Origin: Crocinitomicaceae bacterium
GTDB taxonomy: Bacteria; Bacteroidota; Bacteroidia; Flavobacteriales_D; Crocinitomicaceae
Assembly (NCBI GenBank): GCA_002709305.1
Contig: PAQM01000012.1
Span: forward strand, 13,047 to 77,046
Direction of reading: 5' to 3'
Length of the DNA: 64,000 bases
The notes under the pieces: model-generated
Told to the model about the DNA's origin: nothing
The model's database searches: none
The model's input: the letters and a program-made list of their open reading frames with translations, nothing else
In this document: positions 1-64,000 of the stretch, in pieces
Layout: each line of letters opens with the position of its first letter
Numbering within the stretch: the stretch's first letter is position 1
Made by a program: the position numbers and the translations under genes

Positions 1-675
1 ATTAATTAATTGATTAAATGATGAATTAAAATGATGAGAATAATATTTAGAATGCATATCATCGGTTAGTGAATGATTAGCACCAATAAATTTAATCTCT
101 AACTCTATTTCAGAAATGACTTTTAAAATATTTGTAACTGGATTATATTTAAAAGGGCAAATCTCCAACCTTCCTAGTTGATGTCCCCTCATTTTTCCAA
201 GTCTTACAACTTCTGCAAGTTCAGGTGTAATAAACTGATCAGCATTATAAACATCAGCGTCATAATAAAAAGGTGCTAGAGAAGCATCATCACTTTTAGA
301 AATAGAAGGCTGAGCCGGACCTATTTTGTTGATAGATTGTGTATTTAAATTTATTGTTTCTTCATTTTGTGAAAGAATGTTAATTTCTATTGTGGCATCG
401 TAAGGGATATCAATCAGTTTATTTAACGTAGGTAAATCTGGTGAACCAACCTTATGATTCGTGAAATAACCATCTAAAGAAAGATCTGAAAAGATCATCG
501 AGTTTCCTTTAAGAACTGAAAAGTTTAAATTTTTAATTGATGTCTTAACAGTAATTTTGTTATTAGACTTTTGCAGTACATTAAACACATTTTTTTCTGG
601 TTGTAAATCAATTTTTTGACCGAAGAAACTGAAGGCAAAAGCTAAAGTAAAGAGTAAAGAGAGATAAGATTTCAT
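1..675 (-). CDS. C25 (gingipain-type) peptidase, N-terminal part, runs off the left edge
   Basis: An open frame of 225 codons starts at the ATG at 673-675 and continues past base 1 without a stop. The first 20 residues are a signal peptide ending in SFFGQ. About residues 30-225 look like the propeptide of family C25 cysteine proteases: the stretch GSPDLPTLNKLIDIP matches the conserved propeptide signature, and a later KVISEIELEIKF strand is also typical. The catalytic His/Cys domain and any T9SS sorting domain would lie outside the window. In this family the proteases are exported by T9SS; some are secreted peptidases and one (PorU) is the T9SS sortase. Which one this is cannot be told from the propeptide. 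It is divergent from acs, with 86 nt between them. Confidence 0.75.
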   Translation of the reverse strand, partial: MKSYLSLLFTLAFAFSFFGQKIDLQPEKNVFNVLQKSNNKITVKTSIKNLNFSVLKGNSMIFSDLSLDGYFTNHKVGSPDLPTLNKLIDIPYDATIEINILSQNEETINLNTQSINKIGPAQPSISKSDDASLAPFYYDADVYNADQFITPELAEVVRLGKMRGHQLGRLEICPFKYNPVTNILKVISEIELEIKFIGANHSLTDDMHSKYYSHHFNSSFNQLIN

Positions 676-761
676 TTTAATTTAATTTTTAATTTTAGAT
701 TTGAAACCACAATTTAGTAAAATCATAGAAGCTGTCCTAATCAATATTGTAAATACTTAGA

Positions 762-2669
<1,908 letters not shown>

Positions 2670-2714
2670 ATAAAAAATATTAAATTTAGAGTCAAATAAC
2701 TAACAATATTAAAT

Positions 2715-3458
2715 ATGAAAAAACTTTTACTTTTATTTGCTATTACATCAGTTAGTATAATCGCTAACGCTCAATGTACTCCAGATCCTGCATATACACA
2801 ACCAGGAGTTTATCCTGATAGTGCTACAGGATTTTTACCTGCCTGCGTAGGTGAATATTACGAACAAGTAGTAACCAATATAGTCCCAAATGACACATCA
2901 GTAGAAATAATCCCACTGTTACCTCCGGTTACATTACAATTTGATTCTGTTGTTGTTTCAAGTTTTTCAGGACTACCTCCATCAATGACTTATCAATGTG
3001 TATCCTCTCTTAATGGGTGTGCTTTTGCAGGAGGTGAAACAGGTTGTATACTTATTTCTGGAACACCATCAGCTGGTGAAGAAGGTAATTATACTTTAAC
3101 AATTGTTGTAGATGTATACTTAGGAGGAGACCCTTCACCAATAGCTACAGAAACTGTAGATTGGTATGTCATCAAAGTGCTTGCTGCTGGTAATTGCAAC
3201 GCTGGATTAAATGATAATAGTGAAGAAAATATCTCATTATTCCCTAATCCAACTGATGGTTTATTAAAAATAGAAGGATTAAATTACTATTCAAATACAA
3301 TTTCAATTTTGGATATAAATGGAAAACTAATAGACCAATATCAAGATATTAAAACAAGCTCATTTGATTTTAATGTTGAGAATCTTGAAAATGGAGTTTA
3401 TTTTGTCAAAGTGGACAATATAAATTCTTCTAAAACAATTAGATTTACAAAAAAATAA
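2715..3458 (+). CDS. Secreted protein with T9SS type A sorting domain
   Basis: This is a 247-residue exported protein of unknown role. Residues 1-20 are a signal peptide ending in ANAQ. The middle (about 20-165) is Cys-containing and beta-rich and matches no family I recognise; the phrase GLPPSMTYQC...GCILISGTP resembles Ig-like/putative-Ig folds seen in Bacteroidota surface proteins. Residues about 172-247 form a T9SS type A sorting domain: LFPNPTDG at its start, LDINGKLI in the middle and ENGVYFVKV near the end, with the final RFTKK. The protein should cross the outer membrane through T9SS and be anchored or released. A strong hairpin terminator follows at once. Confidence 0.85.
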   Translation: MKKLLLLFAITSVSIIANAQCTPDPAYTQPGVYPDSATGFLPACVGEYYEQVVTNIVPNDTSVEIIPLLPPVTLQFDSVVVSSFSGLPPSMTYQCVSSLNGCAFAGGETGCILISGTPSAGEEGNYTLTIVVDVYLGGDPSPIATETVDWYVIKVLAAGNCNAGLNDNSEENISLFPNPTDGLLKIEGLNYYSNTISILDINGKLIDQYQDIKTSSFDFNVENLENGVYFVKVDNINSSKTIRFTKK

Positions 3459-3474
3459 ATTTCCTGTTACTTCA

Positions 3475-3507
3475 AAAAAGAGTAGCAGATGCTACTCTTT
3501 TTTTTTT
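3475..3507 (+). terminator. Intrinsic terminator
   Basis: The inverted repeat AGTAGC / GCTACT (3481-3486 and 3491-3496) is extended by a G-C pair and an A-tract/T-tract, giving a stem of about 12 bp with a 4-nt loop, followed by an unbroken run of T up to 3507. It lies 17 nt after the stop of the secreted protein at 2715-3458. Confidence 0.9.
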
Positions 3508-3560
3508 AAGCAACCTTTAATAAAATACGTTTATTAAACTATTAACATCAAACAATAATT

Positions 3561-5033
3561 ATGCTAAACTCTATATTTAAACTCTTTTTGGTTATTACTT
3601 TAAGTAACTTTTACTGTTTCAAATCAGAGGCTCAATCTCTATGTGACTCTATGATGATTTCAGGTTCACAATCTCAAATAACATTAACATCAAATGATTG
3701 GAATACAATGGGTATTTTTTGGGAAACAACAGCTCCAAATGGAACTATCTTAGCTCAAGATTCTTGTTTTATAAGCAACTGTTCACATACAGTATTTAAC
3801 TCCAATCCATCAGGTACACCTTATGACACACTTCTTACTTGTATATATACTATGAATACTGTTTGTTGTATAACATACTATTGGAATGGAAGTCAGTGGG
3901 TTATTCCAGGAGCAAATCCCCAACCATCATGGAACTGTGGTATTAACACATTAACATGTACAGATCCAGGAGATGGAACAGGACAATACTCATCATTATC
4001 TGCTTGTCAAGCTGCTTGTGGTAATACAACTCCCTGTGATTCAATAGATATAGTTGGTTCACAATCACAATTATCTATGGAAGTTATGCCTGTTGGTATC
4101 ACACCAATATGTTCACCAATATATATGATAACTACAGATCCTAATGGATATGTTCTGGGGGAAGATAGTCTTTCTTGGGTTCATTATGTCTACAATATAT
4201 CTGCACCAATAACTGATAGTATTACAACATGTGTATATTACACATATGGTGTTGATACTTTAATGTGTTGTGTAAACTTTTTTTGGAATGGAAATAATTG
4301 GGTTACTTCGGGTTCAAATCCTCAACCATCATGGAACTGTAATCAAAATAATGGAGGGTGCTATGATCCTGGAGATGGAAGTGGTCAATACTCTTCACTT
4401 TCTGCATGTCAAGCTGCATGTTCAATAAATCCAGGTCCACCATCGCTTCCATGTGACTCAATGATAGTTACAGGAACACAATACCAAGCCATAGCTCAAA
4501 TAAACAATATGAATAACTCAGTTATTGAATATTGGGAAACTACAGCTCCAGATGGGACTATATTAGGACAAGATTCATGCTTCATTAGTACTTGCGATCA
4601 TTATATTTATAACGGAAATCCTGTAACTGGAGGACTATACGATACATTAATTACTTGTGCTACCTACTTTGACTTCAATATAGGATCTCCTTGGACTTGT
4701 TGTGTAATATGGACTTGGGATTACTCAATAAGCAGTTGGGTTAAAATGTTTATGGCTTCGGCTACTGAAATAAAAGAAATTAATTTTATTTCTATTTATC
4801 CAAACCCCGTAAAGGATAAAGCTGTATTAGAATTAAATACAATTAAAAATTCTAATGTTAATATTATAGTTTCTGATATATCAGGAAGAATAGTAGAAAA
4901 AATAACAGCCAATCTTAATTTAGGAAACAATAAAATTTCTATTGACACGGATAAATTAGAAAATGGACATTATTTATTAAATATATACTCAGAAAATAAT
5001 TTCCTTAAAAAGATTAGATTTATTAAAAACTAA
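3561..5033 (+). CDS. Secreted Cys-rich three-repeat protein with T9SS type A sorting domain
   Basis: A 490-residue exported protein of unknown function. A signal peptide spans residues 1-25 (ending SEAQ). It contains three tandem units at about 28-153, 159-287 and 298-397. Each starts with CDS plus a G-[ST]-Q-x-Q motif and carries a CC pair followed by a Trp-rich strand (units 1 and 2: YYWNGSQW and FFWNGNNW). Units 1 and 2 end in an almost identical Cys-rich tail, DPGDGxGQYSSLSACQAAC (135-153 and 269-287); unit 3 lacks it. Residues 410-490 are the T9SS sorting domain (SIYPNPVKDKAVLEL ... ENGHYLLNIY). The even Cys content suggests disulphide-bonded extracellular modules. Ligand and role are unknown. 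Confidence 0.85.
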   Translation: MLNSIFKLFLVITLSNFYCFKSEAQSLCDSMMISGSQSQITLTSNDWNTMGIFWETTAPNGTILAQDSCFISNCSHTVFNSNPSGTPYDTLLTCIYTMNTVCCITYYWNGSQWVIPGANPQPSWNCGINTLTCTDPGDGTGQYSSLSACQAACGNTTPCDSIDIVGSQSQLSMEVMPVGITPICSPIYMITTDPNGYVLGEDSLSWVHYVYNISAPITDSITTCVYYTYGVDTLMCCVNFFWNGNNWVTSGSNPQPSWNCNQNNGGCYDPGDGSGQYSSLSACQAACSINPGPPSLPCDSMIVTGTQYQAIAQINNMNNSVIEYWETTAPDGTILGQDSCFISTCDHYIYNGNPVTGGLYDTLITCATYFDFNIGSPWTCCVIWTWDYSISSWVKMFMASATEIKEINFISIYPNPVKDKAVLELNTIKNSNVNIIVSDISGRIVEKITANLNLGNNKISIDTDKLENGHYLLNIYSENNFLKKIRFIKN

Positions 5034-5060
5034 TGTCTTTTTTATTTATAAGTACTCTAT

Positions 5061-5092
5061 TAGACACATACTTTAATTAAAGTATGTGTCTA
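5061..5092. terminator. Perfect 32-nt palindrome, probable bidirectional terminator
   Basis: The left half TAGACACATACTTTAA is followed directly by its exact reverse complement. It lies between two convergent genes (stops at 5033 and 5096), where a shared terminator is expected. No good T-run follows on either strand, so it may work as an RNA-end stabiliser or a protein-binding site instead. Confidence 0.6.
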
Positions 5093-5095
5093 TCA

Positions 5096-5857
5096 TTATA
5101 TGTTATGGTGTAGACTAAACTGAAACTGGTTTTTTGACCAATTATCAGTTGACTGATTCATTATACCCATTTGAATTTTAAGACCTTTTTTCAATACATA
5201 ACCTAATGCAACGTATAACCTATTCCTATCAAAAAGTTCTACAGAACCACTACCAATATCGCGTTGTCCATTAATAAACAGTTCATTATAAAGAGCTAAA
5301 TAAATAGTGTTTTTTTTCATTGAATCTTTATTTATAGGGATGTTAATAAACAAATTATATCTATATCTTGTTCTAAAAGATTGATTTTCTACAAATCTTT
5401 GCTCGAATCTAAATCTATGATTAGTATAAAATCTTTTACCAAATTTTACTGGATATAATACTTCTTGGTAAATTCTACTTTCATAATTTTTAGAATAATT
5501 CTCTATACCATAAGCACCTGTAGTAATATTTCCATAACCAAGAGTAAATTTAATATCTGTTTCTTTAGGTTTAAATGTTAAACCACCACGTAATAGTAAT
5601 TGTTCTAAGTCACCTATTAAATTCCAATTACGATATTGAATATCCCCTTGAATGCCCCATTGACTTTCTTTAAATGTTGTATTAAAGAAATACATATACC
5701 AGGCACCTAATTTATCATCATCAATTGGTGGTGTAGAATTTTGAGATGAAAATGAAAATAATGGGATTAAAAAAAACAATTGAATTTTTAAAATTGAAAA
5801 CACTATATTTTTCACGTTTGATATTTTATAATTATCTGATAAAATTATATAAAACAA
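5096..5857 (-). CDS. DUF2490 outer-membrane beta-barrel-like protein
   Basis: The 253-residue protein is of the DUF2490 type. Its sequence opens with a hydrophobic export segment ending in FSFSSQN, then DDKLGAWYMYFFNTTF, which is the family start. Repeated amphipathic strands with Trp/Tyr/Arg follow (for example YRNWNLIGDLEQLLLRGGL, RHRFRFEQRF-type strands, FRTRYRYNLFINIPI), and it ends in an aromatic-rich strand as outer-membrane barrels do. The function of the family is not established. The ATG at 5857 gives an unusually long n-region; a GTG at 5815 (giving MKNIVFSILKIQLFFL) is an equally likely start. It is convergent with the repeat protein upstream on the + strand. Confidence 0.8.
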   Translation of the reverse strand: MFYIILSDNYKISNVKNIVFSILKIQLFFLIPLFSFSSQNSTPPIDDDKLGAWYMYFFNTTFKESQWGIQGDIQYRNWNLIGDLEQLLLRGGLTFKPKETDIKFTLGYGNITTGAYGIENYSKNYESRIYQEVLYPVKFGKRFYTNHRFRFEQRFVENQSFRTRYRYNLFINIPINKDSMKKNTIYLALYNELFINGQRDIGSGSVELFDRNRLYVALGYVLKKGLKIQMGIMNQSTDNWSKNQFQFSLHHNI

Positions 5858-5885
5858 TATTTTTTCAAAAAAATAAATAATTTGA

Positions 5886-6032
5886 TTTATTAAAAACTCA
5901 TTTTTTAATCAAAATATTGAAAGAGGAAGAAAAAGAATACAAATCAATGTATCGGGAATAAGTTCAGGTTATTATCTTGTTAGTGTTCAAACATCAAATG
6001 GCTTCAAATCAACCCCATTAATAATACAATAA
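5886..6032 (+). pseudogene. Orphan T9SS sorting-domain fragment (gene remnant)
   Basis: An open + strand frame of 48 codons has no start codon and ends at the TAA at 6030-6032. Its last 27 or so residues read VSGISSGYYLVSVQTSNGFK and then STPLIIQ, which is the classic final part of a T9SS type A sorting domain (the G-x-Y-x-V/L-x-V strand and the K-[ST]-x-x-[FLI]-x-[IV] end). A stop (TGA, 5883) precedes the frame, and the opening residues are not domain-like. It is best read as the 3' end of a lost secreted-protein gene. It is too short and start-less to be an intact gene. Confidence 0.6.
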
Positions 6033-6034
6033 AA

Positions 6035-6065
6035 AAGGGATTGAACTTTTATTATCCAATCCCTT
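6035..6065 (-). terminator. Intrinsic terminator of the WG-repeat lipoprotein gene
   Basis: A 9-bp stem AAGGGATTG (6035-6043) pairs with CAATCCCTT (6057-6065) around a 13-nt loop. On the minus strand it is followed by TTTTTT (the A-run at 6031-6036), a standard terminator 24 nt after the stop of the gene at 6089-7861. Confidence 0.8.
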
Positions 6066-6088
6066 GCTTAATTAAAAAATGAATATAA

Positions 6089-7861
6089 TTAATTTAAGTT
6101 ATATTTAATTTCTACTTTTAATGAGCTTCTTCCTGTAGTTCTAATACTAATAGTACCACCAGAAATATCCCCTTTTAATCTATATGTAGTTTCTCCTTCC
6201 TTCTCTTCCGTCACTTTTTTTATAGATGACTTCCAAGAATCAGCTAAATATTTCGCAAACAAAGACGCTTTACCATAACCCTTGTCTCTAAGAGAAATAT
6301 TCAACCTAGCTGTTTTTACTCTAGCAGATTTATTTAGCTTAAGTTTTTTATCTTTTTCTTTCTTATCAAAATATTTTCTTGCATCATCTAAAGACATTTC
6401 ATGGCTCATTCCAAGATAATCATCAAAATAAAATTTGTAAGAAACTGATTCAACACCCATTGGTGCATCTAACGGATACTTACTATCTTTTTTAGTTGGT
6501 TTTCTAGATTTATATGAATGCTTGTAAGATTTAAAATCATAACTCTTTTTATTTACATAAAACTTATACCTATCTCTACCAACTTCTTTATATGATCTAT
6601 ATCTATCAGACCAAATTAACTCAGGATTAAAATCAAAAGAAGCAACAAACTTTTCAGCATTTTTAATGTTTAAAAAATCTTTAGAAATTAAACTTCTAAC
6701 TGAACTGAGATCAAAATATTCTGATTCAAAAGTCATATCCCATGCTTTTCCATCTATATATCTACTCAAGCCATTTGCAATATTTTCATACTCTTCTTGA
6801 TTAATCTCATTACCTTCTCTATCAACAAAAATATAATCATCTCCATCCGGAACTATTGTAGTACCACATATGAAAGGAAATGGCATGCGTCTACTACCTT
6901 TAAATTCTGGTCTTAAAATATCATTACCTTCAATATCCATTAAACCCCACTCATTATCATCTAGATACCACATTTCTCCTGCTATTGGTATTAATTCATT
7001 TTCAAATCTAGCCTTTAATATTTTTTGACCTGTTTTATCAATTAAACCCCATTCACCATCTTCTCGAAATGATGCATATCCATCAGTAAAATCTGAAACA
7101 TAATCCCAGTCATCGTTCATTTTTATTACTTTATTTCCTTCAAGATCAAGAAACCCCCACTCATCATCATCCTCAACTTTTATTAACCCGTCCCAAACGC
7201 TGTGAACAGTTTCATATTTATCTTTAAGATTTAAAATAATCGAACCTGTATAATCAATAATCATAAAATGTTTATCTCCTAATTTAGAATATTTACAAGC
7301 TAATGCATGTCCATCTTGAAAACCATGAACAATAAAATCAAATTGACACTTTATGGTTTCTTTACCTGTTTTATCAATAAATCCCCATTTATTTTTTTTA
7401 TTAAGAATTGCAGCATAACCTTCATTAAAATAAGATACTTCTTCAGCTTCTACAGTAAAAACAGTTTCATAATTTTCATTAATAAATTTTACTTTCTGAT
7501 TATCATTTCTTGTGGGAGCTAGACCTTCTTTAAATGATCCGACTAAATCCCATTTTTTATTAGATTCAACAGCTTTTCCATCTTGAATCTTAACAAAACG
7601 ATAATATCTTTTATCTAACTTTTTAGAATATTTTTCTATACCTGCAATACCATTAACAGCATAGGATGGTTCATAATCAAACTCAGGTTCAATGATTACA
7701 TCACCATTAATATTAATGAATCCCCAATCCTTACCTTTTTTCTCTTGAAAAGGAATTAAGATATCACCATCACATACAGCACTAGTATTCAAATTACTAC
7801 CACCTCCACAACTAGATAAAGTAACTAAACCTAATAACAATAAATAAATATAATTCTTCAT
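6089..7861 (-). CDS. WG-repeat lipoprotein
   Basis: A 590-residue lipoprotein with a signal peptide and lipobox LSSC at about residues 15-18 (the Cys is followed by GGGSN). Residues about 30-340 hold WG repeats, each of the form WGFI-D-x-x-G-x-x-[IV]-x-x-x-[FY]: for example WGFIDKTGKETIKCQF, WGLIDKTGQKILKARF and WGLMDIEGNDILRPEF. The family is predicted to form beta-propeller-like or short beta-hairpin arrays, and its role is unknown. The C-terminal 230 residues are a different region, Lys/Tyr-rich (KKDSKYPLDAPMGVESVSY), that I do not recognise. It is a single gene with its own promoter-like box at 7881-7888 and a terminator at 6035-6065. Confidence 0.85.
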   Translation of the reverse strand: MKNYIYLLLLGLVTLSSCGGGSNLNTSAVCDGDILIPFQEKKGKDWGFININGDVIIEPEFDYEPSYAVNGIAGIEKYSKKLDKRYYRFVKIQDGKAVESNKKWDLVGSFKEGLAPTRNDNQKVKFINENYETVFTVEAEEVSYFNEGYAAILNKKNKWGFIDKTGKETIKCQFDFIVHGFQDGHALACKYSKLGDKHFMIIDYTGSIILNLKDKYETVHSVWDGLIKVEDDDEWGFLDLEGNKVIKMNDDWDYVSDFTDGYASFREDGEWGLIDKTGQKILKARFENELIPIAGEMWYLDDNEWGLMDIEGNDILRPEFKGSRRMPFPFICGTTIVPDGDDYIFVDREGNEINQEEYENIANGLSRYIDGKAWDMTFESEYFDLSSVRSLISKDFLNIKNAEKFVASFDFNPELIWSDRYRSYKEVGRDRYKFYVNKKSYDFKSYKHSYKSRKPTKKDSKYPLDAPMGVESVSYKFYFDDYLGMSHEMSLDDARKYFDKKEKDKKLKLNKSARVKTARLNISLRDKGYGKASLFAKYLADSWKSSIKKVTEEKEGETTYRLKGDISGGTISIRTTGRSSLKVEIKYNLN

Positions 7862-7880
7862 AATTTTTTTTTTGAATTAA

Positions 7881-7915
7881 CAAAAATATAAAAATGTAAA
7901 CTAATATAAATCAAA
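7881..7915 (-). promoter_or_regulatory. Promoter of the WG-repeat lipoprotein gene
   Basis: On the minus strand the -7 box TATTTTTG (7888-7881) fits the Bacteroidota consensus TAnnTTTG. A TTTG (7915-7912) lies 23 nt upstream as a possible -33 element. The gene starts 20 nt downstream, at 7861. Confidence 0.55.
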
Positions 7916-7991
7916 GTATTAATTATATTATAAATAAAAAATCTATAATTTAATTACCTTAGTGGGCATTCTAAAAATAATAGAGTCTTTT

Positions 7992-8582
7992 ATGATAAGT
8001 ATTTGGGAAGTTGTAAAGGCTACATCTATAGTTGAATGGCTTGCAGTTACCTCAAGTATCATATATGTAATACTAGCTGCAAAAAGATTAATTATTTGTT
8101 GGTTTTTTGCCCTTATAGGGTCTATACTTTTTGTATACCTGTGTTATATTGGAAAATTATATATTGAATCAATACTTCAATTTTTTTATGTTATAATGGC
8201 AATTATTGGCTGGATAAATTGGAAAAATTCAAAAACAAAAAAAATATTTATACAAAAATGGACTCTAAATAATCACCTTATCAATATTATACTTAGTGGT
8301 ATTTTTTCAATAATTATTGGTTATATTTTTGAAAATTATACAAATCAAGAAAATCCATATATAGATTCCTTTACTACATGTTATAGCTTATCTGCAACAT
8401 ACATGGTAACAAAAAAAATATTAGGCAATTGGATTTATTGGATCATTATTGATTTAATTTCAATTTATTTATATGCTACTCGTGGATATCATCTAACTGC
8501 ATTACAATATTTAATCTTTACTTTTTTAGCTCTTTTTGGTTTTATAGCTTGGAATAATCAATATCAAAAACAAAAACAATGA
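7992..8582 (+). CDS. PnuC-family vitamin transporter (thiamine or nicotinamide riboside; PnuT-like)
   Basis: An integral inner-membrane protein of 196 residues with about seven hydrophobic segments, of the PnuC facilitator family. Recognisable family parts are the YVILAAKR segment after TM1, the FFYVIMAIIGWINWKN segment, and the C-terminal YLYATRGYHLTALQYLIF stretch. PnuC-type carriers move an unphosphorylated vitamin that is then trapped by a kinase; the next gene is such a kinase. Substrate: PnuC itself takes nicotinamide riboside, but relatives (PnuT) take thiamine. The TPP riboswitch and TonB receptor just downstream make thiamine the better guess. The frame is open back to a GTG at 7962, but I prefer the ATG at 7992, which starts right before the first membrane segment. 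Confidence 0.85.
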   Translation: MISIWEVVKATSIVEWLAVTSSIIYVILAAKRLIICWFFALIGSILFVYLCYIGKLYIESILQFFYVIMAIIGWINWKNSKTKKIFIQKWTLNNHLINIILSGIFSIIIGYIFENYTNQENPYIDSFTTCYSLSATYMVTKKILGNWIYWIIIDLISIYLYATRGYHLTALQYLIFTFLALFGFIAWNNQYQKQKQ

Positions 8583-9085
8583 TAAAGATAGCTATAACCG
8601 GACCTGAGTCATCAGGAAAAACAACTTTGTGTAAATCACTTTCTGAACATTTTAAAACCCCATATATCACTGAATTTTCTAGAACATATTTAGAAAAGAA
8701 AAATGGATCTTATAACCAAGCTGATTTAGATAAAATTGCTGAAGGACATCTGAAATTAATTTCTAATGAAGAAAAAAAAATAATGATTTATGATTCTGAT
8801 TTTATTGTTCTTGAAATTTGGTCAAAATATAAATTTGGAAATACAACTAAATTAATAAATAAACTTGTCAGAAAAAATTTATTTGATTTACATATTTTAT
8901 GTAAACCAGATATACCATGGGAAGAAGATCCTTTAAGAGAAAATAAATATGATCGTGACTATTTATTTGAACTATACAAAGAGTCTCTGAATAGATACAA
9001 AAAACATTACATTACTGTTTCAGGATTACACATAGAAAGACTAAAAAAAAGTATCGATAAAATAAACAGTTTTTTAATTTTTTAA
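8579..9085 (+). CDS. NadR/ribosylnicotinamide-kinase-like P-loop ATPase (vitamin kinase)
   Basis: A small (168-residue) P-loop kinase with Walker A GPESSGKTT at residues 8-16, the family element EFSRTYLEKKNGSY, and YDSDFIVLEIW as the Walker B-like strand. It corresponds only to the C-terminal kinase domain of NadR; the HTH repressor and adenylyltransferase domains are absent. It overlaps the transporter gene by ATGA (8579-8582), so the two are translationally coupled. It probably phosphorylates the vitamin as it enters the cell. By family the substrate is nicotinamide riboside; by context (TPP riboswitch next door) it may be thiamine. The sequence alone does not decide this. Confidence 0.8.
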   Translation: MIKIAITGPESSGKTTLCKSLSEHFKTPYITEFSRTYLEKKNGSYNQADLDKIAEGHLKLISNEEKKIMIYDSDFIVLEIWSKYKFGNTTKLINKLVRKNLFDLHILCKPDIPWEEDPLRENKYDRDYLFELYKESLNRYKKHYITVSGLHIERLKKSIDKINSFLIF

Positions 9086-9087
9086 TG

Positions 9088-9095
9088 TAAATTTG
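9088..9095 (+). promoter_or_regulatory. -7 promoter box before the TPP riboswitch
   Basis: TAAATTTG is an exact match to TAnnTTTG. The expected transcript start is near 9100, that is, right at the first base of riboswitch helix P1 (9101). This implies that the receptor is transcribed separately from the kinase gene that ends at 9085. Confidence 0.6.
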
Positions 9096-9100
9096 CACAT

Positions 9101-9180
9101 CTCAAAGGGGTGCTACAAAAGTGGCTGAGATTAAACCCATTTAACCTGCACAGGATAATGCCTGCGAAGGGAATTTGAGC
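9101..9180 (+). promoter_or_regulatory. TPP riboswitch (THI element)
   Basis: The conserved core is intact: GGGGTGC (9107-9113), GGCTGAGA (9123-9130), the AACCTGCACAGGATAATGCC segment (9143-9162) and TGCGAAGGGAA (9163-9173). Helix P1 is formed by CTCAAA (9101-9106) with TTTGAG (9174-9179). It senses thiamine pyrophosphate. It lies 59 nt before the TonB receptor start, so high TPP should shut off receptor production. The downstream linker holds a 7-bp hairpin (GTTAATT 9189-9195 with AATTAAC 9203-9209), and ACCCCTT (9208-9214) can pair with AAGGGGT inside the aptamer (9105-9111), a candidate expression platform. Confidence 0.95.
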
Positions 9181-9238
9181 TTTAAAGTGTTAATTAACAA
9201 AGAATTAACCCCTTGTTCTTTAATTTATAATTAAAATT

Positions 9239-11704
9239 ATGAGAAAAGGTATATTATCATCAATATTATTATTAATCGTTCCATTTATAACATTATCCCA
9301 GTTAAACATTAATGGAAGTGTAAAGTCAAATAATGGGGCTGCGCTGAATGAAGTTGAAGTATTAGTTAAAGAGTCGGGTGATAAAAAGCTCACCAACAGT
9401 AATGGAGAGTTTTCATTTAATTCATTAAACCTAAAAAAATGTGTACTTATTTTCTCTTTAAAAGGACACCAAACAATATCTAAAAAAATAAATTCAAAAA
9501 ATGCATCACAAATAGAAATAACTCTTAGTAAAGAGATAATCAAAGAAACTCAACTTATACAAGAAGTTACGGTAACAAAACAACTAGTTCGAGCAAATTC
9601 AAAAACACCGACAACTTATTCAAACATATCAGAAAAAGATATTGATGCGAAAAATTTTGGTCAAGACCTCCCATATGTTCTTAATACATTACCTTCAGTT
9701 ATTGTAAGTTCAGATGCAGGTGCGGGAGTTGGTTATACAAACATAAGAATTAGAGGCACAGACCCATCGAGAACAAATGTTACAATCAATGGAATACCCC
9801 TTAATGATTCGGAATCACATGGAGTATATTGGGTTAACATGCCTGATTTCCTGTCTTCTGTTAAAGATATTCAAGTTCAAAGAGGTGTTGGAACTTCAGC
9901 TAATGGTGCCTCTGCATTTGGTGCTAGTATTAACATCAACACAAATAAAGTAAATAAAAAACCTTATGGAATCATTGATAATTCTTATGGTTCTTTTCAC
10001 ACATGGAAAAACACCTTAAAAGCTGGAACAGGTTTAATTAATAATAAATTTAGCATCGATACACGCTTATCCAGAATAACATCTGAAGGATATATCGATC
10101 GAGCTAAATCAAATTTAAAATCATACTACATATCTGGGTCTTGGTATGGTGAAAAATCAGAATTAAAAGCAACAATTTTTAGTGGTAAAGAGATCACTTA
10201 CCAAGCTTGGTATGGAACACCTGAATCCGTAATTCATGGTAACATAGATGAAATAAATGCATATGCTACAAGAAATGGAATCACTGGTGGAGATTTAAAT
10301 AATCTTTTAAACTCTGATAGAAGATACAACATTTATACATATGACAACGAAGTTGATAACTACCAACAAGATCATTATCAATTATACTTTAACCACGACT
10401 TCAGTGATAAACTAAACTTTACCTCAACATTACATTACACTAGAGGAAGAGGGTTTTATGAACAATACAAAAAAGATGAAGACTTTAATGTCTATGGATT
10501 CAATCCTATTATCCTAACCAACGATACTATATCCAATACCGACTTAATTCGAAGAAGATGGTTAGATAATCATTTTTATGGAGGAGTTTTTTCTTTATCA
10601 TACAAAACAAAAGAATTTAATTTAATTCTAGGTGGAGGTACAAACCGTTACATAGGAGATCATTTTGGTGAAGTAATATGGGCAGAATATGCCTCTGAAA
10701 GTGAAATAAGAGATAAATATTATGATAATAATGCAAATAAACTTGAGGCTCATGCATACATTAAAGGAAATTACTCTATTAATGATTTAACTCTTTTTGC
10801 AGATCTTCAGTATCGCTTCATTGATTATACTTTCCTAGGTATCGATGAAGTAAATGGAGATATTATTGATGTCCAACAAAATAGAACATTCAATTTCTTC
10901 AATCCTAAGGCTGGAATAATGTATGATTTTAATAAAAATAATAACATGTATTTTTCAGTCGCAATAGCTAATAGAGAACCTGTTAGAAGAGATTTTAGAG
11001 AAAGTACACCAACCAATCAACCTATTGCAGAAAAATTAATTAATTATGAACTTGGTTATCGATTTAAGAGTGAAAAGTTGATTATAAACACTAATATTTA
11101 TCATATGCAATATGAGAATCAATTAGTTTTAACTGGTCAAATAAATGATGTAGGTGGCTATACTCGAACTAATGTGCCTAATAGCTATAGAACAGGTATA
11201 GAGTTTGAATCTCAATATAAAATTTGCAACAAACTAACAATGTCAGGTAACATTGCATTAAGTTTAAATAAAATTAAAACTTTCATTGAGTACACTGACA
11301 ACTATGACACAGGAGATCAAGAAGAAATTACACATAATGGAACAGACTTGTCATTTTCACCCAATATAATAGCTAACGCAGGAATATCATACACCCCTTT
11401 TGATAATTTAAACATTAACCTAATGGGAAAACATGTCGGTGATCAATTTCTAGATAATACATCTAATACATCAAGAAAAATAAATGATTATACAATATGT
11501 AATTTGACTATAAATTATACCTTAAAAAATATTTTATTTAAAGAAATTACTTTCGGATTAATGGTTAATAATTTATTTAATAAAATGTATGAAAACAATG
11601 GTTACACATGGGGATATATTTATGGTGGTATTAGAACAACGGAAAACTTTTATTACCCTCAAGCTGGAAGAAATTATCTACTAAGATTAAACCTAAAAAT
11701 TTAA
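9239..11704 (+). CDS. TonB-dependent outer-membrane receptor, probably for thiamine
   Basis: An 821-residue outer-membrane importer. A signal peptide spans residues 1-20 (ending TLSQ). A carboxypeptidase-regulatory-like domain follows at about 22-95, then the plug at about 110-240 with IRIRGTDPSRTNVTINGIPL and VQRGVGTSANGASAFG, then a 22-strand-type barrel ending in the aromatic/hydrophobic strand YLLRLNLKI. It draws energy from TonB-ExbBD, which is not in this window. The TPP riboswitch directly upstream shows regulation by thiamine status, as known for Bacteroidota thiamine receptors, so thiamine or a thiamine precursor is the expected cargo. The PnuC-like carrier and kinase upstream would complete the import path. 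Confidence 0.9.
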   Translation: MRKGILSSILLLIVPFITLSQLNINGSVKSNNGAALNEVEVLVKESGDKKLTNSNGEFSFNSLNLKKCVLIFSLKGHQTISKKINSKNASQIEITLSKEIIKETQLIQEVTVTKQLVRANSKTPTTYSNISEKDIDAKNFGQDLPYVLNTLPSVIVSSDAGAGVGYTNIRIRGTDPSRTNVTINGIPLNDSESHGVYWVNMPDFLSSVKDIQVQRGVGTSANGASAFGASININTNKVNKKPYGIIDNSYGSFHTWKNTLKAGTGLINNKFSIDTRLSRITSEGYIDRAKSNLKSYYISGSWYGEKSELKATIFSGKEITYQAWYGTPESVIHGNIDEINAYATRNGITGGDLNNLLNSDRRYNIYTYDNEVDNYQQDHYQLYFNHDFSDKLNFTSTLHYTRGRGFYEQYKKDEDFNVYGFNPIILTNDTISNTDLIRRRWLDNHFYGGVFSLSYKTKEFNLILGGGTNRYIGDHFGEVIWAEYASESEIRDKYYDNNANKLEAHAYIKGNYSINDLTLFADLQYRFIDYTFLGIDEVNGDIIDVQQNRTFNFFNPKAGIMYDFNKNNNMYFSVAIANREPVRRDFRESTPTNQPIAEKLINYELGYRFKSEKLIINTNIYHMQYENQLVLTGQINDVGGYTRTNVPNSYRTGIEFESQYKICNKLTMSGNIALSLNKIKTFIEYTDNYDTGDQEEITHNGTDLSFSPNIIANAGISYTPFDNLNINLMGKHVGDQFLDNTSNTSRKINDYTICNLTINYTLKNILFKEITFGLMVNNLFNKMYENNGYTWGYIYGGIRTTENFYYPQAGRNYLLRLNLKI

Positions 11705-11754
11705 TCTCTTTAACTAAACTTTAAAATATTAATTTATCATAAGAAAAAATACAC

Positions 11755-11762
11755 TATATTTG
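11755..11762 (+). promoter_or_regulatory. -7 promoter box of the tRNA-Asp gene
   Basis: TATATTTG matches TAnnTTTG exactly and lies 35 nt before the mature 5' end of the tRNA, a normal distance for a tRNA leader. No clear -33 TTTG is visible. Confidence 0.55.
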
Positions 11763-11797
11763 ACGCTCTAAATTTCGCTATTAAAGTAAGCGGATTT

Positions 11798-11871
11798 GGT
11801 CTGGTAGTTCAGTTGGTTAGAATACATGCCTGTCACGCATGGGGTCGCGGGTTCGAGTCCCGTCCAGACCG
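11798..11871 (+). tRNA. tRNA-Asp (anticodon GTC)
   Basis: A 74-nt cloverleaf. The acceptor stem is GGTCTGG (11798-11804) with CCAGACC (11864-11870), followed by discriminator G. The anticodon loop CTGTCAC is set in a CATGC/GCATG stem, giving anticodon GTC. The T arm is GCGGG-TTCGAGT-CCCGT. CCA is not encoded (GCAAG follows). A single gene, not in an rRNA or tRNA cluster. Confidence 0.97.
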
Positions 11872-11896
11872 CAAGCCCATATGGCTGTGGGAATAG

Positions 11897-11932
11897 AAAA
11901 GCCTTGAGTGTTTAATTACCTCAAGGCTTTTT
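11897..11932 (+). terminator. Intrinsic terminator of tRNA-Asp
   Basis: A 12-bp perfect stem AAAAGCCTTGAG (11897-11908) with CTCAAGGCTTTT (11920-11931) closes an 11-nt loop, and a short T-run follows. It lies 25 nt after the tRNA. Confidence 0.9.
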
Positions 11933-11954
11933 GCTATATTATACTAGATGTAAT

Positions 11955-14900
11955 TTATTTCTTTTTAGATAACGTTATTTTATATTTATCAGTATTACCC
12001 TTAATTTTTAGATTTAAATAGCGATTTTTTTTCTGTTGATTAATTTTAACAATTTCATCATTTACCTTATTTTCTTCATTTGATTTTTTATCGCCAAATA
12101 GTTTATACTTTCCAGCTTCTTTGATTACAGACCATGGTATTTTAAAATAATACTCAACATTTGATTTCATATCTTGACTACCCGATAATTCAAAATGACC
12201 AAGTGTTGATTCAATAGACATATTAGGTATTTTAATGTTTCCGTTATACAAATCAATGTGATTCTGTAGAGTATCAAAACGAATTAAATTTAAATCTTTA
12301 TCTCCCATATAATCAGAAAGCAACTGCATATATTTATAATTTTCAAGTCTACCATCTAAAACAATTACATCCATATGAATTTCTGACTTATCAATATTTG
12401 GAACCATATCAGGATACATAAGAATTTTACCATTCACATTTGCAGAAATTTTACCATGAAGATTATCTGAAACAAAAGCATCTTGACCAAAATTTTCAAA
12501 TTTGAAAAGTAGTTTATCAATATCCACATTTTTAAGCTTTAGATCAGGTTTTAAATATATTTCCTCAGGATTCGAAGCATTGAAATACCCATTTAGAGCC
12601 ATGCTCCCCCCAGCTGCATCTAGAGTCAATTTATCCACATACAAAAAATGATTTTGTGTAGTCCTTAAATTAGATTTTATATTTCTTAGGTCTAATCTAT
12701 GGTAGATAAATTGACGAATATCTACATCAAGATTCATAGATGGAAATGGTAAATTATATATATTAAAAGCTTGTGAATGATAAGACCCCTTGTTTGTTCC
12801 ATTTTTGTTTGAAATACTATTATCATATGAATCATGGAATTTAAAAGCAAAAATCTCGTCAAAATCAATATATTCAGCATCTACTTTTAGAAAATTATCT
12901 TTAATGGTACTATCTGTTTTATCAAAAAAATAATTTAGGTCAACATCAAAAACAGACTTACCTATTCTACCATGAATATTAGTAGCTTTTATAAATTCAT
13001 TTTGATATTCAAAACTTCCACTAAAATTTTGAAAACGTAATGGGTGTAATTTCATTTTAGTGTTAAGCTGATCAAGATTAATTTTAACAGATTGCATCTT
13101 TGAATTTTTAAATTCTATATCTGAAAGAAAATGTAATTGAAGATTATCAAACTGTTCATGTCTATATTCTTTGGGAACATAATTCTCACCCTTGTAAACA
13201 AATAAATCTTGCAACTTCAACTCTTTTGAAAATAATGACAAATCTATTTTAACATCACCATTTAAATGATCAGCAAACCAAAACTTATAATCATATGCAT
13301 TTCCTTTTAAAGAAAAATCTGAATTATCAATTTCACCCTTAAATTCAAAAATATTTATATCACTTTCTTTAACTTTTATTCTCGCATTAAAATCATGAAA
13401 CTTATGAGGATAATGTTTTAATTGCGCATTTAATTTTTCAACAACAAACTCACCTTTAGGAAGATATTCAAAATCCGTAACATTTCGCGCCAAAGTGTTA
13501 AATGTTAAATCTAAATTCAAATCCTTCACTTGTTCATTAATCATGGTATTGTCATTCTGATAAAGTTCACAGATTTCATGAAAATCAAGATTACTAGACT
13601 TTATTTCTAAATGCGACGAAACAGAAGTGTTTTGACAGTGAACTATAGCAGGTAAATCTGAAATAAAACCAGCTATTGATAAATCTGAAGTACCAAAATC
13701 TAGATTAAACTCATTAATAACTGCTTTATCTCCACTCATGAAAGCATGCACATTAAAATGTTCTATCGGTTTTTTAAGATTAACTGAATAAATGCTCAAG
13801 TCATTAAATTTTATCTCACTATAATAGGCTTTATTTAACTGATTCAAAGTTGTTTCTGGCTGAACAAAATCTATAATATTATGAAATTGCATATCCAAAC
13901 TAACATTTCCCTTGGCCTTAATTTCTTTTAAATTTAAAAACCGAGAAATAAAGTCAAGATCAAAGTCCGCATTAACATACATATCTACCTCAGGTTCTAC
14001 AAAATCTTTTACAAAGATGGAACCTGAAACTTCCCCAGCCTCAAGCTTAGCTGTCATTTCTTCTAATGAAAACTCCATAGATTTTAAATTTCTATCCTCA
14101 CCATTTGTAAAGTGTCCCTTAAAACCCATATTCTCAATTCTTTTATTTTCTTCAGTATTCTCCAAAAATGCTTCACTCGCACCAAAACTTGCATTGATTA
14201 GTGGCATATTACCATTCAAAGTAGATCCTTTTATAGTTGCATTAAAATATATTTTGCCAGCATTTTTATAACGCTCAAGAATAGGAATTACATCTGAAGG
14301 AGCAAAAGCAATCAACATATTAAAATTAGGCTTGGTTCCGGAAACATCTAGATCAAGAAATAGATCATTTTTCATATCCATAGTCCCATAAATATCAAAA
14401 TCACCATGTTCCATTTTAATACCAGAAGGTTCAACTGATAATAAACCACTTTTTTTGTCATAAACTAAATCAGTTTGAACTTCAAACTGTTTTTTGTTTA
14501 TATATGTAGTATCATGATTATTAATAACGTTTAACTCAAAGTCAGTATCAACGTGTGATTTTAATGTATTTTCAAGATTCTTAAACCCTCCTTTTGCATT
14601 ATAAATATATGTTTCTATATCAATATTTGTTTTCTCATCCAATTTATGAATATCAAGATTTTTAAGGATAATATTTTGTAGATGTATATCTATAGGGTCA
14701 TCTTCTTGATTAGAATTGCTATTAATTGATAAAGCATTTTGAATATTTGTTAATCCATCTTTATGAATAATAATATTAAAAAAACCATCTTCAATTATAA
14801 GATTTTTAATGTCGTATTTACCCAGTAATAAATCTGTTATATTAAAACCTAAATAAATATCCTGGACATTTAATATTTCTTTTCCACTAGCTAACTTAGT

Positions 14901-15152
14901 CTCAAATATCCTTACATCATCAACTCTTATAGATATATATGGGAAATTTTTAAAGGGTTCAAGATGAACTTCTCCAATTTTGATTTGACCTTCGTAATTC
15001 TGATTTAAAGATTTTATCTCTGAATTAATTAATTCTTCTTGATTTACATAAATAAATGAAAGTAAAACAGTAAACAAAAAACAAATCAAAAAAATAACTA
15101 AACCTAGACTTTTTAACCAAAACTTTTTTGACTTTAAAAAAGTGAATTTCAT
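11955..15152 (-). CDS. AsmA/TamB-like large envelope protein
   Basis: A 1065-residue protein with one N-terminal membrane segment (about residues 14-36, LGLVIFLICFLFTVLLSFIYV) and a long periplasmic region of repeating beta-strands. The first part (INSEIKSLNQNYEGQIKIGEVHLEPFKNFPYISIRVDDV) is the AsmA N-domain, and the C-terminal quarter (MQLLSDYMGDKDLNLIRFDTL ... IPNMSIESTLGHFELSGSQDM) matches the AsmA C-domain. Family members form long groove-like bridges thought to move phospholipid between the membranes. It is the second gene of a pair: 5 nt separate it from the coiled-coil lipoprotein gene before it. Family membership is certain; lipid transport is inferred. Confidence 0.85.
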   Translation of the reverse strand: MKFTFLKSKKFWLKSLGLVIFLICFLFTVLLSFIYVNQEELINSEIKSLNQNYEGQIKIGEVHLEPFKNFPYISIRVDDVRIFETKLASGKEILNVQDIYLGFNITDLLLGKYDIKNLIIEDGFFNIIIHKDGLTNIQNALSINSNSNQEDDPIDIHLQNIILKNLDIHKLDEKTNIDIETYIYNAKGGFKNLENTLKSHVDTDFELNVINNHDTTYINKKQFEVQTDLVYDKKSGLLSVEPSGIKMEHGDFDIYGTMDMKNDLFLDLDVSGTKPNFNMLIAFAPSDVIPILERYKNAGKIYFNATIKGSTLNGNMPLINASFGASEAFLENTEENKRIENMGFKGHFTNGEDRNLKSMEFSLEEMTAKLEAGEVSGSIFVKDFVEPEVDMYVNADFDLDFISRFLNLKEIKAKGNVSLDMQFHNIIDFVQPETTLNQLNKAYYSEIKFNDLSIYSVNLKKPIEHFNVHAFMSGDKAVINEFNLDFGTSDLSIAGFISDLPAIVHCQNTSVSSHLEIKSSNLDFHEICELYQNDNTMINEQVKDLNLDLTFNTLARNVTDFEYLPKGEFVVEKLNAQLKHYPHKFHDFNARIKVKESDINIFEFKGEIDNSDFSLKGNAYDYKFWFADHLNGDVKIDLSLFSKELKLQDLFVYKGENYVPKEYRHEQFDNLQLHFLSDIEFKNSKMQSVKINLDQLNTKMKLHPLRFQNFSGSFEYQNEFIKATNIHGRIGKSVFDVDLNYFFDKTDSTIKDNFLKVDAEYIDFDEIFAFKFHDSYDNSISNKNGTNKGSYHSQAFNIYNLPFPSMNLDVDIRQFIYHRLDLRNIKSNLRTTQNHFLYVDKLTLDAAGGSMALNGYFNASNPEEIYLKPDLKLKNVDIDKLLFKFENFGQDAFVSDNLHGKISANVNGKILMYPDMVPNIDKSEIHMDVIVLDGRLENYKYMQLLSDYMGDKDLNLIRFDTLQNHIDLYNGNIKIPNMSIESTLGHFELSGSQDMKSNVEYYFKIPWSVIKEAGKYKLFGDKKSNEENKVNDEIVKINQQKKNRYLNLKIKGNTDKYKITLSKKK

Positions 15153-15157
15153 TAATT

Positions 15158-16021
15158 TTAATTTACATTAATTTGACTAATTAATCGGTTATAATCATTA
15201 TTAATTAGTTGAATTATATTTTTAAAATCACTATACATTTTATTCAACTTAGTATTATCTCCTATCCAAATTTTTGAAAGGTTTTCAGTTTGATTGTTTA
15301 AAGAATCTTTTAAAGTCGATAATTTATCAGTACGAACATTAATTGAATCTTTTAAACCAAATATTTCTGAGAGTATATTTGATTTTGATACATAAATACT
15401 ATCATTTATCGAATTATTTTTTTTCGCCTGCTCTAATTTATAATTATAATTGTTAGTATTCTTTTCCATTACTGATAAAGATTCAACCAGTGAATTATAA
15501 TTTTTATTAATAGTATTAATAAACTCTGCTCTATCAATTTGATTAAAACTACTATTATTTAATAATTCAATGATTTTATTGGAGGATATAGAATAATTTT
15601 CAGACATTACATTTATTTTATCAATCTCTGTCTTCATTTCTTTTTTTATATTTTTCAATGCATCCCAAGACTTATCATCTGATTTAATTTTTTCTTTCTC
15701 TCTAGTTATTCTTTCAATACGCATATATAGTGATACCACCTTATCTTTAGAAGATTTTATATCTATAAAGTTTTTATCTAGTATTGTTTTTTCAGATAAA
15801 ATTGAATTGATCGGATTAATATTGACATCTATTACATTATCACTAAGTTCCTCAATAATATTTGATTTATTATTATAATCATTTTCAATATTTGAAAAAT
15901 TGAATACTGCTTTATTTTTTATAACCTTAAAGTCATTCCTTATATCATTTGAATTATAGTAAATAACGCATGAACTTAATAAGAATAAAAAAGTAAATAA
16001 AAACACATTTTTATATTTCAT
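15158..16021 (-). CDS. Coiled-coil lipoprotein of unknown function
   Basis: A 287-residue protein with signal peptide and lipobox LLSSC (about residues 14-18), followed by a strongly charged, Asn/Lys/Ser-rich region with heptad-like spacing (for example ERITREKEKIKSDDKSWDALK and YNYKLEQAKKNNSINDSI), that is, mostly coiled coil. I recognise no family. It sits 5 nt before the AsmA-like gene on the same strand, so the two are probably one operon and may act together in the envelope. It is divergent from the lipoprotein gene at 16060. Confidence 0.7.
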   Translation of the reverse strand: MKYKNVFLFTFLFLLSSCVIYYNSNDIRNDFKVIKNKAVFNFSNIENDYNNKSNIIEELSDNVIDVNINPINSILSEKTILDKNFIDIKSSKDKVVSLYMRIERITREKEKIKSDDKSWDALKNIKKEMKTEIDKINVMSENYSISSNKIIELLNNSSFNQIDRAEFINTINKNYNSLVESLSVMEKNTNNYNYKLEQAKKNNSINDSIYVSKSNILSEIFGLKDSINVRTDKLSTLKDSLNNQTENLSKIWIGDNTKLNKMYSDFKNIIQLINNDYNRLISQINVN

Positions 16022-16036
16022 ATAATTTGTATTTGC

Positions 16037-16044
16037 TAATTTTG
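16037..16044 (+). promoter_or_regulatory. -7 promoter box of the NTF2-like lipoprotein gene
   Basis: TAATTTTG fits TAnnTTTG exactly, 15 nt before the ATG at 16060. It argues against the upstream TTG-type start at 16027, which lies before the box. Confidence 0.55.
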
Positions 16045-16059
16045 AAAAAAAATAAAATT

Positions 16060-16659
16060 ATGAAAAAATTAAACTACTTATTTATTGCAACATTATTAAT
16101 ATTAACAAGTTGCTCAGGAACTTGTGAAGACAAGTGTAAATCAGATCTCACAGAATTTGAAACCAACAAAGAAACAGTAATGAAAATGTTCAGTGGTTTT
16201 GAAGCTAAAAATATGGATGAATCTATATTTGCAGACAGCTTTATTGAAATAGGTACTGGAGTTGGTGAACCAGATAGAAATAAAGAAGAAGCTTTAGATA
16301 ATTGGAAGGGAATGATGGATATGATGAATATGAGCCTTAAAACATCAATTTTTCTTCCTGGAGTGGACACAGTTAATTTCCAACCTGATGGATCAGTAAG
16401 ATATTATGGTACCTGGGAGATGAACATAGGTGAAGCTTCTGACGAACTAATGGTATATGGATCATTTGAATTTGATAAAGATGGGAAAATGACATCTCTT
16501 CAACACTATGGTGATTATACTGGAACGCTAATGATGATGGTTGGTCCAGACATGGCAGGCCAAATGATGGCAGCTGCAGATGAAGAAATACTTCCAAACC
16601 CAGATGCTGGAAATCAAGGAGAAACACTTCCAAACCCAGATACTGAAATAATTGATTAA
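16060..16659 (+). CDS. Lipoprotein with SnoaL/NTF2-like domain
   Basis: A 199-residue lipoprotein. The start ATG at 16060 gives MKKLNYLFIATLLILTSCSG with lipobox LTSC; the frame is open 11 codons further up but that part overlaps the promoter box. Residues about 30-165 look like an NTF2-like/SnoaL fold (short helix ETVMKMFSGFEAKNMD, then paired strands such as GSVRYYGTWEMNI and ELMVYGSFEFDKDGKM). The C-terminus is Met-rich (MMMVGPDMAGQMMAA) and then repeats LPNPD twice. The role is unknown, and no catalytic residues can be named. Confidence 0.75.
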   Translation: MKKLNYLFIATLLILTSCSGTCEDKCKSDLTEFETNKETVMKMFSGFEAKNMDESIFADSFIEIGTGVGEPDRNKEEALDNWKGMMDMMNMSLKTSIFLPGVDTVNFQPDGSVRYYGTWEMNIGEASDELMVYGSFEFDKDGKMTSLQHYGDYTGTLMMMVGPDMAGQMMAAADEEILPNPDAGNQGETLPNPDTEIID

Positions 16660-16684
16660 ATAAGGTCAATTATGATTTAAATTT

Positions 16685-16708
16685 AAAGGGACTTATAGTC
16701 CCTTTTTT
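16685..16708 (+). terminator. Intrinsic terminator
   Basis: AAAGGGAC (16685-16692) pairs with GTCCCTTT (16698-16705) around a 5-nt loop and runs into TTTTTT. It lies 25 nt after the stop of the NTF2-like lipoprotein. Confidence 0.85.
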
Positions 16709-16736
16709 AATTTAAAAATTATTTAATTTTATAACT

Positions 16737-17183
16737 ATGAAAAGCATTTCTCTCTTTTTAATAATTGGATTAATTTTTACTGCCTGTAATAAAGAAGAAA
16801 AACAAGCTGCACTTGACGAAGAGATAATTACAAACTATATCTCAGAAAACAATTTAAATGCAATTTCAACAGGATCAGGATTGTATATCGTCATATCAAA
16901 TGAAGGAACAGGAGAAAGTTGCAATGCTAGCTCTAATGTTATAGTTGATTATAAAGGATATTTAACCAACGGTACTATTTTTGACGAAAGTACTTCGGCC
17001 GGGATCACATGTAACTTAGGAAATATGATTACAGGCTGGACAGAGGGTATACCTTACTTTAGAGAGGGTGGTAATGGGATATTACTAATTCCTTCAGCAC
17101 TCGGTTATGGAGATCAATCAAATGGTGGAATTCCAGCTAATTCAGTCTTGATTTTTGATATATCATTATTGGAAGTATTGTAA
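16737..17183 (+). CDS. FKBP-type peptidyl-prolyl isomerase lipoprotein
   Basis: A 148-residue lipoprotein (lipobox FTAC at about 14-17) with one FKBP domain at about 50-148. Family residues are present: VIVDYKGYL, the FDES loop (Phe-Asp), NMITGWTEGIPYF with the pocket Trp, LIPSALGYG with the pocket Tyr, and IPANSVLIFDISLLEV. It speeds cis-trans proline isomerisation of envelope proteins; Bacteroidota often have several such lipoproteins. It stands alone between a terminator and the convergent glycosyltransferase gene, 4 nt away. Confidence 0.9.
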   Translation: MKSISLFLIIGLIFTACNKEEKQAALDEEIITNYISENNLNAISTGSGLYIVISNEGTGESCNASSNVIVDYKGYLTNGTIFDESTSAGITCNLGNMITGWTEGIPYFREGGNGILLIPSALGYGDQSNGGIPANSVLIFDISLLEVL

Positions 17184-17187
17184 AATA

Positions 17188-18468
17188 CTATTTATTCTTT
17201 TCTTCAATCCATTTTGATAAAAAACGATTACTCATAAGAGTTTGATGCTGAACTAATTGTTGAATAAAATATTGTTTTCTATGACTCTCAATATCATTTT
17301 GTATTTCAATTAATCTTTTCTCAAAACCTTCAAAATAAATTTCGGCTTTAAATCTTTCTTCGATAATTTCAAATCCTCTTAAATGATATTTATTCCAAAG
17401 TTTTTCATCTTCATACAAGGATACGGCACCGGAAACAAAATCATCAATATTATCCGTGGCTATACCACACCAATTTTCTTTAAAAGCTATCCCCTCTACT
17501 CCTATTGACGTTGTAACAGATGGAGTACCGGCAATCATTGCCTCTATTAACTTACCTTTTACTCCTGCACCAAACCTAAGAGGTGCTAAACTAACTCTTG
17601 ATGAAAGAGTAACATCCATAGCATTTTCAACTCTTCCATGTACAATAAAATACTCATCAGGTTTATTAAAATCTAGAACTTTTTTTGATGGATAAGCACC
17701 ATAAACATTTAAAACTACATTAGGTATTTTAATTTTAATCTTTGGCCAAATAACTTCCTTTAAAAAACAAAGTGCATCTAGATTTGGTTCATGATTATAA
17801 TTACCAATAAAAATAAATCCGTCTCTTTCTTCAAAAGAAGGTTTTAATTCTGTATTCTTTTGTGCAAAAAGAGGTAAATAAAATAATATAGAATGAGGTA
17901 TATTGAACTCTGAGCAAAGTAAATCTTGCTCAAAATCAGAAACTAATAATGTTAAATCACTTCTATATATCGATGAAATTTCTCTTACAGCATCTTCAGT
18001 GCGAAGATTAACACTACTTAAATCTCCTCTATTTTTTATACTTACTTTTCTGGCTCGCCTCAGAAAATGAAGGTCTTCTGTGTTTAAAATTCTAAAAGCA
18101 TTTGGACACTGCTCAATTACTCGCCAACCAAATTGTTCTTCACTAAGAAATCTATCAAAAACAACAACCCCTGGATTAAGTTTCGAAATAAAATCATCAA
18201 ACGATACAGAGTTTAATTCTATTTTTTGAATACTAACATTTAACTGATTCAAATCAAATTGAAAAAAGCTCTCTTTAGCAGAAGAAGCAAAAGTGATATG
18301 ATACCCTAGCTTTTGAAAAAGATCGATTAATTGCATCATCCTAGCACCAGCTGCTGAAGAATTTGGCTCTGGCCAAACTTTCCCAATAATTAAAAGTGAT
18401 TTATTCTGTTCCAATTTGCTTGAATAATAAAGCAATAATACGCAAATATTAAAAAATAGAAAAAACAC
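17188..18468 (-). CDS. Glycosyltransferase, GT4/GT1-like (GT-B fold)
   Basis: A 426-residue protein with two Rossmann-like halves. The N-half has the glycine loop IGKVWPEPNSSAAGARM; the C-half has FIFIGNYNHEPNLDAL, APLRFGAGVKGKLIEAMIAG, and TPSVTTSIGVEGI, the usual donor-sugar-binding region of GT4 enzymes, although the E-x7-E motif is loose. It probably adds a sugar to a surface glycan; donor and acceptor are unknown. The frame begins at a GTG (18468), but the first 18 residues are hydrophobic and probably not translated; a TTG at 18414 (giving MEQNKSLLIIGK) is the likelier start. No other glycan genes lie nearby. Confidence 0.8.
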   Translation of the reverse strand: MFFLFFNICVLLLYYSSKLEQNKSLLIIGKVWPEPNSSAAGARMMQLIDLFQKLGYHITFASSAKESFFQFDLNQLNVSIQKIELNSVSFDDFISKLNPGVVVFDRFLSEEQFGWRVIEQCPNAFRILNTEDLHFLRRARKVSIKNRGDLSSVNLRTEDAVREISSIYRSDLTLLVSDFEQDLLCSEFNIPHSILFYLPLFAQKNTELKPSFEERDGFIFIGNYNHEPNLDALCFLKEVIWPKIKIKIPNVVLNVYGAYPSKKVLDFNKPDEYFIVHGRVENAMDVTLSSRVSLAPLRFGAGVKGKLIEAMIAGTPSVTTSIGVEGIAFKENWCGIATDNIDDFVSGAVSLYEDEKLWNKYHLRGFEIIEERFKAEIYFEGFEKRLIEIQNDIESHRKQYFIQQLVQHQTLMSNRFLSKWIEEKNK

Positions 18469-18515
18469 TTTGATTCATTAAATCATAATTCACAATTAAG
18501 TTTCAAGGTTTCTTG

Positions 18516-18523
18516 TATTTTTG
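18516..18523 (+). promoter_or_regulatory. -7 promoter box of the hutG-hutF operon
   Basis: TATTTTTG fits TAnnTTTG exactly and lies 13 nt before the ATG at 18537. It rules out the in-frame TTG at 18513 as a start, since that codon precedes the box. Confidence 0.5.
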
Positions 18524-18536
18524 TTCAAAGCCATAT

Positions 18537-19346
18537 ATGAATATGCCATTTTACATAATTGAACCTAAAGTAAAAAAAGTACCTTTTATTCTAAGTGTTC
18601 CTCATTGTGGAATAGATTTTCCAGATGAAATAGTGAAAAATTATATACCAGAAATGATTAAATCACCTGATGATACAGATTGGTTTGTTCATCAACTATA
18701 TAGCTTTGCAGCAGAAATGGGCATCACAACAATATATGCAAAATATAGTAGATGGGTTATTGACTTAAATCGTAACCCTAAAAGTTTGCCGTTATACGAT
18801 GATGGTAGAATTATTACAGAACTCACTCCTACTTCTGATTTTTTAGGAAGAAATATTTATAAGTCAAAAGATCAACTTCCAAATAAAGATGAAGTAGAAA
18901 GAAGACTAAATAAATATTATTGGCCCTATTATGACAAAATTGAATCTCTGTTAAATCATTGTAAAAATGAATTTGGAAAAGCTCTATTATGGGACGCACA
19001 CTCTATTCGTCAATTTGTCCCAACAATACAAAAAGAAAAATTCCCTGATATGATTCTAGGAAATAATAATGAAACAACAGCAAATAAATTAATTATTAAT
19101 TCAGCATTAGAGTCATTAAATTCTTTTCAATATGGTATCAATCATAATTCACCATTTAAAGGTGGACATATTACTAGATACTTCGGTAAACCAAAAAATA
19201 ACATACATGCATTGCAATTAGAAATGAATAAAATACTATATATGGATGATACTGAAACCAAATTTAATGAGTTAAGATCAAGAGATGTTCAATCAGTATT
19301 AAAACAGACATTTAAAAATTTAATCGAAACGCTAGAATTACTTTAA
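18537..19346 (+). CDS. hutG: N-formylglutamate amidohydrolase (deformylase)
   Basis: Splits N-formylglutamate into glutamate and formate, the last step of the formimidoylglutamate-deiminase version of histidine breakdown. The 269-residue protein has the FGase fold signatures: LSVPHCGIDFP near the start, the DDTDWFVHQLY segment, RWVIDLNRNP, LLWDAHSIRQFVP with metal-binding His, and the C-terminal KGGHITRYFG ... HALQLEMNK motif. A second Met at 18543 is an alternative start. hutF follows directly (stop at 19346, next start at 19359). hutH, hutU and hutI are not in the window. Confidence 0.9.
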   Translation: MNMPFYIIEPKVKKVPFILSVPHCGIDFPDEIVKNYIPEMIKSPDDTDWFVHQLYSFAAEMGITTIYAKYSRWVIDLNRNPKSLPLYDDGRIITELTPTSDFLGRNIYKSKDQLPNKDEVERRLNKYYWPYYDKIESLLNHCKNEFGKALLWDAHSIRQFVPTIQKEKFPDMILGNNNETTANKLIINSALESLNSFQYGINHNSPFKGGHITRYFGKPKNNIHALQLEMNKILYMDDTETKFNELRSRDVQSVLKQTFKNLIETLELL

Positions 19347-19358
19347 TTGAATCAAAAA

Positions 19359-20735
19359 ATGAATAACTATCACTTAAAAGGAATTTTACAAAATGATGGC
19401 TGGCATAAAAATGTGGCTATTTCTACTGACAAATTAGGTGAAATAACTTCAATATATCCAGCAAAAAATAATAACAATAATGCAATAGCAATAAATGGAT
19501 ATGCAATCCCAGGATTTCAAAATGCTCATTCTCATGCCTTTCAATACGCCATGGCTGGTATAGCTGAATCACATGATTTGACCAATACATCAGATAACTT
19601 TTGGTCTTGGAGAGATGCTATGTACAAGTTAGCATTAAATGTTAACCCTGACCAAATGGAATCAATTGCTACAATGCTTTACAGTGAAATGGTCCGCCAT
19701 GGTTATACAAATGTTGCAGAATTTCACTACTTACATCACGATAAAAATGGCAATCAATATGACAACCTATCTGAAATGGGTAGTCGAATGATTTCTGCTG
19801 CAAAAAAAGCAGGAATAAATATTACACTAATTCCTATATTTTATCAAAAGGGAGGGTTTGGAAAAAAACCTATTGAAGACCAAAAAAGATTTATCTCCAA
19901 CTCTATTGATGATTATTTAAAACTATTAGATTCTAGTGCTCAAGATTGCAAACATTATTCAGGAGCAAACATTGGTATTGGTATTCATTCTATGCGTGGT
20001 GTAGAACCTGAAGACATATCAGAAATAGCTAAATCAGGCCCACAAGATATCCCCTTTCATATTCACATTTCGGAACAATTAAAAGAAATTGAAGATAGCA
20101 TTGAATATCTAGGTAAAAGACCTGTAGAATGGCTTTTAGATAATATTCAACTAAATGATCGTTATCACCTTGTACACGCAACTCACTTAACACAATCCGA
20201 AACAATAGGTATTGCAAAAAGTGGTGCTAATGTAATTTTATGTCCAACAACAGAAGGGAATTTAGGTGATGGTATATTTCCATTGATTGAATTTCAAAAT
20301 GCAGGGGGAAAATGGTGCATTGGAACTGACAGCCATATTGGAATTAGCCCATTAGAAGAATTACGATTATTAGATTATGGACAACGTTTACTAACACATA
20401 ACAGAGATACTTTTGCTAAAACAGATGGAGATAGTGGTAGGTTCGCTATTGATATGAGCATAAAAACAGGACGAAAAGCTATGAATAATTTATCAATGGA
20501 TTATTTTAAAATTGGTGATCCATTTAATGCTTCAATAATTGATGCTGATTATCCATTAATAGCAATATCATCTGATAAAAACAGAGCTTCAACAATTATT
20601 TATACAGGAGATTCTAAACAACAGATTGGAACGATTGTAAATGGAAATTTACTTTATAGTAATGGACAACACAAAGATGTAGAAATGATAAAATCAAACT
20701 TCATCAAAACATTAAAAGAATTAAAAATTAGATGA
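19359..20735 (+). CDS. hutF: Formimidoylglutamate deiminase
   Basis: Converts N-formimidoyl-glutamate to N-formylglutamate and ammonia, feeding HutG upstream. It is a metal-dependent amidohydrolase of 458 residues. The metal site is visible as FQNAHSHAFQYAMAG (HxH), then FHIHISEQLKEIED, HATHLTQSE and GTDSHIGISPLEELR. The frame is open from a TTG at 19347, directly after the hutG stop, but the ATG at 19359 (giving MNNYHLKGILQNDGW) matches the family start. Together with hutG this is a two-gene operon. Confidence 0.92.
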   Translation: MNNYHLKGILQNDGWHKNVAISTDKLGEITSIYPAKNNNNNAIAINGYAIPGFQNAHSHAFQYAMAGIAESHDLTNTSDNFWSWRDAMYKLALNVNPDQMESIATMLYSEMVRHGYTNVAEFHYLHHDKNGNQYDNLSEMGSRMISAAKKAGINITLIPIFYQKGGFGKKPIEDQKRFISNSIDDYLKLLDSSAQDCKHYSGANIGIGIHSMRGVEPEDISEIAKSGPQDIPFHIHISEQLKEIEDSIEYLGKRPVEWLLDNIQLNDRYHLVHATHLTQSETIGIAKSGANVILCPTTEGNLGDGIFPLIEFQNAGGKWCIGTDSHIGISPLEELRLLDYGQRLLTHNRDTFAKTDGDSGRFAIDMSIKTGRKAMNNLSMDYFKIGDPFNASIIDADYPLIAISSDKNRASTIIYTGDSKQQIGTIVNGNLLYSNGQHKDVEMIKSNFIKTLKELKIR

Positions 20736-20846
20736 TAAGTAAATCTTCTGTATTCTCTGATAATAATTTCATCAAATTGAATATTTTTTTAACCTAAAAA
20801 GGGTATTAAAAAAAATAAAATGATGTTTATCTTTGATAAAAAAATG

Positions 20847-21290
20847 ATGAAAAAAAAAATTTTAATACTATTCACAACCTTTATTGCGATAGGTTGTAGC
20901 ACTTTAAAATACTACGGAGAAAAAATAAATAGCTCAGAGGTACAAACTTTTGAAAATGTTAATGACAAAGCATATTCAAGTGGAATTATTTCCACAAAGA
21001 TTTCCGGGACCATTATAGAAACATGTCCAAAGAAAGGATGTTGGATGTCTATGGCAACAAACACAGACACTCTATTTGTAAGATTTAGAAACTATGGTTT
21101 TTTTGTTCCAACAAATGGTGTTGAAGGAAAAACAGCGATTATTGAAGGTGATCTTTTTGTAGACACAATATCTGTAAAAATGCTTCAACATTATGCCAAA
21201 GATGCAGGCAAATCTAAAGAAGAAATTCAAAAAATTACAGAGCCACAGTTTGGTCTCGCTTTTACAGCCGATGGTGTCATAATAAGATAA
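20847..21290 (+). CDS. DUF4920 lipoprotein
   Basis: A 147-residue small lipoprotein with start MKKKILILFTTFIAIGCST and lipobox AIGC. The rest is the DUF4920 domain: KISGTIIETCPKKGCWMSM with its Cys pair, then VRFRNYGFFVP and AIIEGDLFVDTISVKML. The fold is OB-like by family, and the Cys/Met-rich signature suggests metal (copper) handling, but this is not established. In-frame Met codons at 20820 and 20844 are alternative starts; the signal-peptide pattern favours 20844/20847. A single gene between hutF and the acyl-CoA dehydrogenase. Confidence 0.8.
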   Translation: MKKKILILFTTFIAIGCSTLKYYGEKINSSEVQTFENVNDKAYSSGIISTKISGTIIETCPKKGCWMSMATNTDTLFVRFRNYGFFVPTNGVEGKTAIIEGDLFVDTISVKMLQHYAKDAGKSKEEIQKITEPQFGLAFTADGVIIR

Positions 21291-21385
21291 AAAATTAAAT
21301 GTAAACACGATAATTGTACGCAGGGTCAAACTAATAACAACAAGAAAATGAGTGGTTATTTTTATTATTTAAATCTATTTTCAAT

Positions 21386-22543
21386 ATGAAAACAGATTAT
21401 CTAAATCTTTATTCAAATTTAAATGAATTTGAACAAATTATTTTACAATCTACCAAAGATTGGGTGGACAAATATGTAAGACCAAAAATAGAAAAGTCTT
21501 TTATTTCTGGTGTTCCACTTTCATTAAAAAATGAACTTGCAGAATTAGGTGCTTTTGGATCTATATTTCCTCAAAAGTATGGAGGACTAGATTTTAATTT
21601 TATTGCTTTTGGACTAATGATGAAAGAATTAGAGAAGGGAGATAGTTCAATTAGAGTTGCCGCCTCTATCCAAACATCTTTAGTAATGAATGCAATATTT
21701 TCTTATGGATCAGAATATCAAAAAGAAAAATATCTTCCTGAATTGGCAAATGGAAATATTGTTGGCAGTTTTGCAATGTCAGAACCAAGTCACGGTTCAG
21801 ACATTTCAAATTTAAAAACAAAGTTTAAAATTGTTGATGACAAAATTATTTTAAATGGCTCTAAATTATGGATAGGAAATGCAAACACGTCGGATATATC
21901 TATAGTTTGGGCAAAAAATGAAAATAATAATATTCAAGCAATTGTAATAGAAACAAAAAATATTACAAATTTTCAATCAACTACCCTTGAAAACAAATCG
22001 TCATTTAGAGCATCTCATACAGGAGAACTTTTTTTTGACAATTCAATAATTTCCGTAAATCAAATTTTACCTAAATCAAACTCTATCAAAGATGCTTATA
22101 AGTGTCTAAATATTGGAAGATATGCTGTTGCATGGGGGGCATTAGGTATTGCTGAAGAATGCTATGAAACCGCATTAAAATTTTCTTTGGAAAGAACACA
22201 GTTTGGAGAACCAATTGCAGGTAAACAATTGATTCAAAAAAAATTAGCCGATATGATAACTGAAATCACTAAAGCTCAATTACTATGCCTGAAGATTGGT
22301 GAATTAATGGATAGTAATATAATTTCATTTGAACAAATTTCAATGGCAAAACGAAATAATGTGAAAATTGCTCAGAAGATAGCAAAAGAAGCTAGACAAA
22401 TATTAGGTGGCATGGGAATAACACATGATTATTCAATAATGAGACATATGATAAATCTTGAAACACTTATTACTTATCAAGGAACAAATGAAATGCATAT
22501 ACTTATTACAGGAAGAGACATCACCGGTATAAGTGCCTTTTAG
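21386..22543 (+). CDS. Acyl-CoA dehydrogenase, glutaryl-CoA dehydrogenase-like
   Basis: A 385-residue FAD flavoenzyme of the acyl-CoA dehydrogenase family, closest in pattern to glutaryl-CoA dehydrogenases: GSFAMSEPSHGSDISNLKT (FAD/substrate strand), GRYAVAWGALGIAEECYE, RTQFGEPIAGKQLIQKKLADM, ARQILGGMGITHDYSIMRH, and a C-terminus ending GRDITGISAF. The C-terminal motif that normally reads Y-E-G-T, with the Glu as catalytic base, reads YQGT here: Gln365, codon CAA at 22478-22480. Some family branches carry their base elsewhere, so activity cannot be excluded. It would act in lysine/tryptophan or fatty-acid breakdown. It is a single gene with no obvious ETF partner in the window. Confidence 0.85.
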   Translation: MKTDYLNLYSNLNEFEQIILQSTKDWVDKYVRPKIEKSFISGVPLSLKNELAELGAFGSIFPQKYGGLDFNFIAFGLMMKELEKGDSSIRVAASIQTSLVMNAIFSYGSEYQKEKYLPELANGNIVGSFAMSEPSHGSDISNLKTKFKIVDDKIILNGSKLWIGNANTSDISIVWAKNENNNIQAIVIETKNITNFQSTTLENKSSFRASHTGELFFDNSIISVNQILPKSNSIKDAYKCLNIGRYAVAWGALGIAEECYETALKFSLERTQFGEPIAGKQLIQKKLADMITEITKAQLLCLKIGELMDSNIISFEQISMAKRNNVKIAQKIAKEARQILGGMGITHDYSIMRHMINLETLITYQGTNEMHILITGRDITGISAF

Positions 22544-22610
22544 AAAAGATTAACGTTTTAAACTTAAGTGTAGCAGGATTACCCCACAACTTTATTATAA
22601 TTTTATTGAA

Positions 22611-23804
22611 TTACTGCCTAACAACAAAAGTTACACGACGATTTTTAGCCATTTTAATATCATCATTGTCTCCCGTTTCAATATCTTTATTAGGATTACT
22701 AGATCCTTTCTGTGAAGGAATCAATCTAGATTCTGGTATTCCTTTATCAATTAAATATTTCATTACAGCACCGATTCTTTTATTATCCATATCAGCATAA
22801 TAATCGTTTTCATTACCAACATTATCTTCCATCTCATTATTATGACCATTAATTTGAACTTTAAAGTCAGGATTTTTAGTTAATTCGTCAACAATCATAT
22901 CTAAGGAAACTTTACCTTGAGATGTTAGCATAGATTTTCCAAATGCAAAAAATATCTCTTGCGCTTCAATCCTACCTTCAGAAGTTACATCATCGCCAAG
23001 TGAAATTGCTTTCTGATAAATCGTAGTTGAGTATTGATTCAGCCCCTCATCTGCTTGACAATCACAAGATTGATTTTTATTTAACAATTTAACTGACACA
23101 TCATCAACATAGTAATAGGCAGCAATGACTTGCTTTATTTTTGATTTAGAATCTTTTTTCATTCTAACAGACTTTGTCTTTCCATCAGAAATAAAATTAC
23201 CAATAGTGATATATTTCTCTCCTCCATCAGCTCTAACAACTCCACAAATCTCAGTCCAATTAAATTTTGCTGAAATAATTTTTTGATCATTATCAAAGTG
23301 CAGTAAAGATGGTTCCTCAATCAGTGGACCTTTTGATTCAATTCCAAAAGGTTTCTTACTTAATTTTGCTCCAATATTATTCACTGCATATTTTGAAGCC
23401 TCCGCCAACGAAACATTAAATTTAACACAGTACCTCATTCCTTTTTTTAAAGGCACATCTAATTTAGACATCACGTAAGAACGAGGGTTATCAGGGTTCT
23501 TGTATGAATATGCTACAATTCCAGCATAGTTCTCCCCTTCTTTAGCAACCTCCTTTCCATAAATATTTGTAGGAGAAGAAATCTCAGCAATTTTATTGTC
23601 TGTAAACAAATCTGCTTTACCACCTGTTGCTGAAAACCAACCAGTTGCCTTTTCTATTTCACCTAATTTTTTTGTTTTTTTTCCAACAGCCTCAAAACTT
23701 GGGTTGTTGACTAAATTTTCTTCGTCTTGACCAAAAGAAATCAAAGAAAAAATAACAAATGTAGTTGTTGTAAATAATTTAATTGTGTTAGTAGTTAATT
23801 TCAT
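22611..23804 (-). CDS. OmpA-family outer-membrane/peptidoglycan-linking protein
   Basis: A 397-residue exported protein with signal peptide ending ISFGQ (about residue 25). Residues about 28-235 are a beta-sandwich, carbohydrate-binding-like region starting NLVNNPSFEAVG, common in Bacteroidota OmpA proteins. Residues about 280-397 form the OmpA C-terminal domain: FFAFGKSMLTSQGKVSLDMI, VQINGHNNE, NKRIGAVMKYLIDKGIPESRL and KMAKNRRVTFVV, with the Asn-x-x-Arg-Arg peptidoglycan-binding signature. It probably ties the outer membrane to the wall. The start overlaps the end of hemE by 17 nt, so the two are translationally coupled. Confidence 0.9.
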   Translation of the reverse strand: MKLTTNTIKLFTTTTFVIFSLISFGQDEENLVNNPSFEAVGKKTKKLGEIEKATGWFSATGGKADLFTDNKIAEISSPTNIYGKEVAKEGENYAGIVAYSYKNPDNPRSYVMSKLDVPLKKGMRYCVKFNVSLAEASKYAVNNIGAKLSKKPFGIESKGPLIEEPSLLHFDNDQKIISAKFNWTEICGVVRADGGEKYITIGNFISDGKTKSVRMKKDSKSKIKQVIAAYYYVDDVSVKLLNKNQSCDCQADEGLNQYSTTIYQKAISLGDDVTSEGRIEAQEIFFAFGKSMLTSQGKVSLDMIVDELTKNPDFKVQINGHNNEMEDNVGNENDYYADMDNKRIGAVMKYLIDKGIPESRLIPSQKGSSNPNKDIETGDNDDIKMAKNRRVTFVVRQ

Positions 23805-24825
23805 AATTTTTCACTGTTTTAATAAATGTTTTAACCTTTTCTGGATCCATATCTGGATAAACACCGTGTCCTAAATTAACAATATGTCTTTTACTTTTGA
23901 AGGAATCTAACATTTTATTTGTTAATTTTTCTATTTCAGAATGCGATGAATATAAAACACATGGATCCAGATTCCCTTGTATTGTTTTAGATTCTCCTAT
24001 TATTTCTCTAACTTCATTTATATTCATATTCCAATCAACACCAATAGTATTGCAATTCATAGCTGAAATTTCACGAATAGAGTTATATGCTCCTTTCGCA
24101 AAAATAGTTAAAGGTACTTCGGTAATTGCATCTGCAATTTTATTAATATATTTTAATCCAAATTCAACATACTGATCTTTTCCAAGGATACCAGCCCAAG
24201 AATCAAAAACTTGAACAATATTAACTCCTGAAGAAATCTGTAATTTCAAATATTTAATTGTTACCTCAGTGATACTATCAAGCAACTCATGTGCCAAAAT
24301 TGGATCAGTATATAATATCTTACGAGCTTTTGAAAAGGTTTTTGAACCCTCACCCTCTGTCATGTAACAAAAAATAGTCCATGGAGCTCCAGCAAAACCA
24401 ATTAATGGAACCCTGCTATTCAACTCCTTTTTTGTAATCTTAATTGCTTGAGATACATAACCTAATCGGTCTTCGATATCAAATTCTTTTTCAACACAAC
24501 TCAAATCATTAATAGATTTAATTGTCTTTTCAAAATAAGGGCCTTTTTTCTCAATCATTTCATAATTTAATCCCATAGCTTCAGGTACAACAAGAATATC
24601 TGAAAAAATTATAGCTGCATCAACATTAAGTATATCAATAGGTTGAATTGTAACTTCAGCAGCAAATTCAGGGCTTTTAACGAGTTCTTTAAAGCCACTT
24701 AATTTTTTTCTAACAGCTCTATATTCTGGAAGAATCCTTCCTGCTTGTCTCATTAACCATACGGGATACCTCTCAATATCTTCCCCATTAGCTGATCGAA
24801 TAATTAAATCATTTTGAAATTTCAT
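23788..24825 (-). CDS. hemE: Uroporphyrinogen decarboxylase
   Basis: Removes four carboxyl groups from uroporphyrinogen III to give coproporphyrinogen III in heme synthesis, in the cytoplasm. The 345 residues match the family length. The signature PVWLMRQAGR is at 21-30, with the catalytic Asp in the AAIIFSDILV segment; GFAGAPWTIFCYM and HGVYPDMDPEKV are further family motifs. A promoter box ends 5 nt before the ATG, so the mRNA may be leaderless. It forms a two-gene unit with the OmpA gene. Confidence 0.96.
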   Translation of the reverse strand: MKFQNDLIIRSANGEDIERYPVWLMRQAGRILPEYRAVRKKLSGFKELVKSPEFAAEVTIQPIDILNVDAAIIFSDILVVPEAMGLNYEMIEKKGPYFEKTIKSINDLSCVEKEFDIEDRLGYVSQAIKITKKELNSRVPLIGFAGAPWTIFCYMTEGEGSKTFSKARKILYTDPILAHELLDSITEVTIKYLKLQISSGVNIVQVFDSWAGILGKDQYVEFGLKYINKIADAITEVPLTIFAKGAYNSIREISAMNCNTIGVDWNMNINEVREIIGESKTIQGNLDPCVLYSSHSEIEKLTNKMLDSFKSKRHIVNLGHGVYPDMDPEKVKTFIKTVKNYEINY

Positions 24826-24830
24826 TATGA

Positions 24831-24838
24831 CAAAATTA
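24831..24838 (-). promoter_or_regulatory. -7 promoter box of hemE
   Basis: On the minus strand the sequence is TAATTTTG, an exact TAnnTTTG match, with only 5 nt (24826-24830) before the hemE ATG. The transcript would begin within a few bases of the start codon. Confidence 0.55.
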
Positions 24839-24875
24839 CTAAAAAGGTAAAATTAATTTATAAAATCAATTATTC

Positions 24876-25541
24876 TTAGGACCAAATAATAGGGGTTTTA
24901 CCCTTAATTAAAAGATACTGATTTGTTTTTGAAAAAGGTTTTGACCCAAAAAAACCACGATAAGAAGACAAAGGAGAAGGGTGAGAACTATAGATTATAT
25001 AATTATTATTCTTGTTAATAAAATGTGACATTTTTTGTGCCTTTTTACCCCATAAAATATAAACAATATTATTTTTTTTATGTAATGCTGATATTACAGA
25101 ATTTGTCAAAATTTCCCATCCTTTATTTATATGACTCTCTACTTCACCTTCTCTAACTGTTAATGTAGTATTCAATAGTAAAACGCCTTGTTTTGCCCAA
25201 TCGTTTAGATTACCACAAATTCGTTCGGGTTTATTTAAATCATCGGCCAACTCTTTAAAGATATTCTTCAAACTTTTAGGTAATGGATTAACATCATCAT
25301 TTACTGAGAAAGAAAGACCATTAGCATGACCTTTTGTAGGATAAGGATCTTGACCTAAAATAACAACCTTAACCTTATCAAATGGACAAAGTTCAAATGC
25401 CTTAAAAATTAAATGTTCTTTTGGTAGAATATTATAATGTTTATTCTCTTCTGCTAAAAAATTGATTAAACGTTGGAAGTATGTTTTATTAAATTCTAAT
25501 TTAAGCTCATTCTTCCAAGATTGTCCTATGTTAATATTCAT
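24876..25541 (-). CDS. ung: Uracil-DNA glycosylase
   Basis: Removes uracil from DNA in base-excision repair. The 221-residue protein is a family-1 enzyme: the water-activating motif GQDPY at 63-67 (catalytic Asp65), GLSFSV, the LLNTTLTVREGE segment, and the leucine-loop motif SSHPSPLSSYRGFFG with catalytic His187. All key residues are present. It is divergent from the interrupted lipoprotein gene, 48 nt away. Confidence 0.96.
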   Translation of the reverse strand: MNINIGQSWKNELKLEFNKTYFQRLINFLAEENKHYNILPKEHLIFKAFELCPFDKVKVVILGQDPYPTKGHANGLSFSVNDDVNPLPKSLKNIFKELADDLNKPERICGNLNDWAKQGVLLLNTTLTVREGEVESHINKGWEILTNSVISALHKKNNIVYILWGKKAQKMSHFINKNNNYIIYSSHPSPLSSYRGFFGSKPFSKTNQYLLIKGKTPIIWS

Positions 25542-25576
25542 ATATCTAATTTATAAGAAATTTATAAGAGAAGCAT

Positions 25577-25584
25577 TAAATTTG
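25577..25584 (+). promoter_or_regulatory. -7 promoter box of the interrupted lipoprotein gene
   Basis: TAAATTTG is an exact TAnnTTTG match, 5 nt before the ATG at 25590. The intact box suggests the broken gene is still transcribed, or was until recently. Confidence 0.5.
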
Positions 25585-25589
25585 TGTTA

Positions 25590-26357
25590 ATGAAATATTT
25601 ATATATAACAATATTAATAATAGCTGTGTTTAGTTGTAAGCAAACTAATCAAGATGACAATCAAAAAAACAAAAAATCGGAAAATCTTTCAAATAATGAA
25701 TCGTTTGAAGAAAATTTAATTAGAAAAATTGAAGCTGAATAAAATATCCCAGCCACTGAAAGTTATACTTATAAAATATATTCAGAGGAATTAAATGGTG
25801 ACGATAGTCTTGATTATATAATAACTGTCAATAGATTAAATTTTGCTTTAGACAAAGCAATTGAAAAAGGAAACATTGCGCAACGCGCTGAAATGGGATA
25901 TACAGGGAATTACAATTTCTTTTTTTATGTAGATGGAAAATCAAAAAAGATGACACCATCTATTCCTGTTCCATCTAGTCCTTATTCAAAATTAGAGGTG
26001 TCTTTCGAAAAAATTAAAACAGAAGAATATAGAGATATCCTTATAGATTATAGGATAAGAAACTCAAAATTCAGACGTTACTTTAGTGTATCAAACAAAA
26101 TTCCACTAGAAACTTTTCAAACAATGATCTATGATGGTCTTGGTACTGAAAACAGTATTGCATTCCATATTAAATACGAACCTGGCAGTTATTCTACTTC
26201 GAAAGATATACTAATATATAAAGCTAAAATGAAGAATTTTACCATTAAAAAACCAAATGATATTTATTTCATTAATCCCGAAATTATACCAACGAAAGAA
26301 TTAGAGAGATTATGGTTCTTTAATCCATCAAAAAACAAGTATTTCACAATGAAATAA
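25590..26357 (+). pseudogene. Lipoprotein gene interrupted by an in-frame TAA
   Basis: A single reading frame runs from the ATG at 25590 to the stop at 26355-26357 (255 codons) with exactly one internal stop, TAA at 25740-25742 (codon 51). The first 50 codons encode a lipoprotein signal peptide (MKYLYITILIIAVFSC) and a Lys/Asn-rich linker. The frame after the stop (IPATESYTYKIYSEEL, then a folded-looking region of about 200 residues with GYTGNYNFFFYVDGK) continues in the same frame, so a base substitution (for example CAA or GAA to TAA) explains it. I do not recognise the family. An ATG at 25893 could restart only the last 154 residues, without the signal. Confidence 0.7.
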
Positions 26358-26358
26358 A

Positions 26359-28785
26359 CTAAATTTTAACCTTCATAGAAAAACAAAAATTTCTACCCGA
26401 AGCTGAAATTCCTGAACCAAAAGTCCTGTATAGCTGATCTGTTATATTCTCAACACCTATATTAACAGAAATATTTTTATTAAAAGAATAGGTTGTCTTC
26501 ATGTTTAAAGTATACCAACTTGGTGTATAAGAATTACCATTACTATCTTTTGCATAAGAGTAACTATCTCTTTCAATTAAAGGCAAATCATCATAATTTA
26601 CTTCGGCATTATATACTAGATATATTTGTATGCTTAATCTCTTTTTGTTATATGAAAAAGTTGTTCTTCCAAACAATGGTGCAACATGAGATTTTGGAAA
26701 AAACAACCCACTATCTATATCATACTGATATCCTTTTTGATAAGAAATTAAACTTTTCACATGAATCGATTTACCAAAATTAATTTTCACACCTACCTGA
26801 AAGCCATATACATAAGCACTTGAAATATTTTGAATGGATTGTACTTGACTTAAGATTCCATCATAAAAAATACTATCTTGACCATTGAATGTTGAATTTG
26901 ATCTCGCTAAAGCATCATCTAAATAAGTATAATAGATAGCAGCATCTAATTTTAAACATTGTTTTATAGATTGAACAAAACCTATCTCTGCATTATACGC
27001 AAACTCTGGTTTCAAATTTAAATTTGGAACAACAACACTTCCTGGTTCCGAGTCAAACACTTTGCCAATATCGTCAATGTTTGGAGCTCTAAAACCTGAA
27101 GATAAATTAACATAAATTTGCGATAGTGGTTTTGGATTATAGACTAGACCTAAATTTCCATTTAACGCTCCATTAGAGTTAGTAAATTGATTAACAAAAA
27201 AAGTAGAATCAAGCCTAGACTTAATAGAATATATAGTATACCTAGCTCCAAAATGCAAATTGCATTTATTACTAACCTCATATTTTAAATTAGTATATAA
27301 TCCAAATGTCTGCCAAGTAGATCCGTCAGGATATCTTGGTGTTATGGTATTAGTAGCACCTGAAATAATTGATTTTTGATTAGCATTAGAATTAATGCTA
27401 TTAAAAACACCTTCAAAACCATAAGATAAATTAAATTTTGAACTAAATTTCTTATTAAAATCAATATTTAAAGAATACGCATCTACATTTTCATATCTAT
27501 TTTTTTTCATGTCCTCTCCAGATTTTCTACTGTGACGACTTTCTTTATAAAATTGGTGAGATAATATTAATTTCATCTGACTATAAAGCTTATTTTGAGC
27601 TGAATTAGTTACAATAAGCCTATTCATAATCCATTGTTGTGGCCCATAATACCATTCAGCATTATCTAATTGAGAGTCGCTATTTATATCTAAAATTAAT
27701 CGATCATATCGAGGAACATTAGAGGTCGTTGAAAAAATAAATCCATAATCAAACAACCAATTATCATTTGGCTTAAATAATATTTTCTGCATTCCATTAA
27801 ATTGAGAATAACCTGATTCTTTTTGAATTTGTTTATTACTATTAATTATAGTAGTATCATCTCCATTAATATTTTCCTGATAAGAAGGTCTCAGAAAATA
27901 ACTGCTACCAAATTTCCCACATTTAAGATCTCCAAACTTTGAATAAGTAGCTGTTGTTAAAAAAGCCCATTTTTTTTTACCAAAATTAAAATCAAAATGT
28001 GTTGTTGATTCATTAGCAGAAGTAGAATATCTAGAAAAAAAAGAAAATTCATTTTTAGAAAATTTTGGTTCTTTTGACTTAAAGGCCATAACTCCACCAA
28101 TAGCATCACTTCCATACATTGTAGATCCTGGACCAAATAAGACTTCTACCGATTCAAGGGAATTAGCATCTAAAGAAATTACATTCTGAATATTGCCAGA
28201 TCTAAAAATTGCATTATTCATTCTTACACCATCAATATTAATCATTACTTGGTTTGTTCCAAAACCTCTTAATTGAGGAGAACCACCTCCAAATTGACTC
28301 TTCTGAATAAAAACATAACCACTAGTCTCTAATAAATCTGCAGAAGTTTGAGGGCCTATTAACTCAACCTCTTTCATATTCAATTTAGAAATTTTATTAG
28401 AAACTTTAACTTCTTCTTGTCTCCATCGATTTACAGAAACCACAACTTCTGATATAGGAGTAATAGTTTTAATAAATTTTGAATTATTACTAGGATATAA
28501 TTCTATCTTATTATCTAGCACTTCAGTTAAATTCGTAAATGAAGAGACTAAAAATGCATTCTTCAAATAACCAACAACATCAACATAAATTGAATCAAAA
28601 TCAACAAAAGGTTTTAAATTAAAAAATCCTTTAGAGTCAGATAAAACATGTACTTTGTGATCTTTTGAATATACTCTAGCACCTGAAATAACTTCTTGTG
28701 TTTGTTTATCCAGTATTAATATTTCTTGTGACAATAACCTAAATGAGAACAGGAAAAAAAAAAGAAAAATTGAGTTTTTTTTCAT
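26359..28785 (-). CDS. TonB-dependent receptor, heme/hemoglobin type
   Basis: An 808-residue outer-membrane receptor. A signal peptide spans residues 1-19 (ending RLLSQ). A carboxypeptidase-like domain is at about 20-95, then the plug at about 120-235 with GGGSPQLRGFGTNQVMINID, GVRMNNAIFRSGNIQNV and VEVLFGPGSTMYGSDAIGGV, and a barrel ending FCFSMKVKI. The plug pattern (GVR-NN-x-FR-x-G followed by FGPGS) is that of the hemoglobin/transferrin/heme receptor group, so heme is the likely cargo; vitamin B12 receptors share parts of it. Its end is 1 nt from the end of the convergent broken lipoprotein gene. Confidence 0.85.
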   Translation of the reverse strand: MKKNSIFLFFFLFSFRLLSQEILILDKQTQEVISGARVYSKDHKVHVLSDSKGFFNLKPFVDFDSIYVDVVGYLKNAFLVSSFTNLTEVLDNKIELYPSNNSKFIKTITPISEVVVSVNRWRQEEVKVSNKISKLNMKEVELIGPQTSADLLETSGYVFIQKSQFGGGSPQLRGFGTNQVMINIDGVRMNNAIFRSGNIQNVISLDANSLESVEVLFGPGSTMYGSDAIGGVMAFKSKEPKFSKNEFSFFSRYSTSANESTTHFDFNFGKKKWAFLTTATYSKFGDLKCGKFGSSYFLRPSYQENINGDDTTIINSNKQIQKESGYSQFNGMQKILFKPNDNWLFDYGFIFSTTSNVPRYDRLILDINSDSQLDNAEWYYGPQQWIMNRLIVTNSAQNKLYSQMKLILSHQFYKESRHSRKSGEDMKKNRYENVDAYSLNIDFNKKFSSKFNLSYGFEGVFNSINSNANQKSIISGATNTITPRYPDGSTWQTFGLYTNLKYEVSNKCNLHFGARYTIYSIKSRLDSTFFVNQFTNSNGALNGNLGLVYNPKPLSQIYVNLSSGFRAPNIDDIGKVFDSEPGSVVVPNLNLKPEFAYNAEIGFVQSIKQCLKLDAAIYYTYLDDALARSNSTFNGQDSIFYDGILSQVQSIQNISSAYVYGFQVGVKINFGKSIHVKSLISYQKGYQYDIDSGLFFPKSHVAPLFGRTTFSYNKKRLSIQIYLVYNAEVNYDDLPLIERDSYSYAKDSNGNSYTPSWYTLNMKTTYSFNKNISVNIGVENITDQLYRTFGSGISASGRNFCFSMKVKI

Positions 28786-28830
28786 AAAACAAAAATAAAT
28801 AATTCTATCTATAAATATTCTATTTACTTA

Positions 28831-28838
28831 TATCTTTG
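28831..28838 (+). promoter_or_regulatory. -7 promoter box of the alpha/beta hydrolase gene
   Basis: TATCTTTG fits TAnnTTTG exactly, 8 nt before the ATG at 28847, so the leader would be at most a few bases. Confidence 0.55.
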
Positions 28839-28846
28839 AAATCAAT

Positions 28847-29485
28847 ATGGAATACAAACTATCTTATAAAAAAAGCTTCCGATATGAAGTATTAAATGAT
28901 ACCGATAAACCTTTTATAGTCTTATATGTTTTTCACGGGTACGGACAACTTGCTAAATTTTTTATTCAAAAATTTAAATCTTTAAATAAAAATATTTTAA
29001 TCGTAGCACCTGAAGGTATGCATAGATTCTATCTACAAGGAAACTATGGAAGAGTGGGAGCATCATGGATGACAAAAGAAGATAGAAAGACTGATATTAA
29101 AGACAACATAAGTTGGTTAACTGCTCTAGATGAAAAAATATCAACAAAATATAATATTAAAAAGCGAATCTTACTTGGATTCTCTCAAGGAGGTTCTACA
29201 GCAATAAGATGGAGGTTGTGCAATAAAGTAATTTTTAACGCAGTAATAATATGGGCAAGTGATTTTCCTCCTGAGTATATGAAAAAAGGTGAAATTTTAG
29301 TAAATGATGATGAAAATCATTTTGTTGTTGGAAGTAAAGACGAGTATTTCAATGAAAATAAAAGAAATGAATTAATAAATCAATATAAATTACTTGGTTT
29401 TAATATTATTACTTACCATGGGAACCATGAAATTGATGTAAAAACAGTAAAAAAATTAATTGAAAAAATTGAAAAAAAATTATGA
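28847..29485 (+). CDS. Alpha/beta hydrolase, carboxylesterase/phospholipase-like
   Basis: A cytoplasmic esterase-like protein of 212 residues. The nucleophile elbow GFSQGG places Ser113 in the G-x-S-x-G motif. VFHGYGQ near residue 28 is the oxyanion-loop HG motif. A plausible acid (GSKDEYF) and a final His (TYHGNHEID) complete the triad. It resembles the small phospholipase/carboxylesterase family (COG0400-like). The natural substrate is unknown. Confidence 0.82.
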   Translation: MEYKLSYKKSFRYEVLNDTDKPFIVLYVFHGYGQLAKFFIQKFKSLNKNILIVAPEGMHRFYLQGNYGRVGASWMTKEDRKTDIKDNISWLTALDEKISTKYNIKKRILLGFSQGGSTAIRWRLCNKVIFNAVIIWASDFPPEYMKKGEILVNDDENHFVVGSKDEYFNENKRNELINQYKLLGFNIITYHGNHEIDVKTVKKLIEKIEKKL

Positions 29486-29536
29486 CTTATTTTTGGCACA
29501 ATTTTAGATATTTGTAATATCAAAATAAATTAAAAC

Positions 29537-30181
29537 ATGAAACCACTAATAATTACCATTTTAACACTTATATCAATTTCATTTATTTCTAATGCACAGG
29601 ATAGTAAATCTCAAAAGATACTTGATTTACTCTCTTCCAAAATGAAAAAAGAGAATTCTTTTTATATCGAGTTTAATGCTAGTATTAAAAATAAATCACT
29701 TGGAACAAATCAAAGTGAAACAGGTAAAGGCTGGGTAAAAGCAAATAAATTTTACGCATCATTTGGAGATAATACTATTATTTCAAATGGTTTAAAGACT
29801 TGGACTATTGTAAAAGAAGAAAAGTCAGTTTATCAATCTGATAGTGATGAAGAAGATGAAGAATCAATCAATCCTCGTAAATTAATGACAGTTTGGGAAT
29901 CTGGATTCAAAAATAAATATGATAAAGAAATAACATTAAATAATGAAGCAACACATGTGATTTATTTATATCCAAAAGATCCAGGAAACGTAGATTATCA
30001 TACGATAATGCTATATATTTCTAAGAGTAAGAATGAATTAAAAAAGGTAACTATGAAAACAAAAGATGGTACTTCAATGACATATAGTGTGACTAAATAT
30101 CTTTCGAATACTAAAATCGATGATTCAAAATTTGTTTTCGATCAAAAAAAATATCCTGGTTACAATGTAATTAGAGATTAA
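29537..30181 (+). CDS. LolA-like outer-membrane lipoprotein carrier
   Basis: A 214-residue periplasmic protein with signal peptide ending ISNAQ (residue 20). The LolA-type pattern is visible: a first helix (SKSQKILDLLSSKMKKENSF), then antiparallel strands (FYIEFNASIKNK, GKGWVKANKFYASF, NGLKTWTIVKEEKSVYQ) and the hydrophobic-pocket Trp/Phe set. It carries lipoproteins from the LolCDE complex to the outer membrane. Alternatively it may be one of the LolA paralogues of unknown cargo found in Bacteroidota. It ends 5 nt from the convergent E1 dehydrogenase gene. Confidence 0.82.
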   Translation: MKPLIITILTLISISFISNAQDSKSQKILDLLSSKMKKENSFYIEFNASIKNKSLGTNQSETGKGWVKANKFYASFGDNTIISNGLKTWTIVKEEKSVYQSDSDEEDEESINPRKLMTVWESGFKNKYDKEITLNNEATHVIYLYPKDPGNVDYHTIMLYISKSKNELKKVTMKTKDGTSMTYSVTKYLSNTKIDDSKFVFDQKKYPGYNVIRD

Positions 30182-30186
30182 AACAA

Positions 30187-32187
30187 TTAATATTTCATTA
30201 TTTCATCTATTTCACTAGCTAATCTTTCTTTAGGTAAAAATTGATCCTCTAATTGCTTGACAAACGGAACCGGTGTATCTAATGATGCTACACGCTTAAC
30301 TGGAGCATCAAGATATCGAAAACAATTTTCAGAGATAAGTGCGACTATTTCTCCTCCAATACCACCTGTCATACAATCTTCATGCAATACAATAACGCGA
30401 CCTGTCTTTTTAACAGTTTCATATATTGAATCAATATCAAGGGGAATTAATGTTCTTAAATCTAAGATATCTATATTTAAATTAGAATGATCTTTAGCAT
30501 ATTGAAGTGCCCAATGAACTCCCATTCCATATGTGATAATAGATAAATCATTACCTTCTGAAATTAATTTTGACTTTCCAATTTCCAAAGTATAATAATC
30601 ATCAGGTATATCTTCTCGAATACTTCTATATAAAACTTTATGTTCAAAAACAAGAACTGGATTTGGATCCTCAATTGCCGCAGCTAATAAACCTTTTGCA
30701 TCATAAGGACTTGATGGATAAACAATTTTCAAGCCTGGCGTATGAAAAAACCAAGCTTCATTACTTTGAGAATGAAAAGGACCTGCAGCAGAACCTGCAC
30801 CAGTGGGCATTCTAACTACTACATCTGCATTTTGTCCCCAGCGCCAATGAATCTTAGCAAGATTATTAACAATCTGATTAAATCCACATGTAACAAAATC
30901 AGCAAATTGCATTTCAACAACTGCCTTCATACCTGCAATAGACAATCCTAAACCTGCTCCAACTATTGCAGATTCACAAATTGGAGTATTTCTAACTCTT
31001 TCTTTCCCAAACTGTTCAACAAATCCTTCTGTAACCTTAAATACACCTCCATATTCAGCAACATCTTGTCCCATTATGATAAGATTATCATACTTCTCCA
31101 TAGATTGTCTTAAACCATCTTGAATAGCATCAACTAACCTTCGCTCTGATTTAGGTCCTTCTGCAGAAATTATAACTTGATTATATTCTGCAAATAGATC
31201 TTTTTCTTCACTAATTAAATTAGGGACAATATCATTTTCAGCATAAGCTATTTCTAATTCCTCTTGAATTTCTTTTTTAATTTCTTTTTTAAATACTTCT
31301 TCTAAATCGTCATTAAGAATACTTTGAGATTTTAAATACTCTGAAAAATTTTCAATAGGATCATATTTCCCCCATTCGTCTTGAATTCCATCTGGATAAT
31401 ATTTTGTTCCAGAAGCTTCTTCATGGCCTCGCATCCTGAAAGTCATCAACTCTAATAGTATAGGCTTAGGTTCATTTCTTATTTCTTTGACTAATGATTT
31501 TACAGTTGAAATTACTTCTAATATATTATTTCCATTGACTTGAACTGCTTTCATTCCATAACCTATACCCTTATCAATAAATTGTTTGCATTTAAATTGT
31601 TCAGAAGAGGGTGTAGAAAGCCCCCAACAATTATTTTCAACAGCAAAAATAACAGGTAAATCCCATACTGAAGCAACATTTAATGCCTCATGAAAATCAC
31701 CTTCGCTTGCACCACCATCTCCAGTAAAAACAATTGTCGCTTTTTTTTCATTCCTTATTTTAGAAGCTAAACCAACTCCACTAGCTAAAGCTAACTGTGG
31801 CCCTAAATGGGAAATCATTCCGACAATATTATATTCTTGAGATCCAAAATGAAATGAACGATCACGACCTTTTGTAAATCCTGTCATTTTACCTTGAAAC
31901 TGAGCAAATAATCTATTTAAAGGTATCTTTCTTGTCGTAAAGACACCTAAGTTTCTATGCATTGGAAATATATATTCTTCCTTATGCATTGCATATGATG
32001 TGCCAACGGAAATTGCTTCTTGTCCCCACCCTGAAAACCATTTAGAAATTTTTCCTTGACGCAGAAGAATTAACATCTTTTCTTCAATTAATCTAGGAAG
32101 AAGAAGTAATTTATAAATTTCTATCAGTTCAGAGTCACTATAGTTAACTCTATCATATTCGATTTTTCTCTTATCTAGAAGAGCCAT
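30187..32187 (-). CDS. Fused E1 alpha-beta 2-oxo acid dehydrogenase (branched-chain type)
   Basis: The E1 part of a 2-oxo acid dehydrogenase complex, with both subunits in one 666-residue chain, as is usual in Bacteroidota. The alpha half (1-320) holds the thiamine-diphosphate motif beginning GDGGASEGD at residue 156 and ending VENN at 186. The beta half (about 345-666) holds MGQDVAEYGGVFKVTEG, TPICESAIVGAGLGLS and MPTGAGSAAGPFHSQSNE. It decarboxylates branched-chain 2-oxo acids and passes the acyl group to lipoyl-E2. A pyruvate role is possible but less likely by sequence. The lpd gene (E3) at 57047 could serve it; E2 is not in the window. Confidence 0.9.
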   Translation of the reverse strand: MALLDKRKIEYDRVNYSDSELIEIYKLLLLPRLIEEKMLILLRQGKISKWFSGWGQEAISVGTSYAMHKEEYIFPMHRNLGVFTTRKIPLNRLFAQFQGKMTGFTKGRDRSFHFGSQEYNIVGMISHLGPQLALASGVGLASKIRNEKKATIVFTGDGGASEGDFHEALNVASVWDLPVIFAVENNCWGLSTPSSEQFKCKQFIDKGIGYGMKAVQVNGNNILEVISTVKSLVKEIRNEPKPILLELMTFRMRGHEEASGTKYYPDGIQDEWGKYDPIENFSEYLKSQSILNDDLEEVFKKEIKKEIQEELEIAYAENDIVPNLISEEKDLFAEYNQVIISAEGPKSERRLVDAIQDGLRQSMEKYDNLIIMGQDVAEYGGVFKVTEGFVEQFGKERVRNTPICESAIVGAGLGLSIAGMKAVVEMQFADFVTCGFNQIVNNLAKIHWRWGQNADVVVRMPTGAGSAAGPFHSQSNEAWFFHTPGLKIVYPSSPYDAKGLLAAAIEDPNPVLVFEHKVLYRSIREDIPDDYYTLEIGKSKLISEGNDLSIITYGMGVHWALQYAKDHSNLNIDILDLRTLIPLDIDSIYETVKKTGRVIVLHEDCMTGGIGGEIVALISENCFRYLDAPVKRVASLDTPVPFVKQLEDQFLPKERLASEIDEIMKY

Positions 32188-32216
32188 ACTTTGTAATTTA
32201 TAAAAAATAGATTATA

Positions 32217-33572
32217 CTAAACTACTCCTTGATCTATCATTGAGTCAGCTACTTTTACAAATCCAGCAATATTAGCTCCTTTGACATAGTCGATAGAACC
32301 ATCTTGTTTCTTTCCGTATTTAGCACAAGCATCATGAATCGATACCATTATATTTTGCAATTTTTGATCAACTTCATCTCTTGTCCAATTATATCTTAAA
32401 GAATTTTGAGACATTTCAAGACCTGAAGTAGCTACACCCCCTGCATTAGATGCTTTTCCTGGAGCAAATAGTATACCTTCAGACTGAAAAATTTCAATTG
32501 CTTCTGGTGTACAAGGCATATTAGCCCCCTCAGCAACACATTTTACACCATTTGAAACAAGTAAAGAAGCTTCTTTTTCATTTAATTCATTCTGTGTTGC
32601 ACATGGTAAAGCAACATCAGCTTTAATTTCCCATGGACGACTATCAGCAAAAAACTCAAATTCTTCAAATTTGTCTGCCATCTCTTTAACTCGACCTCTC
32701 TTGATATTTTTTAATTTCATTAAAAAATCTAAATGATGAGATTTAAAGCCATCAGCTGAAAATATAAATCCAGAAGAATCAGAGGCAGTCAAAACTTTAC
32801 CTCCAAGTTGTAAAACTTTTTCAATTGCATATTGAGCAACATTTCCAGATCCAGAGACTAATACAGCTTTATCCTTAAACGAATCATTTTTCGTTGACAA
32901 CATCTCTTGTGCAAAATAAACCGTTCCATATCCAGTAGCTTCTGGACGGATTAATGAGCCCCCCCAATTGATTCCTTTACCAGTTAAAACACCTACAAAT
33001 TCATTTCTAATTCTTTTATATTGTCCAAACATATATCCAATTTCACGACCACCAACACCTATATCACCAGCTGGAACATCAGTATTGCCTCCTATATGTC
33101 TAGATAGTTCTGTCATAAAAGATTGACAAAAATTCATAACTTCATTATCTGATTTACCTTTTGGATTAAAATCAGAACCACCTTTACCTCCCCCCATAGG
33201 TAACGTTGTAAGTGAATTTTTAAATATTTGTTCAAACCCTAAAAATTTAAGAATTGACAAATTAACAGATGGATGAAATCTTAATCCACCTTTATATGGA
33301 CCGATTGCTGAATTAAATTCAACACGATACCCTCTATTTACATGAACTTGACCATCATCATCAACCCATGGAACACGAAACATTATAACTCGCTCCGGCT
33401 CAACGATACGTTCAAGAATTTTAGAATTCTTATATTTTGGTGTCTCTTCAATTACTGGAATGACAGCCTCTGCAACTTCATGAACAGCTTGCATAAATTC
33501 AGGTTCATTTGGATTAGATTCTTTAACCTTATTTATAAAAGCATCTATTTCACCTTGGTATTTATTTGACAT
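32217..33572 (-). CDS. gdhA: NADP-specific glutamate dehydrogenase
   Basis: Makes glutamate from 2-oxoglutarate and ammonium. The 451-residue length and the motifs are those of the small hexameric class: YKGGLRFHPSVNLSILKFLG, LPMGGGKGGSDFNPKG with the catalytic lysine, VPAGDIGVGGREIGYMFGQY, and the nucleotide fold start VLVSGSGNVAQYA. It lies 29 nt upstream of the E1 dehydrogenase gene on the same strand and may be co-transcribed. Confidence 0.96.
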   Translation of the reverse strand: MSNKYQGEIDAFINKVKESNPNEPEFMQAVHEVAEAVIPVIEETPKYKNSKILERIVEPERVIMFRVPWVDDDGQVHVNRGYRVEFNSAIGPYKGGLRFHPSVNLSILKFLGFEQIFKNSLTTLPMGGGKGGSDFNPKGKSDNEVMNFCQSFMTELSRHIGGNTDVPAGDIGVGGREIGYMFGQYKRIRNEFVGVLTGKGINWGGSLIRPEATGYGTVYFAQEMLSTKNDSFKDKAVLVSGSGNVAQYAIEKVLQLGGKVLTASDSSGFIFSADGFKSHHLDFLMKLKNIKRGRVKEMADKFEEFEFFADSRPWEIKADVALPCATQNELNEKEASLLVSNGVKCVAEGANMPCTPEAIEIFQSEGILFAPGKASNAGGVATSGLEMSQNSLRYNWTRDEVDQKLQNIMVSIHDACAKYGKKQDGSIDYVKGANIAGFVKVADSMIDQGVV

Positions 33573-33659
33573 TTTAAATATTGTTTAATTCTTTTGCATA
33601 AAAGTAAATATTTTTTGAATTTAATTTCACATTAAATTAAAATCATTGTATTATTACAA

Positions 33660-33771
33660 ATTGTTATTTATAATCATCGTAAAATAAATTTGTACGGTTA
33701 AAATTATAATAGAAAAATATTGTTTTTTCTTTTGGCAACTTGAAAAAATCTTCCTCGTCTAGTTTGAGGAA
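33660..33771 (+). promoter_or_regulatory. Promoter and leader hairpin of the SprB-like gene
   Basis: TAAATTTG (33685-33692) is an exact TAnnTTTG box, with ATTG (33660-33663) 21 nt before it as a possible -33 element. A leader of about 85 nt follows. Just before the ATG it carries a 6-bp inverted repeat TTCCTC (33751-33756) / GAGGAA (33766-33771) that could influence translation. Confidence 0.45.
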
Positions 33772-33783
33772 AAAAATTAAATA

Positions 33784-36435
33784 ATGAAAATTAAAAATCT
33801 AATAAGTAACGTATTTATAATAATTTCAATATTAATTCCATCTTTATTACTGTCACAATCTCCAGGAAATATATGCCTTGGGACAGATGCGCCGGTATGT
33901 TTTGGTGATACAATAACATTAGAAGATTGTACTGGTCTCGGAGCCGGTGGTAATACAAATCCATATACATCAGGACCAATACCCTATAATGCTGATCCTT
34001 ATAACGGTTCAAACAATTTGACTTTATCTGATGATGGACAGTCAAATATGATTAACATAGGATTTGATTTTTGCTTTTATGGAACAAACTACACACAACT
34101 AATTATAGGAGCCAATAATTTTATCACTTTTACAGCTGGTGGATCTGGAACATGGATTACAACTCCCATACCTAATGCAGGTAATGTTCCAAAAAATGCA
34201 ATAATGGGACCATGGCAAGATATTAATCCTGCAATTGGTGGTAGTGTTAATTATCAAGTTTATGGTGTAGCTCCTTTCAGAAGGCTAACTGTTTCATGGG
34301 ATGCAGTTCCAATGTTCAGCTGTACAAACGATATATACTCAAGCCAAATTATTTTATATGAAACAACTAATTTGATTGAAACACATATATTAAATAAACC
34401 TCTTTGTTCAACATGGAATAGTGGGAATGCTGTTCATGGTTTACACTCCCCAGGTGGAACAACAGCACATACAGTCCCAGGAAGAAACAATACTCAATGG
34501 GTAACAAGTAATGAAGGTTATAGGTTTACTCCTCAATCGCTTGTAGAATGGGGGAACACTTTAGGACAAACATTTCCATACAACAATGGTACTATTGATA
34601 TTGCTCAAACTATACCTGGTCCTGTAGGTTACTTTTTAATAAGTTCTAATTGTGGAAATGGAGGAGTTGGAATTTCAGATACTTCTTGGATTTCTGTTAC
34701 AAGTGCCTCGGTAAATGCAAGTGCAATTGATGAAATCTGTTCTTCTGGTAATGGTTCTGTAACTGCTACTCCAATAACAGGTTCTGGACCATACACATAT
34801 AATTGGCCTTCATTAGGAGCGAATACACAAACGGTAAACAATGTCTCCGCTGGAAACTATCAAGTTATTATGACTGACTCTAATGGGTGTGTTGCCTCAT
34901 CGTCTATTATTGTAAATGATACACCTGCACAATTTCAAGGTACTACAACAGATGTATCATGCACAGGAGGAAATGATGGTACTGCAACTGCTGAGATGAT
35001 TCCACTATTAGGAAATGTAACATATCAATGGGATGATTCTTTAATGCAAACAACTCAAACTGCAGTTGGTCTATCAGCAGGTAATTATAATTGTACTATA
35101 ACTTCAGATATTGGATGCTCACAAACAATTAGTGTTACTATCAATGAAATTCCGGGAATTACTGGTTTTATTTTATCCCAATCAGATGTTACATGTAACA
35201 GTGGTGACGATGGTATGATAGAAGTCTCAATAACTCAAGGCACACCACCTTATAACTTTAGTTGGAGCAATTCTATATCTAATACTAATATAGCAAATGA
35301 TCTTGTTGCTGGCAATCATATAGTTACAGTTACAGATTCAAATTTGTGCTCTATAAATATAAGTGGTACAATAAATGAACCGCCACAATTAGAAATTATC
35401 GATTTGACTCCTGATACAACAATATGTCCAGAGAGTGATATTACACTAACTGTAACAGGAAGTGGTGGATCTTCTGCTTATATATTTACTTGGTTTGAAA
35501 ATGGAATACAAATAAATACTGGAAGTCAAATAACCGTTAATCCAAGTTCAAATCAAACACAATATTGTGTTGAACTTTCAGAGGTGTGTGGTTCTCCTCC
35601 AGATCAAGAATGTATGATAATAAACTTTCCAACACCAATTGAGCCAAATGCAATTGCTGATGAATATGAGAAATGTGTTCCCAATACATTTTATTTCCAA
35701 AATACATCATCAAATTCATCTGAAATCGCAACAACTTTATGGGAATTTGGAGGTCTAAACAGCATAATTATTAATGGAAATGATTCTACATCTCACTTCT
35801 ATGACCAAGTTGGGTTTCATGATATAATCATGACTATTACTTCTATTTATGGTTGTGTATATGCAGATACATTAGAAGATTTCATAGAAGTCAAGCCATC
35901 ACCAACTGCAGATTTCAGTTTTTCAGATAATCCAGCAACAATATTTGAGACAACAATATATATGCAAGATAAGTCTTCATCAGATGTTACCCAATGGAGT
36001 TGGATAAGTCCATTTTCAAACCCAAATTCTAGTAATGATGTTGATCCTGTTTTTGTATTTCCCGAAGAGGCAGGAATTTATCCAGTTACGTTAGCTGTCT
36101 CCACAGATCAAGGTTGTGTAGATACAGTTACATACCAAATGAATATTGTCGAAGATATTTTATTTTTTGCTCCAAATACGTTTACACCAGATGGAGACGA
36201 ATTTAATCAAACATGGAAACCTGAAATTTTAGGGATTGATAAATATGAATTTGAATTACTAATATTTAATCGATGGGGTCAATTAATATGGGAAAACAAT
36301 GATCCTAGTGTTGGATGGGATGGAACATTTAACGGTAATATTGTAGAAGGTTCCTATGTATGGAAAGCATTGGTTAAGAACCTTTATAATGATGGTAGGA
36401 AAACATTTACAGGAACTGTAACTATAATTAAATAA
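33784..36435 (+). CDS. SprB-repeat/PKD surface protein with T9SS type B (gliding-type) C-terminal domain
   Basis: An 883-residue secreted surface protein. A signal peptide spans residues 1-25 (ending LLSQ). The N-third (about 30-270) is a globular beta-rich region with GFDFCFYGTNYTQLIIGAN, of the type seen before SprB repeats. Residues about 310-540 hold three SprB-like repeats (for example GNGSVTATPITGSGPYTYNW and GNYQVIMTDSNGC, then two similar units). Residues about 620-780 are PKD/Ig-like modules. Residues about 795-883 are the gliding-motility-associated C-terminal (CHU_C) domain: NTFTPDGDEFNQTW, FNRWGQLIWE and GWDGTFNG. It is exported by T9SS as a type B substrate. Gliding function is inferred from family only. 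Confidence 0.9.
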   Translation: MKIKNLISNVFIIISILIPSLLLSQSPGNICLGTDAPVCFGDTITLEDCTGLGAGGNTNPYTSGPIPYNADPYNGSNNLTLSDDGQSNMINIGFDFCFYGTNYTQLIIGANNFITFTAGGSGTWITTPIPNAGNVPKNAIMGPWQDINPAIGGSVNYQVYGVAPFRRLTVSWDAVPMFSCTNDIYSSQIILYETTNLIETHILNKPLCSTWNSGNAVHGLHSPGGTTAHTVPGRNNTQWVTSNEGYRFTPQSLVEWGNTLGQTFPYNNGTIDIAQTIPGPVGYFLISSNCGNGGVGISDTSWISVTSASVNASAIDEICSSGNGSVTATPITGSGPYTYNWPSLGANTQTVNNVSAGNYQVIMTDSNGCVASSSIIVNDTPAQFQGTTTDVSCTGGNDGTATAEMIPLLGNVTYQWDDSLMQTTQTAVGLSAGNYNCTITSDIGCSQTISVTINEIPGITGFILSQSDVTCNSGDDGMIEVSITQGTPPYNFSWSNSISNTNIANDLVAGNHIVTVTDSNLCSINISGTINEPPQLEIIDLTPDTTICPESDITLTVTGSGGSSAYIFTWFENGIQINTGSQITVNPSSNQTQYCVELSEVCGSPPDQECMIINFPTPIEPNAIADEYEKCVPNTFYFQNTSSNSSEIATTLWEFGGLNSIIINGNDSTSHFYDQVGFHDIIMTITSIYGCVYADTLEDFIEVKPSPTADFSFSDNPATIFETTIYMQDKSSSDVTQWSWISPFSNPNSSNDVDPVFVFPEEAGIYPVTLAVSTDQGCVDTVTYQMNIVEDILFFAPNTFTPDGDEFNQTWKPEILGIDKYEFELLIFNRWGQLIWENNDPSVGWDGTFNGNIVEGSYVWKALVKNLYNDGRKTFTGTVTIIK

Positions 36436-36436
36436 G

Positions 36437-37174
36437 ATGAAAAAATTATTTGCATTTTTACTGATATCATTTTACTCAATCTCATCTTGTGATGTTATTG
36501 AAAATTCATTAGATCTAACATATGAAGACATAAATCTTTCAAAAAATGAAGATAAACTGTCTAATGATGAGATTATCTCAGGGCTAAAAGAAGCATTGAT
36601 TGTTGGAATCACAAATTCAGTTAATTTAACATCTGTAAAAGATGGTTTTTTAAAAAATAATTCAATCAGATTACCTTTTCCAGAAGATGCAATTAAAGTA
36701 AAACAAAAGGCTATTGATATAGGTCTGAAAAATAAGGTTGATGAGTTTGAAACTGTATTAAATAGAGCTGCAGAAGAAGCAACAAAAGAAGCCTTTCCTA
36801 TTTTTAAAAATGCCATACTTAATATGAGTATTGAAGATGGTTTATCTATTCTAAAAGGTGGTGATGGAGCAGCAACACTTTTCTTAAAAAAGAACACTCA
36901 AAATGCTTTAATAAGAGCTTTTAGACCCAAAGTAGAAAATGCAATTACTAAAGTTAATTTAACAAAATATTGGAACCCAATCATCAAGAAATATAATTCT
37001 GCAATGATATTTACAGGAGGTGAAAAATTAGATCCAGATTTAGCTGGATATGTAACTGAAAAAGCAATTGCTGGTTTATTCTTTATGGTCGAAAAAGAAG
37101 AAAATAAAATCCGAAAAGAACCTTTAGCAAGAGTTTCGGATATTCTCAAAAAAGTTTTTGGAAGTATCAATTAG
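36437..37174 (+). CDS. DUF4197 protein
   Basis: A 245-residue exported protein of the DUF4197 family. Its N-terminus is a lipoprotein-like signal (FLLISFYSISSC). The family core follows: LSNDEIISGLKEALIVGI, VNLTSVKDGFLKNNSIRLPF, and FPIFKNAILNMSIEDGLSIL with GDGAATLFLKK. It is mostly helical and its function is unknown. It starts 1 nt after the stop of the SprB-like gene and is probably co-transcribed with it. Confidence 0.88.
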   Translation: MKKLFAFLLISFYSISSCDVIENSLDLTYEDINLSKNEDKLSNDEIISGLKEALIVGITNSVNLTSVKDGFLKNNSIRLPFPEDAIKVKQKAIDIGLKNKVDEFETVLNRAAEEATKEAFPIFKNAILNMSIEDGLSILKGGDGAATLFLKKNTQNALIRAFRPKVENAITKVNLTKYWNPIIKKYNSAMIFTGGEKLDPDLAGYVTEKAIAGLFFMVEKEENKIRKEPLARVSDILKKVFGSIN

Positions 37175-37206
37175 TAATCCATTTTCTATAAACTAAAGAT
37201 AATTAG

Positions 37207-38070
37207 ATGCAATATCCAGCTACTGAATTAGTTCTTGACAAAAATGGAAACGTATATCATTTAGGTCTATCATCTAAAGATATTTCTTCAAAAATTATAC
37301 TTGTTGGCGATCAAAACCGAGTTAACCTAGTTGCTTCATTATTTGATTCTATTGAACATTCATCTCAACATCGAGAATTTGCATGTAAAACCGGAACATA
37401 TATGAATAAACATATTACTGTCTTATCTACAGGAATTGGTACAGATAATATAGATATTACTATCAGCGAATTAGATGCAATAGCTAATATTGATATTGCA
37501 AATAGAAGAGATAAATCAAATTTTAAATCGCTAGATATAATAAGAATAGGTACATGCGGAATCCTTCAACCAGAAGTTCCAATAAACTCTTTCATCCTAT
37601 CTACATATGCTTTAGGGCTAGACAATGTTGCACATTTTTATGATGTTAAATTCACTGAAGAAGAAGAAAATTTAAAAGAACAAATATTAAAACAAGTAAA
37701 TCTTCCACCATTAATAAAACCATATTTGGTTAAAGCATCAGAAAAAATAAATGAAAAAATAAAGTCTGAAAAAACAATAGAAGGAATCACAATTACTTCT
37801 AGTGGATTTTATGGACCTCAGGGAAGAACACTAAGACTCAAAAATAAAGTTTCAAATATTAATCAGCAACTAACTAATTTTAGTTCTGAACATAACAAAA
37901 TAATTAATTTTGAAATGGAGAGTTCTGCCCTATTTGCCTTAGGGAAATCACTAGGTCATAATTGTGGAACAATATGCCTTGGTATTGGAAATAGACCAAA
38001 CAAAGAATTTTCAAAAGATTATAAGGGCGAAATGATTAAGCTAATACAATATGTAATAGATCGAATCTAG
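37207..38070 (+). CDS. Nucleoside phosphorylase (uridine phosphorylase-like)
   Basis: A 287-residue enzyme of the PNP/UDP phosphorylase family. Phosphate/ribose-site motifs are visible: VGDQNRVNLVASLF, STGIGTDNIDI, IIRIGTCGILQPEVP and NFEMESSALFALGKSLG, the last carrying the Met-Glu-x-Glu ribose-binding pattern. It cleaves uridine (or another nucleoside) with phosphate to base and ribose-1-phosphate. It could use nucleosides released by the extracellular nuclease and nucleotidase system at 58445-62329. Its stop overlaps the stop region of the convergent cutC gene by 4 nt. Confidence 0.85.
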   Translation: MQYPATELVLDKNGNVYHLGLSSKDISSKIILVGDQNRVNLVASLFDSIEHSSQHREFACKTGTYMNKHITVLSTGIGTDNIDITISELDAIANIDIANRRDKSNFKSLDIIRIGTCGILQPEVPINSFILSTYALGLDNVAHFYDVKFTEEEENLKEQILKQVNLPPLIKPYLVKASEKINEKIKSEKTIEGITITSSGFYGPQGRTLRLKNKVSNINQQLTNFSSEHNKIINFEMESSALFALGKSLGHNCGTICLGIGNRPNKEFSKDYKGEMIKLIQYVIDRI

Positions 38071-38762
38071 AGAAACCTAGAATGTAATTTCAACAACTTT
38101 TCTCGACTAATTTTTAAGACTTTCTGCCTATACAATGAATTATTATCAATCTCTACCCATTCTGTTCCAGAAAAATGAATTGCATCAGGCCTTACCTCAT
38201 CTATAATTTTTGATATGTTTCCTGGGTTAATTCCTCCACCTGCCATAATTTGAATTTTCCCATTAGCATATTCAACCATTTCTTTAAGATTATTAAAACC
38301 AGAATCAACATTTAATTCTAATCCAGAAGAAAGAACACGAGTAACACCGATATTTACAAGTATATCTAAAGATCTTCTAAAACATGATGTATCATCAAAA
38401 GCTCGATGAAAAGTAATCTCCATATCTTTTGAATTTCTTACTATTAAATTAACTATCTCTTCATTAATTTCTTTTTTTTGATCAAGTATACCTATCACAA
38501 TTCCATTTACACCAAGTTCTTTACAAAGATTAATATTTGTGTTTATTATTTCAATTTCATCAGAATTATAAACAAATCCACCCGGTCTTGGTCTAATAAG
38601 AACATGAGTTTCTAGTTTTTGTTTTAAAGCAAATTCAATCATACCTATAGATGGAGTCAAACCTCCTTGTTCAAGAGATTGACATAATTCTATGCGATTA
38701 AAATTTAACTGTTTAGCGATTTTAATGGCTTCAATTGAAGCTGCACACAATTCAAGCTTCAT
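38067..38762 (-). CDS. cutC: CutC family protein
   Basis: A 231-residue TIM-barrel protein historically linked to copper tolerance, though a direct copper role is doubtful. Motifs: LELCAASIEAIKIAK, RIELCQSLEQGGLTPS, HVLIRPRPGGFVYN, FHRAFDDTSC, GVTRVLSSG and IQIMAGGGI. The frame is open to 38774, but the ATG at 38762 overlaps the stop of the DUF2452 gene as ATGA (38759-38762), which fixes it as the likely start and shows translational coupling. Confidence 0.88.
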   Translation of the reverse strand: MKLELCAASIEAIKIAKQLNFNRIELCQSLEQGGLTPSIGMIEFALKQKLETHVLIRPRPGGFVYNSDEIEIINTNINLCKELGVNGIVIGILDQKKEINEEIVNLIVRNSKDMEITFHRAFDDTSCFRRSLDILVNIGVTRVLSSGLELNVDSGFNNLKEMVEYANGKIQIMAGGGINPGNISKIIDEVRPDAIHFSGTEWVEIDNNSLYRQKVLKISREKLLKLHSRFL

Positions 38763-39136
38763 ATTTTTTCCCATTTACCATTATTAAGAAGCTTAAATGT
38801 TCCAAGGTGTTTTTTATCCCATTCATTTGGATTAATAAGCGATAAAAAAGGCTGTTCTTTACCTTCATATAAATGGTATTTTTCTCCTGTTATAGGTTGG
38901 AAATTATAAGAGGCTTCATAAATTAACTTAGTCCATTTATAATCATCAATGAGATTATTATACTCTTCCCTAAGCTCTTTTAATCTCGACTCAAAATAAC
39001 GATTTGCTTTTAATTGATCAGATTTATCGACTAATATAGGCTCGAAAAATGGCGCACCTAAATCAGTGGGATATTCTTTGGATGATGCATCAAAATTACC
39101 TTCTGTATTCACAACTTGATCTGGATATTTTTTCAT
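38759..39136 (-). CDS. DUF2452 protein
   Basis: A 125-residue cytoplasmic protein of the DUF2452 family. Family signatures are VVNTEGNFDASSKEYPTDLG near the start, YFESRLKELREEYNNLI in the middle and the end segment GEKYHLYEGKEQPFLSLINP with FKLLNNGKWEKI. Function unknown. It sits between DUF3050 (2 nt upstream) and cutC (4-nt overlap), a tight three-gene operon. Confidence 0.85.
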   Translation of the reverse strand: MKKYPDQVVNTEGNFDASSKEYPTDLGAPFFEPILVDKSDQLKANRYFESRLKELREEYNNLIDDYKWTKLIYEASYNFQPITGEKYHLYEGKEQPFLSLINPNEWDKKHLGTFKLLNNGKWEKI

Positions 39137-39138
39137 AT

Positions 39139-39900
39139 CTATTTAATTAAATCATTTACTGCATCCCATAAACCAATTCGTTTACTAAGGGATTTTTTTG
39201 CAATACTTAAAGTTTCAGACCATTTATCTTCATCGCTCCCGCAAAGTTCTGAAACCATTTCAAGTGACAATGGACCATGTTCATCACCATCTAGTTCTAT
39301 ATGACGTTCTAAGTAATATTTAAATTTTGATTCATTTTTCTTTTCTCCACAATACTTATTAAGAATCTCAATAAACATATCAGGAATAAGATCTTCTCTT
39401 CCGAATGTAAAACAAGAAGCAATAAGATGGGGTTTATTAGTATTTATTATTTCAAAGGTAAAGGATACAAAATCTAAAACCTTTTTTTCAATTTTAATTT
39501 TTTCAAATGATTGTGAAGGTGTTTTACCTGATTCTATAAGTGATATAAATTTTTTTATTTCATTAGTATTTGAACCAATTTGTGACATAGCATCTAAGTA
39601 CATTTCAAAATGACTTTTAGGTTCACCCAACTCATTAATATCACTTTCTTCTCCATGAACAATTTCATTAATAAACCTAGAAAGAACGGGGTTTTTAGCG
39701 GGAACCCAAGGAACATTAACATTTGTGAGATGCCTTTGTAGAGCCTTTAAAAGAGACATAAAATCCCATACAGCGAAAATATGACATTCCATAAACGTCT
39801 TCACATCGTCTATAGTTTTTAAATTCTTATAAAGTGAATGATTTTTTAATTCATTTCTCAAATCATTTATTTCGTTTTCTATATGTCTTATTTTGTCCAT
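39139..39900 (-). CDS. DUF3050 protein (heme-oxygenase-like fold)
   Basis: A 253-residue all-helical protein of the DUF3050 family, related to the heme-oxygenase-like diiron/TenA fold. Candidate metal ligands are visible as [18 protein letters not shown] (Glu/His/Asp), VHGEESD with HFEMYLDAM, and [17 protein letters not shown]. The fold also occurs in diiron oxidases and oxygenases, but no activity is known here. It is the first gene of the DUF3050-DUF2452-cutC operon. Confidence 0.85.
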
Positions 39901-39915
39901 TTTTTAAAAAATAAC

Positions 39916-40601
39916 TTAAAATACTTCAATTTCATCTATAAAAGTCCAAGGTGTATGACCACTACCATTTTTTCCATCTGGAATTTTTTCCATTGAATTT
40001 ATTATAACTTTCAAATACCTTGTTTTCGATTTAAATGGTATTTCTTTCATGCCAAATTTAGATTTACATTTTTTTAATTCTAGTTTATTTAAACTTATCC
40101 AATTATTTTTATTTTTCGATGAAAATATCTCTATTTTTTCTGGCATATATATCCAAGACCCATTGTCTTCAAGAATTCCTAATCGGAAACCATTTAAATC
40201 TCTTTGTTCACCTAAATCCAAAATAAATTCAATATTACTTCTATTAAAACCTAACCATTCACTTCCCTTCCATGGTTTCCTTCCATGAATTCCATCGACT
40301 AAATTTAAACTTCCATTGTTATTATATTTCAAACTAGGGGCAGTTAATAATGTAACTTCAGCACCTAGAACATCCGTAACTAAAATAGTATAATCACTTT
40401 CTACTTTACTTGAATTAGATTTAATATTAATTTTAATTTGTATTCTTTCAGACGGATTAGACTTTGAAATAAAAATAGAATCTCTTGCATCTATTTTTTT
40501 ACTCCCTAAAACATAATTTTTATTTGAACTTTCTATTGAAACATCAAATTTGGAACTTTCATAAGCACTAGTGAAATTAAAATTAATACCATTTTTTTTT
40601 T
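39916..40601 (-). pseudogene. Frameshifted C-terminal part of the GH20 gene: linker plus F5/8-type C (discoidin) domain
   Basis: This frame has no start of its own suited to a separate protein. It continues the GH20 protein perfectly if one A of a ten-A run (T-run at 40592-40601 on the + strand) is skipped: the joined sequence reads [20 protein letters not shown] and onwards for about 225 residues to the stop at 39916. Residues from NGSLNLVDGIHGRKPWKGS on are an F5/8 C (discoidin-like) carbohydrate-binding domain: WLGFNRSNIEFILDLGEQ, PEKIEIFSSKNKNNW and TRYLKVIINSME. Many Bacteroidota GH20 enzymes carry this module. An internal ATG at 40332 could start a free domain without a signal peptide, but that looks accidental. 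Confidence 0.75.
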
Positions 40602-42256
40602 CTAGATATATTCAATTTGGGAATATGAATAGAATTTGAATAATTTACATCATGTTTATTTAGATATTCTTGATGCTTATTTAGATATACATATAAAAAG
40701 TCATCAAAACTAGGTTTTATATTACACCATAAATTTTGAATTAGTGCTAATGATCTTGGATATGCCATATATTCAACTTGATCTATTGATGTAATATATT
40801 CAGTCCAAATATTAGCTTGACCACCAAGAATATACTTTGCATCAATTTCATTCATTCCTTTTGGAATAGGATTGAAGTTATAAACTTTTTCTAACGGTAA
40901 ATAACCACCAATTGCTAAAGGTTCAGAAAAATGACTACTTTGATAATAATCAAAATAGCAATGAGTGTTTGGTGACATTACAACATAATGTCCTTGAGAA
41001 GCTGCCTCTTTACCTCCCTTGTCTCCTCGCCATGACATAACAGTTGCATTAGCTGAAAGTCCACCTTCTAATATTTCATCCCAACCAATTAATTTCTTCC
41101 CTTTTTTCATCAAAAAATCATCCATTCTTTTTATAAAATAACTTTGAAGTTCTTCTTCATTTTCTAGATCATTATCAATAATAACTTTTTGACAACTAGA
41201 GCATGAATTCCATCTTTTTTTGGGGGCTTCATCTCCACCAATATGGATATATTCGAATGGAAAAAGATCTATTACTTCCTTAAGAATGTCTTGAATAAAA
41301 AGAATAGATTCTTCCTTTGAACAATAAATATCTTCAAAGATACCCCATAAACCAGGCACTGGTTTTTTTAATCCATTACAAGAAAATTGAGGATAAGCTG
41401 CTAAAGCAGATCTGCTGTGACCTGGCATTTCAATCTCAGGAACAATATTTATATATCTAGATTGTGCATAAGAAACAACCTCTTTGATTTCATCTTGAGT
41501 ATAAAATCCACCATATTTTTCAATGGTATATGATCTAGGTTTTTTACTATAATGTCCTTCTATTGTACTATCTCTATATGCACCAATTTTTGTCAATTCT
41601 GGATATTTTTTTATTTCAATTCTCCAACCTTGATCATCAGTCAAATGCCAATGAAATGTATTAAATTTATAATAGGACATTAATTGTATAAACTTTTTTA
41701 TTTCATCAACTGAGAAAAAATGCCTACTAACATCTAGATGTAAACCTCGCCATTGAAACTTAGGCGAGTCTATTACTTGACATTTTTTTATAAACCACTT
41801 ACCAGTTTCACCTTCAATTAACTGTAAAAGTGAATTAACAGCATAGAAACAGCTAGCATCTGAAGTATATTTAACTTCAATATGATCATTGACAGAAATT
41901 GAATAAAAATCTTTTGGTAAATTAATTGCAGTAGAATCATCACTTAATGATTTTTTTATAAAAAGAATTGTTGGAATTACTTTATCCTCTTTTTTTAAAA
42001 TATTATAATGTTTATTTAATTCATAGCTAAAGAATTGAGAAATATTTTCGGGTATATCATCATCATTAAAGAATACAAATTTTTCAATCGAAATAAAGCC
42101 TTCGATTTCATTATATTTTTGTGGGGTAGGTATTATTGGGGATATTTTTTGAGCTAAATTAAGATAAGGAATAAAGAAAATAAATAAGAACAAAAGGTAT
42201 CTTATCCTGCTACAAGTAGGAACTTGTAAATTACATATTTCTTCTATATTGACCAC
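40583..42256 (-). CDS. Beta-N-acetylhexosaminidase, GH20 (catalytic part; frame lost at a ten-A run)
   Basis: Removes terminal GlcNAc/GalNAc from chitin fragments and glycans. The 557-residue frame has an export segment ([18 protein letters not shown]), the GH20b domain at about 45-155, and the catalytic barrel from about 165: [56 protein letters not shown], and the Asp-Glu pair in [12 protein letters not shown]. It ends abruptly at RKKKWY because of a ten-A run; the natural C-terminus is the frame at 39916-40601. The GTG at 42256 overlaps icmF by 26 nt; a start nearer the signal peptide (an in-frame TTG about 23 codons in) is possible. Confidence 0.88.
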
Positions 42257-45200
42257 CTACTTCAAATAGAGCTGATGTTATTTGACCCAAAGATGATACT
42301 TTGCAAACATCCATCAACTTTTCAAAAATATTTTCATTATCAATTGCAGCATTTTTTAATTCACCAATCATATCATCAGTATTATGCTTTTTATGCAGCT
42401 CAGTAAGCATATCTATTTGATATTTTTTCTCGTCTTCATTGGCTCGAATAACTTCTTCTGGTTTTATTGTTGGAGATCCATCTTTACTTAAAAAAGTATT
42501 TACTCCTATAATAGGAAAATCTCCATTATGTTTTAAAGTTTCGTAATGTAGAGACTCTTCTTGAATTTTTGAACGTTGATACATTGTCTCCATCGCACCT
42601 AGCACCCCTCCTCTTTCTGTAATTCGATCAAATTCCATTAACACTGCCTCTTCAACTAAATCAGTTAATTCTTCAATAATAAATGAACCTTGCATCGGAT
42701 TTTCATTTGATGTCAATCCAAGTTCTTTATTAATTATTAATTGTATTGCCATTGCTCTTCGAACCGAAGCTTCAGTTGGAGTTGTAATTGCCTCATCATA
42801 AGCATTAGTATGTAATGAATTACAATTATCATATATAGCATAAAGCGCTTGCAATGTTGTTCTGATATCATTAAAATCAATTTCTTGCGCATGCAAAGAA
42901 CGACCTGATGTTTGAATATGATATTTAAGCATTTGAGATCTTGAATTTGCGCCATACTTATATTTCATTGCTTTAGACCAAATCTTTCTAGCGACCCTTC
43001 CTATGACTGCATACTCAGCATCAATTCCATTTGAAAAGAAAAACGATAAATTTGGACCAAATTCATTGATATCCATTCCTCTACTTAAATAATATTCTAC
43101 ATAAGTAAATCCATTTGCAAGTGTCAAGGCTAATTGTGTTACAGGGTTAGCACCTGCTTCTGCTATATGATAGCCCGATATCGATACAGAATAAAAATTT
43201 CGCACTTTACTATTTATAAAATATTCTTGAACATCACCCATTAAGCGAAGAGCAAACTCTGTAGAAAAAATACATGTATTTTGGGCTTGATCTTCTTTTA
43301 GAATATCAGCTTGAACTGTTCCGCGAACTACATTTAAAGTATTTTGTTTTATTTTTGTATAAACTTCTTTAGGTAGAACTTGGTCACCTGTCACACCTAA
43401 TAAAAATAAGCCTAAACCATTATTACCCTCAGGTAAATCTCCTTGATATTTTGGTCTAGTAAGATTGTTTCTCTTATAAATTGAATCAATTTTATCTAAA
43501 ATCTCATTTTCCAATCCATTCTCTTTAATGTATTTTTCACATTGTTGATCAATAGCTGCATTCATAAAAAATCCTAACAAAATCGGAGCCGGTCCATTAA
43601 TAGTCATGGAAACAGATGTTTTTGGATCTACTAAATCAAAACCAGAATATAATTTTTTTGCGTCATCTAAACAACATATAGAAACTCCAGCATTACCAAT
43701 TTTACCATAAATATCTGGTCTCAATCCCGGATCATTTCCATAAAGTGTAACAGAATCAAAAGCAGTAGATAAACGTGCAGCAGGCATACCTGAACTCAAA
43801 TAATGAAATCTCTTATTTGTACGTTCTGGTCCACCTTCTCCGGCGAACATTCTTGAGGGATCTTCACCAATGCGCTTAAAAGGATATAGACCTGAAGTAA
43901 ATGGGAATTCTCCAGGAACATTCTCTTGTAAAGACCATTCTAAAATATCTCCCCAATCAGAATATTTAGGTAAAGATATTTTTGGAATTTTTAGATGAGA
44001 AAGTGATTCAGTATAAGTATTAATTTTAATCTCCTTATCTCTGACATGAAATGAATAAATTGGTTCTTTATACTTTTTCACTTTTTCATTCCAGCCAGTA
44101 ATAATTTCCCAATTATGGGGGTCAAGATTCATTTTAATATTATCAAATTCAGATATAAGTGACTTTAATAGTGAACTTTTTTCTTTTTTTATGTTTTTGA
44201 TGCAGCTAGAATCAATACCATTTTTATCTAATAAAATTGTTCCATCAACTATAGTCTCTATTGTTTTAAAAATACCGTACAATTTTTGAGCTACATCCTT
44301 TTGTGTTTTAAGACTAGAATCATATAATCTAATACTTTCTGAAATTTCGGATAAATATCTTGTCCTATTAGGTGGAATAACAAAAATCTTCTCACTCATC
44401 TCCTTAGAAATTTGAAAATTAGATTGCAAGTCAGCACCAGTTTTTTCTACTATTTTGTCAATAATTGATTTATATAAAGAATTTACACCAGGATCATTAA
44501 ACTGAGAAGCAATAGTCCCAAATACAGGTAATTCACTTTCATGCTTATCCCATAAATTATTATTTCGAACATATTGTTTCTTCACATCCCTTAGAGCATC
44601 CATAGATCCTCGCTTATCAAATTTATTAATTGCTACTAAGTCAGCAAAATCTAACATATCTATTTTCTCTAACTGTGTTGCAGCACCAAATTCAGGCGTC
44701 ATAACATATAATGATGTGTCTGAATGTTCTATAATTTCTGTATCTGATTGTCCAATACCTGAGGTTTCTAATATGATCAAATCAAATTGAGCAAACTTTA
44801 ATACTTCGACTGCTTCATTTACATATTTTGAAAGAGCTAGATTAGATTGTCGAGTTGCTAAAGAACGCATATAAACACGAGGATGATTAATTGAATTCAT
44901 TCTAATTCTGTCACCTAATAAAGCACCACCAGTTTTTCTTTTTGATGGATCTACAGAAATAAGTCCAATTGTTTTTTCTGGAAAATCTATTAAATATCTT
45001 CTAACTAATTCATCAACTAAAGAAGACTTGCCTGAACCACCAGTACCTGTAATTCCTAATACAGGAATTTTTGATTTCTTATTCTTCTCTACTATCCTAT
45101 CTAAAATTTCTTTTGAAACTTTCGGGAAATTTTCAACCGAAGAAATTAGACGAGCCAAAGAACCTGCATCTTTGTTTATTATATTATTTATATCAATCTT

Positions 45201-45653
45201 TAATTTTTTGCCTATTGGAAAATCAGACTTCATTACTAGGTCATTAATCATACCTTGTAATCCCATTTCACGTCCATCATCTGGAGAATAAATACGTGTA
45301 ATACCATAATCCATAAGATTTTTTATCTCACTTGGTAAAATTACACCTCCACCTCCACCAAAAATTTTAATATGTTCTGCACCTCTTTCCTTTAATAAGT
45401 CAAACATATATTTAAAATACTCATTATGTCCACCCTGATATGAAGTGATAGCAATGGCATTAACATCTTCTTGAATAGCACAGTTAACAACCTCGTCAAC
45501 ACTTCGATCATGTCCCAAATGTATTACTTCAACACCTGTTGACTGAATGATTCTTCTCATTATATTTATAGCAGCATCATGACCATCGAATAGTGCAGCA
45601 GCAGTAACGATACGCACTTTGTTTTTTGGTTTATATATATGTACTTCTGACAT
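42231..45653 (-). CDS. icmF: Fused isobutyryl-CoA mutase (B12 domain, MeaB-like GTPase, mutase)
   Basis: A 1140-residue fusion that interconverts isobutyryl-CoA and butyryl-CoA (or related acyl-CoAs) with adenosylcobalamin. Domains in order: the cobalamin-binding domain at 10-145, with the lower-ligand motif [13 protein letters not shown] and [12 protein letters not shown]; the G-protein chaperone domain at about 190-480, with P-loop [12 protein letters not shown] at 200-211; and the mutase barrel at about 540-1140, with [20 protein letters not shown] and [20 protein letters not shown]. The order is that of IcmF, not of methylmalonyl-CoA mutase. The GTPase loads and protects the cofactor. It is divergent from the photolyase operon and followed by the GH20 gene. 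Confidence 0.95.
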
Positions 45654-45661
45654 GAGTATAA

Positions 45662-45681
45662 AATTGTTTTTTTAAACAATT
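45662..45681 (-). repeat. Inverted repeat in the icmF leader
   Basis: AATTGTTT (45662-45669) and AAACAATT (45674-45681) form an 8-bp stem with a 4-nt loop, located between the icmF promoter box and its ATG (45653). It could be an mRNA hairpin or an operator half. It is all A/T except one pair. Confidence 0.4.
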
Positions 45682-45688
45682 GAGAATA

Positions 45689-45696
45689 CAAAAATA
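45689..45696 (-). promoter_or_regulatory. -7 promoter box of icmF
   Basis: The minus strand reads TATTTTTG, an exact TAnnTTTG match, 35 nt before the icmF ATG at 45653. Confidence 0.5.
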
Positions 45697-45794
45697 AGAA
45701 TTTAAGGATTAAAAAAATAAAGTTAAAAGGTATTTAATTAATAATTAAAAAACATTTATATATAAAAATAAAATACTGATTAACAGTTTTTTAA

Positions 45795-45923
45795 GTTTAA
45801 AAATAAGATCAAAACAATGTATTACAATCTTTATTTAATTAATAATGTTTAACTTTTTTTATAAAATATTAAACATTTTGTTTAATTTTGTTTAAGATTA
45901 CTGTTAAAAAGTTAAACAAAATG
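45795..45923 (+). promoter_or_regulatory. Operator-like array of phased GTTTAA/TTAAAC sites with promoter of the PTPS-folE-photolyase operon
   Basis: GTTTAA occurs at 45795, 45847, 45880 and 45890, and its complement TTAAAC at 45869 and 45912. Start-to-start spacings are 52, 22, 11, 10 and 22 nt, close to multiples of one helix turn. The 12-mer CATTTTGTTTAA (45874-45885) recurs as a perfect inverted copy at 45912-45923, across the ATG of the first gene, and the core TTTTGTTTAA is also tandemly repeated (45876-45885, 45886-45895). A TAnnTTTG box (TAATTTTG, 45883-45890) lies inside the array, so a bound protein would control this promoter. Confidence 0.6.
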
Positions 45924-46334
45924 GAAAATAAAATCTCAGTTGTTAGAAAAGAACACTTTAATTGTGCTCATCGTCTTCATAATAATGATTGGACAGATGA
46001 ACAGAATAAGTCCTTCTATGGAAAATGCAACAATCCTAATTATCACGGACACAACTATAACTTAGAGGTAACAATAACTGGTGAATTAAATAAAGAAAGT
46101 GGTTATTTAATAGACATGAAAGTTTTATCCAAAATAATGAAAGAAGAGGTATTAACCCCCTTTGATCACAAAAACCTTAATTTAGATGTTCCAGATTTTA
46201 AAGAACTTATACCTACTGCAGAAAACATTTCCATAGTTATATACAACAAACTGGCTAATAAATTAGACAGTAAATTTAATATCAAAATTAAACTTTATGA
46301 AACTGAAAGAAACTCCGTCATATACCCAGCATAG
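45921..46334 (+). CDS. 6-pyruvoyl-tetrahydropterin synthase / 6-carboxytetrahydropterin synthase-like
   Basis: A 137-residue pterin enzyme acting on dihydroneopterin triphosphate, the product of FolE encoded next. Zinc ligands His17 (NCAHRL), His42 and His44 (NYHGHNY) and the catalytic Cys36 (YGKCNNP) are present. The ending IKLYETERNSVIY has the family Glu. The ATG at 45921 gives MENKISVVRKEHFNCAHR; an in-frame TTG at 45888 lies inside the promoter array and is unlikely. It is first in the PTPS-folE-thioredoxin-photolyase operon. It could make a queuosine precursor (QueD) or a tetrahydropterin; no queC/queE lies here, so a pterin cofactor role fits better. Confidence 0.88.
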   Translation: MENKISVVRKEHFNCAHRLHNNDWTDEQNKSFYGKCNNPNYHGHNYNLEVTITGELNKESGYLIDMKVLSKIMKEEVLTPFDHKNLNLDVPDFKELIPTAENISIVIYNKLANKLDSKFNIKIKLYETERNSVIYPA

Positions 46335-46995
46335 TGACACTTACGATTTATTTGAGGATGAAATTGGAGATAATCATATTTCAACCTCAATTGATACTCC
46401 AATGAGAAATGATGCATTCGACATTTCTGATACGAAAAAAAAGAAAATTATCTCCAAACATTTTAAAGCAATTATGGAGACACTTGGATTAGACCTAAAT
46501 GATGACTCATTAAATGGTACACCAAACAGAGTTGCAAAAATGTATATTGATGAAATTTTTTACGGGTTAAATCCTAAAAACAAACCAAAAATTGCGCTTT
46601 TCGATAATAAATATCAATATAACGAAATGCTTGTAGAAAAAAACATTACTTTTCATTCAAACTGCGAACATCATTTTGTTCCTATATTCGGAAAGGCTCA
46701 TGTTGCATATATTTCTTCAGGTAAAGTAATTGGTCTATCAAAAATAAACAGAATTGTTGACTACTTTTCTAGGAGACCCCAAGTTCAAGAGAGATTAACA
46801 AATCAAATTGGTAATGAACTTAAAGATATATTAGATACAGAGCATGTTGCTATTATTATCGATGCAAAACATATGTGTGTATCTTCTAGAGGGATAAAAG
46901 ATATTGCATCACAGACCGTAACTTCATTTTATTCAGGTGACTTCATGATAGAATCTACAAGAAATGAATTTTTAAATCACATAAAAACCTCTTAA
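46297..46995 (+). CDS. folE: GTP cyclohydrolase I
   Basis: Opens the GTP ring to form dihydroneopterin triphosphate, the first step of folate and pterin synthesis. The 232-residue protein has zinc ligands Cys123 and His126 (SNCEHHFVPI) and Cys194 (KHMCVSSRG), with the same spacing as the Escherichia coli enzyme, plus GLSKINRIVDYFSRRPQVQE. The start overlaps the PTPS gene by 38 nt in another frame; the opening residues (MKLKETPSYTQHS) are poorly conserved, while DEIGDNHISTSIDTPMRNDA matches relatives. It is probably translationally coupled to PTPS. Confidence 0.95.
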   Translation: MKLKETPSYTQHSDTYDLFEDEIGDNHISTSIDTPMRNDAFDISDTKKKKIISKHFKAIMETLGLDLNDDSLNGTPNRVAKMYIDEIFYGLNPKNKPKIALFDNKYQYNEMLVEKNITFHSNCEHHFVPIFGKAHVAYISSGKVIGLSKINRIVDYFSRRPQVQERLTNQIGNELKDILDTEHVAIIIDAKHMCVSSRGIKDIASQTVTSFYSGDFMIESTRNEFLNHIKTS

Positions 46996-47005
46996 CTTAC
47001 ACTAT

Positions 47006-47248
47006 ATGGAACTAGTAATGATAACACAAAAAGGTTGTGGTCCTTGTGAGAAAATGAAACTAATTGCACCAAAAAAACTATTGAAGTACAATATTCCTAT
47101 CAAATTTGTTGATTTAGAACCTATGCCCGAAAACATTCGTCCCCCCTATACACCATACTTTTACTTATTAGATGGAAAAAAAATTATAGAAGAATGGGGA
47201 GGAGACGAAAAAAAACTAATAAAAGTTTTGAAAAGAAATCTTGAGTAA
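47006..47248 (+). CDS. Small thioredoxin/glutaredoxin-like protein
   Basis: An 80-residue thioredoxin-fold protein with redox motif CGPC at residues 11-14 and a cis-Pro segment (PYTPYFYLLDG). It lies 10 nt after folE and 21 nt before the photolyase gene, so it belongs to the same operon. In this setting it may reduce a pathway enzyme or the flavin partner; the target is unknown. Confidence 0.8.
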   Translation: MELVMITQKGCGPCEKMKLIAPKKLLKYNIPIKFVDLEPMPENIRPPYTPYFYLLDGKKIIEEWGGDEKKLIKVLKRNLE

Positions 47249-47269
47249 AATCAAAAAAAGTAATACAAA

Positions 47270-48553
47270 ATGAATATTTTTTGGTATAGAAGAGATTTAA
47301 GAATTAACGATAATACTGCTTTAAATATAGCTCTAAAATCTGGTTCAAAGACTCAAGCAATATTCATTTTCGATTCAAAAATCACAAACGAACTTGAACT
47401 AAATGACCCAAGAATAAGTTTTATATACAAACAATTAGATAAAATCAACAAAAAACTAAATTCATTTGGGTCTTCATTAAAAATATATTGTGGTGATCCG
47501 ATCATAATTTGGCAAAAAATAATTGTAAAATCCAAAATTGACGCAGTTTATATCAATCATGATTATGAGCCGTATGCTATTACAAGAGATGATAAAGTAA
47601 AAAAAATCCTGAAAAATAAAAATATACCATTTTTCTCTTTTAAAGATCAAGTGATTTTTGAAAAAAATGATATTGTTAAAAATGATGGAAATCCATACAC
47701 AGTATTTACTCCGTACAAAAATAAATGGCTAGAAAAGTTTAATTTAAAATCAAATATAACTCATAAGCTACAAAACACTAACAAATTCGAAAAATCGAAT
47801 CATAACTTTCCAAGCCTTAAAGATCTTAACTTTGTTGAATCAAAAATTAAAGTACCTGATTTTAATCTTTCTACAATTCCAGATTATGAAGCTACAAGAA
47901 ATATACCTCACTTAGACAAAACCTCGAAAATAGGTCCACATTTAAGATTTGGTACTATTAGCATAAGGACAATTGTTCGTGAAGCACAAATCAAAAGTGA
48001 AACATACTTGAGTGAACTTATTTGGAGAGAATTTTTTATGCAAATTCTATGGCATTTTCCAAAAGTTGTCACAAACAACTTCAAACCAAAATATAATGGT
48101 ATTGTATGGAGAAATAATAAAAAGGACTTTAAGAAATGGTGCCTTGGAGAAACTGGTTTTCCGATAGTTGATGCAGGAATGAGAGAGCTTAACAAAACTG
48201 GGTTCATGCATAATAGAGTTAGAATGATAACAGCTAGTTTTTTGTGTAAACACTTATTAATTGATTGGAGGTGGGGAGAATCATATTTTGCAAAAAAACT
48301 ACTGGATTATGAATTATCATCTAACAATGGAAACTGGCAATGGAGTGCTGGAACAGGTTGTGATGCATCTCCGTATTTTAGGATTTTTAATCCATATGAA
48401 CAGACAAAAAAATTTGATAAAAATCTAACTTACATAAATAAATGGATTCATGACTTAAATGAATTTTCATATCCTCAACCAATGATAGATCATAAATTTG
48501 CTAGAGAAAGAGCCCTAACTACATACAAAAATGGCCTACTAAATAACTTGTAA
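47270..48553 (+). CDS. phr: Deoxyribodipyrimidine photolyase (cryptochrome/photolyase family)
   Basis: Repairs UV-made pyrimidine dimers using blue light and FADH-. The 427-residue protein has the N-terminal antenna domain (FWYRRDLRINDNTAL, about 1-130) and the C-terminal FAD/DNA domain: WREFFMQILWHFP, FPIVDAGMRELNKTGFMHNRVRM and SSNNGNWQWSAGTGCDASPYFRI, typical of class I CPD photolyases. The folate antenna of such enzymes comes from the pathway started by folE in the same operon. It ends 2 nt from the convergent arsS gene. Confidence 0.93.
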   Translation: MNIFWYRRDLRINDNTALNIALKSGSKTQAIFIFDSKITNELELNDPRISFIYKQLDKINKKLNSFGSSLKIYCGDPIIIWQKIIVKSKIDAVYINHDYEPYAITRDDKVKKILKNKNIPFFSFKDQVIFEKNDIVKNDGNPYTVFTPYKNKWLEKFNLKSNITHKLQNTNKFEKSNHNFPSLKDLNFVESKIKVPDFNLSTIPDYEATRNIPHLDKTSKIGPHLRFGTISIRTIVREAQIKSETYLSELIWREFFMQILWHFPKVVTNNFKPKYNGIVWRNNKKDFKKWCLGETGFPIVDAGMRELNKTGFMHNRVRMITASFLCKHLLIDWRWGESYFAKKLLDYELSSNNGNWQWSAGTGCDASPYFRIFNPYEQTKKFDKNLTYINKWIHDLNEFSYPQPMIDHKFARERALTTYKNGLLNNL

Positions 48554-48555
48554 TA

Positions 48556-49602
48556 TTATGTTACACTTCCACCACAACTAGAACCAGAACCAGCAGTACA
48601 CCCATAACAGTGTTGATTAACAATAATATTTCTATTTAATAATTCTTCAAAATTATACTTGGATAAATGTTTTTCTTTGGCAGAAACTTTCAAATCAAGC
48701 ATTTGATTAAAATCACAATCATAAATATATCCATCCCAAGAAATAGATATTGTATTCCTACACATTACAGAAGATGCTGCCATAGGATTATATGAGCTCA
48801 CTAATTTTTGCATATATCCTTTATAATTATCACTAACTAATAAATATTGAAGAAACCTTGAAATCGGAATATTTGTAATTGCAAACAAATTATTAAATTG
48901 AACACCAAATTTTCCCATCAATTTTATTTTAAAATCAGCTTCTAAAACAGATTGATTTGGAGGTAAAAATGCTCCTGTAGGATTATAAACTAGATTCAAA
49001 ACTAATCCTGAACCTTCTATACCATAACCAACTTCATTAAGCATTTTTAAAGCCTTAATACTCTTATCAAAGATACCATTACCTCTTTGTGCATCAGTTT
49101 TTTTAGAATTAAAATAAGGTAAAGATGATACTACCTCAACATTATGTTTTTTAAAAAAAATAGGTAAATCATTATACTTTTTATTTGCAACAATAATTGT
49201 CAAATTACAACGAACTATTATCTTTTTGTTTTTTTTAAATAATTCTTTAACAAACCATCTGAAATCTGGATTCATTTCAGGAGCGCCACCAGTAATATCA
49301 ACAGTAGAACACGATGTTTTATCAATTGCATCTAGACATAGATGCATTGTATCACGTGTCATTATTTCTTTACGATCAGGGCCTGCATCTACATGACAAT
49401 GTTTACAAACTTGATTACACATTTTACCAATATTAACTTGAAAAACATCAATATTAATAGGTTTCAAAGGAAATAGATTTGACTTCTTTAAATTTTCTTG
49501 AAAAGGAATCAAATTAACTTTATCTAAAAGATTTAGTTGATTTTTTGGATCAGATAAAGAATCAGATTGTGACAACAAAGATTTGTTATATAGCTTAACC
49601 AT
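48556..49602 (-). CDS. arsS: ArsS-type radical SAM protein (arsenosugar biosynthesis)
   Basis: A 348-residue radical SAM enzyme. The 4Fe-4S ligands are Cys62, Cys66 and Cys69 (CNQVCKHCHVDAGP). The body has VDITGGAPEMNPDFRWFV, VRCNLTIIV and LNLVYNPTGAFLPPNQ. The C-terminus holds the family Cys cluster HCYGCTAGSGSSCGG (Cys332, 335, 343). In some relatives the last Cys is selenocysteine; here the codon is TGT. It is proposed to add a sugar-like group to methylated arsenic. It shares TAATG with the peroxidase-like gene upstream. The arsenite methyltransferase arsM is not in the window. Confidence 0.9.
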   Translation of the reverse strand: MVKLYNKSLLSQSDSLSDPKNQLNLLDKVNLIPFQENLKKSNLFPLKPINIDVFQVNIGKMCNQVCKHCHVDAGPDRKEIMTRDTMHLCLDAIDKTSCSTVDITGGAPEMNPDFRWFVKELFKKNKKIIVRCNLTIIVANKKYNDLPIFFKKHNVEVVSSLPYFNSKKTDAQRGNGIFDKSIKALKMLNEVGYGIEGSGLVLNLVYNPTGAFLPPNQSVLEADFKIKLMGKFGVQFNNLFAITNIPISRFLQYLLVSDNYKGYMQKLVSSYNPMAASSVMCRNTISISWDGYIYDCDFNQMLDLKVSAKEKHLSKYNFEELLNRNIIVNQHCYGCTAGSGSSCGGSVT

Positions 49603-49934
49603 TACATAGAGAGATCTTTGTATTTATTCATCATTTGTACACCATGCACTAAAGTTGCTCCTCCTTTTAATGCTGAAGCAACATGAACTGCTTCCATCAT
49701 TTGTTCTTCATCATAACCTTGTTCCATTGATTCTTCTGTATACGCATCAATACAATATGGACATTGAACTGCATGAGAAACAGCCAAAGCAATAAGTGTT
49801 TTCTCTCTTTTTGTTAAGGCACCATCTTGAAATATAGCACCATAATAATCAAAAAACTTCTCACCTAATTTTTCTTGCCATTCAGAAATATCACCAAATT
49901 TCTTTAAATCTTCAGGATTATAATATGTTTTCAT
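49602..49934 (-). CDS. Arsenosugar-associated AhpD/carboxymuconolactone decarboxylase-like protein
   Basis: A 110-residue AhpD-fold protein: LTKREKTLIALAVSHAVQ, then the redox motif CPYCIDAYTEESMEQG (C-x-x-C with downstream acidic residue) and AVHVASALKGGATLVHGV. In many genomes this peroxidase-like protein accompanies arsS, as here, where its stop overlaps the arsS start by 1 nt. It is probably a redox partner or protection factor for arsenic chemistry. Confidence 0.88.
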   Translation of the reverse strand: MKTYYNPEDLKKFGDISEWQEKLGEKFFDYYGAIFQDGALTKREKTLIALAVSHAVQCPYCIDAYTEESMEQGYDEEQMMEAVHVASALKGGATLVHGVQMMNKYKDLSM

Positions 49935-49963
49935 TTTATATATAGTTTAAAATATTAATTAAA

Positions 49964-50848
49964 TTACTTGAAAAATTTTTCTTTCCAATTTTTCCATTTA
50001 TAAACTTTTGAAAAAAGTAAAATAATCAATGGTTGAAAAAGAAATATTGTAAGAAAAGAATCTATACCTATTACTGGTTCTGAATAATCAATATAAAGTG
50101 CATTTGTTTGAAATGCTTGCCAGTCATTTGTTAAAATTAAAGAAGCAAAAATATTATTAATAGCATGATAACCCATACTTAATTCTATACCATCATCCAT
50201 ATGTGAAATAATAGCCATAAAAAAACCAGTGCATATATAATAAAACAATAAAATTTCACCCAGCTTATCAATTTCAGGATTAGCTCCATGCATTAATCCA
50301 AATAAAATTCCAGTTAATAATATTGCTATCCATCCTTTTTTAAATAAAAAGCCAAATGCTTGAAACAAAAAACTACGAAAAAAAAGTTCTTCTGTAGTTG
50401 TCTGTATAGGAATCATAATTAATGAAATTATTAATAATGGTAGAAAGGTTTTAACATCGAAATTAAATTCGATTTCAGCTCCTGAAAAAATACTTATCCA
50501 TAGAAAGCAAATCATTAATAATCCCCATATAAAAAAAGAAAAGAAAAACCTCTTATAATCAAAAAATTTTCTTGATGTAAACAAAGATAAAATAGGCCTA
50601 TTATGTAGATATTTTATACTTAAAATAATACTAAAAAAAACAAATATAAAAGGGAGCAATAATAGTGATAAAATCAAATTTAAATCATCAAATTCTGACT
50701 TATAAAGTAGTGAATGACCTAATAATTTAAACGAAATAATTTCTGAAAATAATTGACCAATAAAAAGAGAAAATAAAATTATAATAAGAGTGAGAAAATA
50801 TATTCCAATTTTATCTCCTTTTCCTGACCCTTGAATTAAAAAACTCAT
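49964..50848 (-). CDS. CPBP-family intramembrane metalloprotease
   Basis: A 294-residue integral membrane protein with about eight hydrophobic segments. CPBP/CAAX-protease motifs are present: TTEELFFRSFLFQ (E-E-x-x-x-R), FGLMHGANP with His, and the later GYHAINNIFA. It may process prenylated or small membrane peptides; the substrate is unknown. It sits 5 nt after dnaJ and 29 nt before the AhpD-like gene, all on the same strand. Confidence 0.88.
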   Translation of the reverse strand: MSFLIQGSGKGDKIGIYFLTLIIILFSLFIGQLFSEIISFKLLGHSLLYKSEFDDLNLILSLLLLPFIFVFFSIILSIKYLHNRPILSLFTSRKFFDYKRFFFSFFIWGLLMICFLWISIFSGAEIEFNFDVKTFLPLLIISLIMIPIQTTTEELFFRSFLFQAFGFLFKKGWIAILLTGILFGLMHGANPEIDKLGEILLFYYICTGFFMAIISHMDDGIELSMGYHAINNIFASLILTNDWQAFQTNALYIDYSEPVIGIDSFLTIFLFQPLIILLFSKVYKWKNWKEKFFK

Positions 50849-50853
50849 ACTAC

Positions 50854-51957
50854 TTATTGAAACATATCTTTCATTCTTTGAAAAAATCCTTTATCATTTC
50901 GATCAGGATTTGGAATAAAATTGTCACTTTTCTTCAACTTCTCAAGTATTTTTTGTTCTTCCTTTGATACTTTTTTTGGTGTCCAAACATTGATATGAAC
51001 AAACAAATCTCCATTACCATAACCTTGAAGAACAGGTAACCCTTTACTTCTTAAACGCAGAACTTTACCACTTTGAGTTCCTGGATCAACTTTAATTTTA
51101 GCTTTTCCTGAAAGCATAGGTATTTCTAAAGATACTCCTAAAACTGCATCAACAAAATTTACATATGCATCATAATGAATATGATCTCCATCTCTTCGTA
51201 AATTTTCATGCGGAATCTCTTCAATGACAACAATAAGATCACCAGAAATACCATTAAAAGGACCAGCATTCCCTTTTCCAGAAACACTTAATTGCATACC
51301 ATCCATAACTCCTGCAGGAATATCAACTTCTATTATCTCTTCTTTTCTTTGTAAACCATTAACATCAGCATTAGAAGGTTTATGATCAATTATTTTACCA
51401 GAACCTTTACATACATTACATGTAGATTGAGTTTGCATTGCACCAAGAAAAGTTTCGGCCATACGTGTAATTCTACCCGTACCTCCACAATTTTGACAAT
51501 CTTTGAACGTAACACCTTCAGCATTAACTAATTTGTTAACTTTTATTTTTTTTGTAACGCCATTAGCAACTTCACTAAGTGTTAGTTTCATTTTAACACG
51601 AAGATTTGTACCACGAGCTACTCTTGATCTACCTCCTCCTCTACTACCACCGAAAGCACCACCAAAAATATCTCCGAATTGAGAAAAAATATCATCCATA
51701 TTCATTCCACCTCCAAATCCACTAGCACCTCCCATTCCAGCATGTCCAAACTGATCGTAACGAGATTTTTTCTCAGAATTACTTAAAACTTCGTAAGCCT
51801 CAGCGGCCTCTTTAAATTTAGATTCCGCACCAGCATCTCCTTCATTTTTATCTGGATGATACTTCAATGCAAGTTTACGATATGCTTTCTTAATTTCTGA
51901 AGAAGAAGCATTTTTAGGCACTCCTAATACGTCGTAATAGTCTCTTTTTTCACTCAT
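50854..51957 (-). CDS. dnaJ: DnaJ (Hsp40) with one zinc centre missing
   Basis: Co-chaperone that passes unfolded proteins to DnaK. The 367-residue protein has the J domain at 5-70 with HPD at 34-36, the Gly/Phe-rich region at 72-112, a shortened zinc region at 150-190, and C-terminal substrate-binding beta domains ([19 protein letters not shown]). Only two CxxCxGxG units remain (Cys154/157 and Cys180/183), equal by position to repeats 2 and 3 of standard DnaJ. The places of repeats 1 and 4 read [15 protein letters not shown] and [13 protein letters not shown], with no Cys. grpE lies 9 nt upstream in the same operon; dnaK is not in the window. Confidence 0.95.
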
Positions 51958-51966
51958 AAAACTAAT

Positions 51967-52509
51967 TTATTGTCCCACAACAACTTTGGCAAAACGTATA
52001 ACTTTATCATTAAGATAGTACCCTTTTTCAACAGTTTCAACAACTTTACCTTTTTGCTTTTTATTTTTTGCAGGAATATTAGCTACCGCTTCATGAATTT
52101 CAACATCAAAAACATCTCCTTTACAATTCATTTTCTTAAGACCTTTACTTTCTAAAATTGATGAAAATTTATTATATATCAAATTAAAACCCTCTTTAAC
52201 TCCATTGAGATCTTCTGAGGTCAAATTGTTTTCAATCGCACGATCAAAATCATCTATAACTGGAAGTAAATCCTTAAGAATATCTTCATTAGCATTAGTT
52301 ATAATATCAATTTTTTCTTTATTCGTACGCTTTCTATAATTATCAAATTCAGCATGAATTCTGATATACTTATCATTTAGTTCATTATAACGATCTTCGG
52401 TAGTAGGTTCAACTTTGACTTCAGAATCAGATTGAACTTCTTCATTAACAGTATCTTTATTTAACTCTTTATTATCTTCCTCTTGATTTTTATTTTCTTC
52501 TTCAGACAT
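51967..52509 (-). CDS. grpE: GrpE nucleotide exchange factor
   Basis: Releases ADP from DnaK. The 180-residue protein has an acidic, disordered N-tail (about 1-35, EENKNQEEDNKELNKD), a long coiled-coil (about 38-100) with RIHAEFDNYRKRTNKEK and DLLPVIDDFDRAI, and the C-terminal beta domain with GDVFDVEIHEAVANIP and GYYLNDKVIRFAKVVVG, the family signature. First gene of the grpE-dnaJ unit. Confidence 0.95.
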   Translation of the reverse strand: MSEEENKNQEEDNKELNKDTVNEEVQSDSEVKVEPTTEDRYNELNDKYIRIHAEFDNYRKRTNKEKIDIITNANEDILKDLLPVIDDFDRAIENNLTSEDLNGVKEGFNLIYNKFSSILESKGLKKMNCKGDVFDVEIHEAVANIPAKNKKQKGKVVETVEKGYYLNDKVIRFAKVVVGQ

Positions 52510-52534
52510 TACATTTCAATTTTAATCATTTTAA

Positions 52535-52575
52535 TGACAAAAATTTTGCCAATTAAATAAATACGACATCATGTC
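52535..52575 (-). promoter_or_regulatory. Possible stress promoter and inverted repeat before grpE
   Basis: On the minus strand TTGGCAAAATTTTTGTCA (52552-52535) has a GG...T-rich layout that resembles a sigma-54-like -24/-12 element, though the -12 GC is replaced by GT. Upstream lies the inverted repeat GACAT-G-ATGTC (52575-52565). Regulation of grpE from here is plausible, but both calls are weak. Confidence 0.3.
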
Positions 52576-52639
52576 ATAAAATCACTACTAATACGTGTAA
52601 AGTTGTCAGAATTAATAAGAACAATAAAAAAATGTTTAT

Positions 52640-53947
52640 TTAACCTATCCTTCTAATATCAGCTCCAAGATTATTTAACCGAATATCAATATCTTCATAT
52701 CCTCTATCAATCTGTTCTATATTATGGATTACACTCTTTCCTTTAGCAGATAAAGCTGCTATTAATAAAGAGACACCTGCTCTAATATCTGGAGATGTCA
52801 TTTGAATTCCTCTTAAGTCGTATTTACGATTTAATCCAATCACAGTAGCTCTATGAGGATCACAAAGTATAATTTGAGCTCCCATATCAATTAATTTATC
52901 AACAAAGAATAAACGTGATTCAAACATCTTTTGGTGAACTAAAACAGAACCCTTTGCTTGAGATGCAACAACTAATATTATTGATAACAAATCTGGAGTA
53001 AAACCTGGCCATGGTGCATCAGATATAGTCATAATTGAACCATCAATAAATGTTTCAATTTCATATGATTCTTGAGCAGGAATATAAATATCATCTCCCT
53101 TACGATCTAACTTTATTCCAAGTCTTCTAAATATTGTAGGTATTATTCCAAGGTCATCCCAACTAACATCTTTGATTGTAAGTTCCGATTGTGTCATAGC
53201 AGCTAAACCAATAAATGAACCTATCTCAATCATATCAGGAAGAATACGATGATAACAACCACCTAATTCTGTGACCCCTTTTATTTTCAACATATTTGAT
53301 CCAATACCTGAAATCTTAGCACCCATTAAATTCAACATTTTACAAAGTTGTTGTAAATAAGGTTCACAAGCAGCATTATAAATTATTGTCTCACCTTTTG
53401 CCATAACTGAAGCCATAACTATATTGGCTGTACCTGTAACAGAAGCTTCATCCATATGGATATAAGCCCCCTTGAGTTTTTTACCTTCAACAGTATAGAA
53501 ATGTTCTCCTGCATCATAATTAAATGATGCACCAAGACTGATCATACCCGAAAAATGAGTATCTAACCTTCTTCTTCCAATTTTATCTCCGCCTGGTTTT
53601 GGTAAATAACCAACACCAAACCGAGCTAAAAGAGGACCAACAATCATTACAGAACCTCTCAATGAACTTGCTCTAACTTTAAAATCTTCTGATTGTAAAT
53701 ACTCTAAATCAATTTCTTTGGCTTGAAAAATATATGTGCCTTTTTGGACTTTTTCAATCTTAACACCCATTGCTTGTAATAAGCCAATTAACTTATTTAC
53801 ATCAACAATATCAGGAATATTAGATATTGTTATTTTCTCAGCAGTTAAAAGCGGGGCACATAAAACTTGCAAAGCTTCATTTTTAGCACCTTGAGGAATT
53901 AATTCGCCATTAAGTTTTTTTCCACCATGAATTTCAAATGAAGCCAT
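52640..53947 (-). CDS. murA: UDP-N-acetylglucosamine 1-carboxyvinyltransferase (MurA)
   Basis: Transfers enolpyruvate from PEP to UDP-GlcNAc, the first committed step of peptidoglycan synthesis. The 435-residue protein has the two EPSP-synthase-type halves: GGKKLNGELIPQGAKNEALQ with the catalytic Lys-Asn, RASSLRGSVMIVGPLLARFG, and SDAPWPGFTPDLLS near residue 305. In the active loop the usual Cys of GGC-x-I-G is Asp121 (GGDKIGRRRLD, codon GAT at 53587-53585). The DUF4290 gene upstream is 3 nt away, an arrangement common in Bacteroidota. Confidence 0.95.
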   Translation of the reverse strand: MASFEIHGGKKLNGELIPQGAKNEALQVLCAPLLTAEKITISNIPDIVDVNKLIGLLQAMGVKIEKVQKGTYIFQAKEIDLEYLQSEDFKVRASSLRGSVMIVGPLLARFGVGYLPKPGGDKIGRRRLDTHFSGMISLGASFNYDAGEHFYTVEGKKLKGAYIHMDEASVTGTANIVMASVMAKGETIIYNAACEPYLQQLCKMLNLMGAKISGIGSNMLKIKGVTELGGCYHRILPDMIEIGSFIGLAAMTQSELTIKDVSWDDLGIIPTIFRRLGIKLDRKGDDIYIPAQESYEIETFIDGSIMTISDAPWPGFTPDLLSIILVVASQAKGSVLVHQKMFESRLFFVDKLIDMGAQIILCDPHRATVIGLNRKYDLRGIQMTSPDIRAGVSLLIAALSAKGKSVIHNIEQIDRGYEDIDIRLNNLGADIRRIG

Positions 53948-53950
53948 TTG

Positions 53951-54592
53951 TTATTTTTTATACTGTTTTTTCTTATATTGCTTCTTATGGTTACTGTTAC
54001 TAGACTTCCTATTGTTAGAATTTTTAAGACCTAAAGTTTTTAGTAATTGATTTGTACTTATCAAATCTTCATCAGGATTTTCTAAAGTTAATTTACCATT
54101 AGACAACTCACTTAATTTTTCAGCAATAACTGTATTTTCAACAGCGGTATTATTATGTTTCAAAAACTGTTTTTTCATATAATTACCCATAATTAAAGAC
54201 AAAAACTTTCTTTCATTTTCATCTTTAACATTAGCAGAGGCTTGAAGAATTTTTTCTGTATACTGACCAAAATGACCGTAATTAATTTTACTCTTAGGAT
54301 AATCCATCTGGATTGGTTTCTCTTCAAGACTTTCTCTTTTAGGAATCTCATATGGGGAGTCTACATCTAATTTAAAATCAGACATTATAAATAAATGAGT
54401 CCATAACTTATGCCTATAATCATCGACATCTCGAAGATGAGGGTTCAATTGTCCCATTACTTCAATGATAGCTTGTGATGCACGATTTCTTTCATCACGA
54501 TCTTCTATTTTCATAGCATAAGAAATCATATTCTGGACATTTCTGCCATATTCTGGAAGAAGTAGTTTAGCTCTTGTTGTATTATATTCCAT
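53951..54592 (-). CDS. DUF4290 protein
   Basis: A 213-residue cytoplasmic protein of the Bacteroidota-specific DUF4290 family: EYNTTRAKLLLPEYGRNVQ, RDERNRASQAIIEVMGQLNP and DYRHKLWTHLFIMSDF are family signatures. The C-terminus is a disordered, Lys/Asn/Ser-rich tail ending in two copies of QYKKK. Function unknown; constant linkage to murA suggests a wall-related role. The purL gene lies 25 nt upstream on the same strand. Confidence 0.88.
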   Translation of the reverse strand: MEYNTTRAKLLLPEYGRNVQNMISYAMKIEDRDERNRASQAIIEVMGQLNPHLRDVDDYRHKLWTHLFIMSDFKLDVDSPYEIPKRESLEEKPIQMDYPKSKINYGHFGQYTEKILQASANVKDENERKFLSLIMGNYMKKQFLKHNNTAVENTVIAEKLSELSNGKLTLENPDEDLISTNQLLKTLGLKNSNNRKSSNSNHKKQYKKKQYKK

Positions 54593-54617
54593 TTGTTATT
54601 CTTAGAGTTCGAATCTA

Positions 54618-56858
54618 CTAATTTTCAAGATGCTTCGCAAGTGCAGAGTAAAATATGTCTTTTGCTTCCGATATAAAACCAAAATGTTCGTCATCTACCA
54701 TCATTTTGCCTTTAGTTACATGTCCTAATAATGTGTATTTCCTTCCAGATGACATCATTTTCTCTAAAAAATCATCCTCTTGGTCTTCATTTACTGTCAC
54801 TATTATTCTACCTTGACTTTCACCAAATAAAAATGCATCTTCTCTAACCTCAGAATCAGTTACTATATCAAAACCTAAATTCCTAGGAATGGCCATTTCA
54901 GTTAATGTAATAAAAACACCTCCATCAGATACATCATGAGCAGAGTTAATCAAATTATCTAATATTAACTCTTTAACTATTTTTTGATTCAAAAATTCTT
55001 CTTCTAAATCAAAGTATGGTGCAGGAGATTCATTAATACCATGATAAGAAACCAAATATTCAGATGATGAAATATCATCATAAGAATTTCCAATAATAAA
55101 AATTAAATCTCCTTTATATTTAAAATCTAATGTCATTATCTTGTTCTTATCTTCAACAACACCAATCATTCCAATTGTTGGAGTTGGAAAAACAGGAACT
55201 TCTTTACCATCAATAACTGATTGATTATAAAAAGAAACATTCCCACCAGTTACCGGTGTTTCAAACTTTAAGCATGCCTTTGACATTCCTTTAATCGCAC
55301 CTACAAATTGCCAATAGGACTCAGGATTATATGGATTTCCAAAATTAAGACAATTAGTTATAGCACTTGGGTTACCACCTGCACAGACTATGTTTCTGGA
55401 AGCTTCTGATACGGCAATCATAGTTCCTATTTCAGGGTCAGCATTAACGTAACGTGAATTACAATCAACACTCATTGCTAAGGCTCTATTTGTTCCCTTA
55501 ATATTTACTATTCCTGCATCAGAAGGACGATTTGTTGTCATTGTTCCTGTTCCTACCATTGAATCATATTGTTCAATAACCCATCTTTTAGATGCAATAT
55601 TTGGATTTTCTAATAAATTAAATGCAACATCTTTTAAATTGTCTGGTTGAACAACATTATCAATATTAAATTTTTTAAATTCACTGTAATACTTAGGCTC
55701 CTTGTATTCTCTCTGATATACTGGTGCTCCACCACCTAGAACAAGTGATTCAGCAGGAACATCTGCAACTATATTTCCTCCCATCATGTAACGAACTCGT
55801 CCACCTTCAGTTACGGTTCCGATTTCTTCTGCATGTAAATCCCATTTGTCAAAAATTTTCTTAACAATATTTTCTTTGCCTTTTTTAACAACAACTAGCA
55901 TTCTCTCCTGAGATTCAGAAAGTAAAATTTCATATGGTAACATGTTTTCTTGACGAGTAGGAACTAAATCAAGATTGATATCCATACCAACATTTTCTCC
56001 AGCGGCACTCATTTCACAAGAAGAACATGTAATACCAGCTGCACCCATATCTTGCATTCCTACAATAGCATCAGTTTGAGCAAGCTCCATAGTTGCTTCC
56101 AATAATAACTTTTCCATAAATGGATCACCAACTTGAACAGATGGCAAATCACCTTCAGAATCTTCAGTAATATCTTTTGACGCAAATGCAGCACCTGCAA
56201 TACCATCTTTACCAGTTGACGACCCAACTATAAAAACAGGATTCCCTGGACCTGCTGATGTAGCAGAAATCACTTTTTCAGGATTAATAATACCTGCTGA
56301 AAATGCATTAACCAATGGGTTAGTATTATAAGAATCATCGAAAAAAACCTCCCCTCCAACAATAGGAATACCAAAAGCATTTCCATAATCACCAATACCT
56401 TTAACAACTCCTTTTACTAACCATTTAGTTCTATCTCTCAAAATATTACCAAAACGCAATGAATTCATTTGTGCAATTGGACGAGCACCCATAGTAAAAA
56501 TATCGCGGTTAATTCCACCTACACCTGTTGCTGCTCCTTGATAAGGTTCCAAAGCACTTGGATGGTTATGAGATTCTATTTTAAACACACAACCTATACC
56601 ATCTCCTAAATCAACCAAACCAGCATTCTCTTCACCTGCTTTAACAAGCATTTGAGGACCTTCTTTTGGAAGTTTCTTTAACCAAAAAATTGAATTTTTA
56701 TATGAACAATGTTCAGACCACATAACTGAATATACAGCCGTTTCAGTGAAATTTGGTGTCCTACCTAAAATTTCTTTAATCATTTCAAATTCTTCAGCCA
56801 ATAAACCTAACTCTAATGCCTGATCTAACGTTGCTTCTTCTACTTTTACACCTTTCAT
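54618..56858 (-). CDS. purL: Phosphoribosylformylglycinamidine synthase subunit PurL
   Basis: Converts FGAR to FGAM in purine synthesis with ammonia from PurQ. The 746 residues fit the small bacterial PurL, which needs PurQ and PurS. Motifs: [19 protein letters not shown] near residue 45, [21 protein letters not shown] (ATP site), [16 protein letters not shown], and [16 protein letters not shown] and [15 protein letters not shown] in the second half. All look intact. Confidence 0.96.
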
Positions 56859-57046
56859 AAAACATTATAAATATTATTATAAAATTACATATAATAATAT
56901 ACTAGAGATAAAGAAAGTAAACTCTTTTATTAAAGTTTTTTCACAATTTATCAATAATTAAAAATAAAATAAAATTAGTGTAAAATTGATTTTATAATCT
57001 TTAGAATAATTAATTATCTTCGTATTTAGATTTTATAAGATTTAAT

Positions 57047-58438
57047 ATGAGTTACGATATAATTGTTATTGGAAGTGGCCCAGGAGGATATGTTACTGCT
57101 ATTAGGGCTTCACAACTAGGAATGAAGACTGCAATAGTCGAACGTGAATCACTTGGTGGAATTTGTTTAAATTGGGGTTGTATTCCAACAAAAGCATTGC
57201 TTAAAAGTGCAAATGTTTTTGAATATCTCTCGCATGCTAGTGATTATGGCATAAAAGTTAAAGATCCAAGTCCCGATTTTAACGCAATGATTGATAGAAG
57301 CCGTGGTGTAGCAGATGGTATGAGTAACGGTATTAAATTCTTAATGAAAAAAAATAAAATCGATGTACTTGAGGGTAGTGGAACTTTAAAAACAGGTAAA
57401 AAAGTTTCTGTAAAAGATGTTAAAAATAACATTACAGAATATACTGCAACTAAAGCTATAATTATTGCAACAGGTGCTAGATCACGCCAACTTCCAAACC
57501 TTAAACAAGATGGAAATAAAATAATTGGATATAGAGAGGCAATGACTTTGAAAGAAAAACCAAAGAAAATGGTTATTGTTGGATCTGGTGCAATTGGTGT
57601 AGAATTCGCATACTTTTATAATACGATTGGTACAGATGTAACATTAGTTGAATATTTACCTCAAATTGTTCCTATTGAAGATATTGAAGTTTCAAAACAA
57701 CTTGAAAAATCTTTCAAAAAATCAGGAATGACAATTAAAACAAATTCTTCAGTAGAGTCAGTAGAAACTTCAGGAAAAGAGTGTATTGTTAAAATAAAAA
57801 CTGAAAAAGGAGAAGAAGAAATAAAATGTGATATAGTTCTTTCAGCTGCTGGCATCGAAGCTAATATTGAAAATATTGGTCTAGAAGATCTAGGAATAGC
57901 TGTAGATAAAGGACGTATATTAGTGAACGATTTCTATGAAACAAACATACCTGGATATTATGCTATTGGAGATGTTATCCCAACAGCTGCTTTAGCTCAT
58001 GTTGCTTCTGCTGAAGGAATAATTTGTGTTGAAAAAATAGCTGGAGAAAACCCTGACCCACTTGATTATGGCAATATTCCTGGATGCACATATTCATCTC
58101 CAGAGATAGCATCCGTAGGAATGACTGAAAAAGCGGCCAAAGAAGCAGGCCATGAATTAAAAGTTGGGAAATTCCCTTTCTCTGCATCTGGTAAAGCAAG
58201 TGCAGCAGGAACTAAAGATGGTTTTATAAAATTAATATTTGATGCAAAATATGGTGAACTTCTTGGAGGTCATATGATTGGAGCGAATGTTACTGAAATG
58301 GTTGCTGAACTAGTAGCTTTAAGAAAACTTGAAGTCACTGGACATGAACTTATTAAAACTGTTCACCCTCACCCTACAATGTCTGAAGCAATAATGGAAG
58401 CTGCTGCTGCTGCTTATGATGAAGTAATACACTTATAG
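57047..58438 (+). CDS. lpd: Dihydrolipoyl dehydrogenase (E3)
   Basis: Reoxidises dihydrolipoamide of the 2-oxo acid dehydrogenase and glycine-cleavage complexes with NAD+. The 463-residue flavoprotein has the FAD fold GSGPGGYVTAIRASQLG, redox Cys40 and Cys45 (GGICLNWGCIPTKA), the NAD fold VIVGSGAIGVEFAYFY, YAIGDVIPTAALAH, and the dimer-interface His-Glu segment TVHPHPTMSEAI. It probably serves the branched-chain E1 at 30187 and others. Single gene, divergent from purL and convergent with the metallophosphatase. Confidence 0.95.
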   Translation: MSYDIIVIGSGPGGYVTAIRASQLGMKTAIVERESLGGICLNWGCIPTKALLKSANVFEYLSHASDYGIKVKDPSPDFNAMIDRSRGVADGMSNGIKFLMKKNKIDVLEGSGTLKTGKKVSVKDVKNNITEYTATKAIIIATGARSRQLPNLKQDGNKIIGYREAMTLKEKPKKMVIVGSGAIGVEFAYFYNTIGTDVTLVEYLPQIVPIEDIEVSKQLEKSFKKSGMTIKTNSSVESVETSGKECIVKIKTEKGEEEIKCDIVLSAAGIEANIENIGLEDLGIAVDKGRILVNDFYETNIPGYYAIGDVIPTAALAHVASAEGIICVEKIAGENPDPLDYGNIPGCTYSSPEIASVGMTEKAAKEAGHELKVGKFPFSASGKASAAGTKDGFIKLIFDAKYGELLGGHMIGANVTEMVAELVALRKLEVTGHELIKTVHPHPTMSEAIMEAAAAAYDEVIHL

Positions 58439-58444
58439 GAAAAG

Positions 58445-59350
58445 TCATTCTACAAGCAATAAATCATTTTTTGAAAATATTTTCTTTTCAAAAGTAAAAT
58501 CAATTCGGCCAATATTAATTCCTGCCCAACCAACTTGATTTATTAAAACTGTATTACCATCAATATTTTTTTCTTCCGTTGGTTTATCTAAAAAAGTATG
58601 AGTGTTCCCTCCAATAATTAAATGAATATTTCTTGTTTTTTTAGCTAAAATTCTATCTGAAACTTTATTGCTTTTATATTCATATCCTAAATGAGATAAA
58701 CAAATAACCAAATCGCATCCTTTACTCTTTAAATCTAAAGCAATATGATTTGCAATATCAATTGGATCAATATAAATTGTTTCGCCAAACTTTTTATCAG
58801 GAACTAAACCTTTTAATTCTACACCTAGACCAAAAATTCCAATTTTAAGATTACCCTTTCTAATAATTGTATACACTTTTGTATGTCCATCAATCGGTGT
58901 ATTCTTAAAATCATAATTTGAACATAAAAATGGAAAATTCGCTGATGATTTAGCATTAACAAAACCATCCATACCACCATCAAAATCATGATTTCCTATA
59001 GTAGCAGCATCATAACCTAATAGTGACATTAATTTCATTTCAAGGACACCATTAAATTTATTAAAATAAGGTGTTCCCTGAAAAATATCTCCGGCGTCTA
59101 ATAATAAAACATTATCTTCCTCTGATCGAACCTTTTGAATTAAATTAAACCTACGAGAAACGCCCCCTTTCCCAGGATATTTGTGATGATTTTTAGGGAA
59201 TGGATCTATATTTGAATGCGTATCATTTGTATGTAAAATAGTCAACTTACTATTGGTCTTTATTTTACTTTCTTGAGATAATACATTTGGAGCAATAATA
59301 CAACCACTAGATATTAAAATAGAATTACGTATAAAATCTTTTCTATCCAT
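58445..59350 (-). CDS. 5'-nucleotidase N-terminal metallophosphatase domain protein
   Basis: A 301-residue exported metallophosphatase. The N-terminal 30 residues (RKDFIRNSILISSGCIIAP) look like a Tat-type or lipoprotein signal. Two-metal motifs: TILHTNDTHSNIDP, LLDAGDIFQGTPYF, ATIGNHDFDGG, SHLGYE and GGNTHTF. It equals the catalytic half of a 5'-nucleotidase (UshA-type), whose substrate-binding half is the separate gene upstream, 1 nt away. Together they should dephosphorylate nucleotides outside the cytoplasm. Confidence 0.9.
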   Translation of the reverse strand: MDRKDFIRNSILISSGCIIAPNVLSQESKIKTNSKLTILHTNDTHSNIDPFPKNHHKYPGKGGVSRRFNLIQKVRSEEDNVLLLDAGDIFQGTPYFNKFNGVLEMKLMSLLGYDAATIGNHDFDGGMDGFVNAKSSANFPFLCSNYDFKNTPIDGHTKVYTIIRKGNLKIGIFGLGVELKGLVPDKKFGETIYIDPIDIANHIALDLKSKGCDLVICLSHLGYEYKSNKVSDRILAKKTRNIHLIIGGNTHTFLDKPTEEKNIDGNTVLINQVGWAGINIGRIDFTFEKKIFSKNDLLLVE

Positions 59351-59351
59351 T

Positions 59352-60062
59352 TTAGTACAAAAAAATTCGATTTTCTTTATTAAAAACTAAATATTTTTGC
59401 CTTTTTGCTTCCAAGATCATTGCATCACGCAATAAAATATTTGTATGTATAACATTTATTTTATCTTGAAAAAAAGACATATTATCCCCTCCATTCATTA
59501 AGTAGTCTGAAGTAATAACAAAAAAGGAATAATCAACTGGACCAGGGTTTTTAAAATTAATTTTATTAAATTTTAATATTGCATTTGAAATTGGCTCTCC
59601 ACCTGAAGATATTATATATTTTTCAATTTTTTCAAGAGATGAAAATGGCAACTCAACAATGACAATTTCATTGTCAAAAGGCATTAGCTTATAAATATCT
59701 TCAAGATATACATCACCCTTGTTTAAAACACTTCTTAATCCTCCATAATTCAATAAACAAAAATATGATTTCAAACCAAAAACACTTTTATCAACAGAAT
59801 TCAAAATAGCATCTGCTGACCAATTACCTAATGAAGAATTTGGTCTAGATTTTGTAAAATTATTTTTAGATTTAGAAATAACCTCCCGCATCTCTTTTTC
59901 CAAAGAAAGTCGATATGGTAAAATCAAACTATCAGCTTGATTATTCTGTTCTAAGTAATCTGAGATAATATAAGTATTTGATTCTGTAAAGATATTATGA
60001 ACAGAAGAGCAGGCTATTAAGCCTGCTCCAAAAATAAAATATAATATATATCTAATTATCAT
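59352..60062 (-). CDS. 5'-nucleotidase C-terminal domain lipoprotein
   Basis: A 236-residue lipoprotein (lipobox LIAC at about residues 15-18). Residues about 60-230 are the 5'-nucleotidase C-terminal domain: SSLGNWSADAIL, LLNYGGLRSVLNKGD, YKLMPFDNEIVIVELP and the nucleotide-pocket loop SDYLMNGGDNMSFF. It overlaps the nuclease gene upstream by ATGA (60059-60062) and is followed after 1 nt by the catalytic-domain gene, so the split enzyme is made as a pair. Confidence 0.9.
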   Translation of the reverse strand: MIIRYILYFIFGAGLIACSSVHNIFTESNTYIISDYLEQNNQADSLILPYRLSLEKEMREVISKSKNNFTKSRPNSSLGNWSADAILNSVDKSVFGLKSYFCLLNYGGLRSVLNKGDVYLEDIYKLMPFDNEIVIVELPFSSLEKIEKYIISSGGEPISNAILKFNKINFKNPGPVDYSFFVITSDYLMNGGDNMSFFQDKINVIHTNILLRDAMILEAKRQKYLVFNKENRIFLY

Positions 60063-62329
60063 TCTATAATAAACTTACGCTTTACAGAACCATAAGGTGT
60101 TTCTATAATTATAAAATAAGTGCCTGCAGATAATTCTGAGACATTTAACTCTAATAACGGTGTATTAATTCCATATAAAGAAACAAGTTCACTTCCTTGT
60201 AAATTAGTTACAGAATAAGAATTAATTTCCGTATCATTTACTTGAATATATAATTTATCATTTGATGGTACAGGAAAGACAACTAAATTATTTTGAAGTA
60301 TTTCTTGAATTGAAAGAGGGCATCCATTGGGTAAAAATTGATTATTATCAAAGTCAATATAACATGCATAATTAACTGAATCAATAAAAGGATTTCTATT
60401 CCCTTGAAGATTATATATATACTCATGCCTTGCAATTTCATAATTATCAGGTAAATCATTAAAATGCCAATTCTTTAAAATTGTTTCATCTTGTTTATCT
60501 GAATCTAAATCACCATTTAGATTAAAACCATAAGCAACTGCAATATACATTATCGCTCTTGCTGCATTTCCTTTATGGGAATCTCTTGGTTCATAGACCA
60601 TTTGACTACCCATCATTCCTACACTTCCTTCTAGATATGTGAAAACAATATTACCATCAATATCACCCAATGGAAGATTACTTCTTGGTGTATTAGCCTC
60701 ATATAAATTAGCAGGATATAAATTATGTTGATCATTGTATTCAGGTTGTTCAGGACTATTAGCTGGCCATGAAGGAAACCATGAATGAGCAAATGTATGT
60801 TCTCTACTATACTGTGTTGCTGTCCAATCAAAAGGATCATCAAAAACCTTTTTTTCTCCACTTAATGCACATGTAACATAAGACTGTCCACCTATTGTAT
60901 CTTTAACTTCAAATTCATTCATCATTGTTTGTTTATAAACAAAATAAGTAATCATAGTATGAGGATTAATCAAAGTATTTAAATCCGATACAAATGTTGG
61001 TGATGCTGTTGATATTCCATTATAATATGAACCTATATTTTGTCCCAAAGAACTAATATTACCTATGGCTGGGGAATTTGTTAAGTAATTTTCATACCCT
61101 CCAGAACCATTAAAAGCATAAACTGAAAAATAATAGTCTTGATTAGCTATAATACCTCGAGGTGTAAAAGAGGTTCCTGGTCCTACATATGCGACTCTTG
61201 CATCTCCAACAATATCTCCTCTCAAATAAGAATTTCCGTCTACTGGCATACTTGTTATTGGTGATCCATTTTTCCATAAAACCAAATAATTTGAAGCACC
61301 ATTACCAGGATTATATTGTGCACCTATGGTATATGCCTCAACAATTGGGAATGTTAATCCTGATGGATTACTTGATGGTTCTGTAGCAACATTATCATTA
61401 CCTACACCTTCAAAATTAATAACATACGGGTTCTCATCAATATCATTTGAAACTATCTCCATGGAGGCAAAAATTGAACCATTTCCAATTGGAGAAATAC
61501 TTACAGTAAAAGTTTCAGATCCAAATCCAGGAATTGAAGATCCAGAATAAGAAGTAGAAAACTCTCCTGCATTTGGACCGGTAAAAGACAAACTTGATAC
61601 AATCAAATTAGAGACTCCTAAGTTTTCAATTGTTACGTTTATAGAGCTTGAATTTCCATAAAAATAATTTGAATTATTTATTTCTGTAATACCATTTATA
61701 AGTACATTAGCCTCTACTGTTGGTGGAATATAAACAGCAATATCATTTATATCTCTAGGTAAAATTTGATAATCTGCATTATATTGACCCAACAAACCAG
61801 TAACAGTTAGCGGACCTGTTGGAATTGATGTTCCTACCATACTAGTCCCATTAAAAATACGACACTGTATATTATTTATTCCATCGGTTAGAGTATAATT
61901 TGTATTTCCCGAGAAAGTACCTGATTCAATAAATGTGACATTTTGAAACTGAATTAATTGGGATTCTAAAGCTTCACCTGCTGAAGAGATTGGAATTTGG
62001 AGTGGATTAGGCATTACATTAGCCTGACCATGATTTACTACATTAGTTACTGTGGATATTTCTAACAATCCAGCAAATTCAATTAGCGGACCAGTAACTG
62101 TTATTGAATCACCACGACTAACACTTGTAATAGGACCACCATATGCTGCTATACCAGCTGAATAATCTTGCATATAACGAATTACACCTAATTCTGAACC
62201 GCATGTAGCGACTCCAGTAACATTTATTGTTTGACCAATACCATATGTTCTGCCATCAGCTATATCTGTTTGTGAAATAGATGATAGACTAACAAAAATT
62301 AATGATAGATTTAGCAATATTTTTTTCAT
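60059..62329 (-). CDS. Secreted endonuclease I-family nuclease with OB-fold, anchor-D-like domain and T9SS sorting domain
   Basis: A 756-residue exported nuclease. In order: signal peptide 1-19; OB-fold nucleic-acid-binding region at about 20-205 (QTINVTGVATCGSELGVIRY, PLTVTGLLGQY); a choice-of-anchor-D-like Ig domain at about 210-315 (GNSSSINVTIENLGVSNLIV); a fibronectin-like region at about 320-430; the endonuclease I domain at about 440-680 with SREHTFAHSWFPSWP (catalytic His) and DQHNLYPANLYEANTPRSNL (metal-binding Asn); and a T9SS type A domain at about 690-756 (NNLVVFPVPSNDKLYI, AGTYFIII). It degrades extracellular DNA or RNA at the cell surface and heads a scavenging gene set with the 5'-nucleotidase genes. 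Confidence 0.9.
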   Translation of the reverse strand: MKKILLNLSLIFVSLSSISQTDIADGRTYGIGQTINVTGVATCGSELGVIRYMQDYSAGIAAYGGPITSVSRGDSITVTGPLIEFAGLLEISTVTNVVNHGQANVMPNPLQIPISSAGEALESQLIQFQNVTFIESGTFSGNTNYTLTDGINNIQCRIFNGTSMVGTSIPTGPLTVTGLLGQYNADYQILPRDINDIAVYIPPTVEANVLINGITEINNSNYFYGNSSSINVTIENLGVSNLIVSSLSFTGPNAGEFSTSYSGSSIPGFGSETFTVSISPIGNGSIFASMEIVSNDIDENPYVINFEGVGNDNVATEPSSNPSGLTFPIVEAYTIGAQYNPGNGASNYLVLWKNGSPITSMPVDGNSYLRGDIVGDARVAYVGPGTSFTPRGIIANQDYYFSVYAFNGSGGYENYLTNSPAIGNISSLGQNIGSYYNGISTASPTFVSDLNTLINPHTMITYFVYKQTMMNEFEVKDTIGGQSYVTCALSGEKKVFDDPFDWTATQYSREHTFAHSWFPSWPANSPEQPEYNDQHNLYPANLYEANTPRSNLPLGDIDGNIVFTYLEGSVGMMGSQMVYEPRDSHKGNAARAIMYIAVAYGFNLNGDLDSDKQDETILKNWHFNDLPDNYEIARHEYIYNLQGNRNPFIDSVNYACYIDFDNNQFLPNGCPLSIQEILQNNLVVFPVPSNDKLYIQVNDTEINSYSVTNLQGSELVSLYGINTPLLELNVSELSAGTYFIIIETPYGSVKRKFIIE

Positions 62330-62363
62330 TTTTTTTTTTTTAGAATGATGTTCTGATTTTTAA

Positions 62364-64000
62364 TTAAAATTCAAATCCTAGTGAAACATTAAATCTGATT
62401 CCTTGCCCAAAAAATACTGATGCAGATTGAGCATTGAAATTATCCTGTACTTCATCAAAATTACGATTATTAGAGGCATCAGAAATATACATAGTATTAA
62501 GAGCGTTAAATATATTTCCTCGAAAAATCAAGGAACTATTATTGAAAATCAACCTATAACCAGCATGTATACTCATTAGGCCATAACTTGGAATCTCCCA
62601 AGACTCAACTCTTGCTGTTACTCCACTTAAACTTGCAGGATCAAAATCTGAAAAATAACGATCAAAGTATGTATATTTTAATTTAATATATGCTGTCTTA
62701 AAGAAGGAGAATCGAAGTGAAGCTCCATAAGTAGATTGGGCAGCATCACCAACATGGACACCAGTAGCGTCAAATGTTATTCTAGTCGTATCATAACCAA
62801 ATTGCTGATTATTGAATGGTTGAACAGTCTCTGACGAATTCCATGTCCAATCACCATAACTTGCCATAGCTTCAAATGTTAGTGATTTTGTTATTCTATA
62901 AGCTAAATCAATTTCAGCTCCCATATGTAAAGCATCCATACCCGGAACATTAATAACAATACTTTCAAGGGGGTCATTCGGATCTTCAATTGTTAAACCA
63001 TAAGGTAGAGGTCGATTTTCCCAACGAGTAAAATAAGCATTTACATTAACACTTAATATCTTAGAACGAAAACCATAACCTAATTCAAAAGCAGTGATAT
63101 TTTCATTTACTAATGTATCAAATACTCTGTTATCTGTGTTATCTATTACATTACTAAATTGAGGAGTACGAGATAAATACCCAATATTTAAAAAGATATT
63201 CTGCTTTTCTGTAACATTAAAATTAGCTCCAGATTTTATAGTAAAACCAACTCTATTTATCCAATCAGTTTGGTGGTCACGAAGACCAACTGAATTTCTA
63301 TGATAAATCTCACCATTATAATTAATGGTATCATTATATCCTATTTCAAGAATAGTATCTGACAAAACTAATTGTCTACCTCTATGATAATCAATTCCCT
63401 TATAAAAATTAGCAACAGTGGAAAGGTTAGCAAAAGCTGATAAACGCCCATAGGAGTATTCTGCCTGAGCAAATCCACCAATCCATTGAACTAAACCATC
63501 TCTATAATTATGCCAAGGTTGTCTTCCAATTTTATCTCCAACAACTTTCATTGAAGAGGGAGCATTTTGATCCTGAGTATTAACGAAATAATCACCTCCT
63601 AAAAGATCTAATATTTCATTATAATGAGTCCCTTTATAATATCGATAATCAATCCCACCAGCAATTTTCCATTTATCATTAAGATTATAATCAAACTGAG
63701 AAAGACCACCAATCCAAAAATGATTATTTACCGATGCTGATAAAATTTGTGAAGATTTTAATTGAGTTGGATGATATGCAGAATCTGCTGTTGTGGATGT
63801 TTGACCAAAAAGGGTTATTTCTTGGTTGTTATAAATAATATTATCCCAATCAACGAGTCCATTTTCATCATATATAATAGAAGAAGCAGAATTAAAGTAA
63901 CGTTGTCCTCCTCCTCTACCAATTGAACTATAGAGGATATTAGACCAAGATAATTTTTTATTGATTTTCCAAAAATCTTTTAAAGTTATCTGTGGCTTAT
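62364..64000 (-). CDS. TonB-dependent receptor, C-terminal part, runs off the right edge
   Basis: An open frame without stop from the window edge down to 62364 (545 codons plus part of one), giving the barrel of a large TonB receptor: LKDFWKINKKLSWSNILYSS, SVNNHFWIGGLSQFDYNLN, GFAQAEYSYGRLSAFANLST, NVTEKQNIFLNIGYLSRTPQ, and a final strand IRFNVSLGFEF ending in Phe. The plug and N-domain lie outside the window. It is 34 nt upstream of the secreted nuclease gene on the same strand, so its cargo may be a nucleic-acid breakdown product; this is inferred from context. Confidence 0.88.
   Translation of the reverse strand, partial: KPQITLKDFWKINKKLSWSNILYSSIGRGGGQRYFNSASSIIYDENGLVDWDNIIYNNQEITLFGQTSTTADSAYHPTQLKSSQILSASVNNHFWIGGLSQFDYNLNDKWKIAGGIDYRYYKGTHYNEILDLLGGDYFVNTQDQNAPSSMKVVGDKIGRQPWHNYRDGLVQWIGGFAQAEYSYGRLSAFANLSTVANFYKGIDYHRGRQLVLSDTILEIGYNDTINYNGEIYHRNSVGLRDHQTDWINRVGFTIKSGANFNVTEKQNIFLNIGYLSRTPQFSNVIDNTDNRVFDTLVNENITAFELGYGFRSKILSVNVNAYFTRWENRPLPYGLTIEDPNDPLESIVINVPGMDALHMGAEIDLAYRITKSLTFEAMASYGDWTWNSSETVQPFNNQQFGYDTTRITFDATGVHVGDAAQSTYGASLRFSFFKTAYIKLKYTYFDRYFSDFDPASLSGVTARVESWEIPSYGLMSIHAGYRLIFNNSSLIFRGNIFNALNTMYISDASNNRNFDEVQDNFNAQSASVFFGQGIRFNVSLGFEF

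Follow-up and report, generated by a model that had tools for sequence, protein, structure and literature searches.

The locus considered here is best compared with operators of B12 photoreceptors of the CarH/LitR type. In so far as the available part of the source describes them, CarH operators consist of three or four tandem 11-bp direct repeats, overlapping the -35 or the -10 element, while at Pcrt, a Myxococcus xanthus promoter controlled by CarA/CarH, two inverted repeats have been proposed, one upstream of the -35 element and one overlapping it, with cooperative binding of two CarA dimers (PMC9304148). In Pseudomonas, the class II LitR proteins PplR/PmlR are associated, in the accessible portion of the report, with light-inducible genes, among them phrB, folE, cryB and those of an operon that includes a short-chain dehydrogenase gene (PMC9758184). 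For the Bacteroidota, annotation alone places a MerR gene beside crt genes in Nonlabens spongiae and in Sediminicola sp. YIK13, the latter a proteorhodopsin carrier (PMC11855829, PMC4732338); the extracts of these papers that were available name no binding site, light response or wider regulon, and family membership of these MerR proteins is not established. Chryseobacterium lacus produces carotenoids on induction by light, a hypothetical protein being only speculated to act like CarA/LitR, and the term 'MerR' does not occur in the available text of that paper (PMC7064467). MliR, a MerR-like regulator of one marine member of the Bacteroidetes, was set aside as a different protein, lacking an effector domain according to the accessible part of its description (PMC9478572).

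Our literature search, which covered few subscription papers and in which few matches were opened, found neither a study of an operator or light regulator in Bacteroidota nor any account of a B12 photoreceptor controlling proteorhodopsin. In some marine flavobacteria the expression of proteorhodopsin increases in the light; within the same limits, the search found no binding site or tested regulator for this response in Bacteroidota.

The present analysis concerns an array of GTTTAA/TTAAAC hexamers in the window, i.e. the whole 64,000-nucleotide stretch of DNA that was analysed. We consider it very likely that the array is a double operator of a CarH/LitR-type B12 photoreceptor, with repression in the dark and release in the light; binding, repression and the use of AdoCbl and light are inferred, there being no binding, light or transcript data. 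The original prediction, that the array is the operator of a light- or UV-response regulator and that its motif may mark the regulon of that regulator in this clade, holds in that copies of the site precede MerR/B12, proteorhodopsin and glutathione peroxidase genes, but not in the form given to the motif, and light control remains an inference.

Palindromes upstream of the photolyase operon

The six hexamers are present as first described, GTTTAA at 45795, 45847, 45880 and 45890 and TTAAAC at 45869 and 45912, with start spacings of 52, 22, 11, 10 and 22 nt. As judged from sequence, however, the conserved unit is not this row, the phased-hexamer motif as originally written being unsupported, but an inverted pair with hexamer starts 22 nt apart, TGTTTAA-N16-TTAAACA, which occurs twice in the window. 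The first predicted operator palindrome, P1 (45846-45875; exact genome match G000:C12:58892-58921), has counterparts before PTPS in relatives and lies at about -49 to -20 relative to a transcription start inferred to be near 45895. The second, P2 (45889-45918; exact genome match G000:C12:58935-58964), covers the final two bases of the predicted -7 box and leaves 2 nt between its end and the ATG. The two flank the sole TAnnTTTG box, TAATTTTG at 45883-45890, which is the only plus-strand match in 45701-45925 and lies within the array as first noted; the Bacteroidota consensus, and its position at -12/-5, are those given in the available part of PMC9723704.

The 11- and 10-nt steps originate from an extra plus-strand half-site, GTTTAA at 45880-45885, between P1 and P2. 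A distal plus-strand half-site, GTTTAA at 45795-45800, has no TTAAAC partner at 22 nt and probably falls outside the operator; neither extra is regular in the upstream DNA of relatives that was examined. Helical phasing, originally suggested for the hexamers, fits the 22-nt arms and the 43-nt step from palindrome to palindrome, but not the 52-nt step. The 12-mer CATTTTGTTTAA (45874-45885) does have the inverted copy that was described, at 45912-45923, spanning the ATG at 45921. It was rejected as a regulon marker: the genome has five copies versus three of the backwards pattern, and the three copies outside the array lie off exact palindromes, two of these inside ORFs, with no light genes recognised among the ORFs listed around the three.

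The chance occurrence of such features was assessed by shuffling the 267-bp intergenic region, which is 87% A+T, 5000 times with its dinucleotide composition preserved. The shuffled regions carry a mean of 1.29 hexamers, about 0.4 per 80 nt, compared with which the original estimate of 0.1-0.2 was too low; five hexamers in 80 nt were reached by two of the 5000, and one full palindrome appeared in four, the window having two. The window as a whole has no excess of the hexamer (60 copies against 86.5 expected); what is unusual, therefore, is its arrangement at this place.

The palindromes lie upstream of an operon of four plus-strand genes that overlap or abut. The first encodes PTPS, 6-pyruvoyl-tetrahydropterin synthase (45921-46334; Pfam PF01242, E 1.6e-34), the product of which is closest, among solved structures, to those of PTPS (3i2b, E 9.9e-35; 1b66, 2.1e-33), and the 6-carboxytetrahydropterin synthase 4ntm at only 3e-4. 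It is followed by folE, GTP cyclohydrolase I (46297-46995; PF01227, E 6.3e-63), by an ORF for a small protein with a CGPC motif (47006-47248), and by phr, DNA photolyase (47270-48553; PF00875 and PF03441), whose product is most like type I CPD photolyases (best-matching solved structures 1tez, a type I photolyase, E 2.5e-78, and 1owl, 2.8e-78). Since the small protein has no Pfam match at E 0.001, its description as thioredoxin-like rests on the CGPC motif only. Divergent from the operon is a gene for an 1140-residue methylmalonyl-CoA-mutase-family protein (42231-45653, minus strand) with B12-binding and MeaB GTPase domains, which, from its domain order, we take to be IcmF-like; immediately ahead of the start of this gene, near 45663-45680, there is a short inverted repeat with one TTAAAC.

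The candidate regulator and its predicted sites

Exact copies of TGTTTAA-N16-TTAAACA number eight in the organism's own genome (G000), whereas the reversed-pattern control has none. One further copy has exactly one mismatch (L125, between thioredoxin-like and secreted-protein ORFs), and when up to two mismatches are allowed the count is 88, versus 90 for the reversed control. Because this last total is at control level, the exact sites form a class apart, and two-mismatch palindromes were discarded. Gene context, as read from stretches of 14-16 kb together with Pfam, places two of the eight exact sites upstream of the window's photolyase operon, two upstream of a fasciclin gene that is followed by SDR and dioxygenase genes, and one between TonB receptor and O-methyltransferase genes. 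The other three lie upstream of a MerR/B12-binding regulator gene of the CarH/LitR type, 20 nt before a glutathione peroxidase gene, and 41 nt before the gene for proteorhodopsin, which is followed by that for a lycopene cyclase-Blh fusion (CrtY-Blh). A photolyase/cryptochrome gene and a DPRP-type photolyase-related gene are divergent from the peroxidase gene, more than 700 nt from its site. Hits before cryptochrome, carotenoid or MerR genes were originally named as findings that would support the prediction; with the palindrome, they were obtained before the MerR/B12 gene, before proteorhodopsin-CrtY-Blh, and before the peroxidase gene divergent from that for photolyase/cryptochrome. The contig carrying crtB of this genome has no exact site.

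Genes for fasciclin-domain secreted proteins repeatedly carry the predicted operator (by Pfam, L068:3151-4725 and L078:4724-6694; by eye, L134, L137, L138, L178 and L190), and the sites at these genes offer no explanation of why a FAS1 protein should be light-regulated.

The regulator gene (G000:C2:12138-13010, locus L068) is the single match in its own genome when this is searched with the regulator; a second MerR (L036), a 115-residue ORF, was excluded as too short for a cobalamin domain. The regulator has an N-terminal MerR DNA-binding domain (PF13411, E 2e-14; PF00376, E 4.2e-9) and a cobalamin helical bundle (PF02607, E 1.3e-9). For the Rossmann part, PF02310 was not reported by Pfam at E 0.001; the alignment with Thermus CarH spans both domains (5c8d, E 2e-13), with the Trp-x9-Glu-His motif and the lower axial His in register. 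In the alignment of 20 regulators, W143, E153 and H191 do not vary, and conservation of H154 is at least 90%. The motif script used for this comparison extracted regulators from 23 of 30 loci, missing seven, and three of the 23 were left out of the alignment; one of the 23 (L096) lacks the full Trp-x9-Glu-His. The AlphaFold2 model of the regulator (pLDDT 90, pTM 0.82) has CarH as its top Foldseek match (5c8e, E 2.2e-15), with a TM score of about 0.54 and a high whole-chain rmsd. Residues 94-296 of the model superimpose on the CarH cobalamin domains with Z about 19 and an rmsd of 2.4-2.6 A over 188-192 residues, and fit a Chloracidobacterium MerR-type B12 domain equally well. As far as alignment and model can tell, the regulator keeps the AdoCbl-contact residues and the fold of Thermus CarH, use of AdoCbl and of light being inferred. 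A cobalamin adenosyltransferase gene is present in the same genome.

The regulator gene has no ATG before the HTH; in-frame TTG codons of L068 are located at 2082, at the edge of the predicted operator (2083-2112), and at 2115, the latter being the likely start. It lies 2 nt after the operator, which thus abuts the start codon as in the window. Two regulator genes are present in G026 (C2 and C10), and in G011:C5 a regulator fragment with stop codons lies directly before an intact copy.

By the mechanism proposed here, the regulator together with adenosylcobalamin would occupy the TGTTTAA-N16-TTAAACA palindromes in the dark, P1 lying over the stretch where a -33 element is expected and P2 over both the last bases of the -7 box and the point at which the transcript is inferred to begin; RNA polymerase would thereby be excluded. 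Light would break the cobalt-carbon bond, the regulator would leave, and the PTPS-folE-thioredoxin-photolyase operon would be made. The common site on the regulator gene, proteorhodopsin-CrtY-Blh, glutathione peroxidase, the fasciclin operon and the TonB receptor/methyltransferase pair would make of these one light regulon, uniting repair, pterin supply, redox defence and light harvesting.

Conservation, promoter layout and association with the regulator

The comparison comprises 80 genomes, the own genome and 79 relatives, in every one of which a relative of PTPS was found; the PTPS loci are the 30 best-scoring of more than 140 matches listed, minus-strand loci being reoriented. Upstream of PTPS, an exact site is present in 15 of these best 30 and a site with at most one mismatch in 16 (shuffles, 0 and 0.075); it is absent at one mismatch in the other 14, 12 of the genomes concerned being outside the genus. 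Loss of the motif upstream of the orthologous operon in relatives would have told against the original prediction; the palindrome (exact or at most one base off, spacer 15-17) precedes orthologous PTPS in 15 of 17 same-genus loci, window included, the exceptions being G008, in which no regulator was detected, and G016. The site is either single or, in six of the 30 loci (window, L009, L022, L023, L026 and L032), tandem at 42-44 nt. A folE gene follows PTPS within 1.6 kb in 15 of 16 loci with the site versus 4 of 14 without (p=0.0004), the one exception with the site, L008, having only about 345 bases of downstream sequence. The regulator gene is itself directly before PTPS in G014 and G015.

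Proteorhodopsin is encoded in 25 of the 80 genomes, a distant second rhodopsin match in G075 (L237, 25% identity) being excluded. An exact site is upstream in 13 of the 25 and a site with at most one mismatch in 18 (shuffles, 0 and 0.18), and it is absent at one mismatch in seven. Among the matches listed, the PTPS closest to that of G000 (75% identity) is that of G074, a genome from a different family within the order, and G074 also gives the top score against the proteorhodopsin of G000 (82%); this likeness may point to horizontal exchange of light genes.

Nine PTPS promoters have a single site. In eight of them, counting from the first base of the palindrome, a -7-like box begins at a distance of 34-40 nt, which places the operator at about -47 to -18, over the -33 region; in the ninth, L014, the box is inside the palindrome. 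Several of these boxes follow a looser pattern than TAnnTTTG. For three of the tandem pairs (window, L023 and L032), the second palindrome begins at the end of the box and runs across the inferred start into the leader. The PTPS promoters have what is, on these predictions, a repressor-like layout, with no mapped transcription start and without a search for the -33 element. Of the 13 proteorhodopsin promoters with an exact site, the scanned stretch of seven contains no -7-like box, and only two have one at 38-39 nt after the palindrome start; the predicted layout, clear in the PTPS promoters, is not so in those of proteorhodopsin.

Sites with a spacer of 15-17 number 234 in the 80 genomes, compared with 20 for the control pattern. 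A site is present in 55 of 61 genomes with the regulator versus 4 of 19 without (p=2e-8) and, within the genus, in 22 of 22 versus 3 of 12 (p=4e-6). A regulator match was obtained for 64 genomes, of which G002, G008 and G059 (E 5e-5 or weaker) were counted as without. Six of the 61 regulator genomes have no exact site, and G001 (83% complete), one of the 4 of 19, has eight sites with no regulator detected. The p values overstate independence, since the genomes are relatives of one another and some are counted in more than one data set (L132/G014 and L133/G015 are the same genomes).

A further set, selected by regulator profile, comprises the best 80 of at least 590 Bacteroidota regulator loci. 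Within it 42 of 50 sites (spacer 15-17) are at most 800 bp from the regulator, the end of which was taken as its start plus 850, and a one-mismatch site is near the regulator in 51 of 80 loci (0-3 for ten control arms) and lacking there in 29. When 105 arms of the same bases were compared at spacer 16, the real arm gave 40 sites in 33 of the 80 loci and the other 104 at most one each (mean 0.07). In loci picked by protein alone, 7-mer starts are 23 nt apart in 21 of 25 inverted pairs within 60 nt for the 30 PTPS loci, in 23 of 29 for 30 regulator loci and in 40 of 65 for the 80 regulator-profile loci. The concern, raised at the outset, that the same spacing might be frequent in random A+T-rich DNA is met by the reversed-pattern, permuted-arm and shuffle controls, all of which are near zero.

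In the 41 regulator-profile loci with an exact site, on which Pfam was not run, gene types were assigned by eye only. A sigma-factor-like gene is just after the site in 26 of them (including L136, L144, L145, L147, L148, L153, L157-L161, L167, L172-L176, L180 and L184) and the regulator itself in nine, the remaining genes being fasciclin-like, phytoene-desaturase-like, DUF4397-like and PTPS. Pfam analysis of example site-bearing genes identified two sigma factors and FAD-dependent desaturase-like, TetR-type, DUF4397, fasciclin and SDR proteins. The presence of a sigma-factor gene beside the MerR/B12 gene suggests, on gene order, a two-step light cascade in those Bacteroidota. With less confidence than attaches to the window array, we incline to a broader interpretation, in which the inverted repeat is a B12-photoreceptor operator across Bacteroidota, one repressor governing proteorhodopsin/retinal, photolyase/pterin, peroxidase and regulator genes in marine Flavobacteriales and acting elsewhere via a sigma-factor gene.

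Alternative readings and relation to known systems

An intergenic region of 87% A+T, in a window where GTTTAA is frequent (60 copies), calls for chance clustering to be considered; it can, however, be practically discounted, given that the observed clustering was reached by 2 of 5000 shuffles and a single palindrome by 4 of them, and that the reversed, permuted-arm and shuffle controls elsewhere are near zero. A different transcription factor might own the palindrome and merely be encoded, or act, near the MerR/B12 gene, there being no binding data, and sigma-factor genes and one TetR-type gene also carrying the site. Such an arrangement is very improbable in view of the site before the regulator's own gene, both here and, by eye, in 9 of the 41 regulator-profile loci with a site, and of the co-occurrence of regulator and site across the 80 genomes.

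Alternatives that retain the regulator concern its mode of action and its signal. MerR proteins, according to the accessible portion of PMC8156234, bind to palindromes that lie in promoters or overlap them, and may act as activators, and the regulator has a MerR DNA-binding domain; the same protein could bind as an activator, the array being an activation site, and the proteorhodopsin sites, mostly without a recognisable -7 box at a repressor-like distance, would be compatible with this. The repressor-like layout in eight of nine single-site PTPS promoters, and in the tandem pairs of the window, L023 and L032, makes activation distinctly unlikely. Nor need the regulator be a photoreceptor, in that it might sense B12 supply, oxidants or a partner protein: a class II LitR lacks one of two B12-binding domains and acts with a LOV protein (PMC9758184), CarA functions without B12 (PMC9304148), both as described in the available parts of these sources, and a B12 sensor would fit with the operon's divergent neighbour, which encodes a mutase carrying a B12-binding domain. 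This possibility is unlikely but warrants consideration, the cobalamin-contact residues being kept in nearly all of the 20 aligned regulators and the site-marked genes including those for rhodopsin and photolyase. Light-released repression by a CarH/LitR-type protein is the reading that we prefer.

A 30-bp regulon-marking motif together with a candidate photoreceptor makes the light control of proteorhodopsin testable at the bench, and the motif would enable light regulons to be read from Bacteroidota genomes. If the proposal is true, the CarH family has a second geometry of DNA recognition.

With regard to gene content, there is a parallel with Pseudomonas class II LitR, for which the set phrB, folE and cryB resembles that found here. 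By contrast, its site is of the TGTACA type, of the B12-binding region it retains the helical bundle alone, and it has a LOV partner, in so far as the available part of the report describes it (PMC9758184). With regard to operator architecture, Pcrt of M. xanthus is similar to the window array in having two inverted repeats at a promoter, but differs in that, from the accessible part of its description, its inverted repeats decay in relatives and direct repeats are apparently read, whereas here the inverted repeat is conserved in several Bacteroidota orders.

The CarH proteins of Thermus thermophilus and Bacillus megaterium (class I LitR) share with the regulator the MerR and cobalamin domains, Trp-x9-Glu-His, the axial His and the fold, and their operators share with the present one a TnnACA-type half-site, into which the TAAACA contained in each arm fits, and, as far as the PTPS promoters go, a predicted overlap with the promoter, most proteorhodopsin promoters with the site having no such box. 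Direct spacings of 10-11 nt are rare and not enriched in the PTPS and regulator loci, and the columns 11 nt on either side of the arm in the aligned sites have no ACA conservation; tandem 11-bp direct repeats of the CarH type were therefore rejected for these sites. The two half-sites here are inverted at 22-23 nt, with no 11-nt repeat, and the geometry thus differs from that of the known direct repeats. The genes marked by the site also exceed the carotenoid synthesis genes of the CarH systems, extending to proteorhodopsin and to PTPS-folE-photolyase.
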